This document shows positions 1 through 64,000 of a stretch of 64,000 nt of DNA, in pieces. The notes beneath the pieces are model-generated. The model did not search any database, was not told where the DNA came from, and saw only the letters and a list, made by a program, of their open reading frames with translations. This DNA comes from Bordetella trematum (GTDB lineage Bacteria > Pseudomonadota > Gammaproteobacteria > Burkholderiales > Burkholderiaceae_B). Both the position numbers and the translations under genes were made by a program. Within the stretch, counting starts at the first letter, position 1; each line of letters starts with the position of its first letter. The stretch is from NCBI RefSeq assembly GCF_900078335.1, contig NZ_FKBR01000034.1, forward strand, positions 1-64,000. The letters are read 5' to 3'.

Positions 1-381
1 GGTCAACTCTACGCCGAGCCCACTGCCGCCCTGGCAAGCGCCCCTGTAGCCGGGGAGGCGAAGCCAGTGGCGTGGGAAAACTTCCCGGCGTATCTGATCG
101 ACCATTGCGAGGGCGACACGATCACCGAGGAAGGGATACAGCGGGCGTTGTCCCGCATGCTGATCGATCAGAAGTATGCCGCGCCCCAGGCCTGCGCTGC
201 CGCAGACGGGCGGGATGCACGGGGAGAGGACCCGCTGCAAGGCGCGGCGAACTGGCTTGTGCAGGCACATAGCCAGCCCGGCCCGACCGTCCTGAGCGCA
301 TGCCTGATGATCGGCTACAACCGCGCCCAGCGTCTCTACGACGCCGCCATTGCCGCCCAGCAGGGCGAAGGGGGTGAGTGA
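1..381 (+). CDS. Phage protein with FtsK-gamma-like C-terminal domain (5' end outside window)
   Basis: The frame is open from base 1, so the visible 126 codons are the C-terminal part of a longer gene; an internal GTG at 67 is not needed as a start. Residues from about 80 onward (starting DPLQGAANWLV, then IGYNRAQRLYDAA) match the pattern of the FtsK gamma winged helix, which in bacterial FtsK carries an IGYNRA-R signature and reads KOPS DNA. The N-terminal visible part is a low-complexity Ala/Pro stretch of the kind common in phage hypothetical proteins. The stop overlaps the next ATG (TGATG), suggesting translational coupling with the two small genes that follow. The function is unknown; a DNA-binding role is inferred from the domain resemblance only. 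Confidence 0.6.
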   Translation, partial: GQLYAEPTAALASAPVAGEAKPVAWENFPAYLIDHCEGDTITEEGIQRALSRMLIDQKYAAPQACAAADGRDARGEDPLQGAANWLVQAHSQPGPTVLSACLMIGYNRAQRLYDAAIAAQQGEGGE

Positions 382-644
382 TGGGCGTCAAAACCACCAC
401 AACTACGGTTTACGAGTGCGATGTGTGCAGGTCTGAAGTGCCGGAATTGTCGGTCTTCGGAGTCCATAAGGACACCTTGTGGAGCGAACGCGATGTAACG
501 GCGACCCTGACACTCTCGATGCGCCTGGATATCTCCTATGTGACGGACAGGGGCGTCATCTGCAACGCTTGCGCAGCCAAACACCTGCGCGCGGTTGCAG
601 ACGCTATCGACTTCGTCGCCCAGCAGCAGGAGGGGGAAGCGTGA
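381..644 (+). CDS. Small phage protein with two CxxC pairs
   Basis: This 87-residue protein is probably phage-derived. It has a CxxC pair at residues 13-16 (CDVC) and another at 61-64 (CNAC), spaced like a small zinc ribbon or treble clef, with a short helical C-terminus ending in QQQEGEA. I chose the ATG at 381, which overlaps the upstream stop as TGATG; a GTG one codon earlier is possible. Its own stop overlaps the next ATG in the same way. I do not recognise a named family. Zinc binding is inferred from the cysteine spacing. Confidence 0.6.
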   Translation: MGVKTTTTTVYECDVCRSEVPELSVFGVHKDTLWSERDVTATLTLSMRLDISYVTDRGVICNACAAKHLRAVADAIDFVAQQQEGEA

Positions 645-859
645 TGGATCAAGCTCAGCAAGTCCAATCGACGTCGGCACCGAGGCTGCTGTATCGGCTG
701 CGTGAAGCCGAACAAGCAATGGGACTGTCCCGTACCATGATCTACCGCCTGGTCAAGAAGGGCGAGCTCGAACAGGTCAAGATCGGGGACGCTACCAGGA
801 TCACCGTTGAGAGCGTCCAGGCCCTGATCGAACGCGGCAAGCGGAAGAAGGAAGCATGA
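644..859 (+). CDS. Excisionase / AlpA-type helix-turn-helix protein
   Basis: A 71-residue DNA-binding protein of the excisionase (MerR-like winged helix, HTH_17) family. The core runs LYRLREAEQAMGLSRTMIYR, then LVKKGELEQVKIG and a wing with TRITVESVQALIERG. That is the usual layout: a recognition helix after LSRTMIYRLV, then a basic tail (RGKRKKEA). The ATG at 644 overlaps the previous stop; a longer upstream frame exists but reads through the previous gene. Proteins of this type direct excision or control prophage genes. It is the last phage-like gene before the chromosomal xthA, so it marks a prophage edge. No integrase gene lies between it and xthA. Confidence 0.8.
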   Translation: MDQAQQVQSTSAPRLLYRLREAEQAMGLSRTMIYRLVKKGELEQVKIGDATRITVESVQALIERGKRKKEA

Positions 860-993
860 CCGGGTATCATCTGGGCTCATGTGTGGTGACAATGCCTAGC
901 ACGCCCAAGGTGAGTAGCCAAATGAGTAGCTAGCAACACGCATCCGCTAAAATATCAAATAAAATACAAGTAAATCATATACCTACAAGATTC
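860..993 (+). other. Prophage/chromosome junction region
   Basis: A 134-base non-coding stretch between the excisionase and xthA. It contains two direct copies of TGAGTAGC (911-918 and 923-930, period 12), which resemble arm-type binding sites for an integrase or excisionase. After them comes a markedly AT-rich segment (about 940-990) unlike the flanking DNA. The prophage attachment site is likely here or in the first codons of xthA, but the other end of the prophage is outside the window, so the core cannot be defined. Confidence 0.45.
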
Positions 994-1776
994 ATGCAAT
1001 TAGCCACCTGGAACGTCAACTCCCTCAATGTCCGCCTGCCGCAAGTGCTCGAATGGCTCGCCGCCAACCCGGTCGATGCCCTGTGCCTGCAGGAGCTCAA
1101 GCTGAGTGATGACAAGTTCCCGCTGCAGGCCTTCACCGATATCGGGTATCACGCCGCCTGGGCTGGCCAGAAAACCTATAACGGCGTGGCCATCCTGTCG
1201 CGCGAGCCGGGCTTCGCCTTGCAGCGCAATATCCCGGGTTATGAAGATCCGCAGCAACGCGTGATCGCGGTGACCCTGCCCAGCCCGGCCGGGGACGTGC
1301 GCGTCATCTGCGCCTACTGCCCCAACGGGCAAAGCCTGGACAGCGACAAGTACATCTACAAGCTGGAATGGTTCGCGGCGCTGCGCGACTGGCTCAAGGA
1401 AGAGTTGCAGACGTATCCGCGCCTGGCCATTCTGGGCGACTACAACGTCGCGCCGGCCGACATCGACGTGCACAACCCGGAAAAATGGGAAGGCCAGGTC
1501 CATGTCTCGGAGCCGGAGCGTGCCGCCTGGCGCGCCCTGCTCAATCTCGGCCTGAGCGATGTCTTCCGCGATTTCGAGCAACCCGAGAAGGCATTCAGCT
1601 GGTGGGACTACCGTCAGTTCGCCTTCCGCCGCAATGCCGGGCTGCGCATCGACCACATTCTCCTGTCGCAAGACCTGAAACAGGCCTGCACGGCCTGCGT
1701 GATCGACAAGGGGCCGCGCGGCAACCCGCAGCCTTCGGACCACACCCCGGTCATCGCGACGCTGGCCTGGAACTAG
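994..1776 (+). CDS. xthA: Exodeoxyribonuclease III (AP endonuclease)
   Basis: A 260-residue exonuclease III of the EEP (exonuclease/endonuclease/phosphatase) fold, which cleaves at abasic sites and degrades 3' ends in base-excision repair. The family motifs are in order: TWNVNSL near the N-terminus, LQELK (catalytic Glu), AYCPNGQ, LGDYNVAP (catalytic Asp/Asn), RIDHILLS and the C-terminal PSDHTPV with the catalytic His. Length is normal. The ATG at 994 gives the family start (M-x-LATWNVNS), but no Shine-Dalgarno sequence is visible before it and the upstream DNA is AT-rich, which fits a prophage having replaced the native leader. The stop overlaps the convergent LysR stop by 4 bases. Confidence 0.95.
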   Translation: MQLATWNVNSLNVRLPQVLEWLAANPVDALCLQELKLSDDKFPLQAFTDIGYHAAWAGQKTYNGVAILSREPGFALQRNIPGYEDPQQRVIAVTLPSPAGDVRVICAYCPNGQSLDSDKYIYKLEWFAALRDWLKEELQTYPRLAILGDYNVAPADIDVHNPEKWEGQVHVSEPERAAWRALLNLGLSDVFRDFEQPEKAFSWWDYRQFAFRRNAGLRIDHILLSQDLKQACTACVIDKGPRGNPQPSDHTPVIATLAWN

Positions 1777-2708
1777 GCAGGCATGCCCGGGGCGGCCTCG
1801 CCCCGGAACACCGGCAAGTGATTCGCGATCTGGCGCATGACCTCCAGGGCCGCATCGGAGAGCGGCCGCCCCACCCTCACCAGCATCTGGCACTGGGTCG
1901 CCGCCAATACCGGATGGGCCAGCGCCCGCCGGATCAACTCACCCGCAGCCAATTCGCGATGCGCGCCCAGCGCCGGCATCAAGGTCACCCCGGCGCCGCT
2001 GACCACATACTGTTTGAGCACACGCAATGAGTTGGTGGTCAGGCTGGGCGTGAGATGTATGCGTTCGGTGAGTTCGACAACATCGATGATACGGCGCAGC
2101 CCATAGGGCGCCGACATCAGAGCATACGGATAAGCCAGCACCTCCTGCAACGTGAGCGGCCCTTGCCCTCTGCCGAGGGGATGATCGGGCGCTGCCAGCA
2201 ACTGCACCGGGTGCACGGCCGCCAGGCGACAGCGCACCCGCGGATCGACAGGCGGGTTGAAGGCCAGCCCCAGATGCGCGGCATCGCCCGCCACGCTTTC
2301 GACTACCTCATTGACCGAGGCGGTATGCACATCGAGCTGGATCTGCGGATGCCGGTGACAAAAGGGCCCGATCACCTGATCCATCAGGCTGTCGATGAAA
2401 CCCTCGCTGATGACCAGTTTCACCTGGCCGCTGCGCATGCCGCGCAAGGCCTCCAGCCTTGCGGCCAGATGCTCCTGCTGAGCCTGACAACCCTGGTGAT
2501 AGTCGAGCAGCAATTGGGCGGCTTCGGTGGGGATCACCCCGCGCCCGCGCCGCTCGAACAGCGTCACGCCCAGCTCCTGCTCCAGCAGGCGGACCTGCCT
2601 GCTGATGACCGATGCCGCCGTATCGAGCTTGTCGGCGGCGGCCCGCAACGAGCCGCAGCGCACCACTTCGTAGAAATAGCGCAGCCGCGCCTGATTGATC
2701 TCCTGCAT
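1773..2708 (-). CDS. LysR-family transcriptional regulator
   Basis: A 311-residue LysR regulator. The N-terminal winged helix (residues about 4-62) reads ARLRYFYEVVRCGSLRAAAD, then the recognition helix in TAASVISRQVRLLEQELG and LFERRGRGVIPTEA. The rest is the two-lobed effector-binding domain (about 90-300). I chose the ATG at 2708 because it gives the usual short N-terminal lead (MQEINQARLRYF); the frame continues 40 codons upstream but would run through the palindrome at 2735-2757. It is divergent from the MFS/MlrC pair and probably controls it. The ligand is unknown. Confidence 0.9.
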   Translation of the reverse strand: MQEINQARLRYFYEVVRCGSLRAAADKLDTAASVISRQVRLLEQELGVTLFERRGRGVIPTEAAQLLLDYHQGCQAQQEHLAARLEALRGMRSGQVKLVISEGFIDSLMDQVIGPFCHRHPQIQLDVHTASVNEVVESVAGDAAHLGLAFNPPVDPRVRCRLAAVHPVQLLAAPDHPLGRGQGPLTLQEVLAYPYALMSAPYGLRRIIDVVELTERIHLTPSLTTNSLRVLKQYVVSGAGVTLMPALGAHRELAAGELIRRALAHPVLAATQCQMLVRVGRPLSDAALEVMRQIANHLPVFRGEAAPGMPA

Positions 2709-2734
2709 CACCGCTCCGCGCACAGCCTGGATTA

Positions 2735-2757
2735 ATCGTTGCCCTGTGGGCAACGAT
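2735..2757. promoter_or_regulatory. Perfect inverted repeat, probable LysR operator
   Basis: Ten-base arms ATCGTTGCCC and GGGCAACGAT are separated by TGT and lie 27 bases upstream of the lysR start, in the 203-base divergent region shared with the MFS gene. The TTGCCC/GGGCAA core is a dyad of the size LysR proteins bind. A second GGGCAAC half-site lies near 2873, closer to the MFS start, so a two-site arrangement is possible. The assignment to this LysR is inferred from position. Confidence 0.55.
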
Positions 2758-2911
2758 ACTGTAGCAGCCGTGTTCTTGTTCGTCACCGCCGCGCTGCCAA
2801 TAATGGCAGCCTGCCTTGACGGCAGCACGGCCCGCCAGAGACGGGCCAGCCTACTTGATTACCCACGCTGATGGGCAACCGGGCGCCTGCCGCCCCTGGA
2901 GACACTGACCG

Positions 2912-4213
2912 ATGGCCACCCCGACTGACGGCGTACCGGATCCGCGCCTGAAACCCCTTTACGACAAGATCACCTGGCGCCTGCTGCCCTTTCTGCTGCT
3001 GTGTTACGTATTCGCCTACCTGGACCGGGTGAACATCGGTTTCGCCAAGCTGCAGATGCAGGCCGATATCGGCCTGTCGGATGCCGCTTACGGCCTGGGC
3101 GCCGGGATTTTCTTTCTCGGCTACGTCCTGTTTGAAGTCCCCAGCAATCTGCTGCTCAACCGGATCGGCGCACGACGCACCATCAGCCGCATCATGGTGC
3201 TGTGGGGCCTGACCTCCGCGGCCATGCTGTTTGCGCGCGATGAATATACGTTCTATGCCCTGCGTTTCCTGCTGGGCGTGTTCGAGGCCGGCTTTGCGCC
3301 CGGCATGATTTTCTATCTGACGTACTGGTATTCCCAATCCCGCATGGCCGGCGTCATGGCGGTGGTCATGCTGGCGGGCCCGATCGGGGGCATGTTCGGT
3401 GGTCCGGTCTCGACCTGGATCATGAGCGCCTTTAACGGCGACCATGGCCTGGCCGGCTGGCAATGGATGTTCTTGCTGGAAGGCCTGCCTTGCGTACTGC
3501 TCGGCGTGATCGCCTTTTTCACCATGACCGATCGGCCCGAGCAGGCCAAATGGCTCAATGCCGAAGAGAAGGCCCTGCTGGCCAGCGACCTCAACCGCCG
3601 GGGCGAAGCGGCCGCCGCCCAGCCATTTCGCGCCGTGTTGCGCAACCCGACCGTCTACCGGCTGGCGGCCACCTACTTTTGCCTGATCTGCGGCATCTAC
3701 GCCGTCAGTTTCTGGCTGCCCACCTTGCTCAAGCTCGCGGGCATCACTGACCTGCGCGCCATCGGCTGGTACTCGGCCCCTCCCTATCTGGTGGCCATGA
3801 TCGCCATGATCGGCTTTGCACGCAGCTCGGATCGCCACAAGGAACGACGCTGGCACACCGTGGTGCCTGCCTTGCTGGCGGGCCTGGCCCTGTGTCTGGC
3901 CACGGCCATGGTCAGCGACTTCTGGCCGGCGTTGGTCGCCATCACCCTGGCCACCGCGCTCATGTGGGCCTCCTATACCGTGTTCTGGGCCATTCCCTCC
4001 CAGGTGCTGCGTGGCGAGGCGGCCGCCGGCGGCATCGCGCTCATCAACAGCATCGGACTGCTTGGCGGTTTCCTGAGCCCCTCGCTCATTGGCTGGTCCC
4101 AGAAAATGACCGGTTCGCTGGCCAGCGGCCTGTATCTCATCGCCGGCCTGCTGATCGTCGGCGGCCTGCTGCTCATCACTACCCGTCTGCCGCGCCCCGG
4201 CCAGAACGCCTGA
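2912..4213 (+). CDS. MFS transporter, anion:cation symporter type
   Basis: A 433-residue, 12-helix major facilitator of the ACS family (phthalate, tartrate, glucarate and 4-hydroxyphenylacetate permeases), imports organic anions with protons. The ACS hallmark DRVNIGFAKLQM is at about residues 38-49, followed by GAGIFFLGYVLFEVPSNLLL and the RFLLGVFEAGFAPGMIFYL segment. The central loop contains the cytoplasmic TDRPEQAKWLNAEEKALL stretch typical of the family. GGAG lies 10 bases before the ATG. The next gene, an MlrC-type metallopeptidase, starts 19 bases after the stop, so the two probably form an operon and handle the same substrate. The substrate is not identifiable. Confidence 0.9.
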   Translation: MATPTDGVPDPRLKPLYDKITWRLLPFLLLCYVFAYLDRVNIGFAKLQMQADIGLSDAAYGLGAGIFFLGYVLFEVPSNLLLNRIGARRTISRIMVLWGLTSAAMLFARDEYTFYALRFLLGVFEAGFAPGMIFYLTYWYSQSRMAGVMAVVMLAGPIGGMFGGPVSTWIMSAFNGDHGLAGWQWMFLLEGLPCVLLGVIAFFTMTDRPEQAKWLNAEEKALLASDLNRRGEAAAAQPFRAVLRNPTVYRLAATYFCLICGIYAVSFWLPTLLKLAGITDLRAIGWYSAPPYLVAMIAMIGFARSSDRHKERRWHTVVPALLAGLALCLATAMVSDFWPALVAITLATALMWASYTVFWAIPSQVLRGEAAAGGIALINSIGLLGGFLSPSLIGWSQKMTGSLASGLYLIAGLLIVGGLLLITTRLPRPGQNA

Positions 4214-4232
4214 TCTCGACAAGGAGCCCCGC

Positions 4233-5741
4233 ATGCATATCCTGGTTGCCGGTTTCCAGCATGAAACCAACACCTTCGCGCCGTCCAAGGCCGGCTATGA
4301 CAACTTCCTGCGCGGCGAGGGCTTTCCGGCCCTGGTGCGCGGCGACGACGTGCTGGCCTTGCGCGAGGTCAACATCCCGGCAGGCGGTTTCATCAACGCC
4401 GCCCTGGCCGATGGCCACCGCTTGCGGCCGGTCATCTGGGCGGGCGCCAGCCCCTCGGCGCACGTCACCCGCGACGCCTTCGAGCGCATCACCGGCGAGA
4501 TCGTCGCGGCCGCCCGCGAAGGCGGCTACGACGCCGTCTACCTCGACCTGCACGGCGCCATGGTCACGGAAGACCACGACGACGGCGAAGGTGAAATCCT
4601 GCGCCGGGTCCGCGCCGCCGTGGGCCCCGACACACCCATCGTCGCCAGCCTGGATCTGCACGCCAACGTCACCGCCGCCATGCTGGCCAATGCCTGCGCA
4701 CTGGTCGCCTTCCGCACCTATCCGCACGTGGACATGGCAGACATCGGCGAGCGTGCCTACGCGCTGCTGCAGGCACGTATTGCAGCGGGCCCGGGCTGGC
4801 ACACCGCCATGCGCCGCCTGCCGTTTCTCATCCCGATCAACGGCATGTGCACCCTGCTTGAACCTGCCCAGGGCGTCTACGCCGATCTGGCCCGCCTGGA
4901 AGCTGCCACGAACGGCGTGGCCAGCCTGTCGTACGCCCCCGGCTTTCCGGCCGCCGACTTTCCCGAATGCGGCCCGGTGGTCTGGGCCCATGGCAGCGAC
5001 CGCGACGCGGTGGAAAGCGCCGTGCGCACGCTGACCGAACAAGTGGCGGCCCTGGAGGCCGACTGGTCGCCGGATTTCCTGGCGCCCGATGAGGCCGTCC
5101 GCCAGGCGCAGCAACTCGCCCGGGGCGCAAGCCGCCCGGTCATCATCGCCGACACCCAGGACAATCCCGGCGCCGGCGGCGACGCCAACACCACCGGCCT
5201 GCTGCGCGCCTTGATCGAGGCCGACGCCCAGAATGCCGCCATCGGCCTCATGTGCGACCCCGCGGCCGTGGCCCTCGCCCTGGCCGCCGGCCTCGGCAAC
5301 ACGGTCCGGCTGAGCATCGGCGGCCAATCCGGCGTACCCGGCGACCACCCCTGTGAGGGCGAGTTCCTGGTCGAATTCATCTCCGAGGGCAAGACCCGCT
5401 ACGCCGGCCCCATGATGCACGGCATGGACGCCGACGTCGGCCCCACCGTCCGCCTGCGCCATCGCGGCGTCAGCGTCATCGTCAGCAGCAACAAGGCCCA
5501 GACCCTCGATCGCAATCTCATCCGCCTGGGCGGCATCGACCCCGAAGATCTCGCCATCCTGGTCGTCAAAAGCTCGGTGCATTTCCGGGCCGACTTCCAG
5601 CCCATCGCCCAGGCCGTGCTTATCGCCAAGGCCCCCGGCCCCATGCAGGCCGACCCCGCCGACCTGCCCTGGACCCGCCTCGCCCCCGGCATCCGCATCC
5701 GCCCACAAGGCCCGGCCTTCATCCCGCCGGCGCTCCCCTGA
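4233..5741 (+). CDS. M81-family metallopeptidase (MlrC-like)
   Basis: A 502-residue protein of the MlrC family (N-terminal M81 domain, residues 1 to about 290; MlrC C-terminal domain after that). Likely metal ligands are visible: FQHETNTF at 8-15, LDLHGAMVTEDHDDGEGE at about 107-124, SLDLHANVT and TYPHVDM; the C-terminal domain has DTQDNPGAGGDANTTGLL. Family members are zinc enzymes; the founding one cuts linearised microcystin, but most chromosomal copies probably process unrelated small amides or peptides. AAGGAG lies 7 bases before the ATG. It is co-oriented with and close behind the ACS transporter, which suggests uptake followed by hydrolysis of one compound. Confidence 0.88.
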   Translation: MHILVAGFQHETNTFAPSKAGYDNFLRGEGFPALVRGDDVLALREVNIPAGGFINAALADGHRLRPVIWAGASPSAHVTRDAFERITGEIVAAAREGGYDAVYLDLHGAMVTEDHDDGEGEILRRVRAAVGPDTPIVASLDLHANVTAAMLANACALVAFRTYPHVDMADIGERAYALLQARIAAGPGWHTAMRRLPFLIPINGMCTLLEPAQGVYADLARLEAATNGVASLSYAPGFPAADFPECGPVVWAHGSDRDAVESAVRTLTEQVAALEADWSPDFLAPDEAVRQAQQLARGASRPVIIADTQDNPGAGGDANTTGLLRALIEADAQNAAIGLMCDPAAVALALAAGLGNTVRLSIGGQSGVPGDHPCEGEFLVEFISEGKTRYAGPMMHGMDADVGPTVRLRHRGVSVIVSSNKAQTLDRNLIRLGGIDPEDLAILVVKSSVHFRADFQPIAQAVLIAKAPGPMQADPADLPWTRLAPGIRIRPQGPAFIPPALP

Positions 5742-5833
5742 TCGCCTCCGGCGGGGTTCCGCGACAACCGACGCAAGCCCCCGCAGCGCGCCGCCTTGCG
5801 GCTGCGCTGCTACCCAAGCCTTAAAAAAAGGTG

Positions 5834-5839
5834 TATAGT
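5834..5839 (+). promoter_or_regulatory. Possible -10 element for tRNA-Ala
   Basis: TATAGT lies 16 bases before the mature tRNA 5' end, in a short AT-rich tract (from about 5821) that stands out from the GC-rich surroundings. A start about 7 bases downstream would leave a leader of roughly 10 bases. No convincing -35 box is visible. Confidence 0.4.
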
Positions 5840-5855
5840 TTTGGTCTTCTGATTT

Positions 5856-5931
<76 letters not shown>

Positions 5932-5944
5932 AAATTCCAGACGG

Positions 5945-5988
5945 AAAAGCCTTGGAAACACCATGTGTTCCAAGGCTTTTTTGTTTTT
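5945..5988 (+). terminator. Rho-independent terminator after tRNA-Ala
   Basis: The stem AAAAGCCTTGGAA (5945-5957) pairs with TTCCAAGGCTTTT (5968-5980), followed by a T-rich tail. The complementary A run also makes it usable from the other strand, where the flavocytochrome gene ends at 6161. A very similar element lies at 7678-7719 beyond that gene. Confidence 0.85.
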
Positions 5989-6160
5989 ACAGGCTTGTTT
6001 TATTGGCTTTGCGGCTGGTGCCGCCGCCACGGCACAAGGTCCGCCCGGTGATTTTCGGTAGCTGATGGAAAATCAGCTTATGCGGCCAAATACTGAAAAC
6101 CTTGTGTTTTCTTGGTTTGCCTCGCGCAATGCGTGGCCCTCTGCTCGGGCCAGGATTGGC

Positions 6161-7474
6161 TTAACGAAACGCGAAGTGTTCCCGGTGCAGTTGCCAGGAA
6201 GCCGCCGGCAATGATTGCTTGAGCGCTTGTTCCAGTTGTTTGCCCATGGCCGCGGGGCCACAGAACCACACTTGCAGTGGTTTGTCGGCCTGATATCGCT
6301 GGAGCACCTCTGTGGGTGACCAGCGACGGCCGTCGGCGAAGATGTCCAGATGCACGTCGGGATGACGCGCGGCAGCCTCTTGCAGCGCCTGAGCCAAGGG
6401 GTCGACCGCATGCTGACAGGCATATTGCAGCCAGGCCTGGGGAGCATGGCCGTCCTGGTGAAGCTGGCCCAGCCAGGACAGGAAGGGGGTCGCGCCCACG
6501 CCGGCGCCCACCCAGACATGCACGGCGCCATCGTCGTGATCGGGCGGCACGAAGCGGCCATAGGGGCCATCCAGTTCAACGGCAATGCCGGGCGCCAGGC
6601 GTTCGCGCAGGCTGCCTGTCCAGTCGCCCCGTTGCTTGATGTGAAAGCGCACGAGATGGTTCTGCTTGTCCGCATCGGATAACGTAAACGGATGCGCCTC
6701 TTGCTCTCCTGGCAGGCGCAAAAAAACGAACTGCCCTGCGTCATGGCCCGGCCAGGAATCTCCCATGCGGCATTGCACTTCCAGCACATCGCCACGCTGC
6801 GCGAGCGACACGACGGTACCTGCATGGGGATAGCGCGGTCGCAGGTCACGCAACAGTTGCCTCACGGCGGCCGCGATGCCGAGCATCATCGTCAAGGCCA
6901 GCAGCCAGCCACCCAACCCCTCCCAATAAGCAGGAGGAGTCAGCACGATGCCATGGAAGACCAGCAACAAATATGCCAGCGGCATGAAGCGGTGCAGCCA
7001 ATACCAGCGTTTGTAGGGCACCGCCCGACGCGCAAGCGTAATGACCAGCATCAGGATCAGCGCATAGAAAGTCCATTCGCCCAAGGTTTTGGCATAGGGC
7101 TTGAGAATACCGACCCAGTCGGGCGCAGGTACTTTGGCCGGCCGGCCCGCATTGCCAATGGCTGTGACAATGAGAGGCTTCGACTGTTTGGTCAGCCAGT
7201 GCGCCACGCTCAACGCAATGGCAATGATGCCCAGCCATTTGTGCAACAGGTAGGCTTTATCCATGCCACCCAAAGGCGACTCCAGCCAGCGGGGTCGCAG
7301 AGCCAGGATCATGACGGCCGTCATGGCCCCCAGAGCCAAAATCCCGGTGAGCAGCATGCCTTCTTGCCGCATCACCCATGGCAGATCACCGGGAGGCGAT
7401 GGCGAAAGCCAAAAAGCCTCCATGGCCCAGATGACAAAAAAAGAGGCAAGGACAAGAAGAACGAAACGGCGCAA
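6161..7474 (-). CDS. Ferric reductase-like membrane flavocytochrome
   Basis: A 437-residue membrane oxidoreductase. Residues 1 to about 210 form a ferric-reductase-like transmembrane domain with His-bearing helices (LHKWLGIIAIALSVAHWL, WLHRFMPLAYLLLVFHGI) that could hold two b-type haems. The rest is a ferredoxin-reductase-type FAD domain (PFTLSDADK) and NAD(P)-binding domain (VWVGAGVGATPFLSWL, with WFCGPAAM near the end). It should move electrons from NAD(P)H across the membrane to an acceptor such as ferric iron or a partner protein. The start is a TTG at 7474 with GGAG 7 bases upstream. By eye the gene is noticeably less GC-rich than most of the window and stands alone beside tRNA-Ala, suggesting acquisition. 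Confidence 0.85.
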   Translation of the reverse strand: MRRFVLLVLASFFVIWAMEAFWLSPSPPGDLPWVMRQEGMLLTGILALGAMTAVMILALRPRWLESPLGGMDKAYLLHKWLGIIAIALSVAHWLTKQSKPLIVTAIGNAGRPAKVPAPDWVGILKPYAKTLGEWTFYALILMLVITLARRAVPYKRWYWLHRFMPLAYLLLVFHGIVLTPPAYWEGLGGWLLALTMMLGIAAAVRQLLRDLRPRYPHAGTVVSLAQRGDVLEVQCRMGDSWPGHDAGQFVFLRLPGEQEAHPFTLSDADKQNHLVRFHIKQRGDWTGSLRERLAPGIAVELDGPYGRFVPPDHDDGAVHVWVGAGVGATPFLSWLGQLHQDGHAPQAWLQYACQHAVDPLAQALQEAAARHPDVHLDIFADGRRWSPTEVLQRYQADKPLQVWFCGPAAMGKQLEQALKQSLPAASWQLHREHFAFR

Positions 7475-7677
7475 GACGGCACTCCAGTTTGCTCGATGGC
7501 AGGCAAGACCTGTTTGCGGAAAACGATACCCGCAGCAGCGCTGAATCGTTCACCACGGGCGACTTCAGGGTAATCGCGCCTGTTCAAAATGGAACGATGC
7601 AAGGCTAGCATGGCATTCGCCAGAGACCATCATGGCCGTTGGCAATCTTGAACCTGTGCTTCACCACACTGCGCACG

Positions 7678-7719
7678 AAAAAGCCCTGGACACGCAATGC
7701 GTCCAAGGCTTTTTGTTTT
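7678..7719. terminator. Bidirectional terminator after the first YcaC-like gene
   Basis: The hairpin AAAAAGCC-C-TGGAC / GTCCA-A-GGCTTTTT (one C-A mismatch) is flanked by A and T runs, so it can work in both directions. It would end the leftward hydrolase gene that stops at 7734. Its sequence is close to the terminator at 5945-5988, including the trailing GTTTT-AC. Confidence 0.8.
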
Positions 7720-7733
7720 ACGGGTGCAGCGGG

Positions 7734-8414
7734 TTATTTGCGCATCGAGTCCAGCACTTCCTGGTTTTGCTGCACGTCTTGCGCTTTGGCGTAGCTTTCG
7801 ATCAGCAACTGGTAGGCCGGGAAAATCTGGGTGTAGGCCTGGGCCCAGGCAGCGGCGTCGTCGCGGTTCCAGGTGCGTTGCAGTTCGGAGGCGACGGCGG
7901 CGGTGTCCATGGGGACGACGCCGGCCTGTACCACGCGCGCCAGGGTAATCTCCTGGGCCATTTTGCTGTACGTCCCCGAGGCGTCGATCACGGCGAAGAC
8001 CTGATAGCCGTCATGCACGGCGCTGATGGCGGGAAACGCCATGCATACGCTGGTGATGGTGCCCGCAATGATGAGCTGTTTTCTGCCGGAGGCTTTGACG
8101 GCGGCGACGAACTCGGGGTTGTCCCAGGCGTTGATTTCCCCCTTGCGCGCTACGTATTGGGCATGGGGCGCGTTCTGGTGGATTTCCGGGATCAAGGGGC
8201 CGTTGGGGCCTTGCGGCACCGAGGCGGTGGTAATGACCGGGATGTTGGCCAGGCTGGCCAGGGTGGCAAGCGCCGCGGCGCGCTGGCGCAGTTCGGGCAT
8301 CGGCATGTCACCCACGGTCTGGAACAAGCCGCTCTGGTGATCGATCAGCAACATCACGGCATTGGCCGGATCGATGACGGGTTTCTGGTTGTGGAAATTG
8401 GCAGGCGTACTCAT
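7734..8414 (-). CDS. Isochorismatase-like hydrolase, YcaC type
   Basis: A 226-residue cysteine hydrolase of the isochorismatase superfamily. The catalytic triad positions of YcaC proteins are present: Asp25 ([10 protein letters not shown]), Arg90 ([13 protein letters not shown]) and Cys124 ([11 protein letters not shown]). The start at 8414 has AGGAG about 8 bases upstream; in-frame sequence further upstream runs through a large hairpin and is unlikely to be coding. It lies downstream of the FAD oxidase gene on the same strand after a 191-base gap. The substrate is unknown; relatives hydrolyse small amides. It is clearly related to, but diverged from, the ycaC gene at 12911. Confidence 0.88.
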
Positions 8415-8542
8415 GGCATGGGCTCCTGGTTGGATAAGGATGTCGCCGGGGTTGGCCTGCGAAGTATCAATCTGGGACGATGCCCTGCCTAGACGCTGAA
8501 AACCGCCATCAGTGTCCCAGATAAAGAACGACAACGTGGCAT

Positions 8543-8573
8543 GGCCGCGTGTCCCCGCTGGGGACATGCGGCC
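8543..8573. repeat. Long GC-rich hairpin between two leftward genes
   Basis: Fourteen-base arms GGCCGCGTGTCCCC and GGGGACATGCGGCC (one G-U pair) enclose a 3-base loop. It lies between the FAD oxidase stop (8606) and the hydrolase start (8414). There is no T tract, so it may be a Rho-independent-like or processing structure separating the two transcripts rather than a classic terminator. Confidence 0.55.
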
Positions 8574-8605
8574 TCAGCCAGGTGGACCTTGCAGAAGACG
8601 CGCCT

Positions 8606-10012
8606 TCAGAACGACACCAGACGTCCCGGGTTGAGGGCATTGACCATGCCCATGGCGGCCTTGACCAGCGGGATCGCCATGGCCGAGAGCTGACGTCCCA
8701 AGGGGATCTGGCGGTGTTCGATGCCTGCCAGCATGGCAAAGTCGTCATTGCGACCGGTGACGTCGTCGCCAATGGCCTTGCCGATGCGCACGGTTTGCGC
8801 CACGCCGTGTCCACTCCAGCCGTGCACCAGATAAATGGGCGCGGCATCGTCGGTTTTACGACAGTCGGTGGCGCCGTTGAGGGTGAAGTCGCTGATGCCG
8901 CTCCAGGAGAATTCAAGCTGCGCCGGCGCCAGTTGTGGGAACACGGTATGAATTCGGCCAGTCAGGTAATCGTTGATGCGCTCCGGCGACCAGCTGCCGC
9001 CCGTGCCCTGGCCGCCGAACAGCAAGCGGTTGCGCGGTACGGCCCGGTAGTAGTCGATCTGGAACTGTGTGTCGTAGACCGCCATGTCAGAGGGCAGCAG
9101 TTCGGCCGTGTCGATCTCCAGCGGCGCGGTGACGCCTACGTAGGTATAGAACGGCACCGTCGTGTGCTTGTCATGTGACAGAAAACGGAAGGAGGTATGG
9201 TGCACGGCCAGCACCAGGGCCTTGCGCGCGGTGATGAGGCCGTTGGCGGTCACGGCCTGGGCACCTTGCGGGCTTTGCGCAATCTCCAGCACTTCGGTGT
9301 CTTCGTGCACGGTGCCGCCATATTGCAGCAGGCCGTGAACAAGGCCACGCAGCAGCGCCAGCGGGTGCAGCTGACCACCCAGACGGTCGATCGCCGCACC
9401 GTGATAGAGGCTCGAGCGGATGTGCTGCTCGAGCTCATAGGCGCCCGCAATCTCGACCGTAGCATCGCCCAGGTGACGGCGCGCATCGGCCCCTTCGACC
9501 AGGGCGCTCATGTGGCCGGGATGCACGGCCGCCGTGAGGTGGCCGCGGCGACGGTCGAAATCCAGGCCGTGGCGTGCCGCGATCTCGTCGATGAGTTCCA
9601 TGGCTTCCACCGAGGCCATGCGCCACAGGCGCCTGGCCTCGGGCAGGGGCAGGTTGGCGATCATGTCGGCCGCCTCCCAGCGCGCCAGGCCCGGCGTGAG
9701 CTGGCCTCCATTGCGGCCCGAGGCGGCCGAGCCGATGCTGTCTTTTTCCACGAGCACCACATCCAGGCCTGCCTGGGCCAGATGCAGCGCGGTCGATGCG
9801 CCAAGCAGGCCGCCGCCCACGACCAGCACGTCGCAATGGCGGTCATGCGGCAGCGGCGCAAAGCGCGGCCAGGGCGCCAGCGAGGCTTCGTAATAGGTCG
9901 CGGGCGCAGGCTCCTGGTGGGCAGGCTGCCAGTTCCAGAGGCGTTGATCGAGTTTAAGTCGGGTTGCTGTGTTGCCGGCGTCTTCCAGTAAGGTGGGTTT
10001 ATATACGTCCAT
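8606..10012 (-). CDS. FAD-dependent oxidoreductase, PuuB-like (DAO family)
   Basis: A 468-residue flavoprotein of the D-amino-acid-oxidase superfamily, closest in pattern to gamma-glutamylputrescine oxidase. The Rossmann motif VVGGGLLGASTALHLAQAG is at about 64-82, with an acidic end of strand two (LVEKD) and the family stretch ASGRNGGQLTPGLAR. The C-terminal half has FGGQGTGGSW and the FAD-contacting YLVHGWSGHGVAQT. Family members oxidise primary or secondary amines to imines, releasing peroxide. The ATG at 10012 gives a typical N-terminus (YYEASL at 40-45). It faces the TetR gene at 10266 across a double operator and is probably repressed by it. The exact amine is not known. Confidence 0.87.
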   Translation of the reverse strand: MDVYKPTLLEDAGNTATRLKLDQRLWNWQPAHQEPAPATYYEASLAPWPRFAPLPHDRHCDVLVVGGGLLGASTALHLAQAGLDVVLVEKDSIGSAASGRNGGQLTPGLARWEAADMIANLPLPEARRLWRMASVEAMELIDEIAARHGLDFDRRRGHLTAAVHPGHMSALVEGADARRHLGDATVEIAGAYELEQHIRSSLYHGAAIDRLGGQLHPLALLRGLVHGLLQYGGTVHEDTEVLEIAQSPQGAQAVTANGLITARKALVLAVHHTSFRFLSHDKHTTVPFYTYVGVTAPLEIDTAELLPSDMAVYDTQFQIDYYRAVPRNRLLFGGQGTGGSWSPERINDYLTGRIHTVFPQLAPAQLEFSWSGISDFTLNGATDCRKTDDAAPIYLVHGWSGHGVAQTVRIGKAIGDDVTGRNDDFAMLAGIEHRQIPLGRQLSAMAIPLVKAAMGMVNALNPGRLVSF

Positions 10013-10157
10013 GATGAATGGGAGTCCTGTGTCTTTGCCCCAGGGCGCGAGCCGCTGCGGCGAGGCACAGAGCGGAAGGCCACGATCACGCGCCGTAAGC
10101 GTGGCGTTCCGTTCTGCTGAATGCCCAGGGCCAGTTCTGGCGCGCCCCGGGGTACTA

Positions 10158-10196
10158 TTTCTACGATGTAGAAAAATAAATTCTACGGCGTAGAAT
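10158..10196. promoter_or_regulatory. Tandem palindromic operators for the TetR regulator
   Basis: Two perfect inverted repeats share one core: TTTCTAC-GAT-GTAGAAA (10158-10174) and ATTCTAC-GGC-GTAGAAT (10180-10196). Their centres are 22 bases apart, about two helical turns, so bound dimers would sit on the same DNA face. They lie in the divergent region between the FAD oxidase (starting 10012, leftward) and the TetR gene (starting 10266). The common half-site is TTCTAC. Autoregulation and repression of the oxidase are inferred. Confidence 0.8.
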
Positions 10197-10265
10197 ACGT
10201 CTTTGTCAAAAATCGGCCAGGGCGACTGCGCTGACCGCCGCATTATCTGGAAAGGAAAAAACCGC

Positions 10266-10931
10266 ATGACCACAGCCCGCGCCAAGCCCGGCCCCCGCTC
10301 CCAAAGCCTGTCCAAGGAGGCCCTGGTGGCGGCGGCAGTGCTGCTGATGGAGGCAGGCGGAGAAAGCGGGTTTTCTTTACGCAAACTGGGCGAACAGGTG
10401 GGCTGCGACCCCATGGCGGTGCTGTATCACTTCAAATCCAAGGAGGGCCTGCAGCGCGCCATGGCCGACTGGCTCAATGCCCGATTGCTACCGGCCAATA
10501 CCGCCCTGCCCTGGGCAGGCCGCCTGGCCGACCTGGCCGGCCAATATCGCCGGCTGGCTTTGCAGTACCCGCACACCTTCCGCCTGATGCAGCGCTTCCT
10601 GAATACTGGCGCGGCCGATTATGTCCATATCGAGATGGTGTATCAGGCCCTGCAGGAGGCCGGTTTGCCCGAAGCGGAAATGCCCGCGGCCTGCGTGGGG
10701 TGGTATGCCGCCGTGTATGGGCTGATCCTGGGAGAAATCGGCGGCCTGATCCGCCGCGCGACGGCACCCGAGGTAGCCGAACTGGAACAATTGCCCCTGC
10801 CCGACCTGCCTTGGCTGCGCCGCCTGATGCCGCGCTTTACCGAACTGGATACCACGGCGGTTTTCGACATGATGATCGACACGCTGCACACCGGCCTGGC
10901 GCAACGCGGCCGGCTCGCCGGCCAGGCCTAG
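10266..10931 (+). CDS. TetR/AcrR-family transcriptional regulator
   Basis: A 221-residue TetR-type regulator. The N-terminal HTH (about 14-62) includes LSKEALVAAAVLLMEAGG, FSLRKLGEQVG and CDPMAVLYHFKSKEGL. The C-terminal ligand domain resembles the TetR_C group (WAGRLADLAGQYRRLALQYP, IEMVYQALQEAGLP). The ATG at 10266 has AAGGA in good position; 21 upstream in-frame codons are less likely to be translated. It is divergent from the PuuB-like oxidase, with two perfect palindromes between. The stop overlaps the convergent LysR stop by 4 bases. The inducer is unknown but could be the amine substrate of the oxidase. Confidence 0.9.
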   Translation: MTTARAKPGPRSQSLSKEALVAAAVLLMEAGGESGFSLRKLGEQVGCDPMAVLYHFKSKEGLQRAMADWLNARLLPANTALPWAGRLADLAGQYRRLALQYPHTFRLMQRFLNTGAADYVHIEMVYQALQEAGLPEAEMPAACVGWYAAVYGLILGEIGGLIRRATAPEVAELEQLPLPDLPWLRRLMPRFTELDTTAVFDMMIDTLHTGLAQRGRLAGQA

Positions 10932-11833
10932 TCTTCGACCAGATCCTGAAAGCGCTGGGCGAGAAAATCGATCAACAAGCGCACCGACGGCAGAATGCCG
11001 CGGCGTGAGGGAAATACGGCGTGAATGATCTCGCGCCTTGGCTCCCAGCCCGGCACGACACAGACCAGCTCGCCGCTTTCCAGATGGTGGCGCAGCATCA
11101 GCCTGGGCAGTTGCACCACCCCTACCCCCGCCAGCGCGGCATCGCGCAGGGCCACCATGTCGGAGGTGACAAAGCGCGGCTGGTGATAAACCGTGGCCTG
11201 AGCGCCGTCGGGGCCAAACAGCTCCCAGCGCTGCGGCCCATGCGGCGGCCCGAGACCCAGACTGGGCCAGCCATCGAGTTCGCCCGGCGTGGCGGCAAAA
11301 CCATGCTGTTGCACCAGGCCCGGGCTGGCGACCAGGCATTGCCCCCTGTCGGCCAGCACGCGCATGACGAGATCGCTGTCTTCCAGGGGAGGCGGACGCA
11401 CCCGGATGGCCACATCCACGGCTTCGCTGACCACGTCCACGCGCCGGTTGCTTGCTTCCAGATGCAGATTGATCAACGGATGGGCCGCCATGAAGTCGGC
11501 CAGCATCGGCCCCACATTGGCATGCAGCAAGGCGATCGGACAGGTCAGGCGCACCACCCCGCGCGGCTCGGCGCGCGAGATGTCGATCACCTCCTGGGCC
11601 GCCTCCGCCTCGACCAGCATGGCACGGCAATGCTCGTAGTAGCGCAGGCCTATCTCGGTGACCGCGAAATGGCGGGTCGAACGCTGGATGAGACGCGCGC
11701 CCAGCCGTTCCTCGAGCATGGCCAGACGCCGGCTGAGCTTGGATTTGGGAATCCCCAGGGCGCGCCCGGCAGGCGCGAAGCCGCCATGGTCGACCACCTG
11801 GACGAAATAGTACAAATCGTTGAGATCCTGCAT
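10928..11833 (-). CDS. LysR-family transcriptional regulator
   Basis: A 301-residue LysR regulator of the common CrgA/DsdC-like subgroup. The HTH is at residues 1-60 (MQDLNDLYYFVQVVDHGGFA, LGIPKSKLSRRLAMLEERLG, RLIQRSTRHFAVTEIG), followed by the effector domain with the AVDVAIRVRPPPLEDSDLV stretch. It is divergent from the pirin gene, whose start is 118 bases away, and this LysR-pirin arrangement suggests that it controls the pirin + ycaC pair. Confidence 0.9.
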   Translation of the reverse strand: MQDLNDLYYFVQVVDHGGFAPAGRALGIPKSKLSRRLAMLEERLGARLIQRSTRHFAVTEIGLRYYEHCRAMLVEAEAAQEVIDISRAEPRGVVRLTCPIALLHANVGPMLADFMAAHPLINLHLEASNRRVDVVSEAVDVAIRVRPPPLEDSDLVMRVLADRGQCLVASPGLVQQHGFAATPGELDGWPSLGLGPPHGPQRWELFGPDGAQATVYHQPRFVTSDMVALRDAALAGVGVVQLPRLMLRHHLESGELVCVVPGWEPRREIIHAVFPSRRGILPSVRLLIDFLAQRFQDLVED

Positions 11834-11951
11834 ACCCGATCCAGCGTTCCATTAACAGAACTGTGAACTCGAATCTAGCACACTAGCCAGAATATCGTCC
11901 TATATTTAATCTGTCTCCATCGTATCCCACACGGATCATCAGGAGATCACC

Positions 11952-12818
11952 ATGAAAAAGATTCTCGGCGTCTACAGCGCTCCCCGCCCCCACTGGGTCG
12001 GCGATGGATTTCCGGTGCGCTCGCTGTTTTCGTATAACGGCCACGGCCGGCAACTGAGTCCTTTTCTGCTGCTGGATTATGCCGGTCCGGCAGAGTTCAC
12101 CCCGACGGCCACGCCGCGCGGCGTGGGCCAGCACCCGCACCGCGGCTTTGAAACGGTCACCATCGTCTACAAGGGTGAAGTCGCGCACCGCGACTCCACC
12201 GGCCAGGGCGGCGTGATCGGGCCTGGCGATGTGCAGTGGATGACGGCGGGCGCCGGAATTCTGCATGAAGAGTTCCATTCGCCTGCCTTCAGCGAGCAGG
12301 GCGGCATGCTGGAAATGGTGCAGCTGTGGGTCAACCTGCCGGCGCAATCCAAGATGACCCCGCCGCGCTATCAGGCCATCACCGCGGGCCAGATCCCCGA
12401 AGTGGCCCTGCCCAACGGCGCGGGCAAGCTGCGGGTCATCGCAGGCGAGTATGACGGCCAGCAAGGCCCGGCCGAGACGTTCTCGCCGCTGTCGGTGTGG
12501 GACTTGCGCCTGAAGCAGGGCAGCTACAGCGCCTTGCGGGTCCCGGCCGGCTGGACCACGGCCCTGGTCGTGCTGCACGGAACCGTGCAGGTCAACGGCA
12601 ACGCCATTGCGCGCGACGGGCAGATGGTTGTGCTGGATCGCGATGGCCAGGCGCTGGCCATCGAGGCCAATGGCGAGGCTTCGGTGCTGTTGCTGACCGG
12701 AGAGCCGATCGACGAGTCCATTGTCGGCCATGGCCCCTTCGTGATGAACAGCCACGAGGAAATCGTGCAGGCCATCTCGGATTTCAACAGCGGCCGTTTC
12801 GGCCAGATGCCGGCCTGA
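11952..12818 (+). CDS. Pirin family protein
   Basis: A 288-residue bicupin of the pirin family. The metal-binding motif of the N-terminal cupin is visible as QHPHRGFETVTIV (about 57-69) and again as HEEFHS (about 102-107), giving the usual three His and one Glu. The C-terminal cupin carries VVLHGTVQVNG. Bacterial pirins are iron proteins; some have quercetinase activity and others act as redox-sensitive partner proteins. AGGAG precedes the ATG. The ycaC gene follows after 92 bases on the same strand, so both may respond to the divergent LysR regulator. Confidence 0.92.
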   Translation: MKKILGVYSAPRPHWVGDGFPVRSLFSYNGHGRQLSPFLLLDYAGPAEFTPTATPRGVGQHPHRGFETVTIVYKGEVAHRDSTGQGGVIGPGDVQWMTAGAGILHEEFHSPAFSEQGGMLEMVQLWVNLPAQSKMTPPRYQAITAGQIPEVALPNGAGKLRVIAGEYDGQQGPAETFSPLSVWDLRLKQGSYSALRVPAGWTTALVVLHGTVQVNGNAIARDGQMVVLDRDGQALAIEANGEASVLLLTGEPIDESIVGHGPFVMNSHEEIVQAISDFNSGRFGQMPA

Positions 12819-12910
12819 AGCCGGCCAGCCTGTCCTGACATGCCGGCCGCCTCCCCCGGCGGCCGGCCTTCCCCCGGTGCCCGGCACCCCACTTGCCCAA
12901 GGAGCAAGCC

Positions 12911-13537
12911 ATGAGCAAACCCTATGTCCGCCTGAACAAAGATGGTGCCGCCGTGCTGCTGGTCGACCACCAGACCGGCCTGCTGTCGCTGGTGCGCGAT
13001 ATCGACCCCGACAAGTTCAAGAACAATGTGCTTGCGCTGGGCGATCTCGCAGCCTACTTCAAGCTGCCGACCATCCTGACGACCAGCTTCGAGAACGGCC
13101 CCAACGGCCCGTTGGTGCCGGAACTCAAGGCCCAGTTTCCGGATGCGCCCTATATCGCTCGCCCCGGCAACATCAATGCCTGGGACAACGAAGACTTCGT
13201 CAAGGCCGTCAAGGCCACGGGCCGCAAGCAGTTGATCATCGCGGGCGTGGTGACCGAGGTCTGCGTTGCCTTCCCGGCGCTGTCGGCGCTGGAAGAAGGC
13301 TACGACGTGTTCGTGGTGACCGATGCGTCGGGCACGTTCAACGAGATCACCCGCCAGGCCGCCTGGGAACGGATGTCGCAGGCCGGCGCACAGTTGATGA
13401 GCTGGTTCGGGGTAGCCTGCGAGCTGCACCGAGACTGGCGCAACGACATCGAGGGCCTGGGCGCGCTGTTCTCGAACCACATCCCCGACTACCGCAACCT
13501 GATGACCAGCTTCAACACGCTCAATAGCGGCAAGTAA
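12911..13537 (+). CDS. ycaC: YcaC hydrolase
   Basis: A 208-residue isochorismatase-superfamily hydrolase that matches, from memory, E. coli YcaC along almost its whole length (for example VRLNKDGAAVLLVDHQTGLL and NAWDNEDFVKAVKATG). The YcaC triad is intact: Asp19, Arg84 and Cys118 (EVCVAFPALSA). The natural substrate is not established. The ATG at 12911 has AAGGAG 6 bases upstream, better than the in-frame start 18 bases earlier. It is preceded by pirin and followed by a strong hairpin. Confidence 0.93.
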   Translation: MSKPYVRLNKDGAAVLLVDHQTGLLSLVRDIDPDKFKNNVLALGDLAAYFKLPTILTTSFENGPNGPLVPELKAQFPDAPYIARPGNINAWDNEDFVKAVKATGRKQLIIAGVVTEVCVAFPALSALEEGYDVFVVTDASGTFNEITRQAAWERMSQAGAQLMSWFGVACELHRDWRNDIEGLGALFSNHIPDYRNLMTSFNTLNSGK

Positions 13538-13550
13538 GCCGGCAAGGCAA

Positions 13551-13580
13551 AGGCCATCCGGAGCCTGCTCCGGATGGCCT
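13551..13580. terminator. Hairpin between convergent ycaC and the tartrate-dehydrogenase-like gene
   Basis: AGGCCATCCGGAG (13551-13563) pairs with CTCCGGATGGCCT (13568-13580) around a CCTG loop, 14 bases after the ycaC stop. There is no T tract on either strand, so the strength of termination is uncertain, but its place between convergent genes fits a terminator. Confidence 0.6.
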
Positions 13581-13664
13581 GTCCGATGCACGCGCCATCG
13601 GCGCTGCAGTGTCGGGTCACGGCCGTTGGCCGGACAGGGCCGCAGCCGGAGGCCCGTCCCCGGC

Positions 13665-14738
13665 TCAGTGGCCTTTGGCCACCAACTCGGCGATGGCGCG
13701 CCCGACCTCTGCGGTATTGGCCTGACCCTTCATGTCGGGCGTGCGCGGCCCATCGGCCAGCACCGTTTCAATCGCCTTCATGACAGCCTGGGCGGCCTCG
13801 GGGTAGCCGAGGAAGTCCAGCATCAGCACGCCGCTCCAGATCTGCCCGATCGGGTTGGCGATGCCCTTGCCGTAGATGTCCGGGGCCGAACCATGTACCG
13901 GCTCGAACAGGGACGGGAATTTGCGCTCGGGGTTGAGATTGGCCGAAGGCGCAATGCCGATGGTACCGGTGCAGGCCGGGCCCAGATCGGAAAGGATGTC
14001 GCCGAACAGGTTGGAGGCCACCACCACATCGAACCAATCAGGATGCTGCACGAAGTGCGCGCAGAGGATATCGATGTGATATTTGTCCCAGCGCACGTCG
14101 GGGTACTGGCCGGCCATCTCTGCCACCCGCTCGTCCCACCAAGGCATGGAAATCGAAATGCCGTTGGACTTGGTGGCAGCCGTCAGGTGCTTGCCGCGCT
14201 TGCGCGCGAGCTCGAAGGCGAACTTCAGCACGCGCTCGGCGCCCACCCTCGTGAACACGCTTTCCTGGATGACGACCTCGCGCTCGGTACCCTCGAACAG
14301 GCAACCCCCGCTGTTGGAGTACTCTCCCTCGGTGTTCTCGCGAACGATGAAGAAGTCGATGTCGCCCGGCTTGCGATTGGCCAGCGGCGTGGGCACGCCC
14401 GGCATCAGGCGCACCGGACGCAGGTTGATGTACTGGTCGAACTCGCGGCGAAAGCGAAACAGCGATCCCCACAGCGCTTCGTGATCGGGCACCGTCTCGG
14501 GCCAGCCGATCGCGCCGAAGAAAATGGCCTCGTGCGAACCGATCTGCGTCTTCCAGTCATCCGGCATCATCTTGCCGTGCCTGGCGTAATAGTCGCAGCT
14601 CCAGTCGAAGTGATCCCACTGGAAGCCGATGTCAAACCGCGCCGCCGCGGCATCAAGCACGCGCAGCCCTTCGGGCATGACTTCCTTGCCGATGCCATCG
14701 CCGGGGATCACGGCGATTCTGTGTTTCCTTGCTGCCAC
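13665..14738 (-). CDS. Tartrate dehydrogenase / D-malate dehydrogenase-like
   Basis: A 357-residue beta-decarboxylating dehydrogenase of the isocitrate/isopropylmalate family, closest to the TtuC/DmlA group (tartrate dehydrogenase/decarboxylase, D-malate dehydrogenase). Seen motifs: AVIPGDGIGKEVMPEG near the start, the substrate-binding INLRPVRLMPG, RENTEGEYSNSGG, TAATKSNGISISMPWWDE, the divalent-metal NLFGDILSDLGP and the NAD-binding EPVHGSAPDIYGKG. I chose the GTG at 14738 because GGAG lies 7 bases upstream and it starts directly before the first strand. It reads leftward 82 bases after the mocR stop and may be cotranscribed with it. Confidence 0.88.
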   Translation of the reverse strand: MAARKHRIAVIPGDGIGKEVMPEGLRVLDAAAARFDIGFQWDHFDWSCDYYARHGKMMPDDWKTQIGSHEAIFFGAIGWPETVPDHEALWGSLFRFRREFDQYINLRPVRLMPGVPTPLANRKPGDIDFFIVRENTEGEYSNSGGCLFEGTEREVVIQESVFTRVGAERVLKFAFELARKRGKHLTAATKSNGISISMPWWDERVAEMAGQYPDVRWDKYHIDILCAHFVQHPDWFDVVVASNLFGDILSDLGPACTGTIGIAPSANLNPERKFPSLFEPVHGSAPDIYGKGIANPIGQIWSGVLMLDFLGYPEAAQAVMKAIETVLADGPRTPDMKGQANTAEVGRAIAELVAKGH

Positions 14739-14820
14739 CCGTTGTCTCCATGGATGCGCGCCCACCGTGGCGCGCCTGCCGTGCATGATATAGGCGCGCC
14801 GGGCAATAAGGCAAAGAACC

Positions 14821-16368
14821 TCAGGCGCCGCTCCAGGCCTGGTCGTTGATGCGTTCGCTGGACGGGGCGCGCCCTTGCGTGCGTCGGGTATGCTCCAGCG
14901 CCGGCGTGATGACCTGCACCAGCCGTTCGAAGGCCGGAGCGATTTCCTCGTCGGGCACACAGGCATAACCCAGCAGCAACCCCGGCCGGGCCCAGGCCTC
15001 GTTGGCGTAATAGCGCGACAGCGGCCGGGCCGTCAGCCCCAGGGTACGGGCGGCGATGGAAATGCCGAGGTCATCCACGCCTTCGGGCAGATGCAGCACC
15101 AGATGCAGGCCGGCCTCATGGGTCGAGACCGGCCAGTCGGCGCCGAAATGACGCGCCACCGCCGCGCGCAGCAGCGCCTGGCGGGTGGCGTAGCACTGCT
15201 TCATGCGGCGGATGTGGCTGGCGTAGTGGCCGCCCTCGATGAAGTCGGCCAGCACCGCCTGGTCCATCAGGCGCCCTTCGCGGTACAGCTCGGACAGACC
15301 GGTCGCGAAATGCGCGGCCAGGCGGCGCGGCAGCACCATGTAGCCCATGCGAAAACCTGGGAACAGCGTCTTGGAGAAGGTGCCGAGGTACAGCACGCGA
15401 TCGTGGGGATCCAGGCCCTGCAGCGAGCCGATGGGCCGGCCGTCAAAACGGTACTCGCTGTCGTAGTCGTCTTCAATGATCCAGGCGCCACGCTTGTGGG
15501 CGTACTCGAGCAGCATGCGGCGGCGCGCCAGGCTCATGATCATGCCCAACGGATACTGGTGCGATGGGGTGAGGAAGATGAAGCGCGGCGGCTGTTGCAG
15601 CTGTTCGGCCTGCGGCGCCATGCCTTCTTCGTCGACCGGCACCGGCACCGGCGTGATGCCACAGGCCACGAGCGTGGCGCGCGCGCCCCAGTAACCCGGG
15701 TCTTCCATCCAGGCGGTGTTGCCGTGATCGCCCAGCAAACGCGCAAGCAGGCTGATCGACTGATGGATACCGGTGGTGATGACGACCTGATCGGCCTCGC
15801 AGCGGACCGAGCGCGCCAGACGCAGGTGTTCGGCCACGGCCTGGCGCAGCGGCAGATAGCCGGCGCCATAGGAATAGGTCAGAAGTTCCGGTGTCTGCTG
15901 ACGCCAGCGACGGCTGAGCAGGCGATTCCAGATGGCGCGGGGAAAGAGCGATACGTCAGGCACGCCGGAGACGAAGGCACCGAGCTGGCGATCCGAGGCC
16001 GAGGCCTCCTGCACCAGCTTGCTGCCTCGCCGCGACAAGAGAAACGGCGTGGCCGGCGGCTGCGTGTCAGGCTCGTCGCTCCAGGCCTCCTGGGGCTGGG
16101 GCACGGTATCGGAGACAAAGGTGCCGCTGCCGAAGGCGGCGGTCAGATAGCCTTCGGCGGTGAGCTGGTCATAGGCGTGCAGGATGGTGTTGCGCGACAG
16201 GGCCGTGTCGGCAGCCAGCACCCGGGTGGCGGGCATCTTGGCCCCGGCGGGTAGCTCGCCCGCCAGGATCAGGGCGCGCAAGGTGTCACAGACCTGGCGC
16301 GACAGCGCCACCGTGGCGCGCCGGTCCAGACGTTGCAGCACTCGCTCCGACAGAATCAGCTCTTTCAA
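14821..16368 (-). CDS. MocR-type regulator (GntR HTH + aminotransferase domain)
   Basis: A 515-residue MocR/GabR-family regulator: an N-terminal GntR winged helix (about 10-85, with ALSRQVCDTLRALILAGELP and LSRNTILHAYDQLTAEGYL) and a type I aminotransferase-like domain. The PLP region is intact (EDDYDSEYRFDG; TFSKTLFPGFRMGYMVLP with the Schiff-base Lys). Such proteins use PLP to sense an amine or amino acid such as GABA. The start is taken as TTG 16368 (AGGTG 5 bases before it), which leaves the conserved operator motif outside the gene; the frame stays open far upstream but only as antisense to the binding-protein gene. It is divergent from the transport/catabolic operon and is its likely regulator. 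Confidence 0.88.
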   Translation of the reverse strand: MKELILSERVLQRLDRRATVALSRQVCDTLRALILAGELPAGAKMPATRVLAADTALSRNTILHAYDQLTAEGYLTAAFGSGTFVSDTVPQPQEAWSDEPDTQPPATPFLLSRRGSKLVQEASASDRQLGAFVSGVPDVSLFPRAIWNRLLSRRWRQQTPELLTYSYGAGYLPLRQAVAEHLRLARSVRCEADQVVITTGIHQSISLLARLLGDHGNTAWMEDPGYWGARATLVACGITPVPVPVDEEGMAPQAEQLQQPPRFIFLTPSHQYPLGMIMSLARRRMLLEYAHKRGAWIIEDDYDSEYRFDGRPIGSLQGLDPHDRVLYLGTFSKTLFPGFRMGYMVLPRRLAAHFATGLSELYREGRLMDQAVLADFIEGGHYASHIRRMKQCYATRQALLRAAVARHFGADWPVSTHEAGLHLVLHLPEGVDDLGISIAARTLGLTARPLSRYYANEAWARPGLLLGYACVPDEEIAPAFERLVQVITPALEHTRRTQGRAPSSERINDQAWSGA

Positions 16369-16728
16369 AGTGGCACCTGAAAATGGAATCGTTCTGGATC
16401 TATTGAGAGTACCAAATATCCGATAGGCTTCTCCATTATGAAAAACGGCAATGGCACGCACCATCGCCACACCATTTGCAAGGGGAGACACTTGCCAATG
16501 CATCATCACCGCATATGCGGCGGCCCGCCGGCCTGCCCATTTCCTGACCGCATTCCTGGCGCGCTTCGCTGCGCCACCTTCCCCACCCTGGATCAGCCCC
16601 CGCTCTAGCGGCCGTCCCGCTTCCTCCCTGCGATGTCCCGTGCCACGCCGGTCCCCGCCTGCGTGCGGGCGGCGCTCGCCCATGCCCAGCGCACCGCGCT
16701 CACCGCCCGTTTTCTTCTGGAGCCTGCT
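16369..16728. promoter_or_regulatory. MocR operator/promoter region, copy A (no gene)
   Basis: This 360-base divergent region holds two elements that recur before the second binding-protein gene. CAAAGTGGCACCT is at 16366-16378, and TGGATCTATTGAGAG followed by TACCAAATATCCGATA is at about 16395-16424. The spacing from GTGGCAC to GGATCTAT is 26 bases, exactly as in copy B, although the bases between differ. A shared GCAAGGGGA-type stretch follows further downstream (about 16477). These are the best candidates for MocR binding sites and the operon promoter. The rest of the region shows nothing I can name. Confidence 0.7.
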
Positions 16729-18303
16729 TTGAAACTGTCCCGTCTGCTGAAACTGTCTTCCTGCGCCCTGGCCCTGAGCCTTGCCCTGCCCGCCACCACC
16801 GCCTGGGCCCAGACACGCGGCGGCACCCTCAGCATGATCGTGCAACCGGAACCGCCCATGCTGATCCCGGCGCTCAATCAGCAAGGCCCCACGCAGTACA
16901 TCACCGGCAAGATCTATGAAGGGCTGCTGACCTACAGCTTCGACCTCAAGCCGCAGCCCGGCCTGGCCAAATCCTGGGAAGTCAGCCCCGACGGGCTGAC
17001 CTATACCTTCCATCTGCAGGAAGGCGTGAAGTGGCACGACGGCAAGCCGTTCACGGCCGATGACGTGGTGTTCACCATGACGGAGATGCTGCCCAAGACC
17101 CATGCGCTGGCCCGGGTCATCTTCAAGCAATATTTGGATCGTGCCGAGAAAATCGACGAGCACACCGTCAGCCTGCATCTGAAGTCCCCCTTCCCGGCCT
17201 TCATGCTGGTGTTCGGCCCCGGCTTCTCGCCGATGATGCCCAGGCATCTGTATGCCGGCACCGACTACGCCACCAACCCGGCCAACCAGAAGCCGGTCGG
17301 CACCGGTCCCTTCAAGTTCAAGGAATGGAAGCGGGGCGAATACGTCAAGCTGGAGCGCAACCCCGACTACTGGATGGAGGGCAAGCCCTATCTGGATGAG
17401 CTGATCTTCAACGTGATCCCGGATGCAGCCTCGCGCGCGGTAGCCTATGAGCGTGGCAGCGTGGACGTGCTGCGCGGCGGCGACATCGACGACGTGGACG
17501 TGCGCCGGATACGGGCACTGCCCAATACCGAGTACACCACCAAGGGCTGGGAGATCTTCTCGCCCCAGGCCTACCTGCTCTTCAACATGCGCAAGCCGCC
17601 GTTCGACAACGTCAAGGTGCGCCGGGCCGTCATGGCCGCGATCAATCGCAAGATGGTGGTGGACAACATCTTCTTCGGCCAGGGCAAGATCTCCACCGGC
17701 CCGCTGGTATACACCGAGATGTTCTATGACAAGAACACGCCCCCCATGCCTTTCGACATGAAACAGGCGCGCGCCCTGATCAAGGAATCCGGCGTCAATC
17801 CGCAGGACTACACCATCCGCCAACTCAGCCTGCCCTATGGATCGAGCTGGGACCGTCTAGGGGAATACACCAAGCAATCGCTGGAGCAACTGGGCTTCAA
17901 GGTCGAACTCGAGGCGACCGATGCCGGCGGCTGGGCCGCGCGCACTGGCGACTGGGACTTCGACCTGACCATGGTCTACAGCTACCAGTACGGCGACCCG
18001 GCGCTGGGGGTGGAGCGTCTTTACACCGAGTCCAACATCGTCAAGGGCTCGCCCTTTGCGAACGTGCAGGGCTATCGCAATCCGGAGGCCGACAAGCTCT
18101 GGGCGCAGGCGGCGGCCGAAAGCGATCCGGCCAAACGCCAGGCGCTCTACTCGCAGATCCAGACCATGCTCACCGAAGACGTGGCCAACGGCTTCCTGAT
18201 GGACATGGAATTCCCGACCCTGTATCGCAGCAAGGTCAAGAACCTGGTGCAGACCGCCATCGGCGTGAACGAGACCTTTGCCGACGTTTATCTCGAACCG
18301 TGA
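16729..18303 (+). CDS. ABC transporter substrate-binding protein, DppA/OppA family (copy 1)
   Basis: A 524-residue periplasmic binding protein of family 5 (peptide/nickel). A signal peptide (LKLSRLLKLSSCALALSLAL, then a TTAWAQ cleavage region) leads to the mature start TRGGTLSMIVQPEPP. The family signature region LAKSWEVSPDGLTYTFHLQE and VKWHDGKPFTADDVVFT is at about 75-115. The start is a TTG at 16729 with GGAG 6-7 bases upstream; the second copy starts with GTG at the same point. Most residues are identical to the copy at 18701; differences cluster around 145-165 and in the last third. Substrates of the family range from peptides to opines and polyamine conjugates. Confidence 0.9.
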   Translation: MKLSRLLKLSSCALALSLALPATTAWAQTRGGTLSMIVQPEPPMLIPALNQQGPTQYITGKIYEGLLTYSFDLKPQPGLAKSWEVSPDGLTYTFHLQEGVKWHDGKPFTADDVVFTMTEMLPKTHALARVIFKQYLDRAEKIDEHTVSLHLKSPFPAFMLVFGPGFSPMMPRHLYAGTDYATNPANQKPVGTGPFKFKEWKRGEYVKLERNPDYWMEGKPYLDELIFNVIPDAASRAVAYERGSVDVLRGGDIDDVDVRRIRALPNTEYTTKGWEIFSPQAYLLFNMRKPPFDNVKVRRAVMAAINRKMVVDNIFFGQGKISTGPLVYTEMFYDKNTPPMPFDMKQARALIKESGVNPQDYTIRQLSLPYGSSWDRLGEYTKQSLEQLGFKVELEATDAGGWAARTGDWDFDLTMVYSYQYGDPALGVERLYTESNIVKGSPFANVQGYRNPEADKLWAQAAAESDPAKRQALYSQIQTMLTEDVANGFLMDMEFPTLYRSKVKNLVQTAIGVNETFADVYLEP

Positions 18304-18700
18304 TGACGCGATCCAAAGTGGCACCTTCGAGCCTGCCGCTTTTGGATCTATGGAGAGTGCCAAATATTCGATACGCTGCGATGGCATCAGAACGAAGTCC
18401 AGAAAATGCAAAGGGGAAAAACTTGCAAACGGACAAACGACACGCGACGCATGGGGTCCTTCGCCCCACGACACCCGCAGCCGCAGCGCCCCGCGCGCCC
18501 GGCCATCGGCCCAGATTGAGCGCCCCCGGCTGAACCCCGGGGGCCGCCTCAAATGCCGCAGCGGTGTGCGGCAGGCAGTTTTCTTCACCGCAATGCAGCA
18601 TCCGGTGCGCTGATCGCGCAGCCGGCAACGCACAGGCAGCCGCCGCCCGCCAACGGGGCGGCGCGCGGCCATCCATCTCAAGACCGCCGGGAGGTCCGCA
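18304..18700. promoter_or_regulatory. MocR operator/promoter region, copy B (no gene)
   Basis: This 397-base gap between the two binding-protein genes repeats the elements of copy A: CAAAGTGGCACCT at 18314-18326 and TTGGATCTATGGAGAG followed by TGCCAAATATTCGATA from 18342. The spacing is conserved but the intervening bases diverge, and a GCAAAGGGGAAAAACTTGC stretch parallels copy A. It therefore looks like a duplicated, functional promoter/operator rather than dead spacer, giving copy 2 and the downstream genes their own regulated start. No open gene of note was seen in the remaining bases. Confidence 0.7.
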
Positions 18701-20278
18701 GTGAAACTGAAACACGCCCTCAAACTCTCCGCCTGCGCCGTGGCGCTGGCCGCCATGTTGCCTTCGGGCGCCGCCTGGGCCCAGACGCGGGGCGGCACGC
18801 TCAGCATGATCGTGCAGCCCGAGCCGCCCATCCTGATCCCCGCCCTTAACCAGCAAGGGCCGACCCAATTCATCACTGGCAAAATCTACGAGAGCCTGCT
18901 GACCTACAGCTTCGACCTGAAGCCGCAGCCCGGCCTGGCGAAGTCCTGGGAAGCGAGCCCCGACGGGCTGTCGTATACCTTCCATCTGCAAGAGGGCGTC
19001 AAGTGGCATGACGGCAAGCCTTTCACCGCCGATGACGTCGTATTCTCGATGATGGACATGCTGCCCAAGGTGCACGGCCGCGCCCGCGTGATCCTGGGCA
19101 AGCACCTGGACCGGGTCGAGAAAATCGACGATCACACCGTGGTGATGCATCTGAAGGCGCCCTTTCCCGCCTTCATGCTGATGTTCGAGCCGGGTTTTGC
19201 GCCCATGATGCCCAAGCACATCTACGCCGGCACCGACTACGCCACCAACCCGGCCAACCAGAAGCCGGTCGGCACCGGCCCCTTCAAGTTCAAGGAATGG
19301 AAGCGGGGCGAGTTCGTCAAGCTGGAGCGCAACCCCGACTACTGGAAGCCGGGCAAGCCCTATCTCGATGAGCTGATCTTCAACGTGATCCCGGATGCGG
19401 CCTCGCGCGCGGTGGCCTATGAGCGTGGCAGCGTGGACGTGCTGCGCGGCGGCGACATCGACGACGTGGACGTGCGCCGGGTGCGCGCCCTGCCCAATAC
19501 CGAGTACACCACCAAGGGCTGGGAGATGTTCTCGCCCCAGGCATACCTGATCTTCAACATGCGCAAGCCACCCTTTGACAACGTCAAGGTGCGCCAGGCG
19601 ATCATGGCCGCCATGAACCGCAAGATGGTGGTGGACAACATCTTCTTTGGCCAGGGCAAGATTTCCACCGGGCCGCTGGTGTACACCGAGATGTTCTATG
19701 ACAAGAACACGCCTCCCATGCCCTTCGACATGAAGCAGGCGCGTGCCTTGATCAAGGAATCCGGCATCAATCCGCAGGACTACACCATCCGCCAGCTGGG
19801 TTTCCCGTACGGGTCGACCTGGGATCGTCTGGGCGAATACACCAAGCAATCGCTGGAGCAGCTGGGCTTCAAGGTCAACACCGAATCCACCGATGCCGGC
19901 GGCTGGGCCGCGCGCACCGGCGACTGGGACTTCGACCTGACCACCACCTACAGCTACCAGTATGGCGACCCGGCGCTCGGCGTGGAACGCCTGTACATCG
20001 CCGACAACATCGTCAAGGGCTCGCCCTTTGCGAACGTGCAGGGCTATCGCAATCCGGAGGCCGACAAGCTGTGGTTCAAGGCCGCAGCCGAGGTCGACCC
20101 GGCCAAGCGCCAGGAACTGTATACGCAGATCCAGGTGATGCTGACCCGCGACGTCGCCAACGGCTTCCTGGTGGACATGGAGTTCCCCACGCTGTATCGC
20201 AGCAAGGTCAAGAACCTCGTGCAGACCGCCATCGGCCTGAACGAGACCTTTGACGACGTCTACATCGAGCAGAAATAA
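18701..20278 (+). CDS. ABC transporter substrate-binding protein, DppA/OppA family (copy 2)
   Basis: A 525-residue paralogue of the preceding gene. The GTG start at 18701 has GGGAGG 6 bases upstream. The signal peptide ends SGAAWAQ, and the mature protein starts TRGGTLSMIVQPEPPILIPA. Long blocks are identical to copy 1 (for example DAASRAVAYERGSVDVLRGG). Replacements such as FKQYLDRAEKIDEHTV to GKHLDRVEKIDDHTV and LSLPYGSSW to LGFPYGSTW hint at altered ligand contacts. It directly precedes the permease genes, so it is probably the main binding protein of this importer, with copy 1 broadening the substrate range. Confidence 0.9.
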   Translation: MKLKHALKLSACAVALAAMLPSGAAWAQTRGGTLSMIVQPEPPILIPALNQQGPTQFITGKIYESLLTYSFDLKPQPGLAKSWEASPDGLSYTFHLQEGVKWHDGKPFTADDVVFSMMDMLPKVHGRARVILGKHLDRVEKIDDHTVVMHLKAPFPAFMLMFEPGFAPMMPKHIYAGTDYATNPANQKPVGTGPFKFKEWKRGEFVKLERNPDYWKPGKPYLDELIFNVIPDAASRAVAYERGSVDVLRGGDIDDVDVRRVRALPNTEYTTKGWEMFSPQAYLIFNMRKPPFDNVKVRQAIMAAMNRKMVVDNIFFGQGKISTGPLVYTEMFYDKNTPPMPFDMKQARALIKESGINPQDYTIRQLGFPYGSTWDRLGEYTKQSLEQLGFKVNTESTDAGGWAARTGDWDFDLTTTYSYQYGDPALGVERLYIADNIVKGSPFANVQGYRNPEADKLWFKAAAEVDPAKRQELYTQIQVMLTRDVANGFLVDMEFPTLYRSKVKNLVQTAIGLNETFDDVYIEQK

Positions 20279-20283
20279 GGGCA

Positions 20284-20311
20284 GGCGCGGGCTGCCTTCG
20301 CGGCCCGCGCC
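20284..20311 (+). terminator. Intercistronic GC-rich hairpin
   Basis: GGCGCGGGC (20284-20292) pairs with GCCCGCGCC (20303-20311), 6 bases after the stop of binding-protein copy 2 and before dppB. There is no T tract. Hairpins at this spot in ABC operons usually stabilise the binding-protein mRNA or cut read-through, so the abundant periplasmic protein outnumbers the permeases. That role is inferred. Confidence 0.5.
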
Positions 20312-20364
20312 CCTGCCGGCGGGCAGTATCGCCGGCGGCTGTGCTGTTCCCTGGAGATGCATGC

Positions 20365-21372
20365 ATGAAATTCCTGTCTTTCTTTGCCTCCCGGCTGGCC
20401 AAAGCGCTGGTGGTCGTGCTTGGGGTGGTGATCATCAACTTTTTCCTTATCCGCATGGCGCCGGGCGACCCGGCCGCCGTGCTGGCAGGCCAGGCGGGTG
20501 CGGGCGACCCCGCCTATGTCGAACAGTTGCGCGTGCAATTCGGCCTGGACCAGCCTGTCCTGACCCAGTTGGCCATCTACCTCAAAGGGGTGGCGCAACT
20601 CGACCTGGGCTTTTCCTATCGCAATCACGTGCCGGTGCTGGACCTCATCCTGGAACGCTTGCCGGCGACCTTTCTGCTGATGATCTGCGCCTTTCTGTTT
20701 TCCATCATCCTGGGCGTGGCGCTCGGTGTCGTGGCGGCCAAGGCCCGCTACGCCAACAAGCGGCGCTGGATCGACAGCACGGTAATGAGCGGCGCCCTGC
20801 TGCTGTACGCCACGCCGCTGTTCTGGCTGTCGCTGATGGGCATCCTGCTGTTCTCGGTCACGCTGGGCTGGCTGCCTGCATTCGGGATGGAGACTGTGGG
20901 ATCCAAGCTCACCGGCATGGCGCGGGTCTGGGACATCGCCCAGCATCTGGTACTGCCGACGGTGACCCTGGGGTGCTTCTTCATGGCCGTCTATGTGCGC
21001 CTGACGCGCGCCTCGATGCTTGAAGTCATCGGCATGGATTTCGTCAAGACCGCCCGCGCCAAGGGCGTGCCGCCCGCCCGGGTGATCCGCGCTCATGTGC
21101 TGCGCAACGCCTTGCTGCCGGTCATCACCTTTGCGGGGATCCAACTCGGGCAGATGGCCGGTGGTGCGGTGCTCACCGAGACCGTGTTTGCCTGGCCGGG
21201 CATCGGACGCCTGATGTTCGATGCCTTGCTGCAGCGCGATTACCAGCTGCTGCTGGGCATTTTCCTGGTGACGTCCATCATGGTCGTGGCCTTCAACCTG
21301 ATCACCGACATGGTCTATCGCTTCATCGACCCGCGCATCGCCGCCGGGGGCAAGCAAGGAGCCGCAGCATGA
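20365..21372 (+). CDS. ABC transporter permease, DppB type
   Basis: A 335-residue inner-membrane permease of the dipeptide/nickel class. It opens with the family segment KALVVVLGVVIINFFLIRMA and PGDPAAVLAG, has about six membrane helices and carries the EAA loop (DFVKTARAKGVPPARVIRAHVLRNALLP) that docks with the ATPase. The ATG at 20365 (CTGGAG 8 bases upstream) is preferred to an in-frame start 24 bases earlier. Its stop overlaps the dppC ATG (ATGA), and it is followed by dppC and a fused dppDF, giving a complete importer. Confidence 0.92.
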   Translation: MKFLSFFASRLAKALVVVLGVVIINFFLIRMAPGDPAAVLAGQAGAGDPAYVEQLRVQFGLDQPVLTQLAIYLKGVAQLDLGFSYRNHVPVLDLILERLPATFLLMICAFLFSIILGVALGVVAAKARYANKRRWIDSTVMSGALLLYATPLFWLSLMGILLFSVTLGWLPAFGMETVGSKLTGMARVWDIAQHLVLPTVTLGCFFMAVYVRLTRASMLEVIGMDFVKTARAKGVPPARVIRAHVLRNALLPVITFAGIQLGQMAGGAVLTETVFAWPGIGRLMFDALLQRDYQLLLGIFLVTSIMVVAFNLITDMVYRFIDPRIAAGGKQGAAA

Positions 21373-22208
21373 ATGGCTTTGTCAAACGCTATATGCGCAA
21401 CTACGGCGCGGTGGCCGGCCTGATCATCGTCACCACCGTGGTGCTGATCGCCCTGGCCGCGCCGCTGCTGTACGAAGAATCGCCCTGGATGATGGTGGCC
21501 GCGCCGCTAATTCCGCCGTTTACCGATGCGGCCTACCCCTTCGGCACCGACATGCTCGGCCGTGACATTACCGCCGGGCTGGTGTGGGGCGCGCGCGTCT
21601 CGCTGATGGTGGGATTGCTCTCGACCGGAGTGGCGCTGCTGTTCGGCATCGCCATCGGCGCCATCGCCGGCTACTGCGGCGGGCGCATCGACGACGCGCT
21701 GATGCGCTTTACCGAGTTCTTCCAGACGATTCCGCAGCTGGCTATGGCGGTCGTGCTGGTGGCCGTGCTGGGCCCGTCGATGTACTCGATCATGGGCGCC
21801 ATCGCCGTGGTGTCCTGGCCGCCGGCCGCACGCCTGGTGCGCTCTGAGTTCATGACGCTCAAGCAGCGCGAGTTCGTGCAGGCGGCCATCGTGATCGGCC
21901 AGACGCCTGGGCGCATCGTCAGCAGCCAGATCCTGCCCAATGCCATGTCGCCCATCATCGTGTCGGCCTCTTTCATGGTGGCCACCGCGATCCTGACCGA
22001 GTCCTCGCTTTCCTTTCTGGGCCTGGGCGACCGCAACATGATGAGCTGGGGTTTCATGATCGGCGCGGCCCGGACCATGATCCGGGAAGCGTGGTGGATG
22101 AGCGTATGGCCGGGAGTGGCCATTCTGCTGACGGTGCTGGCCATCAACCTGATCGGCGAAGGGCTCAACGACGCCCTCAACCCGCAACTGCGCAAGCGCG
22201 GCGAATAG
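21369..22208 (+). CDS. ABC transporter permease, DppC type
   Basis: A 279-residue permease partner of DppB. It has the DppC hallmark FGTDMLGRDITAGLVWGARVSL (about 57-78), roughly six membrane helices, and the EAA loop MTLKQREFVQAAIVIGQTPG. The C-terminal SSLSFLGLGDRNMMSWGFM stretch is typical. It overlaps the dppB stop by 4 bases and is separated from the ATPase gene by 10 bases, consistent with translational coupling and one transcript. Confidence 0.92.
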   Translation: MNGFVKRYMRNYGAVAGLIIVTTVVLIALAAPLLYEESPWMMVAAPLIPPFTDAAYPFGTDMLGRDITAGLVWGARVSLMVGLLSTGVALLFGIAIGAIAGYCGGRIDDALMRFTEFFQTIPQLAMAVVLVAVLGPSMYSIMGAIAVVSWPPAARLVRSEFMTLKQREFVQAAIVIGQTPGRIVSSQILPNAMSPIIVSASFMVATAILTESSLSFLGLGDRNMMSWGFMIGAARTMIREAWWMSVWPGVAILLTVLAINLIGEGLNDALNPQLRKRGE

Positions 22209-22218
22209 GAGGCCAGCC

Positions 22219-23865
22219 ATGCAACAACCCGCTGAACGCGACGTCCCGCTGCTGTCCATCCGCAACCTGAGCATCGCCCTGCCTGCCGGCGGCGACCGCC
22301 CCTTCGCCGTACAGGACGTCTCGTATGACATCCGCGCCGGGGAGATCCTGTGCATCGTGGGCGAGTCGGGATCGGGCAAGTCCATGAGCGCCAATGCGAT
22401 CATGGGCCTGCTGCCTGACTACCTCAAGCCCCAGCAGGGCGAGATCCTTTTCCAGGGGCGCGATCTGCTGGTGCAGCCCGAGGAGACTCTGCTGGGCATG
22501 CGCGGCAAAGACATGGCGATGATCTTCCAGGAGCCGCTGTCGGCCCTGAATCCGCTGATGACCGTGGGCGAGCAGATCTCCGAAGTCATGCGCGTGCACA
22601 ATGCCTACCCGGGCGCGGCGCGCCAGCAGCGCGTGCTGGAGCTGCTGGCCTTCGTGGGCCTGCCGGATCCCGCCACGCTCTACCATGTCTACCCCTTCCG
22701 TCTGTCGGGCGGCCAGCGTCAGCGCGTGATGATCGCCATGGCCCTGGCGCTGGAGCCGGCCCTGCTGATCGCCGACGAGCCGACCACGGCGCTGGATGTG
22801 ACCACCCAGGCGCAGATCCTGGCGCTGATCGCACGCATCCAGAAGGAAAAAGGCATGGGGGTGATGTTCGTCACCCACGATTTCGGTGTGGTGGCCGAGA
22901 TTGCGCACCGGGTCGCGGTGATGGAAAAAGGCATTCTGGTCGAACAAGGCCCGGCCGAACAGGTGCTGAACCGCCCTCAGCACCCTTATACCCGGCGCCT
23001 GATCGCGGCGGTGCCGCACCGCCGCGCCGAAGACCGGCCCAGCCTGGAGACCGAGGCGCCGGTGCTGCGCGTGCGCAATCTGCAGAAGACCTATGTCACC
23101 GGCCATGGCGGTCTGTTCGGGCGCAAACGTGTGGTCAACGCCGTCGATGGCGTGAGCTTCGAAGTGCGGCGCGGCGAGACACTGGGCATCGTGGGCGAAT
23201 CCGGATCGGGCAAGTCCACCATCGGGAAGTGCCTTCTCAAGCTGATCGGCATCGACGGCGGCGAGTTGATCTTCAATGGTCGCGATATCGCCGGGCTGCC
23301 GGAATCCCAGTTCCGGCCACTGCGCAAGGATATCCAGATGATCTTCCAGGATCCCTTCGCCTCGTTGAATCCGCGCCAGACCGTCGGGCGCATCATCAGC
23401 GACGGCCCGGTCGCCAACGGCGCCACGCGCGAGCAGGCCGAACGGCGCACCCGCGAGCTGCTCACGCTGGTCGGGCTGGACCCTTCGGCCTTCGATCGTT
23501 ATCCGAACCAGTTCTCGGGCGGGCAGCGCCAGCGCATCGGCATCGCCCGCGCCCTGGCGCTGGAGCCCAAGGTGCTGGTTGCCGACGAGTCGGTCTCGGC
23601 GCTGGACGTCTCGGTGCAGGCCCAGGTGCTGCAACTATTGCACGAATTGCAGCAACGCCTGCGCATCGCCATGATCTTCATCACCCACGATCTGCGCGTC
23701 GCGGCCCAGATCTGCAATTCCGTGCTGGTCATGCACCGGGGCAAGGTGGTCGAGCATGGCAGCCCGGGGCAGATCTTCGACCGACCGCAAAACCCGTATA
23801 CCCAGCAACTGATCGCCGCGGTGCCTGGCCAGCACTGGGATCCGACCCAGGCCGAAACCACATGA
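22219..23865 (+). CDS. Fused ABC transporter ATPase (DppD-DppF)
   Basis: A 548-residue protein with two complete oligopeptide-type ATPase domains. Domain 1 has Walker A GESGSGKS at 48-55, signature LSGGQ at 162-166 and Walker B LLIADEP near 183-188. Domain 2 has Walker [10 protein letters not shown] at 326-334, FSGGQ at 432-436 and VLVADES near 452-458. Each domain ends with the oligopeptide-transporter tail ([24 protein letters not shown]). It should supply both nucleotide-binding sites of the importer. The Walker B of domain 2 reads DES where DEP is usual; the catalytic Glu is kept. Confidence 0.93.
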
Positions 23866-23881
23866 TCACCAGGAGCCGCTC

Positions 23882-25177
23882 ATGACCTCGCGCCCGCCGG
23901 TCAGCCCGGCCGACTGGAACGCCCGCCGCGCGGCCGCCACGCCGCGCGGGGTGGGCGTGATGTGCAATTTCTACGCAGACCGGGCCGAGAACGGAGAAAT
24001 CTGGGACCAGGAGGGCCGGCGCTACATCGACTTCGCCGGCGGGATCGCCGTGCTCAACACCGGCCACCGCCATCCGCGCGTGGAGGCCGCCGTCAAGGCG
24101 CAGCTGGGGCGCTTCACCCACACCGCCTACCAGATCGTGCCCTACACCAGCTACATCGAGCTGGCCGAACAACTCAATGCGCGCGTGCCGGGAGACTTCG
24201 CCAAGAAGACGGCATTGTTCAGCACCGGGGCCGAGGCGGTGGAGAACGCCGTGAAGATCGCCCGAGCGGCCACGCGCCGGCCGGGCGTGATCGCCTTCGG
24301 CTCGGCGTTTCATGGCCGCACGCTGCTGGGCATGGCGCTGACAGGGCGCGTCAACCCCTACAAGGTGGGCTTCGGCCCGTTTCCGGGCGAAATCTTCCAT
24401 GCGCCCTTCCCCAACGCCCTGGCCGGCATCAGCAGCGACGATGCGCTGGCCGGGCTGCGCACCCTGTTCCGCCATGACATCGACCCGCACAGCGTGGCGG
24501 CCATCCTGATCGAGCCGGTCCAGGGCGAGGGGGGGTTCAATATCTGCCCGCCCGAGTTCATGCGCGCCCTGCGCGCGCTTTGCGACGACTACGGCATCCT
24601 GCTGATCGCCGATGAAGTGCAGACCGGCTTCGGGCGCACCGGCCAGCTGTTCGCCATGGAGCATTACGACGTCGCGGCCGATCTGACCGTCATGGCCAAG
24701 AGTCTGGCCGGCGGGTTCCCGCTGTCGGCCGTGTGTGGCCGGGCCGAACTGATGGACGCGCCGGCCCCGGGCGGGCTGGGCGGCACCTATGCCGGCCATC
24801 CGCTGGCGGTGGCAGCGGCGCTGCAGGTCCTTGAGGTCATCGATGAGGAAGACCTCCTGGCGCGTGGCCGTCAGCTGGGCGACCGCCTGGCGGGCCGCCT
24901 GCGCGAACTGGCCGCCGAGATCCCTGAACTGGCCGAGGTGCGTGCCCTGGGCGCGATGGTGGCCGCAGAGTTCACGCACCCCGGCTCCAACACGCCCAGC
25001 CCCGAGTTTGCGCGGCGGGTGCAATCCCTGGCGCTGGAACAGGGCCTGCTGCTGCTGACCTGCGGCGCCGAGGGCAATGTGATTCGTTTTCTTTTTCCGC
25101 TCACCATCGGCGATGCGCTGATGGATGAAGCGCTGGACATACTGGGCCAGGCCCTGCGCGGCCAGCCCGCCCCCTGA
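23882..25177 (+). CDS. Class III aminotransferase, GabT-like
   Basis: A 431-residue PLP aminotransferase of the 4-aminobutyrate/acetylornithine class. Key features: YIDFAGGIAVLNTGHRHP near 48-65, the phosphate-binding STGAEAVENAVKIARA, EPVQGEGGFN at 211-220, ADEVQTGFGRTG at 243-254 and the Schiff-base Lys273 in MAKSLAGGFPLS. It probably transfers the amino group of GABA or a related omega-amine to 2-oxoglutarate. It starts 17 bases after the ATPase gene, with AGGAG in place, and is followed by catabolic genes, so it belongs to the MocR-linked operon. GABA itself or an analogue is the likely pathway intermediate. Confidence 0.88.
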   Translation: MTSRPPVSPADWNARRAAATPRGVGVMCNFYADRAENGEIWDQEGRRYIDFAGGIAVLNTGHRHPRVEAAVKAQLGRFTHTAYQIVPYTSYIELAEQLNARVPGDFAKKTALFSTGAEAVENAVKIARAATRRPGVIAFGSAFHGRTLLGMALTGRVNPYKVGFGPFPGEIFHAPFPNALAGISSDDALAGLRTLFRHDIDPHSVAAILIEPVQGEGGFNICPPEFMRALRALCDDYGILLIADEVQTGFGRTGQLFAMEHYDVAADLTVMAKSLAGGFPLSAVCGRAELMDAPAPGGLGGTYAGHPLAVAAALQVLEVIDEEDLLARGRQLGDRLAGRLRELAAEIPELAEVRALGAMVAAEFTHPGSNTPSPEFARRVQSLALEQGLLLLTCGAEGNVIRFLFPLTIGDALMDEALDILGQALRGQPAP

Positions 25178-25196
25178 CATATCAAGGAGACACGCT

Positions 25197-25487
25197 ATGC
25201 AACGTCCTGCTGCCATTCCGACCGTACAGATCGACAATGAGCACGTTCTGGTGACCGAGTGGCGCTTTCCGCCCGGAGCCGAAACCGGCTGGCACCGCCA
25301 CGGCATGCATTATGTCGTCGTGCCGCAGACCACCGGCAAGCTGCTGCTGGAAACCCCCGAGGGCCAGCGCGAGAGCCAGTTGACCACCGGCGTGTCGTAT
25401 ACCCGCCCGGTCGGCGTCGAACACAACGTGATCAACCCGAACGATAGCGAGTTCGTGTTCATCGAAATCGAGATCAAGCAAGCCTGA
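25197..25487 (+). CDS. Small cupin-domain protein
   Basis: A 96-residue single-cupin protein. The first cupin motif is visible as PPGAETGWHRHGMHYVVV (about 26-43, with two His and no usual Glu before the last strand), and the second as GVEHNVINPNDSEFVFIEIE. The ATG at 25197 has AAGGAG 7 bases upstream. It lies between the aminotransferase and the amidohydrolase with 20-base gaps, so it is part of the operon. Its role is unknown; small cupins in such operons may be metal-dependent isomerases, dioxygenases or sensors. Confidence 0.82.
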   Translation: MQRPAAIPTVQIDNEHVLVTEWRFPPGAETGWHRHGMHYVVVPQTTGKLLLETPEGQRESQLTTGVSYTRPVGVEHNVINPNDSEFVFIEIEIKQA

Positions 25488-25507
25488 CGCCGCCTACGAG
25501 GATCGCC

Positions 25508-26572
25508 ATGAAGGCATTTTTTGCGGAAGAACAATTACTGCACCTGCCGCAGCAGTTCATGCGCCTGGGCCGCATCAGCGCGCCGACCGATGTGCCGGCG
25601 CGCGCCGAAACGCTGCGCGCCCAGCTGCAGTCGCGCGGCATCGATGTGCAGGCCCCGCCCGATTTCGGCCGCGAACCGCTGGCAGGCGTGCATAGCGAGG
25701 CCTATCTGGACTACCTGGAGCACGCCTATACCCGTTGGCAGGCGCTGCGCGACGAAGGTCTGGATCCGGGCGAGGAGGTGCTGCCGAATCTGTCGCCCTA
25801 CTACAGCGGCCGCCATGAGCTGCCCGCGCGCCCGCCCTGCCCGTCGCCCTCCATCGTGGCCCAGACCGGCTATTACCTGAGCGACCTGTCCTGCCCGGTC
25901 GGCCCCCATACCTGGCGCGCGGCCCTGCGCTCGACGCACAGCGCAGTGGCGGCAGCCGACTGGGTGCGCCAGCACCAGAGCATGGCCTATGCTTTGTGCC
26001 GGCCTTCCGGGCACCATGCGCACCGTGATCGCGCAGGCGGCTTCTGCTACCTGAACAGCAGCGCCGCGGCCGCCCAGCGGCTGACGCAGACCTGGTCGCG
26101 GGTCGCGGTACTCGACGTAGATGCCCACCATGGCGACGGCACGCAGAATATTTTCTATCAGCGCGCCGACGTCATGACGCTGTCGCTGCACGCCGACCCC
26201 AGCACCTACTACCCCTTCTATACCGGCTACGCCCATGAGCGCGGCTACGGCAGCGGCCATGGCTACAACCTGAACTTTCCGCTGCCGCACGGGGCCGCCA
26301 ACGACGTCTTTCTGCAGGCCCTGGACAGCGCCCTGGTGGCGCTGCGCGACTACCGCCCCCAGGCACTGGTGCTGGCCCTGGGCTTTGACACCTATAAGGA
26401 CGACCCCATCAGCGTGCTGAAGCTGGACCTCGAAGCCTATCGCCATATCGGCGAGCGCATCCAGGCGCTGGCCCTGCCCACAGTGGTGGTGCAGGAAGGC
26501 GGCTACATGGTCGAGAGCATCGGCCCGGCCCTGGACGCTTTCCTGCAGGGTATGTCGGCGGTGCGCGCCTAA
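25508..26572 (+). CDS. Acetylpolyamine amidohydrolase-like (histone deacetylase family)
   Basis: A 354-residue zinc deacetylase of the HDAC superfamily, matching the bacterial acetylpolyamine amidohydrolase (APAH) pattern in length and N-terminal shape. Active-site signatures: RPSGHHAHRDRAGGFCYLN (catalytic His pair), LDVDAHHGDGTQNIFY (zinc Asp and His), LGFDTYKDDP (second zinc Asp) and QEGGY with the catalytic Tyr. Such enzymes remove acetyl groups from N-acetylputrescine, N-acetylcadaverine or similar amides in the cytoplasm. Its place between a GabT-like aminotransferase and a PuuC-like dehydrogenase supports a polyamine-type pathway. A homologue is at 45343. Confidence 0.88.
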   Translation: MKAFFAEEQLLHLPQQFMRLGRISAPTDVPARAETLRAQLQSRGIDVQAPPDFGREPLAGVHSEAYLDYLEHAYTRWQALRDEGLDPGEEVLPNLSPYYSGRHELPARPPCPSPSIVAQTGYYLSDLSCPVGPHTWRAALRSTHSAVAAADWVRQHQSMAYALCRPSGHHAHRDRAGGFCYLNSSAAAAQRLTQTWSRVAVLDVDAHHGDGTQNIFYQRADVMTLSLHADPSTYYPFYTGYAHERGYGSGHGYNLNFPLPHGAANDVFLQALDSALVALRDYRPQALVLALGFDTYKDDPISVLKLDLEAYRHIGERIQALALPTVVVQEGGYMVESIGPALDAFLQGMSAVRA

Positions 26573-26591
26573 CCTCTTTCCGGAGAACACG

Positions 26592-27854
26592 ATGAAACAG
26601 ATCAACGACATTTCGATCAACGGCGAGCGCCTGTGGCAGTCGCTGATGGAGCTGGCCCGCATCGGGGCGACCGACAAGGGTGGCAACTGCCGCCTGGCCC
26701 TCACCGAACTGGACGGCCAGGGCCGCGACCTGGTGGTGGGCTGGATGCGCGATGCGGGTCTGGAGATCACGGTGGACCAGGTGGGCAACATCTTCGGGCG
26801 TCGTCCGGGACGGGATCCTTCCAAGCTGCCGGTGGCCACCGGCAGCCACATCGACACCCAGCCTACCGGCGGCAAGTTCGACGGTTGCTTCGGCGTAATG
26901 GCCGGCCTGGAGGTCATGCGCACCTTGCAGGAGCAAGGCATCGAGACCGAGGCGCCGCTGGAGCTGGTGATCTGGACCAATGAAGAAGGCACCCGCTTCG
27001 TGCCGGTGATGATGGGTTCGGGCGTGTTCTGCAACGTCTTCCCCCTGGAGACGGCGCTGTCGGCCACGGACATCGACGGCAAGTCGGTGCGCGACGAGCT
27101 GGTCAATATCGGCTACGCCGGGAGCGAACCGGTCGGCCAGCGCAAACTGGGCAAGTATTTCGAGGCCCATATCGAACAGGGCCCCATCCTGGAAGCGGAA
27201 GACAAGGTCATCGGCGTAGTAACCGGCTCGCTCGGGCTGCGCTGGTACGACCTGACCGTCACCGGCATGGAAGCCCACGCCGGCCCGACGCCCATGCCGC
27301 TGCGACGCGACGCCCTCTACGCGGCCACATTCATCATGCAGGAGGTCATCCGCATCGCGCGCGACTACGCCCCCCAGGGGCGTGGCACGGTGGGCGTGGC
27401 CAATGTCTTCCCGTCGTCGCGCAACGTGATCCCCGGCAAGGTGTCCTTCAGCGTGGACCTGCGCCACGAGAACGCCGACCTGCTGGCCGAAATGGATGCG
27501 CGCCTGCGTCGTGCCTGCGCCGCCCTGGCCTCGGGCGAGACGGCCGGCTACCCGGTCGAGGTGGACCTGCAGGACGTGCAGCACTTCCCGCCCACCCCCT
27601 TCGCCCCCGAGCTGATCGAGGCGGTGCGTGAACAGGCACGGGCCCGCGGCCTGCCGGAAATGGACATCGTCACCGGCGCCGGGCACGACGCGGTCTACGT
27701 GGCCACCGTCGCGCCCACGGCCATGATCTTCGTGCCCTGCAAGGACGGCATCAGCCACAATGAGATCGAGGACGCCAAGCCCGAGCACCTGACTGCCGGC
27801 GCCAATGTGCTGCTGGGCGCCATGCTGACCCATGCCGGGGTGATCCAGCCATGA
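26592..27854 (+). CDS. Zn-dependent M20 hydrolase (N-carbamoyl-L-amino-acid hydrolase / beta-ureidopropionase type)
   Basis: A 420-residue amidohydrolase of the AmaB/HyuC branch of the M20 family. Metal and substrate motifs are in order: ATGSHIDTQPTGGKFDG (about 80-96), WTNEEGTRF, AHIEQGPILE, EAHAGPTPM and the C-terminal GAGHDAVYVA with SHNEIED. These enzymes hydrolyse N-carbamoyl-amino acids, beta-ureidopropionate or allantoate, releasing ammonia and carbon dioxide or related products. It lies 20 bases behind the APAH-like gene and overlaps the next gene, so the operon has two different amide-cleaving enzymes. The substrate is not determined; a carbamoylated omega-amino acid is plausible. 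Confidence 0.88.
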   Translation: MKQINDISINGERLWQSLMELARIGATDKGGNCRLALTELDGQGRDLVVGWMRDAGLEITVDQVGNIFGRRPGRDPSKLPVATGSHIDTQPTGGKFDGCFGVMAGLEVMRTLQEQGIETEAPLELVIWTNEEGTRFVPVMMGSGVFCNVFPLETALSATDIDGKSVRDELVNIGYAGSEPVGQRKLGKYFEAHIEQGPILEAEDKVIGVVTGSLGLRWYDLTVTGMEAHAGPTPMPLRRDALYAATFIMQEVIRIARDYAPQGRGTVGVANVFPSSRNVIPGKVSFSVDLRHENADLLAEMDARLRRACAALASGETAGYPVEVDLQDVQHFPPTPFAPELIEAVREQARARGLPEMDIVTGAGHDAVYVATVAPTAMIFVPCKDGISHNEIEDAKPEHLTAGANVLLGAMLTHAGVIQP

Positions 27855-28753
27855 ACCCACCCCAGGCGGCGTCTTCGCGCGCCGTCGGCATCGCCTGCTT
27901 TCTGGCCGCGCTGGTCGCGCTGGCCAGTTTCGACGCAGGCTCGAAATACATGCTGGCCTATTATCCGGCGCCCTTCATCAACGTGACGCGCTACACGGCG
28001 GTGGCGACCATCGCCCTGATCCTGTTGTTGCGTCACGGGGTGCCGCGCTGGTCGGGCCAGCCGCAGCGGCCGTTGCTGGTGGCGCGTGGCCTGGTGCTGG
28101 GCACAGTCGGCACCTGTTTCATGACGGCGCTGATCTGGATGCCCCTGGCCGAGGCCACGGCCATCTATTTCACGTCGCCGCTGATCGTGGTGGCCCTGTC
28201 GCCCTGGTTGCTGGGCGAACGGGTCGGGCCGACACAGTGGCTGGCGGTATGCACCGGCTTCGCCGGCATGCTGCTGATCGTGCGTCCCAACGCCGATCTG
28301 CCGCTGCTGGGCACCTTGTTGATGGCCATCTCGGCGGTCTGCTATGCGCTTTTTCAGGTGATCACGCGCAAGCTGGCCGGCAAGGTCCATGCCCGGGTGC
28401 AGTACGCCTATACCGCTTTCATCTGCCTGATCATCACGGCGATCCCCGCGCCCTTTTTTCTGCCCGACCCCTGGCCCGGCCTGACCGACGGGCTGATCAT
28501 CGTCGGCATGGGCGTAAGCAACGGCCTGGCGCAGATCCTGCTGATCGCCGCCTTCCAGCGTGCCGAAGCCTCCACGCTGGCGCCGCTGAACTACTGCCAT
28601 CTGCTGATGGCGCTGGGCTTCAGCACCGTACTGTTCCACCGTCCGCCCGACGCCCTGGCCCTGGCCGGCACCGCGCTGATCGTGGGCGCAGGCATCTTTC
28701 TCGTCAGCCGCGGCCCTGCCGGCGCGCGGCAAGCCAACCGGAGAACCTCATGA
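27851..28753 (+). CDS. EamA/DMT-family transporter
   Basis: A 300-residue protein with ten hydrophobic helices arranged as two EamA repeats, the drug/metabolite transporter layout. The N-terminal repeat includes LAYYPAPFINVTRYTAVATI and the second one LINGLAQILLIAAFQRAEAST-like sequence. Family members usually export amino acids or metabolites. The ATG overlaps the preceding stop (ATGA) and the stop overlaps the next ATG, so it is translated within the operon. It may export a pathway product or excess amine. Confidence 0.87.
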   Translation: MNPPQAASSRAVGIACFLAALVALASFDAGSKYMLAYYPAPFINVTRYTAVATIALILLLRHGVPRWSGQPQRPLLVARGLVLGTVGTCFMTALIWMPLAEATAIYFTSPLIVVALSPWLLGERVGPTQWLAVCTGFAGMLLIVRPNADLPLLGTLLMAISAVCYALFQVITRKLAGKVHARVQYAYTAFICLIITAIPAPFFLPDPWPGLTDGLIIVGMGVSNGLAQILLIAAFQRAEASTLAPLNYCHLLMALGFSTVLFHRPPDALALAGTALIVGAGIFLVSRGPAGARQANRRTS

Positions 28754-30234
28754 GCACTCTTGCCGACTGGGAGGCGCGCGCCAAGACGCTGCGCCTGCGT
28801 GAACAAGCGTATATCGACGGCCAATGGGTCGACGGCGGCGAAACGCCCATCGATGCCATCAATCCCGCAACCGGCCAACGCCTGGCGCGGGTGGCCGCCT
28901 GCTCGGAGGCCGATATCGACCGCGCCGTGGCAGCCGCCCGGCGCGCCTTCGAGGCCGGCGTCTGGTCACGCATGGCGCGACGCGAGCGCAAGGCCTGCCT
29001 GCTCAGGCTGGCCGAACTGATCCGCGCCAATGCCGAAGAGCTGGCCCTGATCGAAACCCTGGACATGGGCAAGCCCATCTCCGACACGCTGGCCTATGAC
29101 ATCCCGGAGGCGGCCACCACCTACGCCTGGTACGCCGAGGCCATCGACAAGCAATACGATGAAATCGCGCCCACCAACGAGGACGCTCTGGCCACCATCA
29201 CCCGGGAGCCGGTCGGCGTGGTGGCCGCGGTGGTGCCCTGGAACTACCCCCTGCTGATGGCCAGCTGGAAGGTCGCGCCGGCACTGGCCGCGGGCAACAG
29301 CGTCATCCTCAAGCCTGCCGAGCAATCCTCGCTGACGGCCCTGAAGCTGGCCGAGCTGGCCGAAGCTGCCGGCATCCCGGCAGGCGTGTTCAATGTCACG
29401 CCCGGCACCGGCCCGGTGGCCGGCCGCGCCCTGGGCCTGCACCCCGATGTCGACTGTCTGGCCTTCACCGGCTCGACCGCCACCGGCAAGCGCTTCATGG
29501 AATATTCCGGCCAATCCAACCTGAAGCAGGTCTGGCTGGAGTGCGGCGGCAAGTCCCCTCACATCATCTTCGAGGACTGCCCCGACCTGGAGCGCGCCGC
29601 GCTGGCGGCCGCCATCGGCATCTTCAACAACCAGGGAGAGGTTTGCATCGCCGGTTCGCGCCTCTATGTGCACAGGGGCATCTATGACGCCTTCATGCAG
29701 AAACTCGAGGCCTGGGCCGCCAAGATGCAGCCCGGCAATCCCCTGGATCCGGCCTCGATGATGGGCGCCATCATCGATGAACGCCAGCTGGCGCGCGTGC
29801 TGCAATATGTCGACAGCGGCAAGCGGGAAGGCGCGAGGCTGCGCGTGGGCGGCCAGCAGGTGCGCCACGACAGCGGCGGCTACTACGTGGAGCCAACCAT
29901 TTTCGAGTGCGCCAGCGAAGACCTCACCATCATCCGCGAGGAAATCTTCGGCCCGGTGCTGGCGGTCACGCCGTTCGACACCGAAGAGGAGGTGCTGGCC
30001 ATGGCCAACCGCTCTCAATACGGACTGGGCTCGGGCCTCTGGACCGCAGACCTGTCGCGCGCCCATCGCATGGCGCGGCGTCTGCGCGCCGGGCTGGTAT
30101 GGGTCAATTGCTACTTCGACGGCGACATCAGCGTGCCGTTCGGCGGCGTCAAGCAGTCGGGCTTCGGTCGCGACAAGTCCCTGCATGCGCTGGACAAGTA
30201 CACCACGCTGAAATCCACCTGGTTCAAGCTGTGA
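28750..30234 (+). CDS. Aldehyde dehydrogenase, PuuC-like
   Basis: A 494-residue NAD(P)-dependent aldehyde dehydrogenase. The catalytic Glu264 is in VWLECGGKSP and Cys299 in NNQGEVCIAGSR, the latter matching the PuuC/4-(gamma-glutamylamino)butanal group. The Rossmann motif FTGSTATGKRFM is at about 239-250, and EEIFGPVLAV and PFGGVKQSGFGRD are present near the end. It should oxidise an omega-aminoaldehyde made by a transaminase or amine oxidase to the acid. The ATG overlaps the EamA stop (ATGA). It is the last gene of the operon, followed immediately by a strong hairpin. Confidence 0.92.
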   Translation: MSTLADWEARAKTLRLREQAYIDGQWVDGGETPIDAINPATGQRLARVAACSEADIDRAVAAARRAFEAGVWSRMARRERKACLLRLAELIRANAEELALIETLDMGKPISDTLAYDIPEAATTYAWYAEAIDKQYDEIAPTNEDALATITREPVGVVAAVVPWNYPLLMASWKVAPALAAGNSVILKPAEQSSLTALKLAELAEAAGIPAGVFNVTPGTGPVAGRALGLHPDVDCLAFTGSTATGKRFMEYSGQSNLKQVWLECGGKSPHIIFEDCPDLERAALAAAIGIFNNQGEVCIAGSRLYVHRGIYDAFMQKLEAWAAKMQPGNPLDPASMMGAIIDERQLARVLQYVDSGKREGARLRVGGQQVRHDSGGYYVEPTIFECASEDLTIIREEIFGPVLAVTPFDTEEEVLAMANRSQYGLGSGLWTADLSRAHRMARRLRAGLVWVNCYFDGDISVPFGGVKQSGFGRDKSLHALDKYTTLKSTWFKL

Positions 30235-30237
30235 ACA

Positions 30238-30275
30238 AGGCGTGCAGGCCGGCGCTTGCCGGCCTGCACGCCTTT
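30238..30275. terminator. Strong bidirectional hairpin between puuC-like and ghrA-like genes
   Basis: Sixteen-base perfect arms, AGGCGTGCAGGCCGGC (30238-30253) and its complement (30258-30273), enclose a GCTT loop. It starts 4 bases after the dehydrogenase stop and ends just before the stop of the convergent gene at 30280. It is followed by TTT, so it can end both transcripts. Confidence 0.8.
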
Positions 30276-30279
30276 CGCA

Positions 30280-31212
30280 TCAATACCCCCGGTCGCGCGA
30301 CACCGTGCCGGAAAGCGGCTCGCCGCGCTGATAGGCGCGGATTTTCTCGGCCACCTGGGCGATGGTTTCGCGCCGCAGGCTGATGGCGGCGATGTGCGGC
30401 GTGATCCTCACGCGCGGATGCTTCCAGAACGGATGCTCGGGCGGCAGCGGCTCGTTGCGAAAGACATCCAGCGTGGCGCCGGCCACATGGCCGCTGTCCA
30501 GCAGCGCCAGCAGATCTTCCTCGACCAGATGCGCGCCGCGCCCCATGTTGATGACGTGCGCGCCCGGCAACAGACGCGACAGCGTCTCGTGGCGTAGCAG
30601 GTCGCGCGTGTCGTCGGTCAGGGGCAGCGTATTGATGAGCACCCGTGTGCGCGCCAGGAAGCGATCCAGGTTCTCGCGCCCGCCGAAGGCCTGCACCCCC
30701 TCGGGCGCCTTGCCGCTGCGCGACCAGCCGGCCACGGGATAGTCCATCGCGGCCAGCACGCTGGCCACGCGCGCGCCCATCACGCCCATGCCCAGCACGC
30801 CCACCGGCCATTCGCTGCGATCGAGTTCGGGCAGAGGCTCCCACTGGCCGGCCTGCTGCAGGCGTTCGTAGTCGTCGAATCGCCGGCTGGCACGCACCAG
30901 CGCATGCGCGGCGTACTCGGCCATCTGTACCGCCATGCCGGCATCTTCGAGGCGAACGATGGGCAGCGACGCCGGCAAGGTAGGCAGGCGAAACAAGGCG
31001 TCCACGCCCGCGCCCAGATTGAACACGGCGCGCAGCGCCGTCTCGCGCTCGAAGAGCGCGGCAGGCGGGTTCCACACCACCGCCAGCTCCGCCTGCTGCG
31101 GCGGGATGGCTTCGTTCCAGAGAATGATGTCACTGCCCGGAAGGGCCTTTTTCAAGGGTTCCAGCCACTCGGCCGGCTCGATTTCATGGCTGGAGCAAAA
31201 AAGGATTTTCAC
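30280..31212 (-). CDS. Glyoxylate/hydroxypyruvate reductase A-like
   Basis: A 310-residue D-2-hydroxyacid dehydrogenase of the GhrA type, reducing glyoxylate or hydroxypyruvate with NAD(P)H. The NAD motif is VGVLGMGVMGARVASVL (about 137-153), followed by WSRSGK, which favours NADPH. Further motifs are NTLPLTDDTRDLL, the catalytic Arg region INMGRGAHLVEEDLL and the catalytic His in ITPHIAAIS near residue 276. The ATG at 31212 gives the usual MKILFCSS N-terminus. It is monocistronic and converges on the puuC-like gene. Confidence 0.9.
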   Translation of the reverse strand: MKILFCSSHEIEPAEWLEPLKKALPGSDIILWNEAIPPQQAELAVVWNPPAALFERETALRAVFNLGAGVDALFRLPTLPASLPIVRLEDAGMAVQMAEYAAHALVRASRRFDDYERLQQAGQWEPLPELDRSEWPVGVLGMGVMGARVASVLAAMDYPVAGWSRSGKAPEGVQAFGGRENLDRFLARTRVLINTLPLTDDTRDLLRHETLSRLLPGAHVINMGRGAHLVEEDLLALLDSGHVAGATLDVFRNEPLPPEHPFWKHPRVRITPHIAAISLRRETIAQVAEKIRAYQRGEPLSGTVSRDRGY

Positions 31213-31343
31213 GATCGAACGGCGCCCGCTCGGACGGGCGGCAGGTTTGGTGGATAATGTCCCGATGATATCGACAACGGGCAGCAGCGTCGATCACAGA
31301 CCCGCTGCCCGCCCAAGCAGAAAGCCTCTTCCGGAACCTATCC

Positions 31344-32711
31344 ATGTCCAATCTGAGCCAGGATCAGCAGCACGATATTCAGTATCAGCTTCACTCGTAC
31401 ACCAACGGCGTCAAGCACGCCGAAGTGGGCCCGCGCATCATGGCGCGAGGCGAAGGCATCTATGTCTACGACGACAAGGGCAATCGCTATCTGGAAGGCA
31501 TGGCCGGCCTGTGGAGCGTGGCAGTCGGCTTTGGTGAGCCGCGCCTGGTGGACGCGGCCACGCGCCAATTGCAGGAGCTGCCCTACTACCACACGTTCAC
31601 GCACAAATCGCACCCGGCGGTGATCGAGCTGGCGCAGCGCCTGATCGACTACACCGAAGGCCGCATGGCGCGCGCCTTCTTCACCAACTCGGGCTCCGAG
31701 GCCAACGACACGGTCGTCAAGCTGGTGTGGTATTACCACAATGCCCTGGGCCGCAAGGACAAGAAAAAAATCATCGCGCGCCAGCGCGGCTACCACGGCG
31801 TGACCGTGGCCTCGGCCAGCCTGACCGGCCTGCCCGGCAACCACGTGGGTTTCGATCTGCCGCTGCCGCAGATCCTGCACACCTCCTGCCCGCACTACTA
31901 TCGCTACGGCCTGCCGGGCGAAACCGAAGAGGCCTTTGCCACCCGCATGGCCGATGAGCTGGAAGCCTTGATCCTGCAGGAAGGCCCGGACACCGTGGGC
32001 GCCTTCATCGGCGAACCCCTGATGGGCGCCGGCGGCGTGATCGTCCCGCCGCGCACCTACTGGCAGAAGATCCAGGCCGTGTGCCGCAAGTACGACCTGC
32101 TGATCATTGCCGACGAGGTCATCACCGGTTTTGGCCGTCTGGGCAAACGTTTCGGCAGCGAAGTCTTTGACATCCAGCCGGACATGATGGTGCTGTCCAA
32201 GCAGATCACCTCCTCCTATCAACCCCTGGGCGCCGTGCTGCTCAACGCCAGGGTGGCCGAGACGGTGCAGGAATACAGCGGCCGTCTGGGCACCTTCGGC
32301 CACGGCTACACCGCCAGCGGGCACCCGGTCGCCACCGCTGTGGCGCTGGAGAACCTGAAGATCATCGACGAGCGCGGCCTGATTCCGCACGCGGCGGAAA
32401 TGGGCGAAGTGCTGCGCCAGGAATTGCATGCGCTGGCCGATCACCCGCTGGTCGGCGAGATCCGCAGCGTGGGCCTGATTGCCGGCATCGAGCTGGTGGC
32501 CGACAAGGCCACGCGCGCGCCCTTCGACCCGCTGGGCCGCGCTGGCGCCTACGCCTACGAGCGCGCCCACGAACATGGTTTGATCCTGCGCGGCATCCAG
32601 GACACCATCGCGTTCTGCCCGCCGCTGATCATCACCGCCGCGCAGGTGCGCGACATGGTGGCCCGCTTCAGCCGCGTGCTGGACGACACCACGGCCTATC
32701 TGGGTCGCTGA
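31344..32711 (+). CDS. Class III aminotransferase, putrescine/omega-amine:pyruvate type (SpuC-like)
   Basis: A 455-residue PLP aminotransferase of the omega-amino-acid:pyruvate/putrescine:pyruvate class. Diagnostic pieces: HSYTNGVKHAEVGP at the N-terminus, GMAGLWSVAVGFGEP, FFTNSGSEANDTVVKLVWYY, QRGYHGVTVASASLTGLP, ADEVITGFGRLG and the Schiff-base Lys286 in VLSKQITSSYQPLGAVL. It likely converts putrescine or another amine plus pyruvate into an aldehyde and alanine. Such a product could feed the PuuC-like dehydrogenase upstream, although it has its own promoter region and a terminator lies between. A terminator follows directly. Confidence 0.87.
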   Translation: MSNLSQDQQHDIQYQLHSYTNGVKHAEVGPRIMARGEGIYVYDDKGNRYLEGMAGLWSVAVGFGEPRLVDAATRQLQELPYYHTFTHKSHPAVIELAQRLIDYTEGRMARAFFTNSGSEANDTVVKLVWYYHNALGRKDKKKIIARQRGYHGVTVASASLTGLPGNHVGFDLPLPQILHTSCPHYYRYGLPGETEEAFATRMADELEALILQEGPDTVGAFIGEPLMGAGGVIVPPRTYWQKIQAVCRKYDLLIIADEVITGFGRLGKRFGSEVFDIQPDMMVLSKQITSSYQPLGAVLLNARVAETVQEYSGRLGTFGHGYTASGHPVATAVALENLKIIDERGLIPHAAEMGEVLRQELHALADHPLVGEIRSVGLIAGIELVADKATRAPFDPLGRAGAYAYERAHEHGLILRGIQDTIAFCPPLIITAAQVRDMVARFSRVLDDTTAYLGR

Positions 32712-32737
32712 AGCCGGCTGCGCCCGGACCAGCACTG

Positions 32738-32764
32738 AACGGCCCGGCGCAAGCCGGGCCGTTT
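32738..32764 (+). terminator. Rho-independent terminator after the SpuC-like gene
   Basis: AACGGCCCGGC (32738-32748) pairs with GCCGGGCCGTT (32753-32763) around GCAA, followed by TT. It sits between this gene and the convergent HerA-like ATPase gene (stop at 32770) and probably serves both. Confidence 0.8.
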
Positions 32765-32769
32765 GTCGT

Positions 32770-34272
32770 TCAACGACGCCGCGACCCCAGCAGAGAGCCG
32801 AGGATGCCGCGCACCAGGTCCCGCGTGACCTGGCGCACGGCGGACTTGGCCGCGCTTTGCACCATGCCGTCGCGCTTGCCCCCGCGCGGACCGGTCGAGC
32901 CGAACAGCACGTCATTCAGGCCCTGCAGCAGGCCGCCGCCCTCGGCCGCAGGGGCTGCGCTGCCTGCCGGCGCGCCCTGAGGGGCGGCCTCGGCGGCCGC
33001 GCGGGCGGTCAGTTTCTCGTAGGCGGACTCGCGGTCCACGGCGGTTTCGTATTTGGCTGCCAGCGGCATGTCGCGGCGCAGCGCCTGGCGCTCCTGATCG
33101 GTGGCCGGGCCGATACGGCTGCCCGGAGGCAGCACCCAGGCGCGCTCGGTCGGCGTCGGCCGGCCTTGCGCATCCAGGAACGACACCAGCGCCTCGCCCA
33201 CGCCCAGTTCAGTGATGGCGGCTTCGATGTCCAGCCCAGGCTTGGGCCGCATGGTCTGGGCCGCCGTTCGCACCGCTTTCTGGTCGCGCGGCGTGAAGGC
33301 GCGCAAGGCGTGCTGCACCCGATTGCCGAGCTGGCCCAGCACGGTATCGGGGATATCCAGCGGGTTCTGGGTCACGAAGTACACACCCACCCCTTTTGAG
33401 CGCACCAGACGCACCACCTGCTCGATCTTGGTGAGCAGCGCCGCCGGGGCGTCCTGAAACAAGAGGTGGGCCTCGTCGAAGAAGAACACCAGCTTGGGCT
33501 GGGCCGGATCGCCGACCTCGGGCAGGCGCTCGTAGAGATCGGCCAGCAGCCACAGCAGAAACACGCCATACAGGCGCGGCGACTGCATCAGCTTGTCGGC
33601 TGCAAGAATGTTCACCACCCCCTGCCCCTGGGCGGTGGTGCGCATCAGGTCCGCCACATCCAGCATGGGCTCGCCGAAGAAGCGATCGCCGCCTTCGGCT
33701 TCCAGTTGCAGCAAGGCGCGCTGGATCGCGCCGACCGAGGCGGCCGACACATTGCCATAGCGCAGCTTCAGCTCGCCCGCGCGCTCGGCCACGTTCTGCA
33801 ACATGGCGCGCAGGTCTTTCATGTCCAGCAGCAGCTGGCCTTCGTCATCGGCCACCTTGAAGACCAGGGCCAGTACCCCCTGCTGGGTGTCGTTCAGGGC
33901 CAGCATGCGGCCCAGCAGCAGGGGCCCCATGTCGGAGACCGTGGCGCGCACCGGCACCCCCTGTTCGCCGAAGACATCCCACAGTGCAGTCGGACAGCCG
34001 CCCCAGACCGGCTCGGGCAGGCCCAGGCGGGTCAGGCGCTCCTTGAGTTTGGCAGACTCGGCCCCCGGCATGGCCAGACCGGTCAGGTCGCCCTTGACGT
34101 CGGCCAGAAAGACCGGCGTACCCAGGCGCGAGAAGGCCTGGGCCAGCACCTGCAGGGTGACGGTTTTGCCGGTGCCGGTCGCGCCGGTGATGCAGCCGTG
34201 CCGGTTGGCCAGCCCGGGCAGCAGAAAAAGCTCGGTCTCGGCGTTTTTGGCGATAAGCAAGGGATCGGGCAT
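32770..34272 (-). CDS. HerA-like ATPase (DUF853, YjgR family)
   Basis: A 500-residue P-loop ATPase of the HerA/FtsK superclass. Walker A is [14 protein letters not shown] (about 28-41), Walker B is [13 protein letters not shown] (about 262-274), and a sensor region reads [20 protein letters not shown]. The extreme C-terminus is basic ([10 protein letters not shown]) after a Gly/Ala/Pro-rich linker (about 425-450). The family is widespread and usually called a DUF853 or helicase-like protein; its cellular role is not established. It is transcribed alone, converging on the aminotransferase and divergent from yebC. Confidence 0.88.
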
Positions 34273-34423
34273 GGAGGTCTCTGGTTACGCGGAAAACAGG
34301 CCCAAGTGTAGAGCCTGGCACGGCAAGCGGCGTGGTGCACGCGACACAGAACCGTAACGGGGCGACGGGCCGCCCCGGGCGCGCTAAAATAGACGCTTTT
34401 GCAGATTTTCTCATCGGGAAGCC

Positions 34424-35155
34424 ATGGCCGGACACAGTAAATGGGCCAATATCCAGCACCGCAAAGGCCGCCAAGACGCCAAGCGGGGCAAGCTCTGGAC
34501 CAAAATCATTCGGGAAATCACGGTTGCCGCCCGCGCGGGCGGCGCGGACCCTGACAGCAATCCGCGCCTGCGCATGGCCTGGGACAAGGCCACGGACGCC
34601 AACATGCCCAAGGACAACATCCAACGCGCCATCCAGCGCGGAGCGGGCGGCGCCGATGGCGACAACTACGAAGAAGTCCGCTATGAGGGTTACGGCGTGG
34701 GCGGCGCGGCGGTCATCGTCGACTGCATGACCGACAACCGTACCCGCACGGTGGCCGAGGTGCGCCACGCCTTCACCAAGAACGGCGGCAACCTGGGCCA
34801 GGAAGGCTCGGTGGCCTTCATGTTCAAGCATTGCGGCCAGTTCCTGTTCGCGCCGGGCAGCCCCGAGGACTCGATCATGGAAGTCGCCCTGGACGCCGGC
34901 GCTGAAGACGTCATCACCGACGAAGAAGGCGGCATCGAGGTCATCTGCGCACCGACCGACTTCGCCGCGTTGCGCCAGGCCCTGGAGGCCGCCGGCCTGA
35001 AGGCCGAGGTCGACGGCATCATCATGAAGCCCCAGAGCGAAACCGAACTGACCGGCGACGACGCCGCGAAGATGCAGAAGCTGCTGGACGCGCTGGAAGG
35101 CCTGGACGACGTGCAAGAGGTCTACACCAACGTCGTATTCGACGAAGCGCAGTAA
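34424..35155 (+). CDS. yebC: YebC/PmpR-family protein
   Basis: A 243-residue YebC-family protein with the invariant start [21 protein letters not shown] and the [14 protein letters not shown] block. The family was long annotated as a DNA-binding regulator and more recent work points to a role in relieving ribosome stalling. It begins the housekeeping run yebC-purD-hemF-nadD-rsfS-rlmH-maf, all on the plus strand. A TAAAAT box lies 35 bases before the ATG, with no clear -35. Confidence 0.96.
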
Positions 35156-35263
35156 TCCGCCGCCCGGGCGTGCCCTGACGGGCCGCGCGGGCTTTTTCCC
35201 GATGGGACCGGCTGGTTCCCGCGCCCGCTGTCGGGCGGCAACCTCTTAAAGAATCACGGCAAC

Positions 35264-36565
35264 ATGAAAATCCTGGTAATCGGCTCGGGCGGCCGCGAAC
35301 ACGCTCTCGCATGGCGGCTGGCGCGTTCGCCGCGCGTTCACAAGGTTTATGTGGCGCCCGGCAACGGCGGCACCCAGACCGGCCAGCAACTCGAGAACGT
35401 GGCGCTCAGTCAGCCCGAAGAACTGGCCGATTTCGCCCAGCGCGAAGGCGTCGCCCTCACGGTGGTGGGCCCCGAGGCCCCGCTGGCCGCCGGCGTGGTC
35501 GATGTGTTCCGCGCTCGCGGGCTGAAGATCTTCGGGCCGACCAGGGCCGCCGCCCAGCTGGAGAGCTCCAAGGATTACGCCAAGGCGTTCATGATCCGCC
35601 ACAACATCCCGACGGCGCGCTATCAGACCTTCACTGATCCGGCCCAGGCCCATGCCTATGTCGACCAGGAAGGCGCGCCCATCGTGATCAAGGCCGACGG
35701 TCTGGCCGCCGGCAAGGGCGTGGTGGTCGCCACCACCCTGCAGGAAGCCCACGACGCCATCGACGCCATGCTGGGCGACGGCTCGCTGGGCGCGGCCGGG
35801 GCGCGCGTGGTCATCGAAGAATGCCTGATCGGCGAAGAAGCCAGCTTCATCGTGATGGTCGACGGCCGCAACGTGCTGGCCCTGGCTACCAGCCAGGACC
35901 ACAAACGCCTGCGCGACGGCGACGAAGGCCCCAACACCGGCGGCATGGGCGCCTACTCGCCCGCCCCCATCGTGACGCCCGAGCTGCACCACCGCATCAT
36001 GCGCGAAATCATTCTGCCCACGGTGCAGGGCATGGCGCAGGATGGCATCCCCTATACCGGCTTCCTGTACGCCGGCCTCATGATTGCCCCGGGCGATGAC
36101 CCCGACCGCCCCATCAAGACGCTGGAATTCAACTGCCGCATGGGCGACCCCGAAACCCAGCCGATCATGATGCGCGTCAAGAGCGACCTGCTCGATGCGC
36201 TGGAGCACGCCGTCGAGGGCACGCTGGACCAGGCCGACATCACCTGGGACCGGCGCAGCGCCCTGGGCGTGGTGCTGGCCGCGGCCAACTACCCGGCCAC
36301 GCCGCGCACCGGCGATGTGATCAGCGGCCTGCCGGCCGACAACGATGACTGCATGGTGTTCCATGCCGCCACCGTCGCCGAAGACGGCCAGATCAAGACC
36401 AGCGGCGGGCGCGTGCTGTGCGTCACGGCGCTGGGCGACTCGGTACGCATGGCGCGCGAGCGCGCCTACCAGACCGTCAACGCCGTGCATTTCGACGGCC
36501 GCCAGTACCGCAGCGACATCGGCTGGCGCGCACTCAAGCCTTCGCAGCAGAAAACCAAGCCCTGA
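35264..36565 (+). CDS. purD: Phosphoribosylamine-glycine ligase
   Basis: A 433-residue ATP-grasp enzyme of purine synthesis, joining glycine to phosphoribosylamine to make GAR. Visible signatures: [20 protein letters not shown] at the N-terminus, [12 protein letters not shown], the ATP-grasp [40 protein letters not shown] and [12 protein letters not shown]. Length matches the family. It lies 108 bases after yebC and 8 bases before hemF. Confidence 0.97.
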
Positions 36566-36573
36566 GCCCCCGC

Positions 36574-37488
36574 ATGACCCATGCCGTCGACATCAACGCC
36601 GTCCAGGCGTATCTCACGGGCTTGCAGGAGCGCATCGTCGCCGCGCTGGAGAACGCCGGCGGCGAGGCCTTTCGCACCGACCGCTGGCAACGCCGCGAAG
36701 GCGGCGGCGGCATTTCCCGCCTGATCGAAGGCGGCGAACTGCTCGAACGCGGCGGCGTGCTGTTTAGCCACGTGGCCGGCACGCGTCTGCCGCCGTCGGC
36801 CAGCGCCCACCGGCCCGAACTGGCCGGGCGGCCCTGGCAGGCCATGGGCGTTTCGCTGGTGCTGCACCCGCGCAACCCCTATGTGCCGACCACCCACATG
36901 AACGTGCGCATGTTCGTGGCCGCGGCGCGCCCCGGCCACGATGAACGCGACGTGTTCTGGTTCGGCGGCGGGCTGGACCTGACGCCCTACTATCCCTTCG
37001 AAGAAGACGCGCGCCACTTCCATCAGGTGTGCCATGACGCGCTGGCGCCTCACGGGCCGCAGTACTACCCGCGCTACAAGCGCTGGTGCGACGAGTATTT
37101 CTATCTCAAGCACCGCCAGGAAACGCGCGGCATCGGCGGCATCTTCTTCGATGACCTGAACGAGGCCGGCTTCGAGGCGGCTTTTGCCCTGACCCGTTCT
37201 GTGGGCGACAGTTTTCTGCCCGCTTTCCTGCCCATCGTCGAGCGCCGCCGTGCGCTGCCCTACGACACGCGCGAGCGCGACTTCCAGGCCTATCGTCGGG
37301 GCCGTTATGTCGAGTTCAACCTGGTGTTCGATCGCGGCACGCTGTTCGGCCTGCAATCGGGCGGACGCACCGAGTCCATCCTGCTGTCGATGCCGCCGCA
37401 GGCCCAATGGCGCTATGACTGGCAACCGCAGCCCGGCTCGCCCGAAGCCCAACTGGCGGATTACCTCAAGCCGCGGGACTGGCTGTGA
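36574..37488 (+). CDS. hemF: Oxygen-dependent coproporphyrinogen III oxidase
   Basis: A 304-residue aerobic coproporphyrinogen oxidase of haem synthesis. Family blocks are intact: [63 protein letters not shown], and [28 protein letters not shown] near the C-terminus (split here: [28 protein letters not shown]). The ATG at 36574 follows purD by 8 bases; the open frame extends upstream inside purD and is ignored. Its TGA overlaps the nadD GTG (GTGA). Confidence 0.97.
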
Positions 37489-38087
37489 CGCGCATCGGTC
37501 TGCTGGGCGGCAGCTTCGATCCCATCCACCTGGCCCATGTGGCCTTGGCGCAAAGCGCATTGCTGCATCTGAACCTGGATGAAGTGCAGTTGCTGCCTGC
37601 GGCCGACCCCTGGCAGCGGGCGCCGCTGACGGCCAGCCCGCAGCAGCGGGTGGAGATGATACGCGCAGCCATCGACGGCCTGCCGGGCCTGAGCATCAAT
37701 CTCAGCGAGATCGAGCGCGGCGGCCCGACCTATACCGCCGACACCATCGACGCGCTGCCGTCCGGCACCAGCTATACGTGGATTTTCGGCGCCGATCAGC
37801 TGGCCAATTTCTGCACCTGGCAACGCTGGCAGGACATCGCCCGCCAGGTCGACCTCGCGGTCGCCGTCCGGCCGGGGGTGGCCCTGCAGACGCCGCCGGC
37901 GCTGGCCGACTGGCTGCGCCAGGTCGGCCGGCGCCTGCACGAGCTGCCGTTTGCGCCCATGCCGGTTTCTGCATCGGAGATCCGCCAACGCCTGGCCGCC
38001 GGCCAGAGCGTCCGCGACATGCTGCCCGATGGCGTGGCCCGCTACATTGCGCGGCACGGCCTTTATTCGGCCAAGACCGGACGCTGA
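37485..38087 (+). CDS. nadD: Nicotinate-nucleotide adenylyltransferase
   Basis: A 200-residue NaMN adenylyltransferase of NAD synthesis. The nucleotidyltransferase signature [18 protein letters not shown] is at residues 6-23, with the ISxxIR-like [20 protein letters not shown] near the end. It starts with GTG at 37485, overlapping the hemF stop by 4 bases, which suggests coupled translation. Confidence 0.95.
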
Positions 38088-38208
38088 GCTCGCCACGGCC
38101 GGCGCTGACCGCCCTGCCGCCTGCCTGCGGCCATTTCCGCCCCTGCCACGTGCAAAAGCCCCGGGTCCGGCCCCTCGGATGGGGTCGGCTCGGGTTATAT
38201 TTGCGCCC

Positions 38209-38616
38209 ATGGATATTCAAAAACTACAACGCGCCGTCATTGACGCCCTGGAAGACGTCAAGGCTCAGGAAATCAAGGTGTTCAACACCACCCACCTGAC
38301 CAGCCTTTTCGATCGGGTCGTCATTGCCAGCGCCAGCTCCAACCGCCAGACCCGCGCACTGGCCGCCAGCGTGGCCGATCGGGGCCGCGCCCTGCAACTG
38401 ACCGGCATCACCATCGAAGGCGAAGACACCGGCGAATGGGTCGTGGTCGACCTCGGCGATATCGTGGTGCACATCATGCAGCCGGCCATCCGCCAGTACT
38501 ACAACCTTGAAGAAATCTGGGGCGACAAACCGGTGCGCGTCAAGCTGCTGCCGGCCTCGACCCAACCGGCCGCGGCCCGCAGCGCCTACGACGCGACCGA
38601 CGACGAACAGGCATGA
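38209..38616 (+). CDS. rsfS: Ribosome silencing factor RsfS
   Basis: A 135-residue RsfS/YbeB/iojap protein that binds uL14 and blocks subunit joining during slow growth. Family core: [39 protein letters not shown] and [11 protein letters not shown]. The ATG at 38209 gives the usual start. A TATATT box lies at 38196-38201, only 7 bases before the ATG, and no Shine-Dalgarno sequence is visible, so a leaderless transcript is possible. The stop overlaps the rlmH ATG. Confidence 0.95.
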
Positions 38617-39083
38617 AGCTGATCGTCGCCGCCGTCGGCACCCGCATGCCCGAGTGGGTGCTGACCGCCTGGGACGACTATGCCAAGCGGCTGCCGGCCG
38701 ACTGTGCGCTCGAACTGCGCGAGATCAAGCCGGAGCCGCGCACCAGCGGCAAGACGCCTGCCCAGATGATGGCCGCCGAGGCGCGCCGCATCGAGGCTGC
38801 GCTGCCGGCCGGCGCGCGCCGCATCGCCCTTGATGAGCGTGGCCGCGACCTGACCACGATGGCGCTGTCGCAGCAGCTGGAGAAATGGCGCGGCGATGGC
38901 CGCGACGTCGCCTTGCTGGTGGGAGGCCCCGATGGGCTGGACGCCGGCCTGAAGGCCAGTTGCGACGGCCTGATCCGCTTGTCTTCGCTCACCCTGCCCC
39001 ACCCCATGGTGCGGGTGTTGCTGGCCGAACAGCTCTATCGTGCCTGGGCCATTCTGAACAATCACCCCTATCACCGCGCCTGA
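38613..39083 (+). CDS. rlmH: 23S rRNA pseudouridine-1915 N3-methyltransferase
   Basis: A 156-residue SPOUT-class methyltransferase that acts on pseudouridine 1915 of 23S rRNA in the assembled ribosome. Signatures: [34 protein letters not shown] (the knot loop binding SAM), and the C-terminal [20 protein letters not shown] and NHPYHRA. It overlaps rsfS by 4 bases and is followed by maf after 7 bases. Confidence 0.96.
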
Positions 39084-39090
39084 GCGTTTC

Positions 39091-39696
39091 ATGGAACCCG
39101 CCCCCCGCCTGTACCTCGCCTCGGCCAGCCCGCGCCGGCGCGAATTGCTCACGCAGATCGGCCTGCCGCACACTGTGCTGCAGGTGCCCGCTCCGGCAGG
39201 CGAAGACGAGCCGATCCTGCCCGGCGAATCGGGCGCCGATTATGTGCAGCGCACCGCGCGCGAAAAGGCCGAACGTGGTCTGGACTGGCTGCACGCTCAG
39301 GCCCTGCCCGCCTTGCCGCTGCTGGCTGCCGACACCACCGTGCTGCTTGAGGGCTGCGTGCTCGGCAAACCCGCCACCCGCGCAGAGGCCCTGCAAATGT
39401 TGCAGGCGCTATCGGGCCGCCGCCATGAGGTCCGCACGGCCGTGGTGCTGGGCTGGCAGCAGCGCCTGCACGAAGCCGTGTCTGTCACTCAAGTACAGAT
39501 GCGCGCCTTGTCGCTGGCCGAGTGCGAGCGCTATTGCGATAGCGGCGAGCCCTTCGGCAAAGCCGGCGCCTACGGCATCCAGGGCCTGGCCGGCAGCTTC
39601 ATCGCCCACATCGAAGGCAGCTACAGCGCAGTGATGGGGCTGCCGCTGTTCGAGACGGCGCAACTGTTGCGCCACGCCGGCATCGAGCTGCCCTGA
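39091..39696 (+). CDS. maf: Maf-family nucleotide pyrophosphatase
   Basis: A 201-residue Maf/YhdE-type pyrophosphatase that hydrolyses non-canonical or pyrimidine nucleotides (dTTP/UTP group). Motifs: LYLASASPRRRELLTQIGL at the N-terminus, YVQRTAREKAERG, LAADTTVLLEGCVLGKP, LSGRRHEVRTAVVL and GKAGAYGIQGLAGSFI. It ends the housekeeping run. In many betaproteobacteria rng (RNase G) comes next, but here a convergent dehydratase gene follows. Confidence 0.93.
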   Translation: MEPAPRLYLASASPRRRELLTQIGLPHTVLQVPAPAGEDEPILPGESGADYVQRTAREKAERGLDWLHAQALPALPLLAADTTVLLEGCVLGKPATRAEALQMLQALSGRRHEVRTAVVLGWQQRLHEAVSVTQVQMRALSLAECERYCDSGEPFGKAGAYGIQGLAGSFIAHIEGSYSAVMGLPLFETAQLLRHAGIELP

Positions 39697-39741
39697 CCGG
39701 GCGGGCGCCGCAACGGGCCGTCCAGGCCCGCCGCGCCTGCC

Positions 39742-40704
39742 TCAACGGCTGAGCAACTGGCAGAAGCGATCCATGTCGACGTTGCCGCCGCTGATGATCA
39801 CCCCTACCCGCTTGCCCGCCCACTGCTCACGCGCCTGACGCACCGCCGCCAGGCCCAGGCAGCCGGTAGGCTCGGCCACAAGCTTCAGGAACTGCGCCAG
39901 ATAGCGCATCTCGTCGACCAACTGGGCGTCGCTGACCGTGACGATATCCTTGACCTGGCGTCGGATGATGTCAAAGGTGTAGTTGCCCAGGTATTGAGTC
40001 TGGGCCCCGTCGGCGATGGTCTTGGGCGTCTCGATGCGCACGATCGAACCGCTGCGCAGGGAACGCAGTCCGTCATCGCCCGCCTGCGGCTCTACGCCAT
40101 AGACGGCGCAGTCCGGCGCCAGGGCGCCGGCCGACAGCAGGGAGCCCGACAGCAGGCCGCCGCCGCCCAGGCTGACGTACAACGCGTCCAGCGGCCCGGT
40201 TTCCTCGATCAGTTCCTTGGCGGCCGTGCCTTGCCCGGCGATCACGTCCGGATGATCATAGGGCGGGATCAGGGTCAGGCCCTGCTCTTCGCACAAGCGC
40301 TGGCTGATGGCCTCGCGGTCTTCGGTATAGCGGTCGTAGAACACCACCTTGCCGCCGTAGCCGCGGGTGGCGGCCACTTTGGCGGCCGGCGCATCCTGCG
40401 GCATGACGATGGTGGCCGGAATGCCCAGCAGGCTGGCCGACAGCGCCACCGCCTGCGCATGATTGCCGGAGGAAAAAGCTACTACGCCGGCGCGCCGCTG
40501 CGCGGCGTCCAGACGCGAGAGCGCGTTGAATCCGCCACGGAACTTGAAGGCGCCCATGCGCTGCAGGTTCTCGCACTTGATGAAGAGCTCCAGCCCCAGC
40601 TCTTCATTGAGGCGGCGCGAGGTGGCGACCGGCGTGCGGTGGGCATGGCCCTGCAGGCGCTCGGCGGCGGCCTGGACATCGGCGTAGGTAGGTGTGGGGT
40701 TCAT
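39742..40704 (-). CDS. Threonine/serine dehydratase-like (threo-3-hydroxyaspartate ammonia-lyase type)
   Basis: A 320-residue PLP fold-type II enzyme lacking the regulatory ACT domain of IlvA. The Schiff-base Lys is in MGAFKFRGGFNALS; the substrate loop is SSGNHAQAVALSA and the phosphate loop SLGGGGLLSG. The size and sequence pattern fit catabolic serine/threonine dehydratases, serine racemases and threo-3-hydroxyaspartate dehydratases. It is directly downstream (44 bases) of a YheO/DauR-type regulator, a pairing that I associate with hydroxyaspartate or D-amino-acid use; the substrate is inferred. Confidence 0.82.
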   Translation of the reverse strand: MNPTPTYADVQAAAERLQGHAHRTPVATSRRLNEELGLELFIKCENLQRMGAFKFRGGFNALSRLDAAQRRAGVVAFSSGNHAQAVALSASLLGIPATIVMPQDAPAAKVAATRGYGGKVVFYDRYTEDREAISQRLCEEQGLTLIPPYDHPDVIAGQGTAAKELIEETGPLDALYVSLGGGGLLSGSLLSAGALAPDCAVYGVEPQAGDDGLRSLRSGSIVRIETPKTIADGAQTQYLGNYTFDIIRRQVKDIVTVSDAQLVDEMRYLAQFLKLVAEPTGCLGLAAVRQAREQWAGKRVGVIISGGNVDMDRFCQLLSR

Positions 40705-40748
40705 GGTCGTGTAGAAAGAAAAAAAACGGGCAGACAAGGGCGCGCCGT

Positions 40749-41381
40749 TCAGCGGCTATCGCCATAGACAGTGGCGCGCGACACGCCCAGGTGAGCGGCG
40801 ACGCTCTCCATGGCGCGACGAACGTCGAGAAAACCTTCCGCCTTGAGCAGGCGCAGCAGTTCGCGCCTGGCCGCCGGCTTGAGCGTACGTGGCGTGAGGC
40901 CCAGGCTGGCCGCATACGCGTCGATGCGCGCGCGCAGCGTCTGCGTGCCGGGCGGATCGAGCGACTCCCTGGGCGCATTCGTGTCCAGGGCGGTGAACTG
41001 CCCCAGCAGGCTTTGCAGACTGCGAAACTGCGTGAGGTCCAGATTCAGGCACAAGGCGGCGACATAGCGACCTTCGGCGTCCTTGATGCCGATCGATGTG
41101 CTCTTGGCCTGCCGGCCGTCGGGAAAGCGGTTGGGATAGTTGGCCAGCACCTGCGGATAATCCGGATCGGCGATACGCGCCAACCCCAACTCGGTGGTGG
41201 GATCGCCCACCTCGCGACCGGATAGATTATTGTGGATCGCCAGCACCGAATGCCTGGGATCCACCAGATCATGCAGCACCACTTCACAGAATGGCGCGAA
41301 AGTCTGGCTGATGCCCAGGGCGACCTGCTGCAGCTGTTCCAGCAACGCGGCGTGTTCGGCAGAAGACGAGGGTTGGCTCAT
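40749..41381 (-). CDS. YheO/DauR-type transcriptional regulator
   Basis: A 210-residue regulator with an N-terminal YheO PAS-like domain (about 15-130; VVLHDLVDPRHSVLAIHNNLSG and KSTSIGIKDAEGRYVAALCLN) and a C-terminal HTH_22 helix-turn-helix (GFLDVRRAMESVAAHLG, VSRATVYGDSR). DauR in Pseudomonas represses D-arginine catabolism; relatives sit beside hydroxyaspartate dehydratase genes. It lies upstream of the dehydratase on the same strand and likely controls it and itself. Confidence 0.87.
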   Translation of the reverse strand: MSQPSSSAEHAALLEQLQQVALGISQTFAPFCEVVLHDLVDPRHSVLAIHNNLSGREVGDPTTELGLARIADPDYPQVLANYPNRFPDGRQAKSTSIGIKDAEGRYVAALCLNLDLTQFRSLQSLLGQFTALDTNAPRESLDPPGTQTLRARIDAYAASLGLTPRTLKPAARRELLRLLKAEGFLDVRRAMESVAAHLGVSRATVYGDSR

Positions 41382-41414
41382 GGCTAAAATTTTTGTCTAT
41401 ATCTGGACTTAATG

Positions 41415-42071
41415 TCAAGAAGGACCGCCTGGCGCGAAGTCCGCCGCAAAGTCCCGTGCAAACGCCCGCATCCAGGCCAGACGGCGATGGCCCAGCGCAC
41501 GCGCGGCGGCAGTCCACATGCTGTCGGGCAGCTGTGCGAGCTTGATTTCCAGATGATCAAGGGTGTAAAGACTGTCGTCGCGCTCGCGCGTCAGGCCAAG
41601 CGGGTCCTGCCCGTCTGCGAGCGCGCGACCCAGCGCGCCGCCGATCGCGAACATGCGCGCCAGCCCGACCGGGCCCAGGGCGTCGAGGCGGTCGGCGTCC
41701 TGCACGATGCGCGCCTCGGGGCTGCGCGCCACAATGCCCGCCGAATAACTGTGCGCCTCGATGGCGTGAAAGACCGCCGGCAGGCGCGCCGCATCGAAGC
41801 CCGCTGCGAGCAGCAGCCCGCAGGCCTGTTGCGCCGAGCGGCGCGACGCCTGCCCGCGCTCAGGATGATCCTTGGGCAGGTTGACCACATCATGCAGATA
41901 ACAGGCCACGGCCACGACCACGGGATCGGCCTGGGCGTCCTCGGCCAGCAGGCATCGCGCGTTGGCCCATACCCGATCCAGATGGCTGAGATCGTGCCCC
42001 GGATCATGCTGCATCGCATCGCCCGCCAATTGGCGGGCGCGCACCGCCCAGGTATCAGAGGCGCTCGTCAT
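41415..42071 (-). CDS. HD-domain phosphohydrolase
   Basis: A 218-residue HD-superfamily protein. The metal motif runs DPGHDLSHLDRVW (first His), then VACYLHDVVNLPKDHP (HD pair) and IVQDADRLDALGPVGLARMF (distal Asp), the pattern of YedJ-like phosphohydrolases. The ATG at 42071 is preferred because GGAG lies 9 bases before it; two in-frame ATGs upstream are alternatives. It is leftward, just upstream of the YheO-type regulator by 33 bases, and divergent from the methyltransferase gene. The substrate is unknown. Confidence 0.86.
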   Translation of the reverse strand: MTSASDTWAVRARQLAGDAMQHDPGHDLSHLDRVWANARCLLAEDAQADPVVVAVACYLHDVVNLPKDHPERGQASRRSAQQACGLLLAAGFDAARLPAVFHAIEAHSYSAGIVARSPEARIVQDADRLDALGPVGLARMFAIGGALGRALADGQDPLGLTRERDDSLYTLDHLEIKLAQLPDSMWTAAARALGHRRLAWMRAFARDFAADFAPGGPS

Positions 42072-42179
42072 TCGGGAATACTCCATTGGTGATGTCATCC
42101 CAATTTTGACGCAAACTGCGCCACCTTCGCAGGTCCGCCCCAAGATTCACGGATTTATTCTCTGGGTGAGTGGAACACC

Positions 42180-43703
42180 ATGCAAGATTGGACTGCCGGC
42201 TACATCACGGATATCCCCTATACCTGCGGGTATTACCATGAAATGAACCCGCTCTGGCTGCGCTTGGTCTTTGCCAGTTGCGGCGCCGTCTTCCCCGACG
42301 CTGGCGCCGCCTGCGAACTGGGCTATGGTCAGGGCCTGTCAACGACCATCCATGCCAGCGCCACGCAGTGGCAATGGCATGGCACCGACTTCAACCCCAG
42401 CCAGGCCAGCTTCGCCCGGCATTTGGCGGCCCACACCGGCGCGGCGCCCGAGCTGGCCGCCGACAGCTTCGCAGAATTCGCCGCGCGCACGGACCTGCCG
42501 GATTTCGATCTCATCTGCCTGCACGGGATCTGGTCATGGATTACTGACGACAACCGCCGGGTGCTGGTGGATTTCATCCGCCGCAAGCTCAAGATCGGCG
42601 GGGTGCTCTACCTCAGCTACAACGCCATGCCGGGCTGGGCGCCACTGCTGCCGCTGCGCCAGTTGCTGGCCGGCCATGCCGCCAATCTGGGTGGTTCGCG
42701 CCTGAAGCGCACCGAGCAGGCGCTGGACTTCGCCAAGCGGGTGGTAGCCACCGCGCCGCTCTATCTGCGCAACGCGCCGCAGCTGGCCGAGCGCCTGCAA
42801 AGCCTGGAAGAGCACAGCCCGCACTATCTGGCTCACGAGTATCTCAACGGTACCTGGCAACCGATGCACTTCTCGGCGGTAGCCGACTGGCTGCACGAGG
42901 CGCGCCTGGAGTATGTCTGCAACGCCAATCCGCTGGATCAGATCGAGGCGCTCAACACCACGCCTGAGCAACAGGCCCTCATGGCAGAGATCGACGACCC
43001 CCTGCAGCGCGAAGACCTGCGGGACCTGATGATCAGCCGCAGCTTCCGCAAGGACTGCTGGATCAAGGGCCGACGCCCCCTCCCCGCGAGCGCCGCCGAG
43101 GCCTTGTTGCGCGCGCAGCGCGTGGTGCTTGCCGTGCCGCGCGAGCGCGTGCAACTCACCATCCGCAGTGCCGCGCGCGAGGCGAGCCTGCACGAGGCCA
43201 TCCACCTGCCTCTGCTGGACTGCCTCCAGGATCAGCAGATCCTCACCTTGGGCGAACTGGAAACCCGGCTGCGCGCTCACAACGTCAGCCCGCCGCAGTT
43301 GCGCGAAGCCGTGATGGTGCTGGCCGGCAGCGGCTACCTCGCTCCGGCCCACGACGATGCCGCGATCGAGCAGCTCTGCCCGCGTGTGCAGGCCTTCAAT
43401 CGCCACCTGCTGGAATATGCGCGCAGCGATGCCCAGATCCAGTACCTGGCCAGCCCGGTCACCGGTGGCGGCCTGGCCGTCGATCGCATCAGCCAGCTGA
43501 TGCTGCTGGCCCGCCAGGAAGGCCTGCCGCGCGAACAGTGGCCCGCCTATGCCTGGCATTGCCTGGAAGCTCACGGACAACGGCTGCTCAAGGACGGCGT
43601 ACCGGTCGAATCGGAGGCCGACAACATCGCCGAGCTCGACCTGCTGGCCGGCATGATGCAGGCCGAGTTGCTGCCCGTGCTGCAACGTCTCAAAGCCGTC
43701 TGA
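42180..43703 (+). CDS. SAM-dependent methyltransferase with regulatory domain
   Basis: A 507-residue two-part protein. Residues 1 to about 200 are a class I SAM methyltransferase: motif I ACELGYGQGLSTTIHA (about 44-59), an acidic GTDFNPSQ at strand two, and DFDLICLHGIWSWI, with GGVLYLSYNAMPGWAP after it. Residues from about 215 correspond to the predicted methyltransferase regulatory domain that follows it in this family (PLDQIEAL, RKDCWIKGRRPL), and the C-terminal third looks like a winged-helix-type module. The target is unknown. It stands alone, followed by a hairpin. Confidence 0.84.
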   Translation: MQDWTAGYITDIPYTCGYYHEMNPLWLRLVFASCGAVFPDAGAACELGYGQGLSTTIHASATQWQWHGTDFNPSQASFARHLAAHTGAAPELAADSFAEFAARTDLPDFDLICLHGIWSWITDDNRRVLVDFIRRKLKIGGVLYLSYNAMPGWAPLLPLRQLLAGHAANLGGSRLKRTEQALDFAKRVVATAPLYLRNAPQLAERLQSLEEHSPHYLAHEYLNGTWQPMHFSAVADWLHEARLEYVCNANPLDQIEALNTTPEQQALMAEIDDPLQREDLRDLMISRSFRKDCWIKGRRPLPASAAEALLRAQRVVLAVPRERVQLTIRSAAREASLHEAIHLPLLDCLQDQQILTLGELETRLRAHNVSPPQLREAVMVLAGSGYLAPAHDDAAIEQLCPRVQAFNRHLLEYARSDAQIQYLASPVTGGGLAVDRISQLMLLARQEGLPREQWPAYAWHCLEAHGQRLLKDGVPVESEADNIAELDLLAGMMQAELLPVLQRLKAV

Positions 43704-43770
43704 GGGCCCGGCTCCAGGCCTGGGGGTTTCACCAATAGGAAACCACCGGCAAGCCTGTCGTGCATCGACC

Positions 43771-43803
43771 GCGCCCGCTCCATCACGAGCGGGCGCTGCG
43801 CTT
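43771..43803 (+). terminator. Hairpin terminator after the methyltransferase gene
   Basis: GCGCCCGCTC (43771-43780) pairs with GAGCGGGCGC (43787-43796) around CATCAC, followed by a weak TGCGCTTT. It lies 67 bases after the stop. The tail is poor in T, so the efficiency is uncertain. Confidence 0.55.
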
Positions 43804-43914
43804 TCGCACCTGGCAAACCCTTGATTTCATTGCCCATATAGGGAAAACGCCACGTCACCACAATGGCCGGCGGCCGGATGATCGCGCACGCACATAAGCC
43901 AGACGAATGCGTTG

Positions 43915-43937
43915 AATAAAAAAATAGAATTTTTATT
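43915..43937. promoter_or_regulatory. AT-rich inverted repeat before the MHS transporter
   Basis: AATAAAAA (43915-43922) and TTTTTATT (43930-43937) form a perfect dyad with a 7-base spacer, 66 bases before the transporter ATG. It stands out from the GC-rich surroundings. It could be a regulator site, for example for the LysR gene at 46417, or an AT-rich promoter upstream element. Confidence 0.45.
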
Positions 43938-44002
43938 ATGCAAGGGGGCAGACGTATAAAGATCGAGGCATTCCGCCGCCTTTGATTGCTTGCGAGATAA
44001 AA

Positions 44003-45319
44003 ATGCAGGGGAAAAAACAATCGACGCACCAGCCGGTGCGCGCCTCGGTCGCCGCCTTCGTCGGGACGATGATCGAGTGGTATGACTTTTATATCTACGC
44101 CACGGCTGCAGCCCTGGTCTTTGGTAAAGTGTTCTTTCCGTCGGTTGACGGTTTCTATGGCACGTTGGCGGCCTTCGGCACCTTCGCCGTGGGCTTTTTC
44201 GCGCGGCCGCTGGGCGGCGCCATCTTCGGGCACATCGGCGATCGCATCGGGCGCAAGAAATCGCTCGTGATCACGCTGCTGATGATGGGGACCGTCACGG
44301 TGCTGATCGGCCTGCTGCCCACCTATGCCACCATCGGTGTATGGGCGCCGGTATTGCTGGTCGTGCTGCGCTTCATCCAGGGCATCGCCGTGGGCGGCGA
44401 ATGGGGTGGCGCAGTCCTGATGGCAGGCGAACACTCCCCGGACCAGAAAAAACGCACTTTCTTCGCCTCTTTTGCGCAGCTGGGCAGCCCGGCCGGCCTG
44501 ATCCTGTCGATGCTGATGTTCAAGCTGGTGACCTCGCTGGATGACGCCGCCTTCATGAGCTGGGGCTGGCGCGTGCCCTTCCTGTTCAGCGCTGCGCTGC
44601 TGGTGGTGGGTTTCGCCATCCGCGTCAGCGTCAAGGAGTCGCCGGACTTTCTGGCCGAGCAGGAGCGAAAAGCCAAGGAAAGCGCTGCCCGCCAGGCGCG
44701 CGAATCGGCGCCGTTGCTGGAAGTGCTGCGCGGCGCGCCCGGCATGCTGGCGCTGGCCATTGGCGCGAACGTGCTGGGCATCGCCGGGTTTTACTTCACC
44801 AGCACCTTCATGCTCGCCTACACCACCCAGTATGTCGGCCTGTCGCGCGCGCTGGTGCTGGACAGCCTGCTGCTGGTGTCGGTGATGCAGTTCTTCATCA
44901 CGCCGCTGTCCGCCTACATCGGCTCGCGCATCGGCTACCGCCGCTTCCTGCTGATCACCTCTTTCCTGTCGATCTTCACGCCGTATGTCATGTTCAATCT
45001 GGTGGACATGGGCTCGCGCACTTCGCTCACGCTGGGCGTGGGCCTGGCGGTGCTGTTCATCGGCGCCTACTACGCGGTGATCGCCGGTTACGTCAGCGAC
45101 AGCTTCCCGACCCGCATCCGCTATACCGGCATTTCGATGGCCTATCAGCTGTCGGGCGCCATTTTTGGCGGCCTCACCCCGATTGTCGGCACCATCCTGG
45201 CGCAGAGCTTCAAGGGACAATGGTGGCCGCTGGCGCTGCTGTTCAGCGCCCTGTCGCTGCTATCCATGCTGTCGGTGCTGTTCCTGTCCACCCGGCGTCA
45301 ACATGACGCGGCCGCCTGA
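44003..45319 (+). CDS. MFS transporter, metabolite:H+ symporter (MHS) family
   Basis: A 438-residue major facilitator of the MHS group (ShiA, KgtP, ProP relatives). The hallmarks are ASVAAFVGTMIEWYDFYIYA at the first helix, FARPLGGAIFGHIGDRIGRK in the first loop, and LRFIQGIAVGGEWGGAVLMA in helix four. There are 12 predicted helices. The ATG at 44003 has GAGA upstream; an in-frame TTG 21 bases earlier is possible. The next gene (23 bases on) is an acetylpolyamine amidohydrolase homologue, so the pair may import and deacetylate one compound. Confidence 0.9.
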   Translation: MQGKKQSTHQPVRASVAAFVGTMIEWYDFYIYATAAALVFGKVFFPSVDGFYGTLAAFGTFAVGFFARPLGGAIFGHIGDRIGRKKSLVITLLMMGTVTVLIGLLPTYATIGVWAPVLLVVLRFIQGIAVGGEWGGAVLMAGEHSPDQKKRTFFASFAQLGSPAGLILSMLMFKLVTSLDDAAFMSWGWRVPFLFSAALLVVGFAIRVSVKESPDFLAEQERKAKESAARQARESAPLLEVLRGAPGMLALAIGANVLGIAGFYFTSTFMLAYTTQYVGLSRALVLDSLLLVSVMQFFITPLSAYIGSRIGYRRFLLITSFLSIFTPYVMFNLVDMGSRTSLTLGVGLAVLFIGAYYAVIAGYVSDSFPTRIRYTGISMAYQLSGAIFGGLTPIVGTILAQSFKGQWWPLALLFSALSLLSMLSVLFLSTRRQHDAAA

Positions 45320-45342
45320 ACTGTTTCTCAAGGATTGAACCC

Positions 45343-46362
45343 ATGAAGACTTTCTACCATCCGGACCAGAAGCTGCATCACCCGCAGACCTACTTCTCGC
45401 GGGGCATGATGCGCAAGCCCCAGGAAGTGCCGGCCCGCCTGGACGCGCTGGTCGAGGGCGTGCGCAAACTGCGGTTCGAGCTGATCGAACCGGCTGACGC
45501 CGGCGCCGGCCCCATCAGCGCCGTGCATGCGCTGGACTATCTGCGCTTTCTGCAGGAGGCCCATCCGCGCTGGAAGCAATTGCCGCAGGACTGGGGTGAT
45601 GAAGTCGTCTCCAACGTGTTCGTGCGCGAACCGAATGCCCTGCGTGGCGTCCTGGCCCAGGCCGCGCGCTATCTGGCCGACGGGAGCTGCCCGGTCGGCC
45701 CCAACACTTGGCGCGCCGCCTACTGGGCCGCGCAATGCGCCATCGCCGGCGCCCAGGCGCTGCTCGACGGCGAGCGCCAGGCCTATGCGCTGTGCCGCCC
45801 GCCCGGCCACCACGCCCGGCGCGACGCGGCAGGCGGCTTCTGTTACCTGAACAATGCCGCCATTGCCGCGCAGATGCTGCGCCAGCGCTTCGGCCGCGTC
45901 GTGGTGCTCGATACTGACATGCACCACGGCCAGGGCATCCAGGAGATCTTCTACGAGCGCAATGACGTGCTGTACATCTCCATCCATGGCGACCCCGAGA
46001 ACTTCTATCCGGTGGTCGCCGGCTATGAAGACGAGCGCGGCGCCGGCGAAGGCCTGGGCTTCAACATCAACCTGCCCATGCCGCACGGCTCGCCCGAGGG
46101 CGTGTTCTTTGACCGCCTGGACCAGGCGCGCCGCGCGATCGCGCTGTTCCAGCCCGATGCGATGGTGCTTTCGCTGGGTTTCGACGTCTACGAAAAAGAC
46201 CCGCAATCGGTCGTCGCGCTGAGCGCGGACGGTTTCGGCCGCCTGGGTCAGGCCATCGGCGCCCTGGGCCTGCCCACCCTGATCGTGCAGGAAGGCGGCT
46301 ACTATATCGAAGGCCTCGAAGACAACGCCGAGCGTTTCTTCAACGGCCTGGCCCGCGCCTGA
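45343..46362 (+). CDS. Acetylpolyamine amidohydrolase-like (second copy)
   Basis: A 339-residue HDAC-superfamily zinc hydrolase of the APAH group. Motifs: RPPGHHARRDAAGGFCYLNN, LDTDMHHGQGIQEIFY with the zinc Asp and His, LGFDVYEKDP and QEGGYYIEG with the catalytic Tyr. The N-terminus MKTFYHPDQKLHHPQTYF fits the APAH shape. It is diverged from the homologue at 25508 and has its own transporter upstream and LysR gene downstream, so it probably serves a different acylated amine. A strong terminator follows. Confidence 0.88.
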   Translation: MKTFYHPDQKLHHPQTYFSRGMMRKPQEVPARLDALVEGVRKLRFELIEPADAGAGPISAVHALDYLRFLQEAHPRWKQLPQDWGDEVVSNVFVREPNALRGVLAQAARYLADGSCPVGPNTWRAAYWAAQCAIAGAQALLDGERQAYALCRPPGHHARRDAAGGFCYLNNAAIAAQMLRQRFGRVVVLDTDMHHGQGIQEIFYERNDVLYISIHGDPENFYPVVAGYEDERGAGEGLGFNINLPMPHGSPEGVFFDRLDQARRAIALFQPDAMVLSLGFDVYEKDPQSVVALSADGFGRLGQAIGALGLPTLIVQEGGYYIEGLEDNAERFFNGLARA

Positions 46363-46380
46363 GCGAGCCGCCCTCCCAGC

Positions 46381-46408
46381 AAAGGCGGCCCTCGGGCCGC
46401 CTTTTTTT
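46381..46408 (+). terminator. Rho-independent terminator after the second APAH-like gene
   Basis: AAAGGCGGCCC (46381-46391) pairs with GGGCCGCCTTT (46394-46404), ending in a run of Ts. It is one of the clearest terminators in the window and separates the transporter/amidohydrolase pair from the LysR gene that starts 9 bases later. Confidence 0.9.
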
Positions 46409-46416
46409 CATCTGCC

Positions 46417-47388
46417 ATGCCCCCGACGCCGCCGCCCAAGAAACCCGCCTCTCCCCTGGCCCCCGAACGCCTGGACTGGAACCTGCTGCGCACCTTCATG
46501 TTCGTGGTGCAGGAGCGTGGCGTCGGGCGCGCCGCCGGCGCCCTGCACCTGAGCCAGCCGGCAGTCAGCCAGGCTCTCAAGCGGCTGGAGGAAGCCGTCG
46601 GCGGCCTGCTGCTCTACCGCCGTCACGGCGAATTCCGCCTCACCGGCCTGGGCGAGGAAATCTATCGGCTGGCGCGCGAAATGTACGGCATGGTGGCCCG
46701 CATCGACGAAGCCGCAGCCACCGAACAGCACGAAGTGGCCGGCACCCTGCGCCTGCTGGTCATGAGCAAGATACAGAGCGCTGCCTATGACGACTTCCTG
46801 ACGCAGTTCCACCGCCGCTATCCCCAGGTGGAATACAACGTCGACGTCATGCCCAGCGCCGTGATCCTCGACAGCCTGACCAAACGCCTGCCCGCCCTGG
46901 GGCTTTGCCTGTGCCGCCAGCCCATCGAGGTATTGGAGCGCCGGCTCTTCCTGCGCCATCGCTATGTGCTGGTCTGCGGACGCAACCACCCGCTGTTTGC
47001 GCGCCGCCAGGTGCAGCTCGACGAATTGCGCGACCAGAACTTCATCTGTTTCGCCAGCGATCAGCTGGGCGACACGCTCTCGCCATTGACGATCTTTCGC
47101 GACCAGCAGGGATTTACCGGCCGCATCATCGGCACCTCGCCTTATATCGAGGAAATCCGCCGCATGGTGATCGCGGGCCTGGGGCTGAGCTGCCTGCCGG
47201 AACACTTGATCGGCCAGGACGTCCAGGCCGGCGAGTTACGGCGTCTGCCGCCGGAGCAACCGGTCGCAGAGATGGACGTCTTCCTGACCTGGCATGGTGC
47301 GCGCAAACTCAGCGCCGCCGAACAAGCCTTCCTGAGCGCCTTCGAGCGCTTCCTGGAGCGTTCCACCCTTGAAATGCGGGCCGGCTAG
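46417..47388 (+). CDS. LysR-family transcriptional regulator
   Basis: A 323-residue LysR regulator with a Pro/Lys-rich lead (residues 1-16) before the HTH: LDWNLLRTFMFVVQERGVGR, LHLSQPAVSQALKRLEEAVG and LLYRRHGEFRLTGLGEE. The remainder is the effector domain. The terminator just upstream means that its own promoter must lie within or beyond it, or that it depends on read-through. It probably controls the adjacent MHS transporter/APAH pair. It overlaps the convergent glycosylase stop by 4 bases. Confidence 0.89.
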   Translation: MPPTPPPKKPASPLAPERLDWNLLRTFMFVVQERGVGRAAGALHLSQPAVSQALKRLEEAVGGLLLYRRHGEFRLTGLGEEIYRLAREMYGMVARIDEAAATEQHEVAGTLRLLVMSKIQSAAYDDFLTQFHRRYPQVEYNVDVMPSAVILDSLTKRLPALGLCLCRQPIEVLERRLFLRHRYVLVCGRNHPLFARRQVQLDELRDQNFICFASDQLGDTLSPLTIFRDQQGFTGRIIGTSPYIEEIRRMVIAGLGLSCLPEHLIGQDVQAGELRRLPPEQPVAEMDVFLTWHGARKLSAAEQAFLSAFERFLERSTLEMRAG

Positions 47389-47921
47389 CCGTCGCCGCCC
47401 TCCAGCAGGACCCGCCAGGCGGCGAGTTTCTGCTCGAAACCCTGGGCGGCATGCGCCGGGCTGGTGGACGGCAGCGCCACATAACGCAAGGCCGGAGCTT
47501 GCGATCCCAGCGCGGGCAGCACATGGCGGCGGTAAAGCTGGGCGGCGCGCGCCCCATTGAAGCCCACGATCCGCAAGGCCGGATGCCCGGCGAAGAAGGC
47601 GCCGAAGTCGTTCGGCACGGCGGTGGCCGACACGATCGCTGCGTCCAGACTGCCTGGCCGCTCGCAATCGGCCAGCACGTCCCAGAGCGCCACCCCTGCC
47701 TGACGCAATGCCTGCAGGCGCGCCTCATAGGGCAAGGCCTGGGACACGCCGAACAACTGCGCGGCGATGGGCCAGAAGGCATTGCGCGGGTTGGCGTAAT
47801 AACGCGCCTCGGTCAGCGACACGACGCCGGGCATGGTGCCCAAAATCAGGATGCGCGCATCGGCGTTCGCCACCGGCGCAAACCCCGCCACCCGCGTGGC
47901 CGCGGAAGATTCAGTGCCCAT
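47385..47921 (-). CDS. DNA-deoxyinosine (hypoxanthine) glycosylase, UDG superfamily family 6
   Basis: A 178-residue member of the uracil-DNA glycosylase superfamily. The N-terminal motif ILGTMPGVVSLTEARYYANP and RNAFWPI is the pattern of the hypoxanthine-DNA glycosylase branch, and the C-terminal STSPAHA holds the second active-site loop. It should remove hypoxanthine (deaminated adenine) from DNA. The ATG at 47921 lies 11 bases inside the end of the fetB gene, so translation is probably coupled. Confidence 0.8.
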   Translation of the reverse strand: MGTESSAATRVAGFAPVANADARILILGTMPGVVSLTEARYYANPRNAFWPIAAQLFGVSQALPYEARLQALRQAGVALWDVLADCERPGSLDAAIVSATAVPNDFGAFFAGHPALRIVGFNGARAAQLYRRHVLPALGSQAPALRYVALPSTSPAHAAQGFEQKLAAWRVLLEGGDG

Positions 47922-48729
47922 GGAGACGATCCAGACGCAGGCGGGCACGCCCGTCGCTCAGACGGCGCATGGCCAGCCAGGCCGTGCCGATGGCCGCCAG
48001 CGCGCTCGCGCCGCACAACAGAAAGAGCAGCAGGATCTGATACTTGACCGCCTCGACCGGGTCCATGCCTGCCAGGATCTGGCCCGTCATGATGCCCGGC
48101 AAGGTAATGATCCCGGCTGCGGCCATCTGGTTGATGGCCGGTACCAGGCCACGCCTGACGGACTCGCGCATCAGGCGGGCGAACGCTTGCGCGCTGCTGG
48201 CGCCCAGCGCGATGCGCGCCTCGATGCCGGCCCGCTCCCGGCGCGCCCCGGCCAGCATATTGTCCAGCGACAGGCTGGCCGCATTGAGCACGCTGCCCAG
48301 CACAATCCCCACCAGCGCAATGAGATAGCGCGGGTCGTACCAGGGGTCAGGACGCAAGGCGGTCGACAGGATGAAGAGCGCCGTGACCGCCGTGGTGCTC
48401 ACCACCGCCAAAGCACCGATGCCCGCGTTGCCGCCACGGCGCAGGCGCTCCCCTGGCCGCGCGGCCACCTCACGCGCGGCCAGGGCCATCATCACCAGCG
48501 CGACCGAGATCGTCAGCCAGGGCGAGGCGTGCGCGAACACCGCCCGCAGCAGGTAGCCGACAAGCATGAGCTGCACCACGCTGCGCAGCGCCGCCCAGAG
48601 AATGCGCCGCTCCATGTGCAGCCGCATGACGAAGGAAATGCCGGCACTGACCAGCACCAGGGAGGCGGCAATCAGCAGATCGCTGGCCTGCAGGGGCAGC
48701 ACCCCCGCCACGGAAACCGCTGCCGTCAT
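47911..48729 (-). CDS. fetB: ABC transporter permease, FetB/YbbM family
   Basis: A 272-residue membrane protein of UPF0014 (FetB). The conserved core includes AALRSVVQLMLVGYLL, ARPGERLRRGG and LVPAINQMAAAGIITLPGIM, and about seven helices are predicted. In E. coli FetAB exports iron and helps in oxidative stress. The start codon overlaps the end of the ATPase gene (ATGA), and the gene continues into the glycosylase gene by an 11-base overlap. The FetAB function here is inferred from family and pairing. Confidence 0.85.
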   Translation of the reverse strand: MTAAVSVAGVLPLQASDLLIAASLVLVSAGISFVMRLHMERRILWAALRSVVQLMLVGYLLRAVFAHASPWLTISVALVMMALAAREVAARPGERLRRGGNAGIGALAVVSTTAVTALFILSTALRPDPWYDPRYLIALVGIVLGSVLNAASLSLDNMLAGARRERAGIEARIALGASSAQAFARLMRESVRRGLVPAINQMAAAGIITLPGIMTGQILAGMDPVEAVKYQILLLFLLCGASALAAIGTAWLAMRRLSDGRARLRLDRLHGH

Positions 48730-49355
48730 AGCGCCACCAGCCTGCGATCCTGGACGCGGAACTGCCTGGCGGCCAGCCGTTCGGCCTGGGCGGCGTTGTG
48801 GGTCACCATGACCAGTACGGCGCCGGCGCGCTGTCGTTCGCGCAGCAGGTGTTCGACCTGCCCGGTCGCCACCTCATCCAGCGCAGCGGTAGGCTCATCG
48901 AGCAGCAAGACCGGCGACTGCAACAGCAGCGCACGCGCCAGCCCAAGGCGTTGACGCTCGCCTGTCGACAGCTCGTGCACCTGGGCCTGCAGCAGACCGG
49001 CGCGCAGGCCCAGGGCCTGCATCAGGGGAGCCAGGGCCTGCCGATCGGGAAAATGCGCAGCCACGGCGTCATCCCACCAGCCAGCCTCGGCCTGGCAATA
49101 CACCACCCGGCGACGCCAGGCCGGCCCGCTCAGGGCGCTGCGGGCCGTGCCGTCCAGCCAGATCTCGCCCGCGCCGGGATCGAGGTCCGCCAACTGGCGC
49201 AGGCAGAGCGACTTGCCCGCCCCCGAAGCCCCCATGATGGCCACGCACTCGCCGCGCGCCAGATCCAGGTCCACCGGTTCGAAACCCGGCGCGGCCACGC
49301 CGCGCAGGCAGAAATAGCCGCCATCGGGCGGCATGGGTCTACGCTGCGGCATCAT
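48726..49355 (-). CDS. fetA: ABC transporter ATPase, FetA/YbbL family
   Basis: A 209-residue ABC ATPase. Walker A is IMGASGAGKSLCLRQL (about 40-55), the signature is LSTGERQRLGLARALLL and Walker B is VLLLDEPTAALDE; VTHNAAQAERL carries the switch His. Size and partner (FetB-type permease directly downstream, overlapping) identify it as FetA. The start overlaps the last base of the pckG stop, so it is probably cotranscribed with pckG. Confidence 0.86.
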   Translation of the reverse strand: MMPQRRPMPPDGGYFCLRGVAAPGFEPVDLDLARGECVAIMGASGAGKSLCLRQLADLDPGAGEIWLDGTARSALSGPAWRRRVVYCQAEAGWWDDAVAAHFPDRQALAPLMQALGLRAGLLQAQVHELSTGERQRLGLARALLLQSPVLLLDEPTAALDEVATGQVEHLLRERQRAGAVLVMVTHNAAQAERLAARQFRVQDRRLVAL

Positions 49356-51211
49356 CAGCCGGCCAGGCGGCGCTCGATCTCGTTGCGGGTCTGCGGCAGC
49401 GCCGGCGGCAGGCGGCCCGCCAACTGCTCGAACAGGCGGTCATGCAGCGCCAGCTCCTCCTGCCAGGCGGGCGCGTCGACCGAAATCACCTGCGCGAACT
49501 GATCGGGCGTGAACTCCAGCCCGGTCCAGTCGATGTCGCCATAGGCCGGTGAAATGCCGAAGTGCTGTTCCTGCCCGCCGATACTGCCATCCAGTCTCGC
49601 CAGCATCCATTTCAGCACGCGCATGTTCTCGCCGAATCCCGGCCAGACGAACTTGCCATCGGGACCCTTGCGGAACCAGTTCACGCAATAGATGCGGGGC
49701 AGAACAGCGCCTTGCGCGGCCAGGCGCTCGCCCACGCTCAGCCAGTGATTGAAATAATCGGCCATGTTGTAGCCGCAGAAAGGCAGCATGGCGAACGGAT
49801 CGCGCCGCACCACGCCTTGCTGGCCCGCGGCGGCTGCGGTGGTCTCGGAACCCATGGTGGCGGCCATGTAGACCCCCTCGACCCAATTGCGCGCCTCGCT
49901 GACCAGGGGCACCGTATTGGAACGCCGCCCCCCGAAAATAAAGGCATCGATGGGCACGCCCTGCGGATTCTCCCATTCCGGGTCGATGCAAGGGCACTGC
50001 GAGGCGGGCGCGGTGAAACGGGCGTTGGGATGCGCGGCCTTGCGGCCGGTTTCCCGCGCAATCTCCGGCGTCCAGTCCTGGCCCTGCCAGTCGATAAGAT
50101 GCGCCGGCGGCGTCGGCGTCATGCCTTCCCACCAGACGTCGCCATCATCGGTCAGAGCGACGTTGGTAAAGATCACGTTGGCCCGCAAGGTGGCCATGGC
50201 GTTGGGATTGGTTTTCTCGCTGGTGCCGGGAGCCACGCCGAAATAGCCGGCTTCCGGGTTGATCGCGCGCAGGCGCCCCTGAGCGTCGGGTTTGATCCAG
50301 GCGATGTCATCGCCGATGGTGGTCACCTTCCAGCCATCCATGCCCGCCGGCGGAATAAGCATGGCAAAGTTGGTCTTGCCGCAAGCCGACGGAAAAGCCG
50401 CCGCCACGTGGTACTTGCGCCCCTTCGGCGACGTAACGCCCAGGATCAGCATGTGCTCGGCCAGCCAGCCTTCGTCCCGCCCCATGGTCGAGGCGATGCG
50501 CAAGGCAAAACACTTCTTGCCCAACAAGGCATTGCCGCCATAACCCGAGCCGAAACTCCAGATTTCGCGCGTCTCGGGATAATGCACGATGTACTTCACC
50601 GGGTTGCAGGGCCAGGGGACATCCGCCTGGCCGGCCTCCAGCGGCATGCCGACGCTGTGCACGCAAGGCACGAAAGCGCCATCCTCGCCCAGCACGTCCC
50701 AGACCGCACGGCCCATGCGGGTCATGATGCGCATGTTGACCACGACATAGGGGCTGTCGGAAAGCTCCACGCCGATATGGGCGATAGGCGAGCCCAGCGG
50801 CCCCATCGAGAAAGGCACGACATACAGCGTGCGCCCGCGCATCGCGCCTTCGAACAAGCCCTGCATCGTGGCGCGCATTTCTGCCGGCGCGACCCAGTTG
50901 TTGGTGGGCCCGGCATCCTCCTGATTCTGCGAGCAGATGAAGGTGCGGTCTTCCACGCGGGCCACATCCGACGGATCGGAACAGGCAAGATAAGAATTGG
51001 GGCGCTTCTGCGGATTGAGGCGGCGCATCGTGCCGCCCTGCACCATCTGCTCGCACAGACGGTCATATTCTTCCTGGGATCCGTCGCACCAGACCACACG
51101 TTCGGGCTGGGTCAACGCCACGATGGTCTGTACCCATTCGATCAGGCGCGGATGGCGCACATAGGCCGGCACATTCAGCGACGGGAGGGAGGCTTCGGTT
51201 CTTGCTTGCAT
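49355..51211 (-). CDS. pckG: Phosphoenolpyruvate carboxykinase (GTP)
   Basis: A 618-residue GTP-type PEPCK converting oxaloacetate to PEP in gluconeogenesis. The kinase loop [16 protein letters not shown] is at about 273-288, followed by [10 protein letters not shown] (metal Asp), the substrate region [18 protein letters not shown] and the nucleotide-binding [14 protein letters not shown]. Length is normal. The ATG at 51211 has AGGAG upstream; 50 in-frame codons before it look non-coding. Placement fits a cell that grows on amino acids and organic acids. fetA follows with a 1-base overlap. Confidence 0.95.
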
Positions 51212-51474
51212 GGGCAGGATCTCCTGCGTAACGGGGGGATACGGTCGGCAAGATGGCAGACCTGGGCGTACCCGTTTACCGGGTCGCGCGGACAGCCTCG
51301 CGGCGGCAATGCGCGCGCCGGCAAAGCGGCCATCATACTTGTCGCGCGGCCCCCCAGCCAAGCCACAACATATCCGGTTGCACCTATGCCAGCCAAGGCT
51401 TCGCCACGGGCCAGAGCCCGTATCAGCCCTATGACATAATCGGCCAACCTGACACTGCCCGCCTGTTGCCGTCC

Positions 51475-52737
51475 ATGAACCCTGACGCTTTCCCGCCCCT
51501 GAACGCCGAACGCCTGTGGGGCCGAGTACAAACCCTTGCCAGCCTGACCGAACCGGGCAAGCCCTGGACCCGGCGGGCCTTCAGCCCCCTCTTCGATCAG
51601 GCGCGCGCCTGGCTGAAGTCCGAGTTCGAGGCGGCCGGCCTGACGACCCATCTCGATGCCGCGGGCAACCTCGTCGGCCGGCGTGCCGGCCGCAACCCGG
51701 ACCGCAAGCCGCTGGTGACCGGGTCGCATTGCGACACCGTCATGGAAGGCGGTCGTTTCGACGGCATCATCGGAGTGCTGGCGGGCATCGAAGTCGCGCA
51801 TACCCTGCAGGAACAGGGACGGGTGCTCGAACACCCCTTCGAGGTGATCGATTTCCTGTCCGAAGAACCCAGCGACTACGGTATTTCCTGTGTCGGCAGC
51901 CGGGCCATCAGCGGCAATCTGACGGCAGACATGCTGGCCGCGCGCAACCCGCAGGGCGAGACCCTGGCCCAGGGCCTGGCGCGCGTCGGCGGCGACCCCG
52001 GGCGGCTGGGCGCCCCGCTGCGCGGGGCCGGCGACACGGCGGCCTTCGTGGAATTGCATATCGAACAGGGTCCGGTGCTGGAGAGCCGCGGACTGCCCAT
52101 CGGCGTGGTGACCAATATCGTCGGCATCCGCCGCGCCCGCATCGTGGTGCTGGGCCAACCCGACCATGCTGGCACCACGCCGATGGACATCCGCCGAGAC
52201 GCGCTGGTCGGTGCGGCACGCCTGATCGATGCCGCCCAGCGCCGTGCCAGCGCGCTGGCCGGCAAGCCTCACTACGTGGTGGCGACCGTCGGCTGGCTGG
52301 CCATGACGCCCAATGCCGCCAACGCGGTGCCCGGACGGGTGGAGATGACGCTGGAGGTACGCAGCGACAGCCCCGCCATCCTGGATGACTTCATCCCCGA
52401 CTTGCTGGCGCAGACCGCCGACGAACTGACCGCCCTGCGCCTGCGGGTGGAAAGCGAGCCACTGTCGCGCGCCGAACCGACCGACTGCTCTGCCGTGGTG
52501 ATGGACGCCGTGCAGGCAGCGGCCGAGCACCTGGGCTATGCCAGCATGCGCCTGCCCAGCGGTGCCGGCCATGACGCCATGTACATGGCGCCGACCGGGC
52601 CGATCGGCATGATTTTCATCCCCTGCCTCAATGGCCGCAGCCATTGCCCGGAGGAATGGATCGAGCCCGCGCAACTGCTCGACGGCACGCGAGTCCTCTA
52701 CGAAACCCTGCTGCAACTGGACGCCAGGCTGGCCTGA
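51475..52737 (+). CDS. Zn-dependent M20 hydrolase (allantoate amidohydrolase / N-carbamoylase type)
   Basis: A 420-residue M20 amidohydrolase, diverged from the one at 26592. Motifs: [16 protein letters not shown] (about 80-95), [11 protein letters not shown] in place of the usual EEG motif, [27 protein letters not shown] and the C-terminal [12 protein letters not shown] with SHCPEEW. The DYG after the catalytic Glu pair points to a sub-branch of its own. The substrate may be allantoate, an N-carbamoyl amino acid or a related ureide. The thioredoxin-fold gene follows after 4 bases. Confidence 0.85.
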
Positions 52738-52741
52738 CATC

Positions 52742-53077
52742 ATGGATGAACGCGATCTCGACGACGGCACCGCCGACCGTCAACTGCTCGACGCCCAGGG
52801 GGTATCGCTGCTGGTGTTTCACAGCCAGTCCTGCCCGAATTGCCGCCTGGCACAGCAGCGGCTGCCCGCCATGGCCTTGCCCGCCGACCAGCTTTTCTGG
52901 GTCGATGCGGCACGCAACGGCGGCCTGGTGCAGCGCTACGAAGTCTTCCACCTGCCCGCCATCTACGTGGTGCGCGACGGGGCCTACTACGGGCCCATCA
53001 GCGCCCAGCTGGAAGAATGGGATCTGCGCCAGCAGATCGGCCAGGCGCTGGACAACCACCCGGCCGAACTGCCCTGA
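52742..53077 (+). CDS. Thioredoxin-fold protein
   Basis: A 111-residue protein with a thioredoxin-like active site CPNC (about residues 32-35, in FHSQSCPNCRLAQQRLP) and a cis-Pro region in HLPAIYVVRDG. It has no signal peptide, so it acts in the cytoplasm. The ATG at 52742 lies 4 bases after the hydrolase stop, so the two are probably cotranscribed, although a functional link is not obvious. CPNC differs from the usual CGPC and may change redox potential. Confidence 0.82.
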   Translation: MDERDLDDGTADRQLLDAQGVSLLVFHSQSCPNCRLAQQRLPAMALPADQLFWVDAARNGGLVQRYEVFHLPAIYVVRDGAYYGPISAQLEEWDLRQQIGQALDNHPAELP

Positions 53078-53086
53078 GCCCCTTCG

Positions 53087-53791
53087 CTAGGCCGCGCGCG
53101 TGATCAGGCGCTCGCGCTGGCGGCCGTCGGCGTCGAAGTTGCCCGGCTCCAGCCAGCGCTCGAATGCCGCTTTGACCGCCGGCCATTCGCCGTCCAGCAA
53201 GGAATACCAGGCGGTATCGCGTGAGCGCCCTTTATAGACCGTCGCCTGGCGGAAAATGCCCTCGAACAGAAAGCCCAGGCGCCCGGCGGCGCGACGCGAC
53301 GGCTCGTTCAGGCTGTCGCACTTCCACTCGTAACGGCGATAACCCAGCTCGTCAAAGACCCGGCGCATCAGCAGGAACTGCGCCTCGGTCGAGAGCGCCG
53401 TACCCTGCAGCAAGGGCGAAAAAGTCACGTGCCCGACCTCGACCACGCCATTGGCCGGATCGATGCGCATCAGCGCGAGGGTGCCGACCGCCCGGCCGCT
53501 GGCCTGGTCGATCACCACGAAATGCAGCGGGTCCTGGCTGGCGGCCATGCGCTCGCAATGAGCCTGGTACTCGGCCAGGGTCTCGAATGGCCCCACGCCC
53601 AGATAGGTCCAGGCGCGCGCGTCCGGCGCCTGGCGATAGGCCTCAAAAAGCGCTTGCGCATGGCGCTCGGGCGCCATCGGCTCCAGCCGGCACAGCCGCC
53701 CGGCAATCGGGCTGCGTGGCGGCCGGGGACGAGGCTGCCAGTCGGGCAAGGGATCGCCGATGGGTTGATCGAAGGCATTGCGCATCACCAT
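53087..53791 (-). CDS. GNAT-family N-acetyltransferase (RimJ/RimL type)
   Basis: A 234-residue acetyltransferase of the Acetyltransf_3 group. The SAM-independent acetyl-CoA core is visible as GTLALMRIDPANGVVEVGHV, then STEAQFLLMRRVFDELGYRR, and RRAAGRLGFLFEGIFRQATV. The ATG at 53791 has GGAG 6 bases upstream. It is divergent from a MocR-type regulator and shares its control region, so it is probably its target and may acetylate an amine or amino compound. Confidence 0.87.
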   Translation of the reverse strand: MVMRNAFDQPIGDPLPDWQPRPRPPRSPIAGRLCRLEPMAPERHAQALFEAYRQAPDARAWTYLGVGPFETLAEYQAHCERMAASQDPLHFVVIDQASGRAVGTLALMRIDPANGVVEVGHVTFSPLLQGTALSTEAQFLLMRRVFDELGYRRYEWKCDSLNEPSRRAAGRLGFLFEGIFRQATVYKGRSRDTAWYSLLDGEWPAVKAAFERWLEPGNFDADGRQRERLITRAA

Positions 53792-53841
53792 TGTGGACTC
53801 CAGGAGACAGAGGAAAGCTCGATGTCGCCACTGTAGGCAAG

Positions 53842-53893
53842 ATCGTGGCATCATGAAAAGCGCCATATCATGACTATTTACTGGTGCCACGAT
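53842..53893. promoter_or_regulatory. Inverted repeat between GNAT and MocR genes, probable MocR operator
   Basis: Nine-base arms ATCGTGGCA (53842-53850) and TGCCACGAT (53885-53893) are perfect inverted copies, with two TCATGA palindromes (53851-53856 and 53868-53873) inside. The GTGGCA half-site is shared with the GTGGCAC element upstream of the binding-protein genes at 16370 and 18318. The right arm ends 1 base before the mocR GTG start at 53895, so binding there would also block its own translation start or transcription. Confidence 0.7.
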
Positions 53894-53894
53894 A

Positions 53895-55352
53895 GTGACC
53901 GATGCCCTGACCCAGCAACTGCTGCTCGATGCCCCCCTGCACGCGCAGGCCGGTGCGTTGCAGCGTCAACTGCAACAACGTCTCAAGGACGCCATTCTGC
54001 ACGGCCAGCTGCCGGCAGGAGCGCGCCTGCCGGCGACACGTCAGTTGGCCGCCGCGCTGGCGATCTCCCGCAATACGGTCAGCTTTGCCTACGAACACCT
54101 GGCCGCCGAAGGCTATCTGGTGGCTGACCGCCAGGGCACCCGCGTAGCCGCCCTGCACCTGCGACCGGCCCCTGCTGCCCCCGCGCAGGCGACCGCCACG
54201 CCGCGCCTGGCGCAGCGCACGACGCGGCTGGCGGCGACCTCGCGCGCCAACGGCCCCTATCTGGCCCTGCGCGCCGGGCAACCCGCGCTGTCGCACTTCC
54301 CCATGGCCGCCTGGCGCAGGGCCTTGGAGCGCGCCCTGCGCACCGGCCCCGAGACGCTCGCCTATGGCGACCCGGCCGGCGAGATGGCGCTGCGCACCAG
54401 CCTGGCCCGCTACCTGGGCGTCGCCCGGGGGGTGCGCTGCACGCCGCAACAGATCTTCATCACCGAGGGTACCCAACAGGCGCTGGCGCTTTGCGTGCGA
54501 TTGCTGGCCGACCCGGGCGAGGCGGCCTGGGTCGAGGATCCCGGCTATCGGGGGGCCAAAACGGCTTTCCACGCGGCCGACCTCAGGGTCATTGCCAAGC
54601 CGGTCGATCATGAGGGCCTGGCCCTGACCGCCGCAGACTGGCAAGCGCCGCCACGCATGATCTACGTTACGCCCTCCCACCAGTACCCGGTCGGCGGGGT
54701 CATGCCCGCCGCGCGCCGGCTCGACTTGATCGCCCAGGCCCGTCGCCATCAATGCTGGATCATCGAAGACGATTACGACAGCGAATTCCGCCACCATGGC
54801 GAACCCATCGCCGCCATGCAAGGCATGACTCCCGACGCGCCTGTGCTGTATGTGGGTAGTTTCAGCAAGACGATGTTTCCAGCGCTCAGAGTGGGCTTCC
54901 TGGTGCTGCCCGCCTCCCTGGCCGAGGTGTGCCAGACGCCCGCCGCCGAACTGCTGCGCGGCGGCCAGCGGCATCAGCAACTGGCGCTGGCCGACTTCAT
55001 CGAGAACGGCGAGTTCAGCCGCCACCTGGGTCGCATGCGGCGGCTTTACCGGGAGCGCCAGCAGGCCCTGCGCCAGGCGCTTGCGCAACGCTTTGATGTG
55101 GAGCACGAAGTGCTGGGCGGTCAGAGCGGCCTGCACCTGACCGTCAGGTTGCCTGAGCGCTACGACGACCGCCGCATTGCGTCCTCGGCGCCAGCCTATG
55201 GCATGCAACCGCAAGCCCTGTCCACATTTTCCCTGGCGTCCCCGGACAATGGCCTGGTATTGGGCTATGGCAACACTGCCAGCGAGCGCTTCGAGACGCT
55301 CGCCGCGACGCTCGCGCGCCTGGCCAGACAGGCGCGCCAGGCCTCGCGATAG
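53895..55352 (+). CDS. MocR-type regulator (GntR HTH + aminotransferase domain)
   Basis: A 485-residue MocR-family regulator. The GntR HTH is at about 20-85 (LQRQLQQRLKDAILHGQLPA, LAISRNTVSFAYEHLAAEGYL), then a PLP-dependent aminotransferase-like domain with EDDYDSEFRHHG and the Schiff-base Lys in GSFSKTMFPALRVGFLVLP. It starts at GTG 53895. It is divergent from the GNAT gene, with a large inverted repeat between. MocR proteins often activate a divergent gene in response to an amine or vitamin B6 compound. Confidence 0.9.
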   Translation: MTDALTQQLLLDAPLHAQAGALQRQLQQRLKDAILHGQLPAGARLPATRQLAAALAISRNTVSFAYEHLAAEGYLVADRQGTRVAALHLRPAPAAPAQATATPRLAQRTTRLAATSRANGPYLALRAGQPALSHFPMAAWRRALERALRTGPETLAYGDPAGEMALRTSLARYLGVARGVRCTPQQIFITEGTQQALALCVRLLADPGEAAWVEDPGYRGAKTAFHAADLRVIAKPVDHEGLALTAADWQAPPRMIYVTPSHQYPVGGVMPAARRLDLIAQARRHQCWIIEDDYDSEFRHHGEPIAAMQGMTPDAPVLYVGSFSKTMFPALRVGFLVLPASLAEVCQTPAAELLRGGQRHQQLALADFIENGEFSRHLGRMRRLYRERQQALRQALAQRFDVEHEVLGGQSGLHLTVRLPERYDDRRIASSAPAYGMQPQALSTFSLASPDNGLVLGYGNTASERFETLAATLARLARQARQASR

Positions 55353-55371
55353 GCCTGGCGATGGCCACGAT

Positions 55372-55400
55372 TTGGACGACTGCGGCGAACGCGGTTTAAT
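55372..55400 (+). promoter_or_regulatory. Candidate sigma-70 promoter for gor
   Basis: TTGGAC (55372-55377) and TTTAAT (55395-55400) are separated by exactly 17 bases, in the 92-base gap before the gor ATG at 55445. This is the best -35/-10 pair seen in the window. Confidence 0.6.
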
Positions 55401-55444
55401 AGCACCCGGTCGCCGGCACCGCCGGCCTCGTGACAAGGATACTC

Positions 55445-56803
55445 ATGGCATTCGAATTCGACCTTTATGTGATCGGTGCAGGCTCTGGTGGCGTGCGCGC
55501 GGCCCGTTTTGCAGCGAGTTTCGGCGCCCGCGTGGCAGTGGCCGAAAGCCGCTACCTCGGCGGCACCTGTGTCAACGTCGGCTGCGTGCCCAAGAAGCTG
55601 CTCGTCTACGCCGCCCACTACAGTGACGACTTCGAACAGGCCAGCGGTTTTGGCTGGAGCGCCGGCCACCCGACGTTCGACTGGCACACCCTGATCGACA
55701 ACAAGAACCGCGAAATCGAACGCCTCAACGGCATCTATCGCAATCTGCTGGTCAACAGCGGCGTGACCCTGCATGAAGGCCACGCCCGCCTGATCGATGC
55801 GCACACGGTTGAGGTCAATGGCCGTCGCCACACCGCCGAGCGTATCCTGATCGCCACTGGCGGCTGGCCTTTCGTGCCCGACATCCCGGGCAAGGAACAC
55901 GCCATCACCTCCAACGAGGCCTTTTACCTCAAGCAGTTGCCCCGCCGCGTGCTGGTGGTCGGCGGCGGCTACATCGCCGTCGAGTTCGCCTCCATTTTCA
56001 ACGGCATGGGCGCCAGCACGACCCTGTCCTACCGGGGCGAGCTGTTCCTGCGCGGGTTTGACCAGGGCGTACGCGAACACCTGCGCGACGAACTGCAGAA
56101 AAAGGGCATGGCGCTGCGCTTCGGCACCGAAGTCACCCGCATCGACAAGCTGAGCGACGGCACCCTGGCCGCCACCCTTCAGGACGGCTCGCAACTCGAA
56201 GTGGACTGCGTGTTCTACGCCACGGGCCGCCGCCCGATGCTGGATAACCTGGGTCTGGAGAATACCGGCGTCAAACTCGACGAGCGCGGCTTCATCGAAG
56301 TCGATGACCTGTACCAGACCACTGAGCCGTCGATTCTGGCCATCGGCGACATCATCGGCCGCATGCCGCTCACGCCCGTGGCCCTGGCCGAAGGCATGGC
56401 CGTGGCCCGTCGCCTGTTCCGCCCCGAAGAATATCGTCCCGTGGACTACGACCTTATCCCGACGGCCGTCTTCAGCCTGCCCAACATCGGCACCGTGGGG
56501 CTGACCACCGAACAGGCCATCGAACGCGGCCACCGCGTCAAACGCTACGAAAGCCGCTTCCGGCCCATGAAGCTGACGCTTACGGACTGCCAGGAACGCA
56601 CGCTCATGAAACTGGTGGTGGACGCCGATACCGACCGCGTGCTGGGCTGCCACATGGTCGGCCCGGATGCCGGCGAGATCGTGCAGGGCCTGGCCGTGGC
56701 GCTCAAGGCCGGCGCCACCAAGCGCGTCTTTGACGAAACCATCGGCATACACCCGACCGCCGCCGAAGAGTTCGTCACCATGCGCACGCCCGTCGCAGAC
56801 TGA
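55445..56803 (+). CDS. gor: Glutathione-disulfide reductase
   Basis: A 452-residue NADPH-dependent disulfide reductase of the glutathione/trypanothione type. FAD binding is at [17 protein letters not shown] (about 11-27), the redox-active disulfide is [13 protein letters not shown] with Cys42 and Cys47, NADPH binding is [17 protein letters not shown] with [12 protein letters not shown], and the C-terminal active-site block is [23 protein letters not shown] and the NADPH-preferring Arg fit Gor rather than lipoamide dehydrogenase. The ATG at 55445 has AAGGA upstream. It has its own promoter and a terminator. Confidence 0.95.
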
Positions 56804-56853
56804 CGCGCCGCAGACCGGCGCGGGCCGCAAGGCCCTGCCCCGCCTGCGCTCTG

Positions 56854-56887
56854 AGCCCGCCGCCCTCTTGCGGCGGGCTGTGTTTTT
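56854..56887 (+). terminator. Rho-independent terminator after gor
   Basis: AGCCCGCCGC (56854-56863) pairs with GCGGCGGGCT (56870-56879) around CCTCTT, followed by GTGTTTTT. It lies 51 bases after the gor stop. Confidence 0.88.
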
Positions 56888-57193
56888 ACAGGCACGCCAA
56901 GCGTAAGCAACGACCGACCGCCGCTGCCGCCGTTCACCGGCCCGCCACCGGACAATGCGCCGGCCCGAGCGCCGATTCCGGATTTTATGCAGGACCACCC
57001 GCCTCAACGTTCCGATCCGCTTGATGGCGGGACCGATCGTCGTGGTCCAGCGCGTGTGGATGGGCCTCGTGCCGGGCGTCCTGGCCATGCGCATGGCGCA
57101 GCCAAAGCGCACGGCCGGGTGCGCAGTCTGGGGCGGCGCGCGCCAAAGTGCGATAATGGCAGGCTATTGCGCCCGCGCGCTCGGAGAACTGCT
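56888..57193 (+). other. Intergenic region upstream of the DAHP synthase gene (no gene)
   Basis: Beyond the gor terminator this stretch carries no convincing coding sequence: the frames open in it lack a start with a Shine-Dalgarno and read as shadows. A GATAATG (57152-57158) resembles a -10 box about 40 bases before the DAHP synthase start, but no good -35 is visible. No tRNA-like or leader-peptide structure rich in Phe, Tyr or Trp was seen. Confidence 0.5.
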
Positions 57194-58315
57194 TTGACCC
57201 GCATTGACGACGCCTCGCATGACCGGGAAGCCGGTCAGGCCGATTCCACTCACGACACCACGCGTATCGACGACACCCGCATCGGCGCGGTGCGTCCACT
57301 GATCTCGCCGGCCCTGCTGCTGGACGAACTGCCCACGCCGGCGGCCGTGCAAGACCTGGTCGAACGCAGCCGCGCGGCCATCGCCGATGTGCTGCATGGA
57401 CGCGACGACCGCCTCATCGTCGTGGTGGGCCCCTGTTCCATCCACGATCACGCCCAGGCCATGGAGTATGCGCGGCTGCTCAAGGCCAGCGCCGACCGCC
57501 TGCAGAACGAGCTGCTGATCGTCATGCGGGTGTACTTCGAGAAGCCCCGCACGACGGTGGGCTGGAAAGGCCTGATCAACGATCCACGCCTGGACGGCAG
57601 CTTCCGCATCAACGAGGGCCTGCGCCGCGCGCGCGCCCTGCTGCTGGAAATCTCCGGGGTGGGCCTGCCTATCGCGACCGAATTCCTCGACCTGCTCAGC
57701 CCGCAGTTCATCGCCGACCTCATTGCCTGGGGCGCCATCGGCGCACGCACCACCGAAAGCCCCAGCCACCGCCAGCTGGCCTCGGGCCTGAGCTGCCCGC
57801 TGGGCTTCAAGAACGGCACCGACGGCGGCGCCCAGATTGCCGCCGATGCCATCGTCGCCGCCGGCGCCGCCCACGCCTTCATGGGCATGACCAAGATGGG
57901 CACGGCGGCCATCTTCGAGACGCGCGGCAATGCGGACACCCATCTGATCCTGCGGGGCGGGAAGTCCGGCCCCAACTATGACGAAGCCAGCGTCCAGGCC
58001 TGCTGCGACGTCCTGCGCAAGGCCGGCCTGCGCGAGCAGGTCATGGTGGACTGCTCGCACGCCAATTCGAACAAATCGCATGAGCGCCAGGTCGACGTGG
58101 CGCGCGACATCGCCGCGCGTATCGCCGCCGGCGAAACCCGCATCACCGGGCTCATGATCGAAAGCAATCTGCAACCCGGCCGCCAGGATCTCAAGCCCGG
58201 CCAGCCCCTGGCGCATGGGGTATCCATCACCGACGCCTGCCTCGGCTGGGAACAGACCGAACCGGTGCTGCAGGATCTGGCCCAGGCCGTGCGCCAGCGC
58301 CGTCAGGCGCGCTGA
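57194..58315 (+). CDS. aroG: 3-deoxy-7-phosphoheptulonate synthase (class I DAHP synthase)
   Basis: A 373-residue class I (AroFGH-type) DAHP synthase, which joins PEP and erythrose 4-phosphate to start aromatic synthesis. Signatures: VVGPCSIHDHAQAMEYARLL, FEKPRTTVGWKGLINDP, IGARTTESPSHRQLASGLS, and the metal-binding VDCSHANSNKSHERQ region. The TTG at 57194 has GGAG 7 bases upstream and gives a somewhat longer, Asp/Thr-rich N-terminus than the E. coli enzymes. Which of Phe, Tyr or Trp inhibits it cannot be read from the sequence, so the aroG symbol is tentative among AroF/G/H. Confidence 0.9.
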   Translation: MTRIDDASHDREAGQADSTHDTTRIDDTRIGAVRPLISPALLLDELPTPAAVQDLVERSRAAIADVLHGRDDRLIVVVGPCSIHDHAQAMEYARLLKASADRLQNELLIVMRVYFEKPRTTVGWKGLINDPRLDGSFRINEGLRRARALLLEISGVGLPIATEFLDLLSPQFIADLIAWGAIGARTTESPSHRQLASGLSCPLGFKNGTDGGAQIAADAIVAAGAAHAFMGMTKMGTAAIFETRGNADTHLILRGGKSGPNYDEASVQACCDVLRKAGLREQVMVDCSHANSNKSHERQVDVARDIAARIAAGETRITGLMIESNLQPGRQDLKPGQPLAHGVSITDACLGWEQTEPVLQDLAQAVRQRRQAR

Positions 58316-58425
58316 AAGAGACGCCGGCCGTCTCTCTTGTGGACGCGCGCCGTGTACAACGACGCGCGCTCCACTATCATCGACAGGCGTGCCCCGAGTC
58401 CATGTTTCCGTCTCAAGGAGTTTTC

Positions 58426-58734
58426 ATGTACCGCAAACTGCTGCCCCTGATGCTCGCTGCCGCACTGGCCGGCTGCGCCAGCCAGAACACGTCCTCCTCG
58501 TCTTCGGCGACTGCCCGCGCCGCCGGCGACAAGACCTGCGACGCCGAAGCCATGCAGAAACAGGTCGGCAAAACCTACACCGACAGCCTGGGTGACGATA
58601 TCCGCAAGGGCAGCCAATCGAGCGCCCTGCGGGTGCTGCGCCCCGGTCAGGTCATGACGCTGGAATACAACCCCATGCGCGTGAACATCATCATCGATGG
58701 TCAGGGCAAGGTCAGCGCCGTACGCTGCGGCTGA
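58426..58734 (+). CDS. I78-family peptidase inhibitor-like lipoprotein
   Basis: A 102-residue predicted lipoprotein: MYRKLLPLMLAAALAGC with lipobox LAGC (Cys17) places it in the membrane envelope. A Ser/Thr/Ala-rich linker leads to a compact domain whose end (RVLRPGQVMTLEYNPMRVNI, then DGQGKVSAVRCG) matches the I78 (serine peptidase inhibitor, chymotrypsin/elastase) pattern. AAGGAG lies 5 bases before the ATG at 58426. It is a single gene, convergent with the ParB-like gene. A protective role against host or self proteases is possible. Confidence 0.8.
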   Translation: MYRKLLPLMLAAALAGCASQNTSSSSSATARAAGDKTCDAEAMQKQVGKTYTDSLGDDIRKGSQSSALRVLRPGQVMTLEYNPMRVNIIIDGQGKVSAVRCG

Positions 58735-58740
58735 CGCCCC

Positions 58741-59601
58741 TCAGGCATCGCCACGGCGGGCTTCCGCCAGGGCGATGCTGAGCTGCATCACTTTTTTCTT
58801 GAGCGCATCGCGCTCTTCGGTCAGGCGGACGATCACGCCGTTCAGGCGACGCACCTCGGCCGGATAGTCCTCCACCGGAGCGTCCTCCCAGGGAGGCACG
58901 GCGGCATCAGGCGGCGTCTGGCCTGCCTGTGCGGCCTGCTCCTGGGCCTCGGCCTGCTTGCGCAACTGCGCGGCATAGCGCGCGGCCTGCAACGCCTCGC
59001 GCGCCTGCCGGGCGGCTTCCCGCAGATTCTGCTTGCCGCCCTGGGCGGCCGCCTGCTGGCGCTCCTGCGGCAGGCTGGCCACGGCCGCTGCCGCATTGAT
59101 CGAGATATCGCCGCTACGCACGGCGTGCACCAGTTCGGGCACCGCGCGTTGCTCGATACGTTCGATCTGCGCCAGCGTATTGCTGCTCAGCCGGGCTTCG
59201 CGCGCCAGCTCCTGGCGGGTGGGCACGGCCACCGGCTCGGCGCTGGACGCCCGCGCCTCGCCCTCGGGCGGGGCTTCACGCATCTGCAGAATCTGCTTCT
59301 TGCGCAGGGCCAGCACGCCACGCTGGTAATCCGACACGCTGCGGCGCCCCAGATGGTTGTCGATCATCCACAGCCGCACATCATCGAAAGACCGGAAGCG
59401 GGGATTCTGCATGGTCCGGAACTCCAGCCCGTGGCGGGTGCAGATCTCATAACGGTTGTGCCCGTCAACCAGCACATTGCCCCACAGCACCAGCGCATCC
59501 CGGCAACCTTCGGCCAGGATGCTTTGTTCCAGCGCCGCAAACTCGTCCGGCGTCAGCGGATCGATGTAGGTGCGCAACTCTTCATTGATTTCAATATCCA
59601 T
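58741..59601 (-). CDS. ParB-like nuclease-domain protein
   Basis: A 286-residue protein with an N-terminal ParB/Spo0J-like domain (residues 1 to about 85; IDPLTPDEFAALEQSILAEG and VDGHNRYEICTRHGL), a middle HTH-like part (about 125-175; ELAREARLSSNTLAQIERIE), an Ala/Gln-rich helical stretch and a C-terminal coiled coil (about 250-285). It stands alone without a parA gene, so it is probably not a segregation ParB but a chromosomal stand-alone relative. An in-frame ATG 12 bases upstream is an alternative start; neither has a good ribosome-binding site. It was not recognised as a named gene. Confidence 0.75.
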   Translation of the reverse strand: MDIEINEELRTYIDPLTPDEFAALEQSILAEGCRDALVLWGNVLVDGHNRYEICTRHGLEFRTMQNPRFRSFDDVRLWMIDNHLGRRSVSDYQRGVLALRKKQILQMREAPPEGEARASSAEPVAVPTRQELAREARLSSNTLAQIERIEQRAVPELVHAVRSGDISINAAAAVASLPQERQQAAAQGGKQNLREAARQAREALQAARYAAQLRKQAEAQEQAAQAGQTPPDAAVPPWEDAPVEDYPAEVRRLNGVIVRLTEERDALKKKVMQLSIALAEARRGDA

Positions 59602-59814
59602 GGCGCGAAGCATAACCGCTGCCGCCGACCCTCGGGGCCGCCCGATACACCGGGAAGACGGTCTGATTGAACCTCGCCCGTCGACAGCCATCGCCGGAAA
59701 TCGTCCACAGTAGCCAAGCAGCCGACGCACTCCGGCTCGCGGCCTCCCCGCAGAGGCGCCTGCCCGGGTTCTTTCTGGCTGCTGCGCAAGTCCGCCCGAT
59801 TGGGCGCTCCCCTT

Positions 59815-59841
59815 ACGGAGGCTACGGCCTCCGTTTTTTTT
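59815..59841 (+). terminator. Orphan Rho-independent terminator
   Basis: ACGGAGGC (59815-59822) pairs with GCCTCCGT (59827-59834) around TACG, followed by eight Ts on the plus strand. Both flanking genes (ParB-like, deacetylase) read leftward, so no plus-strand gene ends here. It could end a small RNA transcribed from the 213 bases before it, or act on antisense transcription. Confidence 0.85.
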
Positions 59842-59889
59842 ACGCCGCCCGTGCAGCATCCCCCAGGTTTGACATGGAGGCCGGCGCTG

Positions 59890-60855
59890 CTATTGCCGCC
59901 GGGCCGCCTGCCGGGCGGCCAACCGCTCGACCTCGCCTTTAGTCAGTAGCCCTGCCGCCTTGAGCCCCGGCACTTCGTAGGCGGAACGCTCGGCGGGGTA
60001 ACGCAGACCGGGGATTTTCTTAATCACGGCGAGCTGCCAGATGATGCTTCCGCCCGCCGGCGCCAGGTTTGGCTGCTGTGCATACAGCGGGTCGGCAAAG
60101 GCCTTGGAAGCAGGAATGATGCGCCATCCCTTGCTGCGAAAGGCCGCCACGATGGCAGGCAGCGTATCCGCATTGAGCCGATTGGTGTGCAACACCAGCA
60201 CGTGCGGCGGGCTTCTCTTCAGCACCCGACGGGCCAGGGCGTCGTAATAGCCTGCCCTGGCAAGCAGATGTGCGACATAGTATTTTCGGAACTTCTCCAA
60301 GGTTTTGGCATTGCTAACCCCCACATGTTCATCGTAGAGCATGCCGTAATACCAGTCGCTGGCCTCAATGGATGCCGGCGCGTTGCGATAGCCGTTGGAC
60401 TTCATCCAACGCCGCACGCCACTGATCTTGGACATAGTGTCGCCTTCATCCAAGTAGGGAAAGCGCAGCATGCGTACGTAACCCGGCACATGACTCAGCA
60501 CGTAAGCGGCCTCCTCGACATCGCGGACGAAGACTTCCCACCGGATATCGCTGCGGGACAGATTGAAATGGCTCGCGGTGTGATTGCCAATCATATGCCC
60601 TGCCTTGCCCCAGTCGGCCACCATCTTCAGTCCCATGCGGGAGCCCGTATGCTTTAACGAGGGAAAAAGAGCCGCCTTTATTCCGGACTTCTCCAGGCCT
60701 TTCAGCAATTGTCCATTCAAATGAGCCCAAGCTGCCTGGCGCTCATCCATGCCGTCATTGAAGGTCAGAGCCACCGTCTGAGCCGAGCACACAGAAGCCA
60801 GGAAAAGGGACAGGACAACAGCAAGACGTGCAAGTACGGTGGAATGGAAAGTCAT
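59890..60855 (-). CDS. Polysaccharide deacetylase-like exported protein (catalytic motif altered)
   Basis: A 321-residue protein with a signal peptide (residues 1-25, ending SVCSAQ) and a NodB-type deacetylase domain. Motif 1 is TFNDG at 31-35, where TFDDG is usual: Asn33 replaces the catalytic-base Asp while the metal Asp34 remains. The metal His pair (His92 and His96, NHTASH), RFPY at 131-134 and LHTN at 222-225 are present. The gene is clearly less GC-rich than its neighbours, a sign of transfer. It may be a weak enzyme, use another base, or be a binding protein. The ATG at 60855 has only a weak ribosome-binding site. Confidence 0.8.
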   Translation of the reverse strand: MTFHSTVLARLAVVLSLFLASVCSAQTVALTFNDGMDERQAAWAHLNGQLLKGLEKSGIKAALFPSLKHTGSRMGLKMVADWGKAGHMIGNHTASHFNLSRSDIRWEVFVRDVEEAAYVLSHVPGYVRMLRFPYLDEGDTMSKISGVRRWMKSNGYRNAPASIEASDWYYGMLYDEHVGVSNAKTLEKFRKYYVAHLLARAGYYDALARRVLKRSPPHVLVLHTNRLNADTLPAIVAAFRSKGWRIIPASKAFADPLYAQQPNLAPAGGSIIWQLAVIKKIPGLRYPAERSAYEVPGLKAAGLLTKGEVERLAARQAARRQ

Positions 60856-60988
60856 CAGGCAGAAAATAAATAGCGATAGCTGGAAGGATTGTCGGCAGCC
60901 GCGTCGGCGGGCTCGGTTGGGGCCAGAGTATATCGAGCTCCCCAAACCCCTGCGTCAGCCGGCCTGCTCGGCCCATAGCGCGCACGCT

Positions 60989-61438
60989 TCAAGCGGCAGG
61001 CGTCCAACGCATTGCCAGCTGCGGCCCGTCCTGCCCGGCAGGCCGGAAACCCAGGCGCGCGTAGAGCCGCCGGGCCGGATTGCCACGCAACACGTTCAGA
61101 CTCACCTCGCAGGCTTGCGCCTGGGCACGCACCAGCAAGCCGCGCAAGAGGGCCTCGCCGAAGCCCTGTCCTTGCCAGTCGGGATGGATCTGCAATTGCA
61201 GCAGATGCCAATGCGGCGGCGTCTCGCGCACTTTGAACAGGCCGACCGGCAAGCCGTCTCGTAGCACGATGCAGGCAGCGTCCCAATGATGACGGATCCG
61301 CGCCAGGTGAGCCGCTTCGTCCGTCGGCAGGCCGCAGCGCCGCAAATGGGGATCCATGGCAAGACGCCGCAAGGTCAGCAGAAACGGCAGATCGGCCTCG
61401 GTGGCCGGGCGCAATGCGAGGGGGGTGGGACAGGGCAT
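60989..61438 (-). CDS. GNAT-family N-acetyltransferase
   Basis: A 149-residue GNAT acetyltransferase. The acetyl-CoA motif A is QIHPDWQGQGFGEALLRGLL (about 84-103) with the Q/R-x-x-G-x-G/A signature, and LYARLGFRPAG follows near the end. The start at 61438 has GGAG 6 bases upstream. It is a single gene with no functional partner close by. The substrate is unknown. Confidence 0.84.
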   Translation of the reverse strand: MPCPTPLALRPATEADLPFLLTLRRLAMDPHLRRCGLPTDEAAHLARIRHHWDAACIVLRDGLPVGLFKVRETPPHWHLLQLQIHPDWQGQGFGEALLRGLLVRAQAQACEVSLNVLRGNPARRLYARLGFRPAGQDGPQLAMRWTPAA

Positions 61439-61690
61439 GAGGCTCTCCGACAAACAGGCAGGGCGCATCGCAATCTGCGCGACGATGACGCCCACAAGGC
61501 CTTGCCTGCGTGATGGCGGCCCGGCGAGGACCATCGTAACGCCTGCGCGCCACAGCCCCTGCAGTCACATCCGGTAGCCCTTTTGCGCGGCAGCGGCGCT
61601 ACATTGAAACGATGCGCTCCCCGGGCCGGCCTGACAAGCGCGGCCCGGCATCGGTCCTGGCGCGGCCGACCTTCATCGACGAGGCTTCTC

Positions 61691-62167
61691 ATGAGACTGC
61701 GGACCTTCCCGGCCGGCGTGATGCTGGCCTTGCTGAGCAGCACGATCTCTCCCGCCCAGGCAGGCGGCATGTACTGGGGCGGCCTGCAGCTGGGCCATGG
61801 CTTCGGCTATTCGGGTGGGCCATTTTTCGGGCCCGGCTTCGGCTCCGCCGATGGCCCTTATGGCGGCAGCGGCGTGTTCATCGGCCAACGCCATGGTGGC
61901 TGGGCCAGCGGCGTGGGCCTGGGCCACGGTGGCGTAATGGTGTCGGCCAGCCAGCCGTTGCTGCCGGCCTGGCCCAACCAGGAAGCAGCCAGGGAGCTCG
62001 CGCCGATGACCCCGGATGCCGCGGCCGTAGACACCACGTCGCCGTGCGTGCGCCAGGCCATGGACGCGAGCGGGTTCGACCCCGCGAACGTGAATCCCTG
62101 GACCACCGAAGTGATGGTCCAGAGTTATCAGCGCGCGCTGCAGGACTGCCGCAACGCAGCGCCTTGA
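61691..62167 (+). CDS. Gly-rich exported hypothetical protein
   Basis: A 158-residue protein with a signal peptide (about 1-24, ending PAQAG). A Gly/Tyr/Phe-rich part (about 25-80) consists of short GxGF- and GGxF-type repeats, and a C-terminal part holds two Cys (CVRQAMDASGF and LQDCRN). It should be a periplasmic or surface protein. No named family is recognised. Convergent with the ZIP transporter gene. Confidence 0.7.
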   Translation: MRLRTFPAGVMLALLSSTISPAQAGGMYWGGLQLGHGFGYSGGPFFGPGFGSADGPYGGSGVFIGQRHGGWASGVGLGHGGVMVSASQPLLPAWPNQEAARELAPMTPDAAAVDTTSPCVRQAMDASGFDPANVNPWTTEVMVQSYQRALQDCRNAAP

Positions 62168-62176
62168 GCGCCGCGT

Positions 62177-63100
62177 TCAGCCCAGCGCGGTATCCAGAAA
62201 CATCATCACGGCAAAGCCCCCCATCAGCCCGACGGTGGCCGCGGTTTCATGACCGTTGCGGTGGGTTTCGGGTATCACTTCGTGTGACACCACGAAAATC
62301 ATGGCGCCGGCAGCCAGGCCCATGCTGATCGGATAGGCCAGCGCATAGCCGCTGGCCATCCCCACCCCGATGAGCGCGCCCAGCGGCTCCATCAGCCCGG
62401 ATGCAATGGCCACCAGCACCGCCCGCCCCCGCGGCATGCCGATGGCACGCAAGGCAATCGCCACAGCCAGCCCCTCCGGGATGTCCTGAATGGCGATGGC
62501 CGAGGTGAGCGGCAGCCCGATGGCCAGGTCGCCGTTGGACAGGCTGACGCCGATGGCCATGCCCTCGGGAAGGTTGTGCAGCACGATGGTCAGCACAAAC
62601 AGCCATACCCCGCCCACGCGGGCGCTGTCAGGCCCGCGCTGGCCGCTGGCCTCATGCAGATGGGGCGTGAAGTAATCCAGCCCCAGCATCAGCAGCACCC
62701 CCAGGCCCAGACCGAGCACCACGACCGCGGCAGCCCTGGGGCCTTCGCCCACCTGCAGCGCGGCGGCCTCCAGCCCCGGCAGGATCAGGGAAAAAGCGCT
62801 GGCCGCCAGCATCATGCCGGCGGCAAAGCCCAACATGCTGTCCTGGCTGCGCGTGGACACATGGCCGAACACGGCTGCCGCCAGCGCGCCCGCAGCGGTC
62901 GCCGCAAAGCCTGCCATGCCGCCGGCCAGGGCCAGCCCGACATGAGCGCGGTTTTCGCCGGTAAAGGCTTCATAGATGCTGCTGGCGCACAACCACGCCA
63001 CGGCGACCAGCCCCAGGCCCAGGCCGATGGCCACCAAGGGATGCGATTGCGCCTGCAGCGCCCAGGCGCGGCGCAGGCTTGCAGGAGAAACACTGTCCAT
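62177..63100 (-). CDS. ZIP-family metal transporter (BbZIP-like)
   Basis: A 307-residue eight-helix ZIP transporter, close in pattern to the structurally characterised Bordetella bronchiseptica ZIP, which carries Zn and Cd across the inner membrane. The binuclear metal centre motifs are HNLPEG at 175-180 (BbZIP His177, Asn178, Glu181) and QDIPEG at 205-210 (BbZIP Gln207, Asp208, Glu211), with an offset of two residues. The C-terminal PISMGLAAGAMIFVVSHEVI and PETHRNGH match from memory. The ATG at 63100 gives a normal length. It is followed by LysE on the same strand upstream. Confidence 0.93.
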   Translation of the reverse strand: MDSVSPASLRRAWALQAQSHPLVAIGLGLGLVAVAWLCASSIYEAFTGENRAHVGLALAGGMAGFAATAAGALAAAVFGHVSTRSQDSMLGFAAGMMLAASAFSLILPGLEAAALQVGEGPRAAAVVVLGLGLGVLLMLGLDYFTPHLHEASGQRGPDSARVGGVWLFVLTIVLHNLPEGMAIGVSLSNGDLAIGLPLTSAIAIQDIPEGLAVAIALRAIGMPRGRAVLVAIASGLMEPLGALIGVGMASGYALAYPISMGLAAGAMIFVVSHEVIPETHRNGHETAATVGLMGGFAVMMFLDTALG

Positions 63101-63181
63101 GCTGCGGTTCCTTGAATGCGGAACAGCCATCTTGCCAGAGCCGGCAGCCTGACCCAAGCGTTCCCGACCTGCCGGGCCAGG

Positions 63182-63805
63182 TCATTCCAGTGACAGACGC
63201 AAGGCAAACCCAAGCAGCACGCTGGAAAACGCCCAGCGCTGCACGGCCTGGGCGCGGGGATGGCTGCGCAGCCAGCGTCCCAGGCGCAAGGCGCCGAAGA
63301 CCAGGGCCAGATCGAACACCACCCCGACTGCCACCAACAAGGCCCCGAGCACGGTCATCTGCAGCCATACCGCGCCGGCGCCGGGTTGCAGAAACTGCGG
63401 CAGGAAGACCGAGCAGAACAACAAGGCCTTGGGGTTGAGCATATTGCCCAGAAAACCGCGCCCCAGCGCGGCGCGCAAAGCGCGCGGAGCCGGCATCACC
63501 GGAGCGTCCAGGCGGAACGGCGGGGAACGGAACACCTGGATCGCAATCCACAGCAGGTAGGCCGCACCCACCAGCCGCACCGTGTGATACAGCCAGGGCG
63601 CGCTTTGAAGCAAGGCGGCCAGGCCGCAGGCCGACAGCACCACATGCACGATGCGCGCCATCGCCAGACCCGCCGCCGTGGCGATGCCGGGCCGTACGCC
63701 ACGCCCCACGCTGGTTTGCAGCACCAGAGCCATATCGGGCCCCGGCAGCGCATAGATCATCAACAAGGCCCCGATATATAGCGACAACAGCGACAGCGAG
63801 AACAT
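63182..63805 (-). CDS. LysE/RhtB-family amino-acid exporter
   Basis: A 207-residue, six-helix LysE/RhtB-type exporter of amino acids or derivatives. It has PGPDMALVLQTSVGRGVRPG (about 20-40), an AAGLAMARIVHV helix and LNPKALLFCSVFLPQF, the family's second hallmark. The ATG at 63805 is preferred because GAGG lies 7 bases upstream; an ATG 27 bases earlier is possible. It is divergent from an Lrp-type regulator, the common arrangement for LysE exporters. Confidence 0.9.
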   Translation of the reverse strand: MFSLSLLSLYIGALLMIYALPGPDMALVLQTSVGRGVRPGIATAAGLAMARIVHVVLSACGLAALLQSAPWLYHTVRLVGAAYLLWIAIQVFRSPPFRLDAPVMPAPRALRAALGRGFLGNMLNPKALLFCSVFLPQFLQPGAGAVWLQMTVLGALLVAVGVVFDLALVFGALRLGRWLRSHPRAQAVQRWAFSSVLLGFALRLSLE

Positions 63806-63865
63806 CTTCAAACCTCGAAACAAGGCCGTCATGATGCGCCTGATGAACGTCGGATATCTGGCTTT

Positions 63866-63916
63866 ATAGACCTATTAAAGGGCAAGACTGAGTGGATTAC
63901 ACTGTTCAAGGTCTAT
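63866..63916. promoter_or_regulatory. Widely spaced inverted repeat in the lysE/lrp divergent region
   Basis: ATAGACCT (63866-63873) and AGGTCTAT (63909-63916) are perfect inverted copies 35 bases apart, between the LysE and Lrp-type starts. Lrp proteins bind spaced sites and bend DNA, so these are good candidate sites for the divergent regulator. The left arm also overlaps an AT-rich block likely to be a promoter element. Confidence 0.55.
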
Positions 63917-63934
63917 TTTTTGAAGGAAAGCGGC

Positions 63935-64000
63935 TTGGAAAATCTCGACCGGACCGATCGCGCCATTCTTCAGGCGCTGCAACAGGATGGACGCCTGCCG
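63935..64000 (+). CDS. Lrp/AsnC-family regulator (N-terminal start only; continues outside window)
   Basis: The first 22 codons of a gene that runs off the window. The translated start, LENLDRTDRAILQALQQDGR, is the conserved opening helix of the Lrp/AsnC HTH. The start is TTG at 63935 with AAGGAAAG upstream. It is divergent from lysE and is probably its regulator, as LysG/Lrp-type genes often are. Confidence 0.8.
   Translation, partial: MENLDRTDRAILQALQQDGRLP

Follow-up and report, generated by a model that had tools for sequence, protein, structure and literature searches.

The analysed window, a stretch of 64,000 nucleotides of Bordetella DNA, very probably contains, in two copies that arose by tandem duplication, one three-box operator through which a divergently encoded MocR/GabR-type regulator would repress mocR while activating an adjoining transporter/gabT2 operon. 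The boxes keep a fixed geometry, co-occur with mocR and survive in the second copy, where no mocR start is found, and it is from this sequence evidence that we infer DNA binding by MocR.

Two probable operator copies in the window

The regulator gene and the elements of the two operator copies are arranged as follows:

14821..16368, minus strand: mocR, predicted TTG start at a position common to orthologues (Pfam PF00392 and PF00155)
16371..16377, plus strand: operator 1 (mocR side), box 1 TGGCACC, overlapping the Shine-Dalgarno/start region of mocR and identical in 15/15 aligned rows
16395..16401, plus strand: operator 1, box 2 TGGATCT, direct repeat 24 bp from box 1
16408..16414, minus strand: operator 1, box 3 AGTACCA, inverted (TGGTACT on the minus strand)
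16424..16429, plus strand: operator 1, -10-like hexamer TAGGCT of the putative transporter promoter (TA...T in 21/21 aligned sites, both copies included)
18319..18325, plus strand: operator 2, box 1 TGGCACC, 15 nt past the SBP1 stop codon and with no mocR adjoining
18343..18349, plus strand: operator 2, box 2 TGGATCT
18356..18362, minus strand: operator 2, box 3 AGTGCCA
18372..18377, plus strand: operator 2, -10-like hexamer TACGCT of a putative second promoter

The initial annotation had described two conserved blocks before both binding-protein genes, and we find CAAAGTGGCACCT at 16366 and 18314 and GGATCTAT at 16396 and 18344 just as reported, with no third copy of either in the window on the plus or the minus strand; across the genome (4,444,703 bases, 50 contigs), CAAAGTGGCACCT occurs in exactly two places. 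The blocks are real, but they are three boxes plus a -10-like hexamer rather than two units, and their spacing is indeed identical in both copies but comprises a gap of 17 bases (30 from start to start) and not 26. Block 1 is identical in both copies (13/13), the segment from GGATCTAT to CGATA agrees at 27/30 positions as read from the printed alignment (16396-16425 / 18344-18373), and the 35-base stretch 16395-16429 matches copy 2 at 31/35. The intervening bases have diverged as proposed, with 3/16 matches over 16379-16394 (16 of the 17 gap bases), and the flanks agree at 5/20 of the bases before and 10/35 of those after the blocks; copy-to-copy conservation is thus confined to the boxes and the -10. 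The best ungapped similarity of the two 5' regions scores 30 (+1/-1), whereas 300 dinucleotide shuffles reach 18 at most, so that chance does not account for it.

What the initial annotation did not mention is that the predicted Shine-Dalgarno sequence and TTG start of mocR share bases with block 1 in copy 1. Copy 2 differs from most of the genus at two bases (AGTGCCA, ATGGAG), and operator 2 may be weaker or decaying given this loss of common bases. No good -35 was found ahead of the transporter -10; TTGAGA is placed 15 bp from it in the near clade and is not kept in other clades. An Rfam scan of 16300-18760 at E<=1 gave zero matches and therefore no described riboswitch or attenuator family in this region.

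The regulator and the distribution of its probable site

Based on its sequence, the mocR product is predicted to be a regulator composed of a GntR winged helix and a class I/II aminotransferase domain and a paralogue of GabR. PF00392 matches at 22-85 and PF00155 at 156-459, the domain pair that defines the MocR subfamily, and the best solved relatives by sequence are 7pq9 and GabR 4n0b. The FSK motif of MocR aligns with the FSK of 7pq9, and its lysine is the residue that we take to bind PLP. Among NCBIfam equivalog models, the rhizopine MocR model NF052281 scores best (493 bits) and stays below its cut-off of 650, as the GabR model NF052285 does (296.1 bits, cut-off 600), while the PdxR model NF052282 exceeds its cut-off (414.1 bits, cut-off 320); the operon adjoining mocR consists of the dpp transporter and gabT2, not of vitamin B6 synthesis genes.

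Within a sample of 15 Bordetella genomes, a core site (two mismatches allowed) is present in 8/8 genomes with a mocR orthologue and in none of the 7/7 without one, two of which are 73% and 77% complete. In two complete genomes without mocR (G068 and G151), the binding-protein gene is retained (79% identity) and is preceded by a divergent LysR gene, with no boxes there. The site thus tracks mocR and not the transporter gene, which supports the earlier interpretation that it is most likely bound by the divergent MocR. That interpretation had been built on the within-genome footprint as strong evidence; the conclusion holds up across genomes, but the footprint alone is weaker evidence than claimed because 85.6% of bases are still identical between the two binding-protein genes, and it is the cross-genome sequence comparison that carries the case for an operator.

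In the genome under study, the two copies score 61.5 and 57.1 bits with our operator model R1 and the next match, before another MocR gene, reaches 17 bits. A general box pattern yields three genome-wide matches (reversed control: 0), namely the two copies and the operator of a GabR paralogue facing gabT on contig 31. This third site has similar boxes and the same 44-bp span, which makes it conceivable that the duplicated site is bound by another regulator such as this paralogue, with cross-talk between paralogues. We consider this rather improbable, since Bordetella genomes with paralogues only have no core site and since the geometry, given here as the bases between boxes 1 and 2 and between boxes 2 and 3, differs by regulator clade: one clade has 17/6 and the regulators outside that clade have 16/7, as seen in the 75/112 regulators with an accepted geometry. 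Only 17/6, 16/7 and 16/6 were accepted for this count, other arrangements (e.g., 14/8 in L073) being scored as none (37/112), and the clades come from a quick regulator tree with long branches flagged.

Box geometry and paralogous regulators

Among 78 homologues from named genomes, 39 have a 16/7 and 7 a 17/6 site, 1 has 14/8 and 31 have no box set by the pattern used, with 6 matches in 1560 shuffles as a control; these are the best 80 of at least 588 loci minus L128 and L139, for which the regulator start is missing. Boxes 1 to 3 span 44 bp and box 2 lies 22 bp from the -10 in both the 17/6 and the 16/7 clade. The -10 follows box 3 at nine bases in the dpp-type clade (17/6) and mostly at eight in the gabT-type clades (16/7), where 5/41 sites have no -10 motif at offset 8. 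From one type of clade to the other, the outer and inner elements are offset by 1 bp, and the distance within each pair stays the same.

One explanation, which is speculative and in our view unlikely, would be that the operator consists of two rigid modules that slide against each other: outer boxes 1 and 3, matching the reach of a MocR dimer, and inner box 2 with the -10, matching RNA polymerase. The dimer would repress from the outer pair, an inducer would move one head to box 2 and thereby cause activation, and the 1-bp offset would insulate paralogous GabR regulators in one cell. Speaking against such modules, the difference between 17/6 and 16/7 amounts to few independent evolutionary events, the 5/41 sites mentioned above break the rule, one 16/6 site has a 43-bp span, and the middle site of Bacillus subtilis GabR is dispensable for activation (excerpts of PMC9452892). 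No account of a clade-specific 1-bp box shift appears in the Results and Discussion of PMC5320631 or in excerpts of PMC8739950, PMC9452892, and PMC10107442, which are a small part of the literature.

Conservation beyond translation start and promoter

The initial annotation made its reading depend on whether the blocks stand upstream of orthologous operons, and they do. From a family sample of 151 genomes, we fetched the 22 closest mocR homologues (L005-L026, 57-100% identity), of which 19/22 have the three boxes near the mocR start. The others are L025 with boxes 77 nt off the start, L020 with weak boxes 245 nt off, and L023 with no boxes and a reading frame containing two stop codons. The geometry is 17/6 in 20/21 near-start orthologous sites and in copy 2, and 16/6 in the remaining one. 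The first geometry regex was written after the boxes had been seen, and its looseness amounts to 0.038 matches per 87 nt; the arrangement of two direct boxes and one inverted box is itself the published definition of a MocR operator (PMC5320631, Results and Discussion). Over 15 rows (14 genomes and copy 2), mean pairwise identity is 1.00 for box 1, 0.88 for box 2, 0.98 for box 3 and 0.98 for the -10, and 0.57 for the 17-base and 0.90 for the 6-base gap and 0.37 downstream. Alignment A1 and model R1 leave out L022 for its 16/6 site, L020 and L025 for the large distance between their boxes and the mocR start, and L023, which has no boxes. The -10 reads TA...T in 27/27 sites at offset 9, with identical sites counted once and L023 dropped from the 17/6 set as chance-like (1/28 rows).

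The operator and the mocR translation start overlap in 19/21 near-start orthologous sites: the start codon is only 1-3 bases away from box 1 in copy 1 and in 18/20 others, the complement of box 1 reads GGTGCC before TTG or ATG in most orthologues, and the -10 is part of block 2. It could thus be argued that block 1 is kept only as ribosome-binding site and start of mocR and block 2 only as a promoter, with no MocR operator at all. This is very unlikely given that copy 2 retains box 1 at 13/13 bases without mocR, that box 3 is AGTACCA in 18/21 aligned sites though it lies outside the -10, and that the two LysR-controlled relatives lack the boxes. Furthermore, two distant relatives (G022 and G125) still have box 1 at a distance to the mocR start that is larger by about 13 bp. 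It stands there apart from an independent Shine-Dalgarno sequence and start and yet keeps TGG and the 17-base gap, so that it is not merely a Shine-Dalgarno sequence.

The duplicated binding-protein gene and its leader

The genes downstream of the operators are the following:

16729..18303, plus strand: SBP1, peptide-type solute-binding protein, fast-evolving copy (PF00496; TTG start with the match from 16729; tree)
18701..20278, plus strand: SBP2, solute-binding protein, slow-evolving copy next to the permease genes (PF00496; tree)
20365..23865, plus strand: ABC transporter genes dppB, dppC and dppDF (synteny; dppDF with PF00005 x2 and PF08352; the names dppB and dppC were assigned from context and reading rather than from a family search)
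23882..25177, plus strand: gabT2, class III aminotransferase of 4-aminobutyrate transaminase type (PF00202; TIGR00700 592.3 bits, cut-off 506.65)

SBP1 and SBP2 are sisters in the tree (100/99 support) and differ at 29.6% of 226 four-fold sites, with a branch of 0.15 for SBP1 and of 0.034 for SBP2; the SBP1 start was taken as 16735 in analyses up to and including the tree. We propose that this lineage underwent a tandem duplication of a segment that starts at box 1 and extends through the whole binding-protein gene. Copy 1 as the ancestral one was rejected, with relatives matching SBP2 better, the longer SBP1 branch, and a copy 2 leader that by eye is more like the leaders of relatives. That the operator copies resemble each other only through recent common descent or gene conversion, and not through selection on a binding site, is hardly plausible: the overall similarity of SBP1 and SBP2 and their stretches at 94-96% suggest conversion, but these stretches lie in the gene centre, whereas the first 120 bases agree at 68% and the leader is hardly alignable around boxes conserved at 13/13 and 31/35, and the same boxes are conserved in other genera.

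A third block of similarity, absent from the initial annotation, consists of a Shine-Dalgarno sequence and TTG (16480-16494 / 18411-18425) at a spacing that differs between the copies:

16480..16608, plus strand: copy 1, AAGGGGA, TTG (16492) and 38 codons of a leader ORF
18411..18533, plus strand: copy 2, AAGGGGA, TTG (18423) and 36 codons of a leader ORF

In relatives, an intact M20 deacylase gene begins at this block, which by this comparison is the surviving translation start and a diverged relic of a lost M20 deacylase gene. It was rejected as a fourth MocR box, as its distance to box 3 varies (44-88 nt, +/- ~2) and its start codon switches between TTG and ATG at what is a true gene start in relatives.

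Proposed switch and comparison to known systems

A PLP-bound MocR dimer would dock on the boxes and respond to an amine, for example GABA or a similar omega-amino acid. At copy 1, it would repress its own gene, as proposed because box 1 covers the translation start and boxes 2 and 3 lie just upstream where a promoter is expected. It would also activate the transporter/gabT2 operon, which we propose in view of the upstream location of box 1, of box 2 directly adjoining the -35 position and of box 3 being placed in the spacer before a -10 without a good -35. Copy 2 would then be a second, internal promoter for SBP2-dppBCDF-gabT2 under the same control while SBP1 and SBP2 specialise. Activation and repression are assigned here from positions and analogy, and the location of box 3 between -35 and -10 would be just as compatible with repression.

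According to excerpts of PMC9452892, B. subtilis GabR at PgabTD is likewise a MocR-type regulator with divergent promoters overlapping its site, where it autorepresses and activates through three sites in 41 bp. In a synthetic promoter derived from that site, the -35 lies between sites 2 and 3, and the spacer from -35 to -10 contains site 3. In that system, however, the outer sites are direct with the inverted one between them, whereas here the first two boxes are direct and the third is inverted over 44 bp. For rhizopine MocR, excerpts of PMC10107442 describe a moc-box AAAGYGGYTCT that resembles AAAGTGGCACC and occurs as 11-bp direct repeats 13 bp apart, giving the same 24-bp period as boxes 1 and 2 here, and induction by rhizopine requires the end of PmocB that contains the boxes, in analogy to the activation proposed above. 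These excerpts describe no inverted third box, the operon is a different one, and rhizopine mocR is reported to be constitutively expressed, which speaks against autorepression.

Control of gabT2 and dppABCD by a GabR paralogue was already predicted for Bordetella (Suvorova & Rodionov 2016, PMC5320631), in the same genus and with the same genes (MocR, dpp ABC transporter and gabT-type aminotransferase), and a divergent MocR gene adjoins dppABCD and gabT2 in the window and in relatives as in that regulon. The box architecture found here (-> -> <-) is the commonest of the published MocR motifs with 32% of regulons. The Results and Discussion of that study say nothing of a binding-protein gene duplicated together with an operator of its own, of a contrast between 17/6 and 16/7 geometry or of a relic of the M20 gene start, and a literature search for AGTACCA with MocR gave no related title among the matches listed. 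As an instance of a switch type that is already known, the duplicated switch is well supported. With it, the predicted regulon becomes a pair of precisely mapped, testable operators within a single genome, of which only copy 1 has the start codon of the regulator, and this pair separates the function of the operator from that of the translation start. The clade-specific geometry, in turn, would make it possible to test directly how the two heads of a MocR dimer read three boxes.

Two copies of a three-box site

The mocR gene (14821..16368, minus strand, predicted TTG start) encodes a MocR/GabR-type regulator and diverges from a transporter operon of SBP1 (16729..18303) and SBP2 (18701..20278), both peptide-type solute-binding protein genes, followed by dppB, dppC, dppDF and gabT2 (23882..25177, plus strand). 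As the initial annotation had claimed, two blocks, CAAAGTGGCACCT (at 16366 and 18314) and GGATCTAT (at 16396 and 18344), precede both binding-protein genes, with diverged bases between them (3 of 16 positions equal). Their spacing is identical in both copies, but it is not the 26 bases proposed: the gap is 17 and the start-to-start distance 30. Block 1 agrees at 13 of 13 positions and 16395-16429 agrees with its copy-2 counterpart at 31 of 35, with 5 of 20 equal before and 10 of 35 after the blocks; the ungapped similarity score of the 5' regions is 30, and the maximum in 300 dinucleotide shuffles was 18. Because the two genes themselves share 85.6% of their bases (29.6% of 226 four-fold sites differ), this pair alone is moderate evidence for a footprint that had been called strong, and the strength is supplied by other genomes.

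The site before SBP1 (copy 1) is composed as follows:
16371-16377, box 1, overlapping the mocR ribosome-binding site and TTG start
16395-16401, box 2
16408-16414, box 3, inverted
nine bases past box 3, TANNNT hexamer, candidate -10

Conservation with the regulator

A family search with the divergent regulator covered 151 genomes and gave a homologue in 80 of them (E<=1e-80); the loci fetched from it number 30 (L005-L034). Comparison with these relatives bears the site out: the three boxes adjoin the mocR start in 19 of the 22 closest loci (L005-L026), lie 77 nt from it in L025 and, weakly, 245 nt from it in L020, and were not found in L023. The near-start sites measured, which include two further genus members (L057, L058), number 21, and 20 of them read TGG-box, 17 bases, TGG-box, 6 bases, inverted box (17/6), the other being 16/6. 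Among 21 aligned sites including both copies, the T, A and T of the hexamer are invariant and box 3 is AGTACCA in 18. Mean pairwise identity over 15 rows (14 genomes plus copy 2) is 1.00, 0.88 and 0.98 for boxes 1 to 3, 0.57 for the 17-base spacer, 0.90 each for the 6-base spacer and the nine bases past box 3, and 0.98 for the -10 compared with 0.37 downstream.

Within Bordetella, 8 of 15 genomes carry the core site, and exactly those 8 carry a mocR orthologue (78-100% identity); the remaining 7, two of them incomplete (73% and 77%), hold only paralogues of at most 53%. In two of these 7, G068 and G151, the binding protein (79%) is retained in an M20-SBP operon, but the divergent gene before it is a LysR gene (PF00126, PF03466) instead of mocR, and neither genome has the boxes at this locus. 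No site was found within the 4.1 kb examined for a second binding protein (77%) in the genome G148. Judged by these comparisons of sequence, the site goes with mocR. In the window's genome, the general three-box pattern matches three times (16371, 18319 and contig 31:35999; reversed control 0), and a model built from 21 sites scores the copies at 61.5 and 57.1 bits, the next match reaching 17 bits before the third MocR gene of the window.

Paralogous sites and box geometry

Two further operators are predicted in this genome:
contig 31:35999-36042 (L143), 16/7 operator (16 and 7 bases between boxes) before a MocR paralogue facing gabT, the general-pattern match
53847-53890, minus strand, 17/6 three-box operator (TGGCACC, TGGCGCT, GATGCCA) beside the third MocR gene (53949-55331)

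The contig-31 gabT scores 752 bits with NF005272 (cut-off 725) and is 67% identical to gabT2; this paralogue and its gabT fit the sister regulon of Suvorova & Rodionov. Orthologues of the third MocR (loose search, n = 18) show 17/6 in 15 cases, 17/5 in one and no site in two, and by reading the -10 stands at offset 10 in four, including the window's own.

In a quick tree of 112 MocR homologues (long branches flagged; 37 rows without accepted geometry), all 29 17/6 sites belong to a single clade of 32 members (SH-aLRT 99), in which one further member is 16/6 and two have no accepted site; the 45 16/7 sites all lie outside this clade. Measured from box 3, the -10 motif has offset 9 in every one of 27 17/6 sites and offset 8 in 36 of 41 16/7 sites, and therefore both pair distances (box 1 to box 3 span, 44 bp; box 2 to -10, 22 bp) are mostly kept while the pairs are shifted by one base. 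It could be imagined that two rigid modules (boxes 1 and 3; box 2 and the -10) slide by 1 bp between clades, with a dimer repressing on the outer pair, the inducer moving one head to box 2, and the offset insulating paralogues. We consider this reading, based on few independent events, unlikely; the middle site of Bacillus subtilis GabR, reported as dispensable (PMC9452892), makes it slightly less probable.

Proposed working of the site

If the hexamer is taken as the -10, the -35 position of the transporter promoter would fall between boxes 2 and 3, and the spacer of this promoter would contain box 3. Copy 2 lies without mocR 15 nt past the SBP1 stop codon, so that it would be an internal operator or promoter. 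By position and analogy, we infer that mocR would be autorepressed and the transporter operon activated in an amine-dependent manner. B. subtilis GabR is described as an autorepressor and activator with three sites in 41 bp; when a synthetic promoter placed the -35 between its sites 2 and 3, removal of site 1 abolished activation, removal of site 3 lowered it and removal of site 2 left it undiminished (PMC9452892). For rhizopine MocR, the account in PMC10107442 gives a 24-bp period of moc-boxes, an essential box-carrying distal end of PmocB and constitutive mocR expression, which counts against autorepression as a rule.

A third block and the history of the duplication

Downstream of each site lies another shared element:
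16480-16494 and 18411-18425, AAGGGGA then TTG, block common to relatives
16480-16608 and 18411-18533, leader ORFs with this block

Of the 15 genomes compared in which the binding protein comes first, 13 carry the block together with a leader ORF (16-70 codons); G120 uses the block as the start of its binding-protein gene, and no such start was found in G093. The leader peptides open with [ML]-Q-[PST]-D in 13 of 14 cases (two from the window's genome), the exception being copy 1, which has lost the shared first codons. At about the same place an M20 gene starts in G059, G024, G025 and G013 (in G024, the one tested, an ArgE/DapE family deacylase by NF005306), preceded by AAGGGGA in G024 only, TTGGGGA in G059 and other Shine-Dalgarno sequences in G025 and G013. 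The intact M20 gene of G151 starts with GCAAGGGGAAATCTTGCAGCCTGAT (MQPDTQRITDAVDALEPY) compared with GCAAAGGGGAAAAACTTGCAGCCGGAC of the leaders, and G068 has the same start in an internally shortened M20 gene. We conclude that the third block is the remaining translation start of an M20 gene that was lost, and that it now opens a short leader ORF.

SBP1 and SBP2 are sisters (support 100/99) with branches of 0.15 and 0.034, and among the 15 genus genomes only the window's has the core site twice. The identity of the two genes (16735-18300 against 18701-20275) reaches 94-96% mid-gene and is as low as 68-70% in two stretches on the 5' side, which suggests that the core underwent gene conversion. 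By eye, the copy 2 leader resembles those of relatives and the copy 1 leader has diverged.

Relation to known regulons

The regulator scores below the NCBIfam cut-offs for GabR (296, cut-off 600) and rhizopine MocR (493, cut-off 650) and above that for PdxR (414, cut-off 320), and its name is therefore based on context, not NCBIfam. GabR paralogues in Bordetella were predicted to control gabT2 and dppABCD, and in one species also argE (Suvorova & Rodionov, PMC5320631). Further downstream, 25508-27854 encodes a histone-deacetylase-family hydrolase and an M20 carbamoylase-type amidase that stay with the operon in several relatives; an acylated amine or peptide is a possible substrate. The duplicated-site system is a member of the kind of regulon predicted in PMC5320631.
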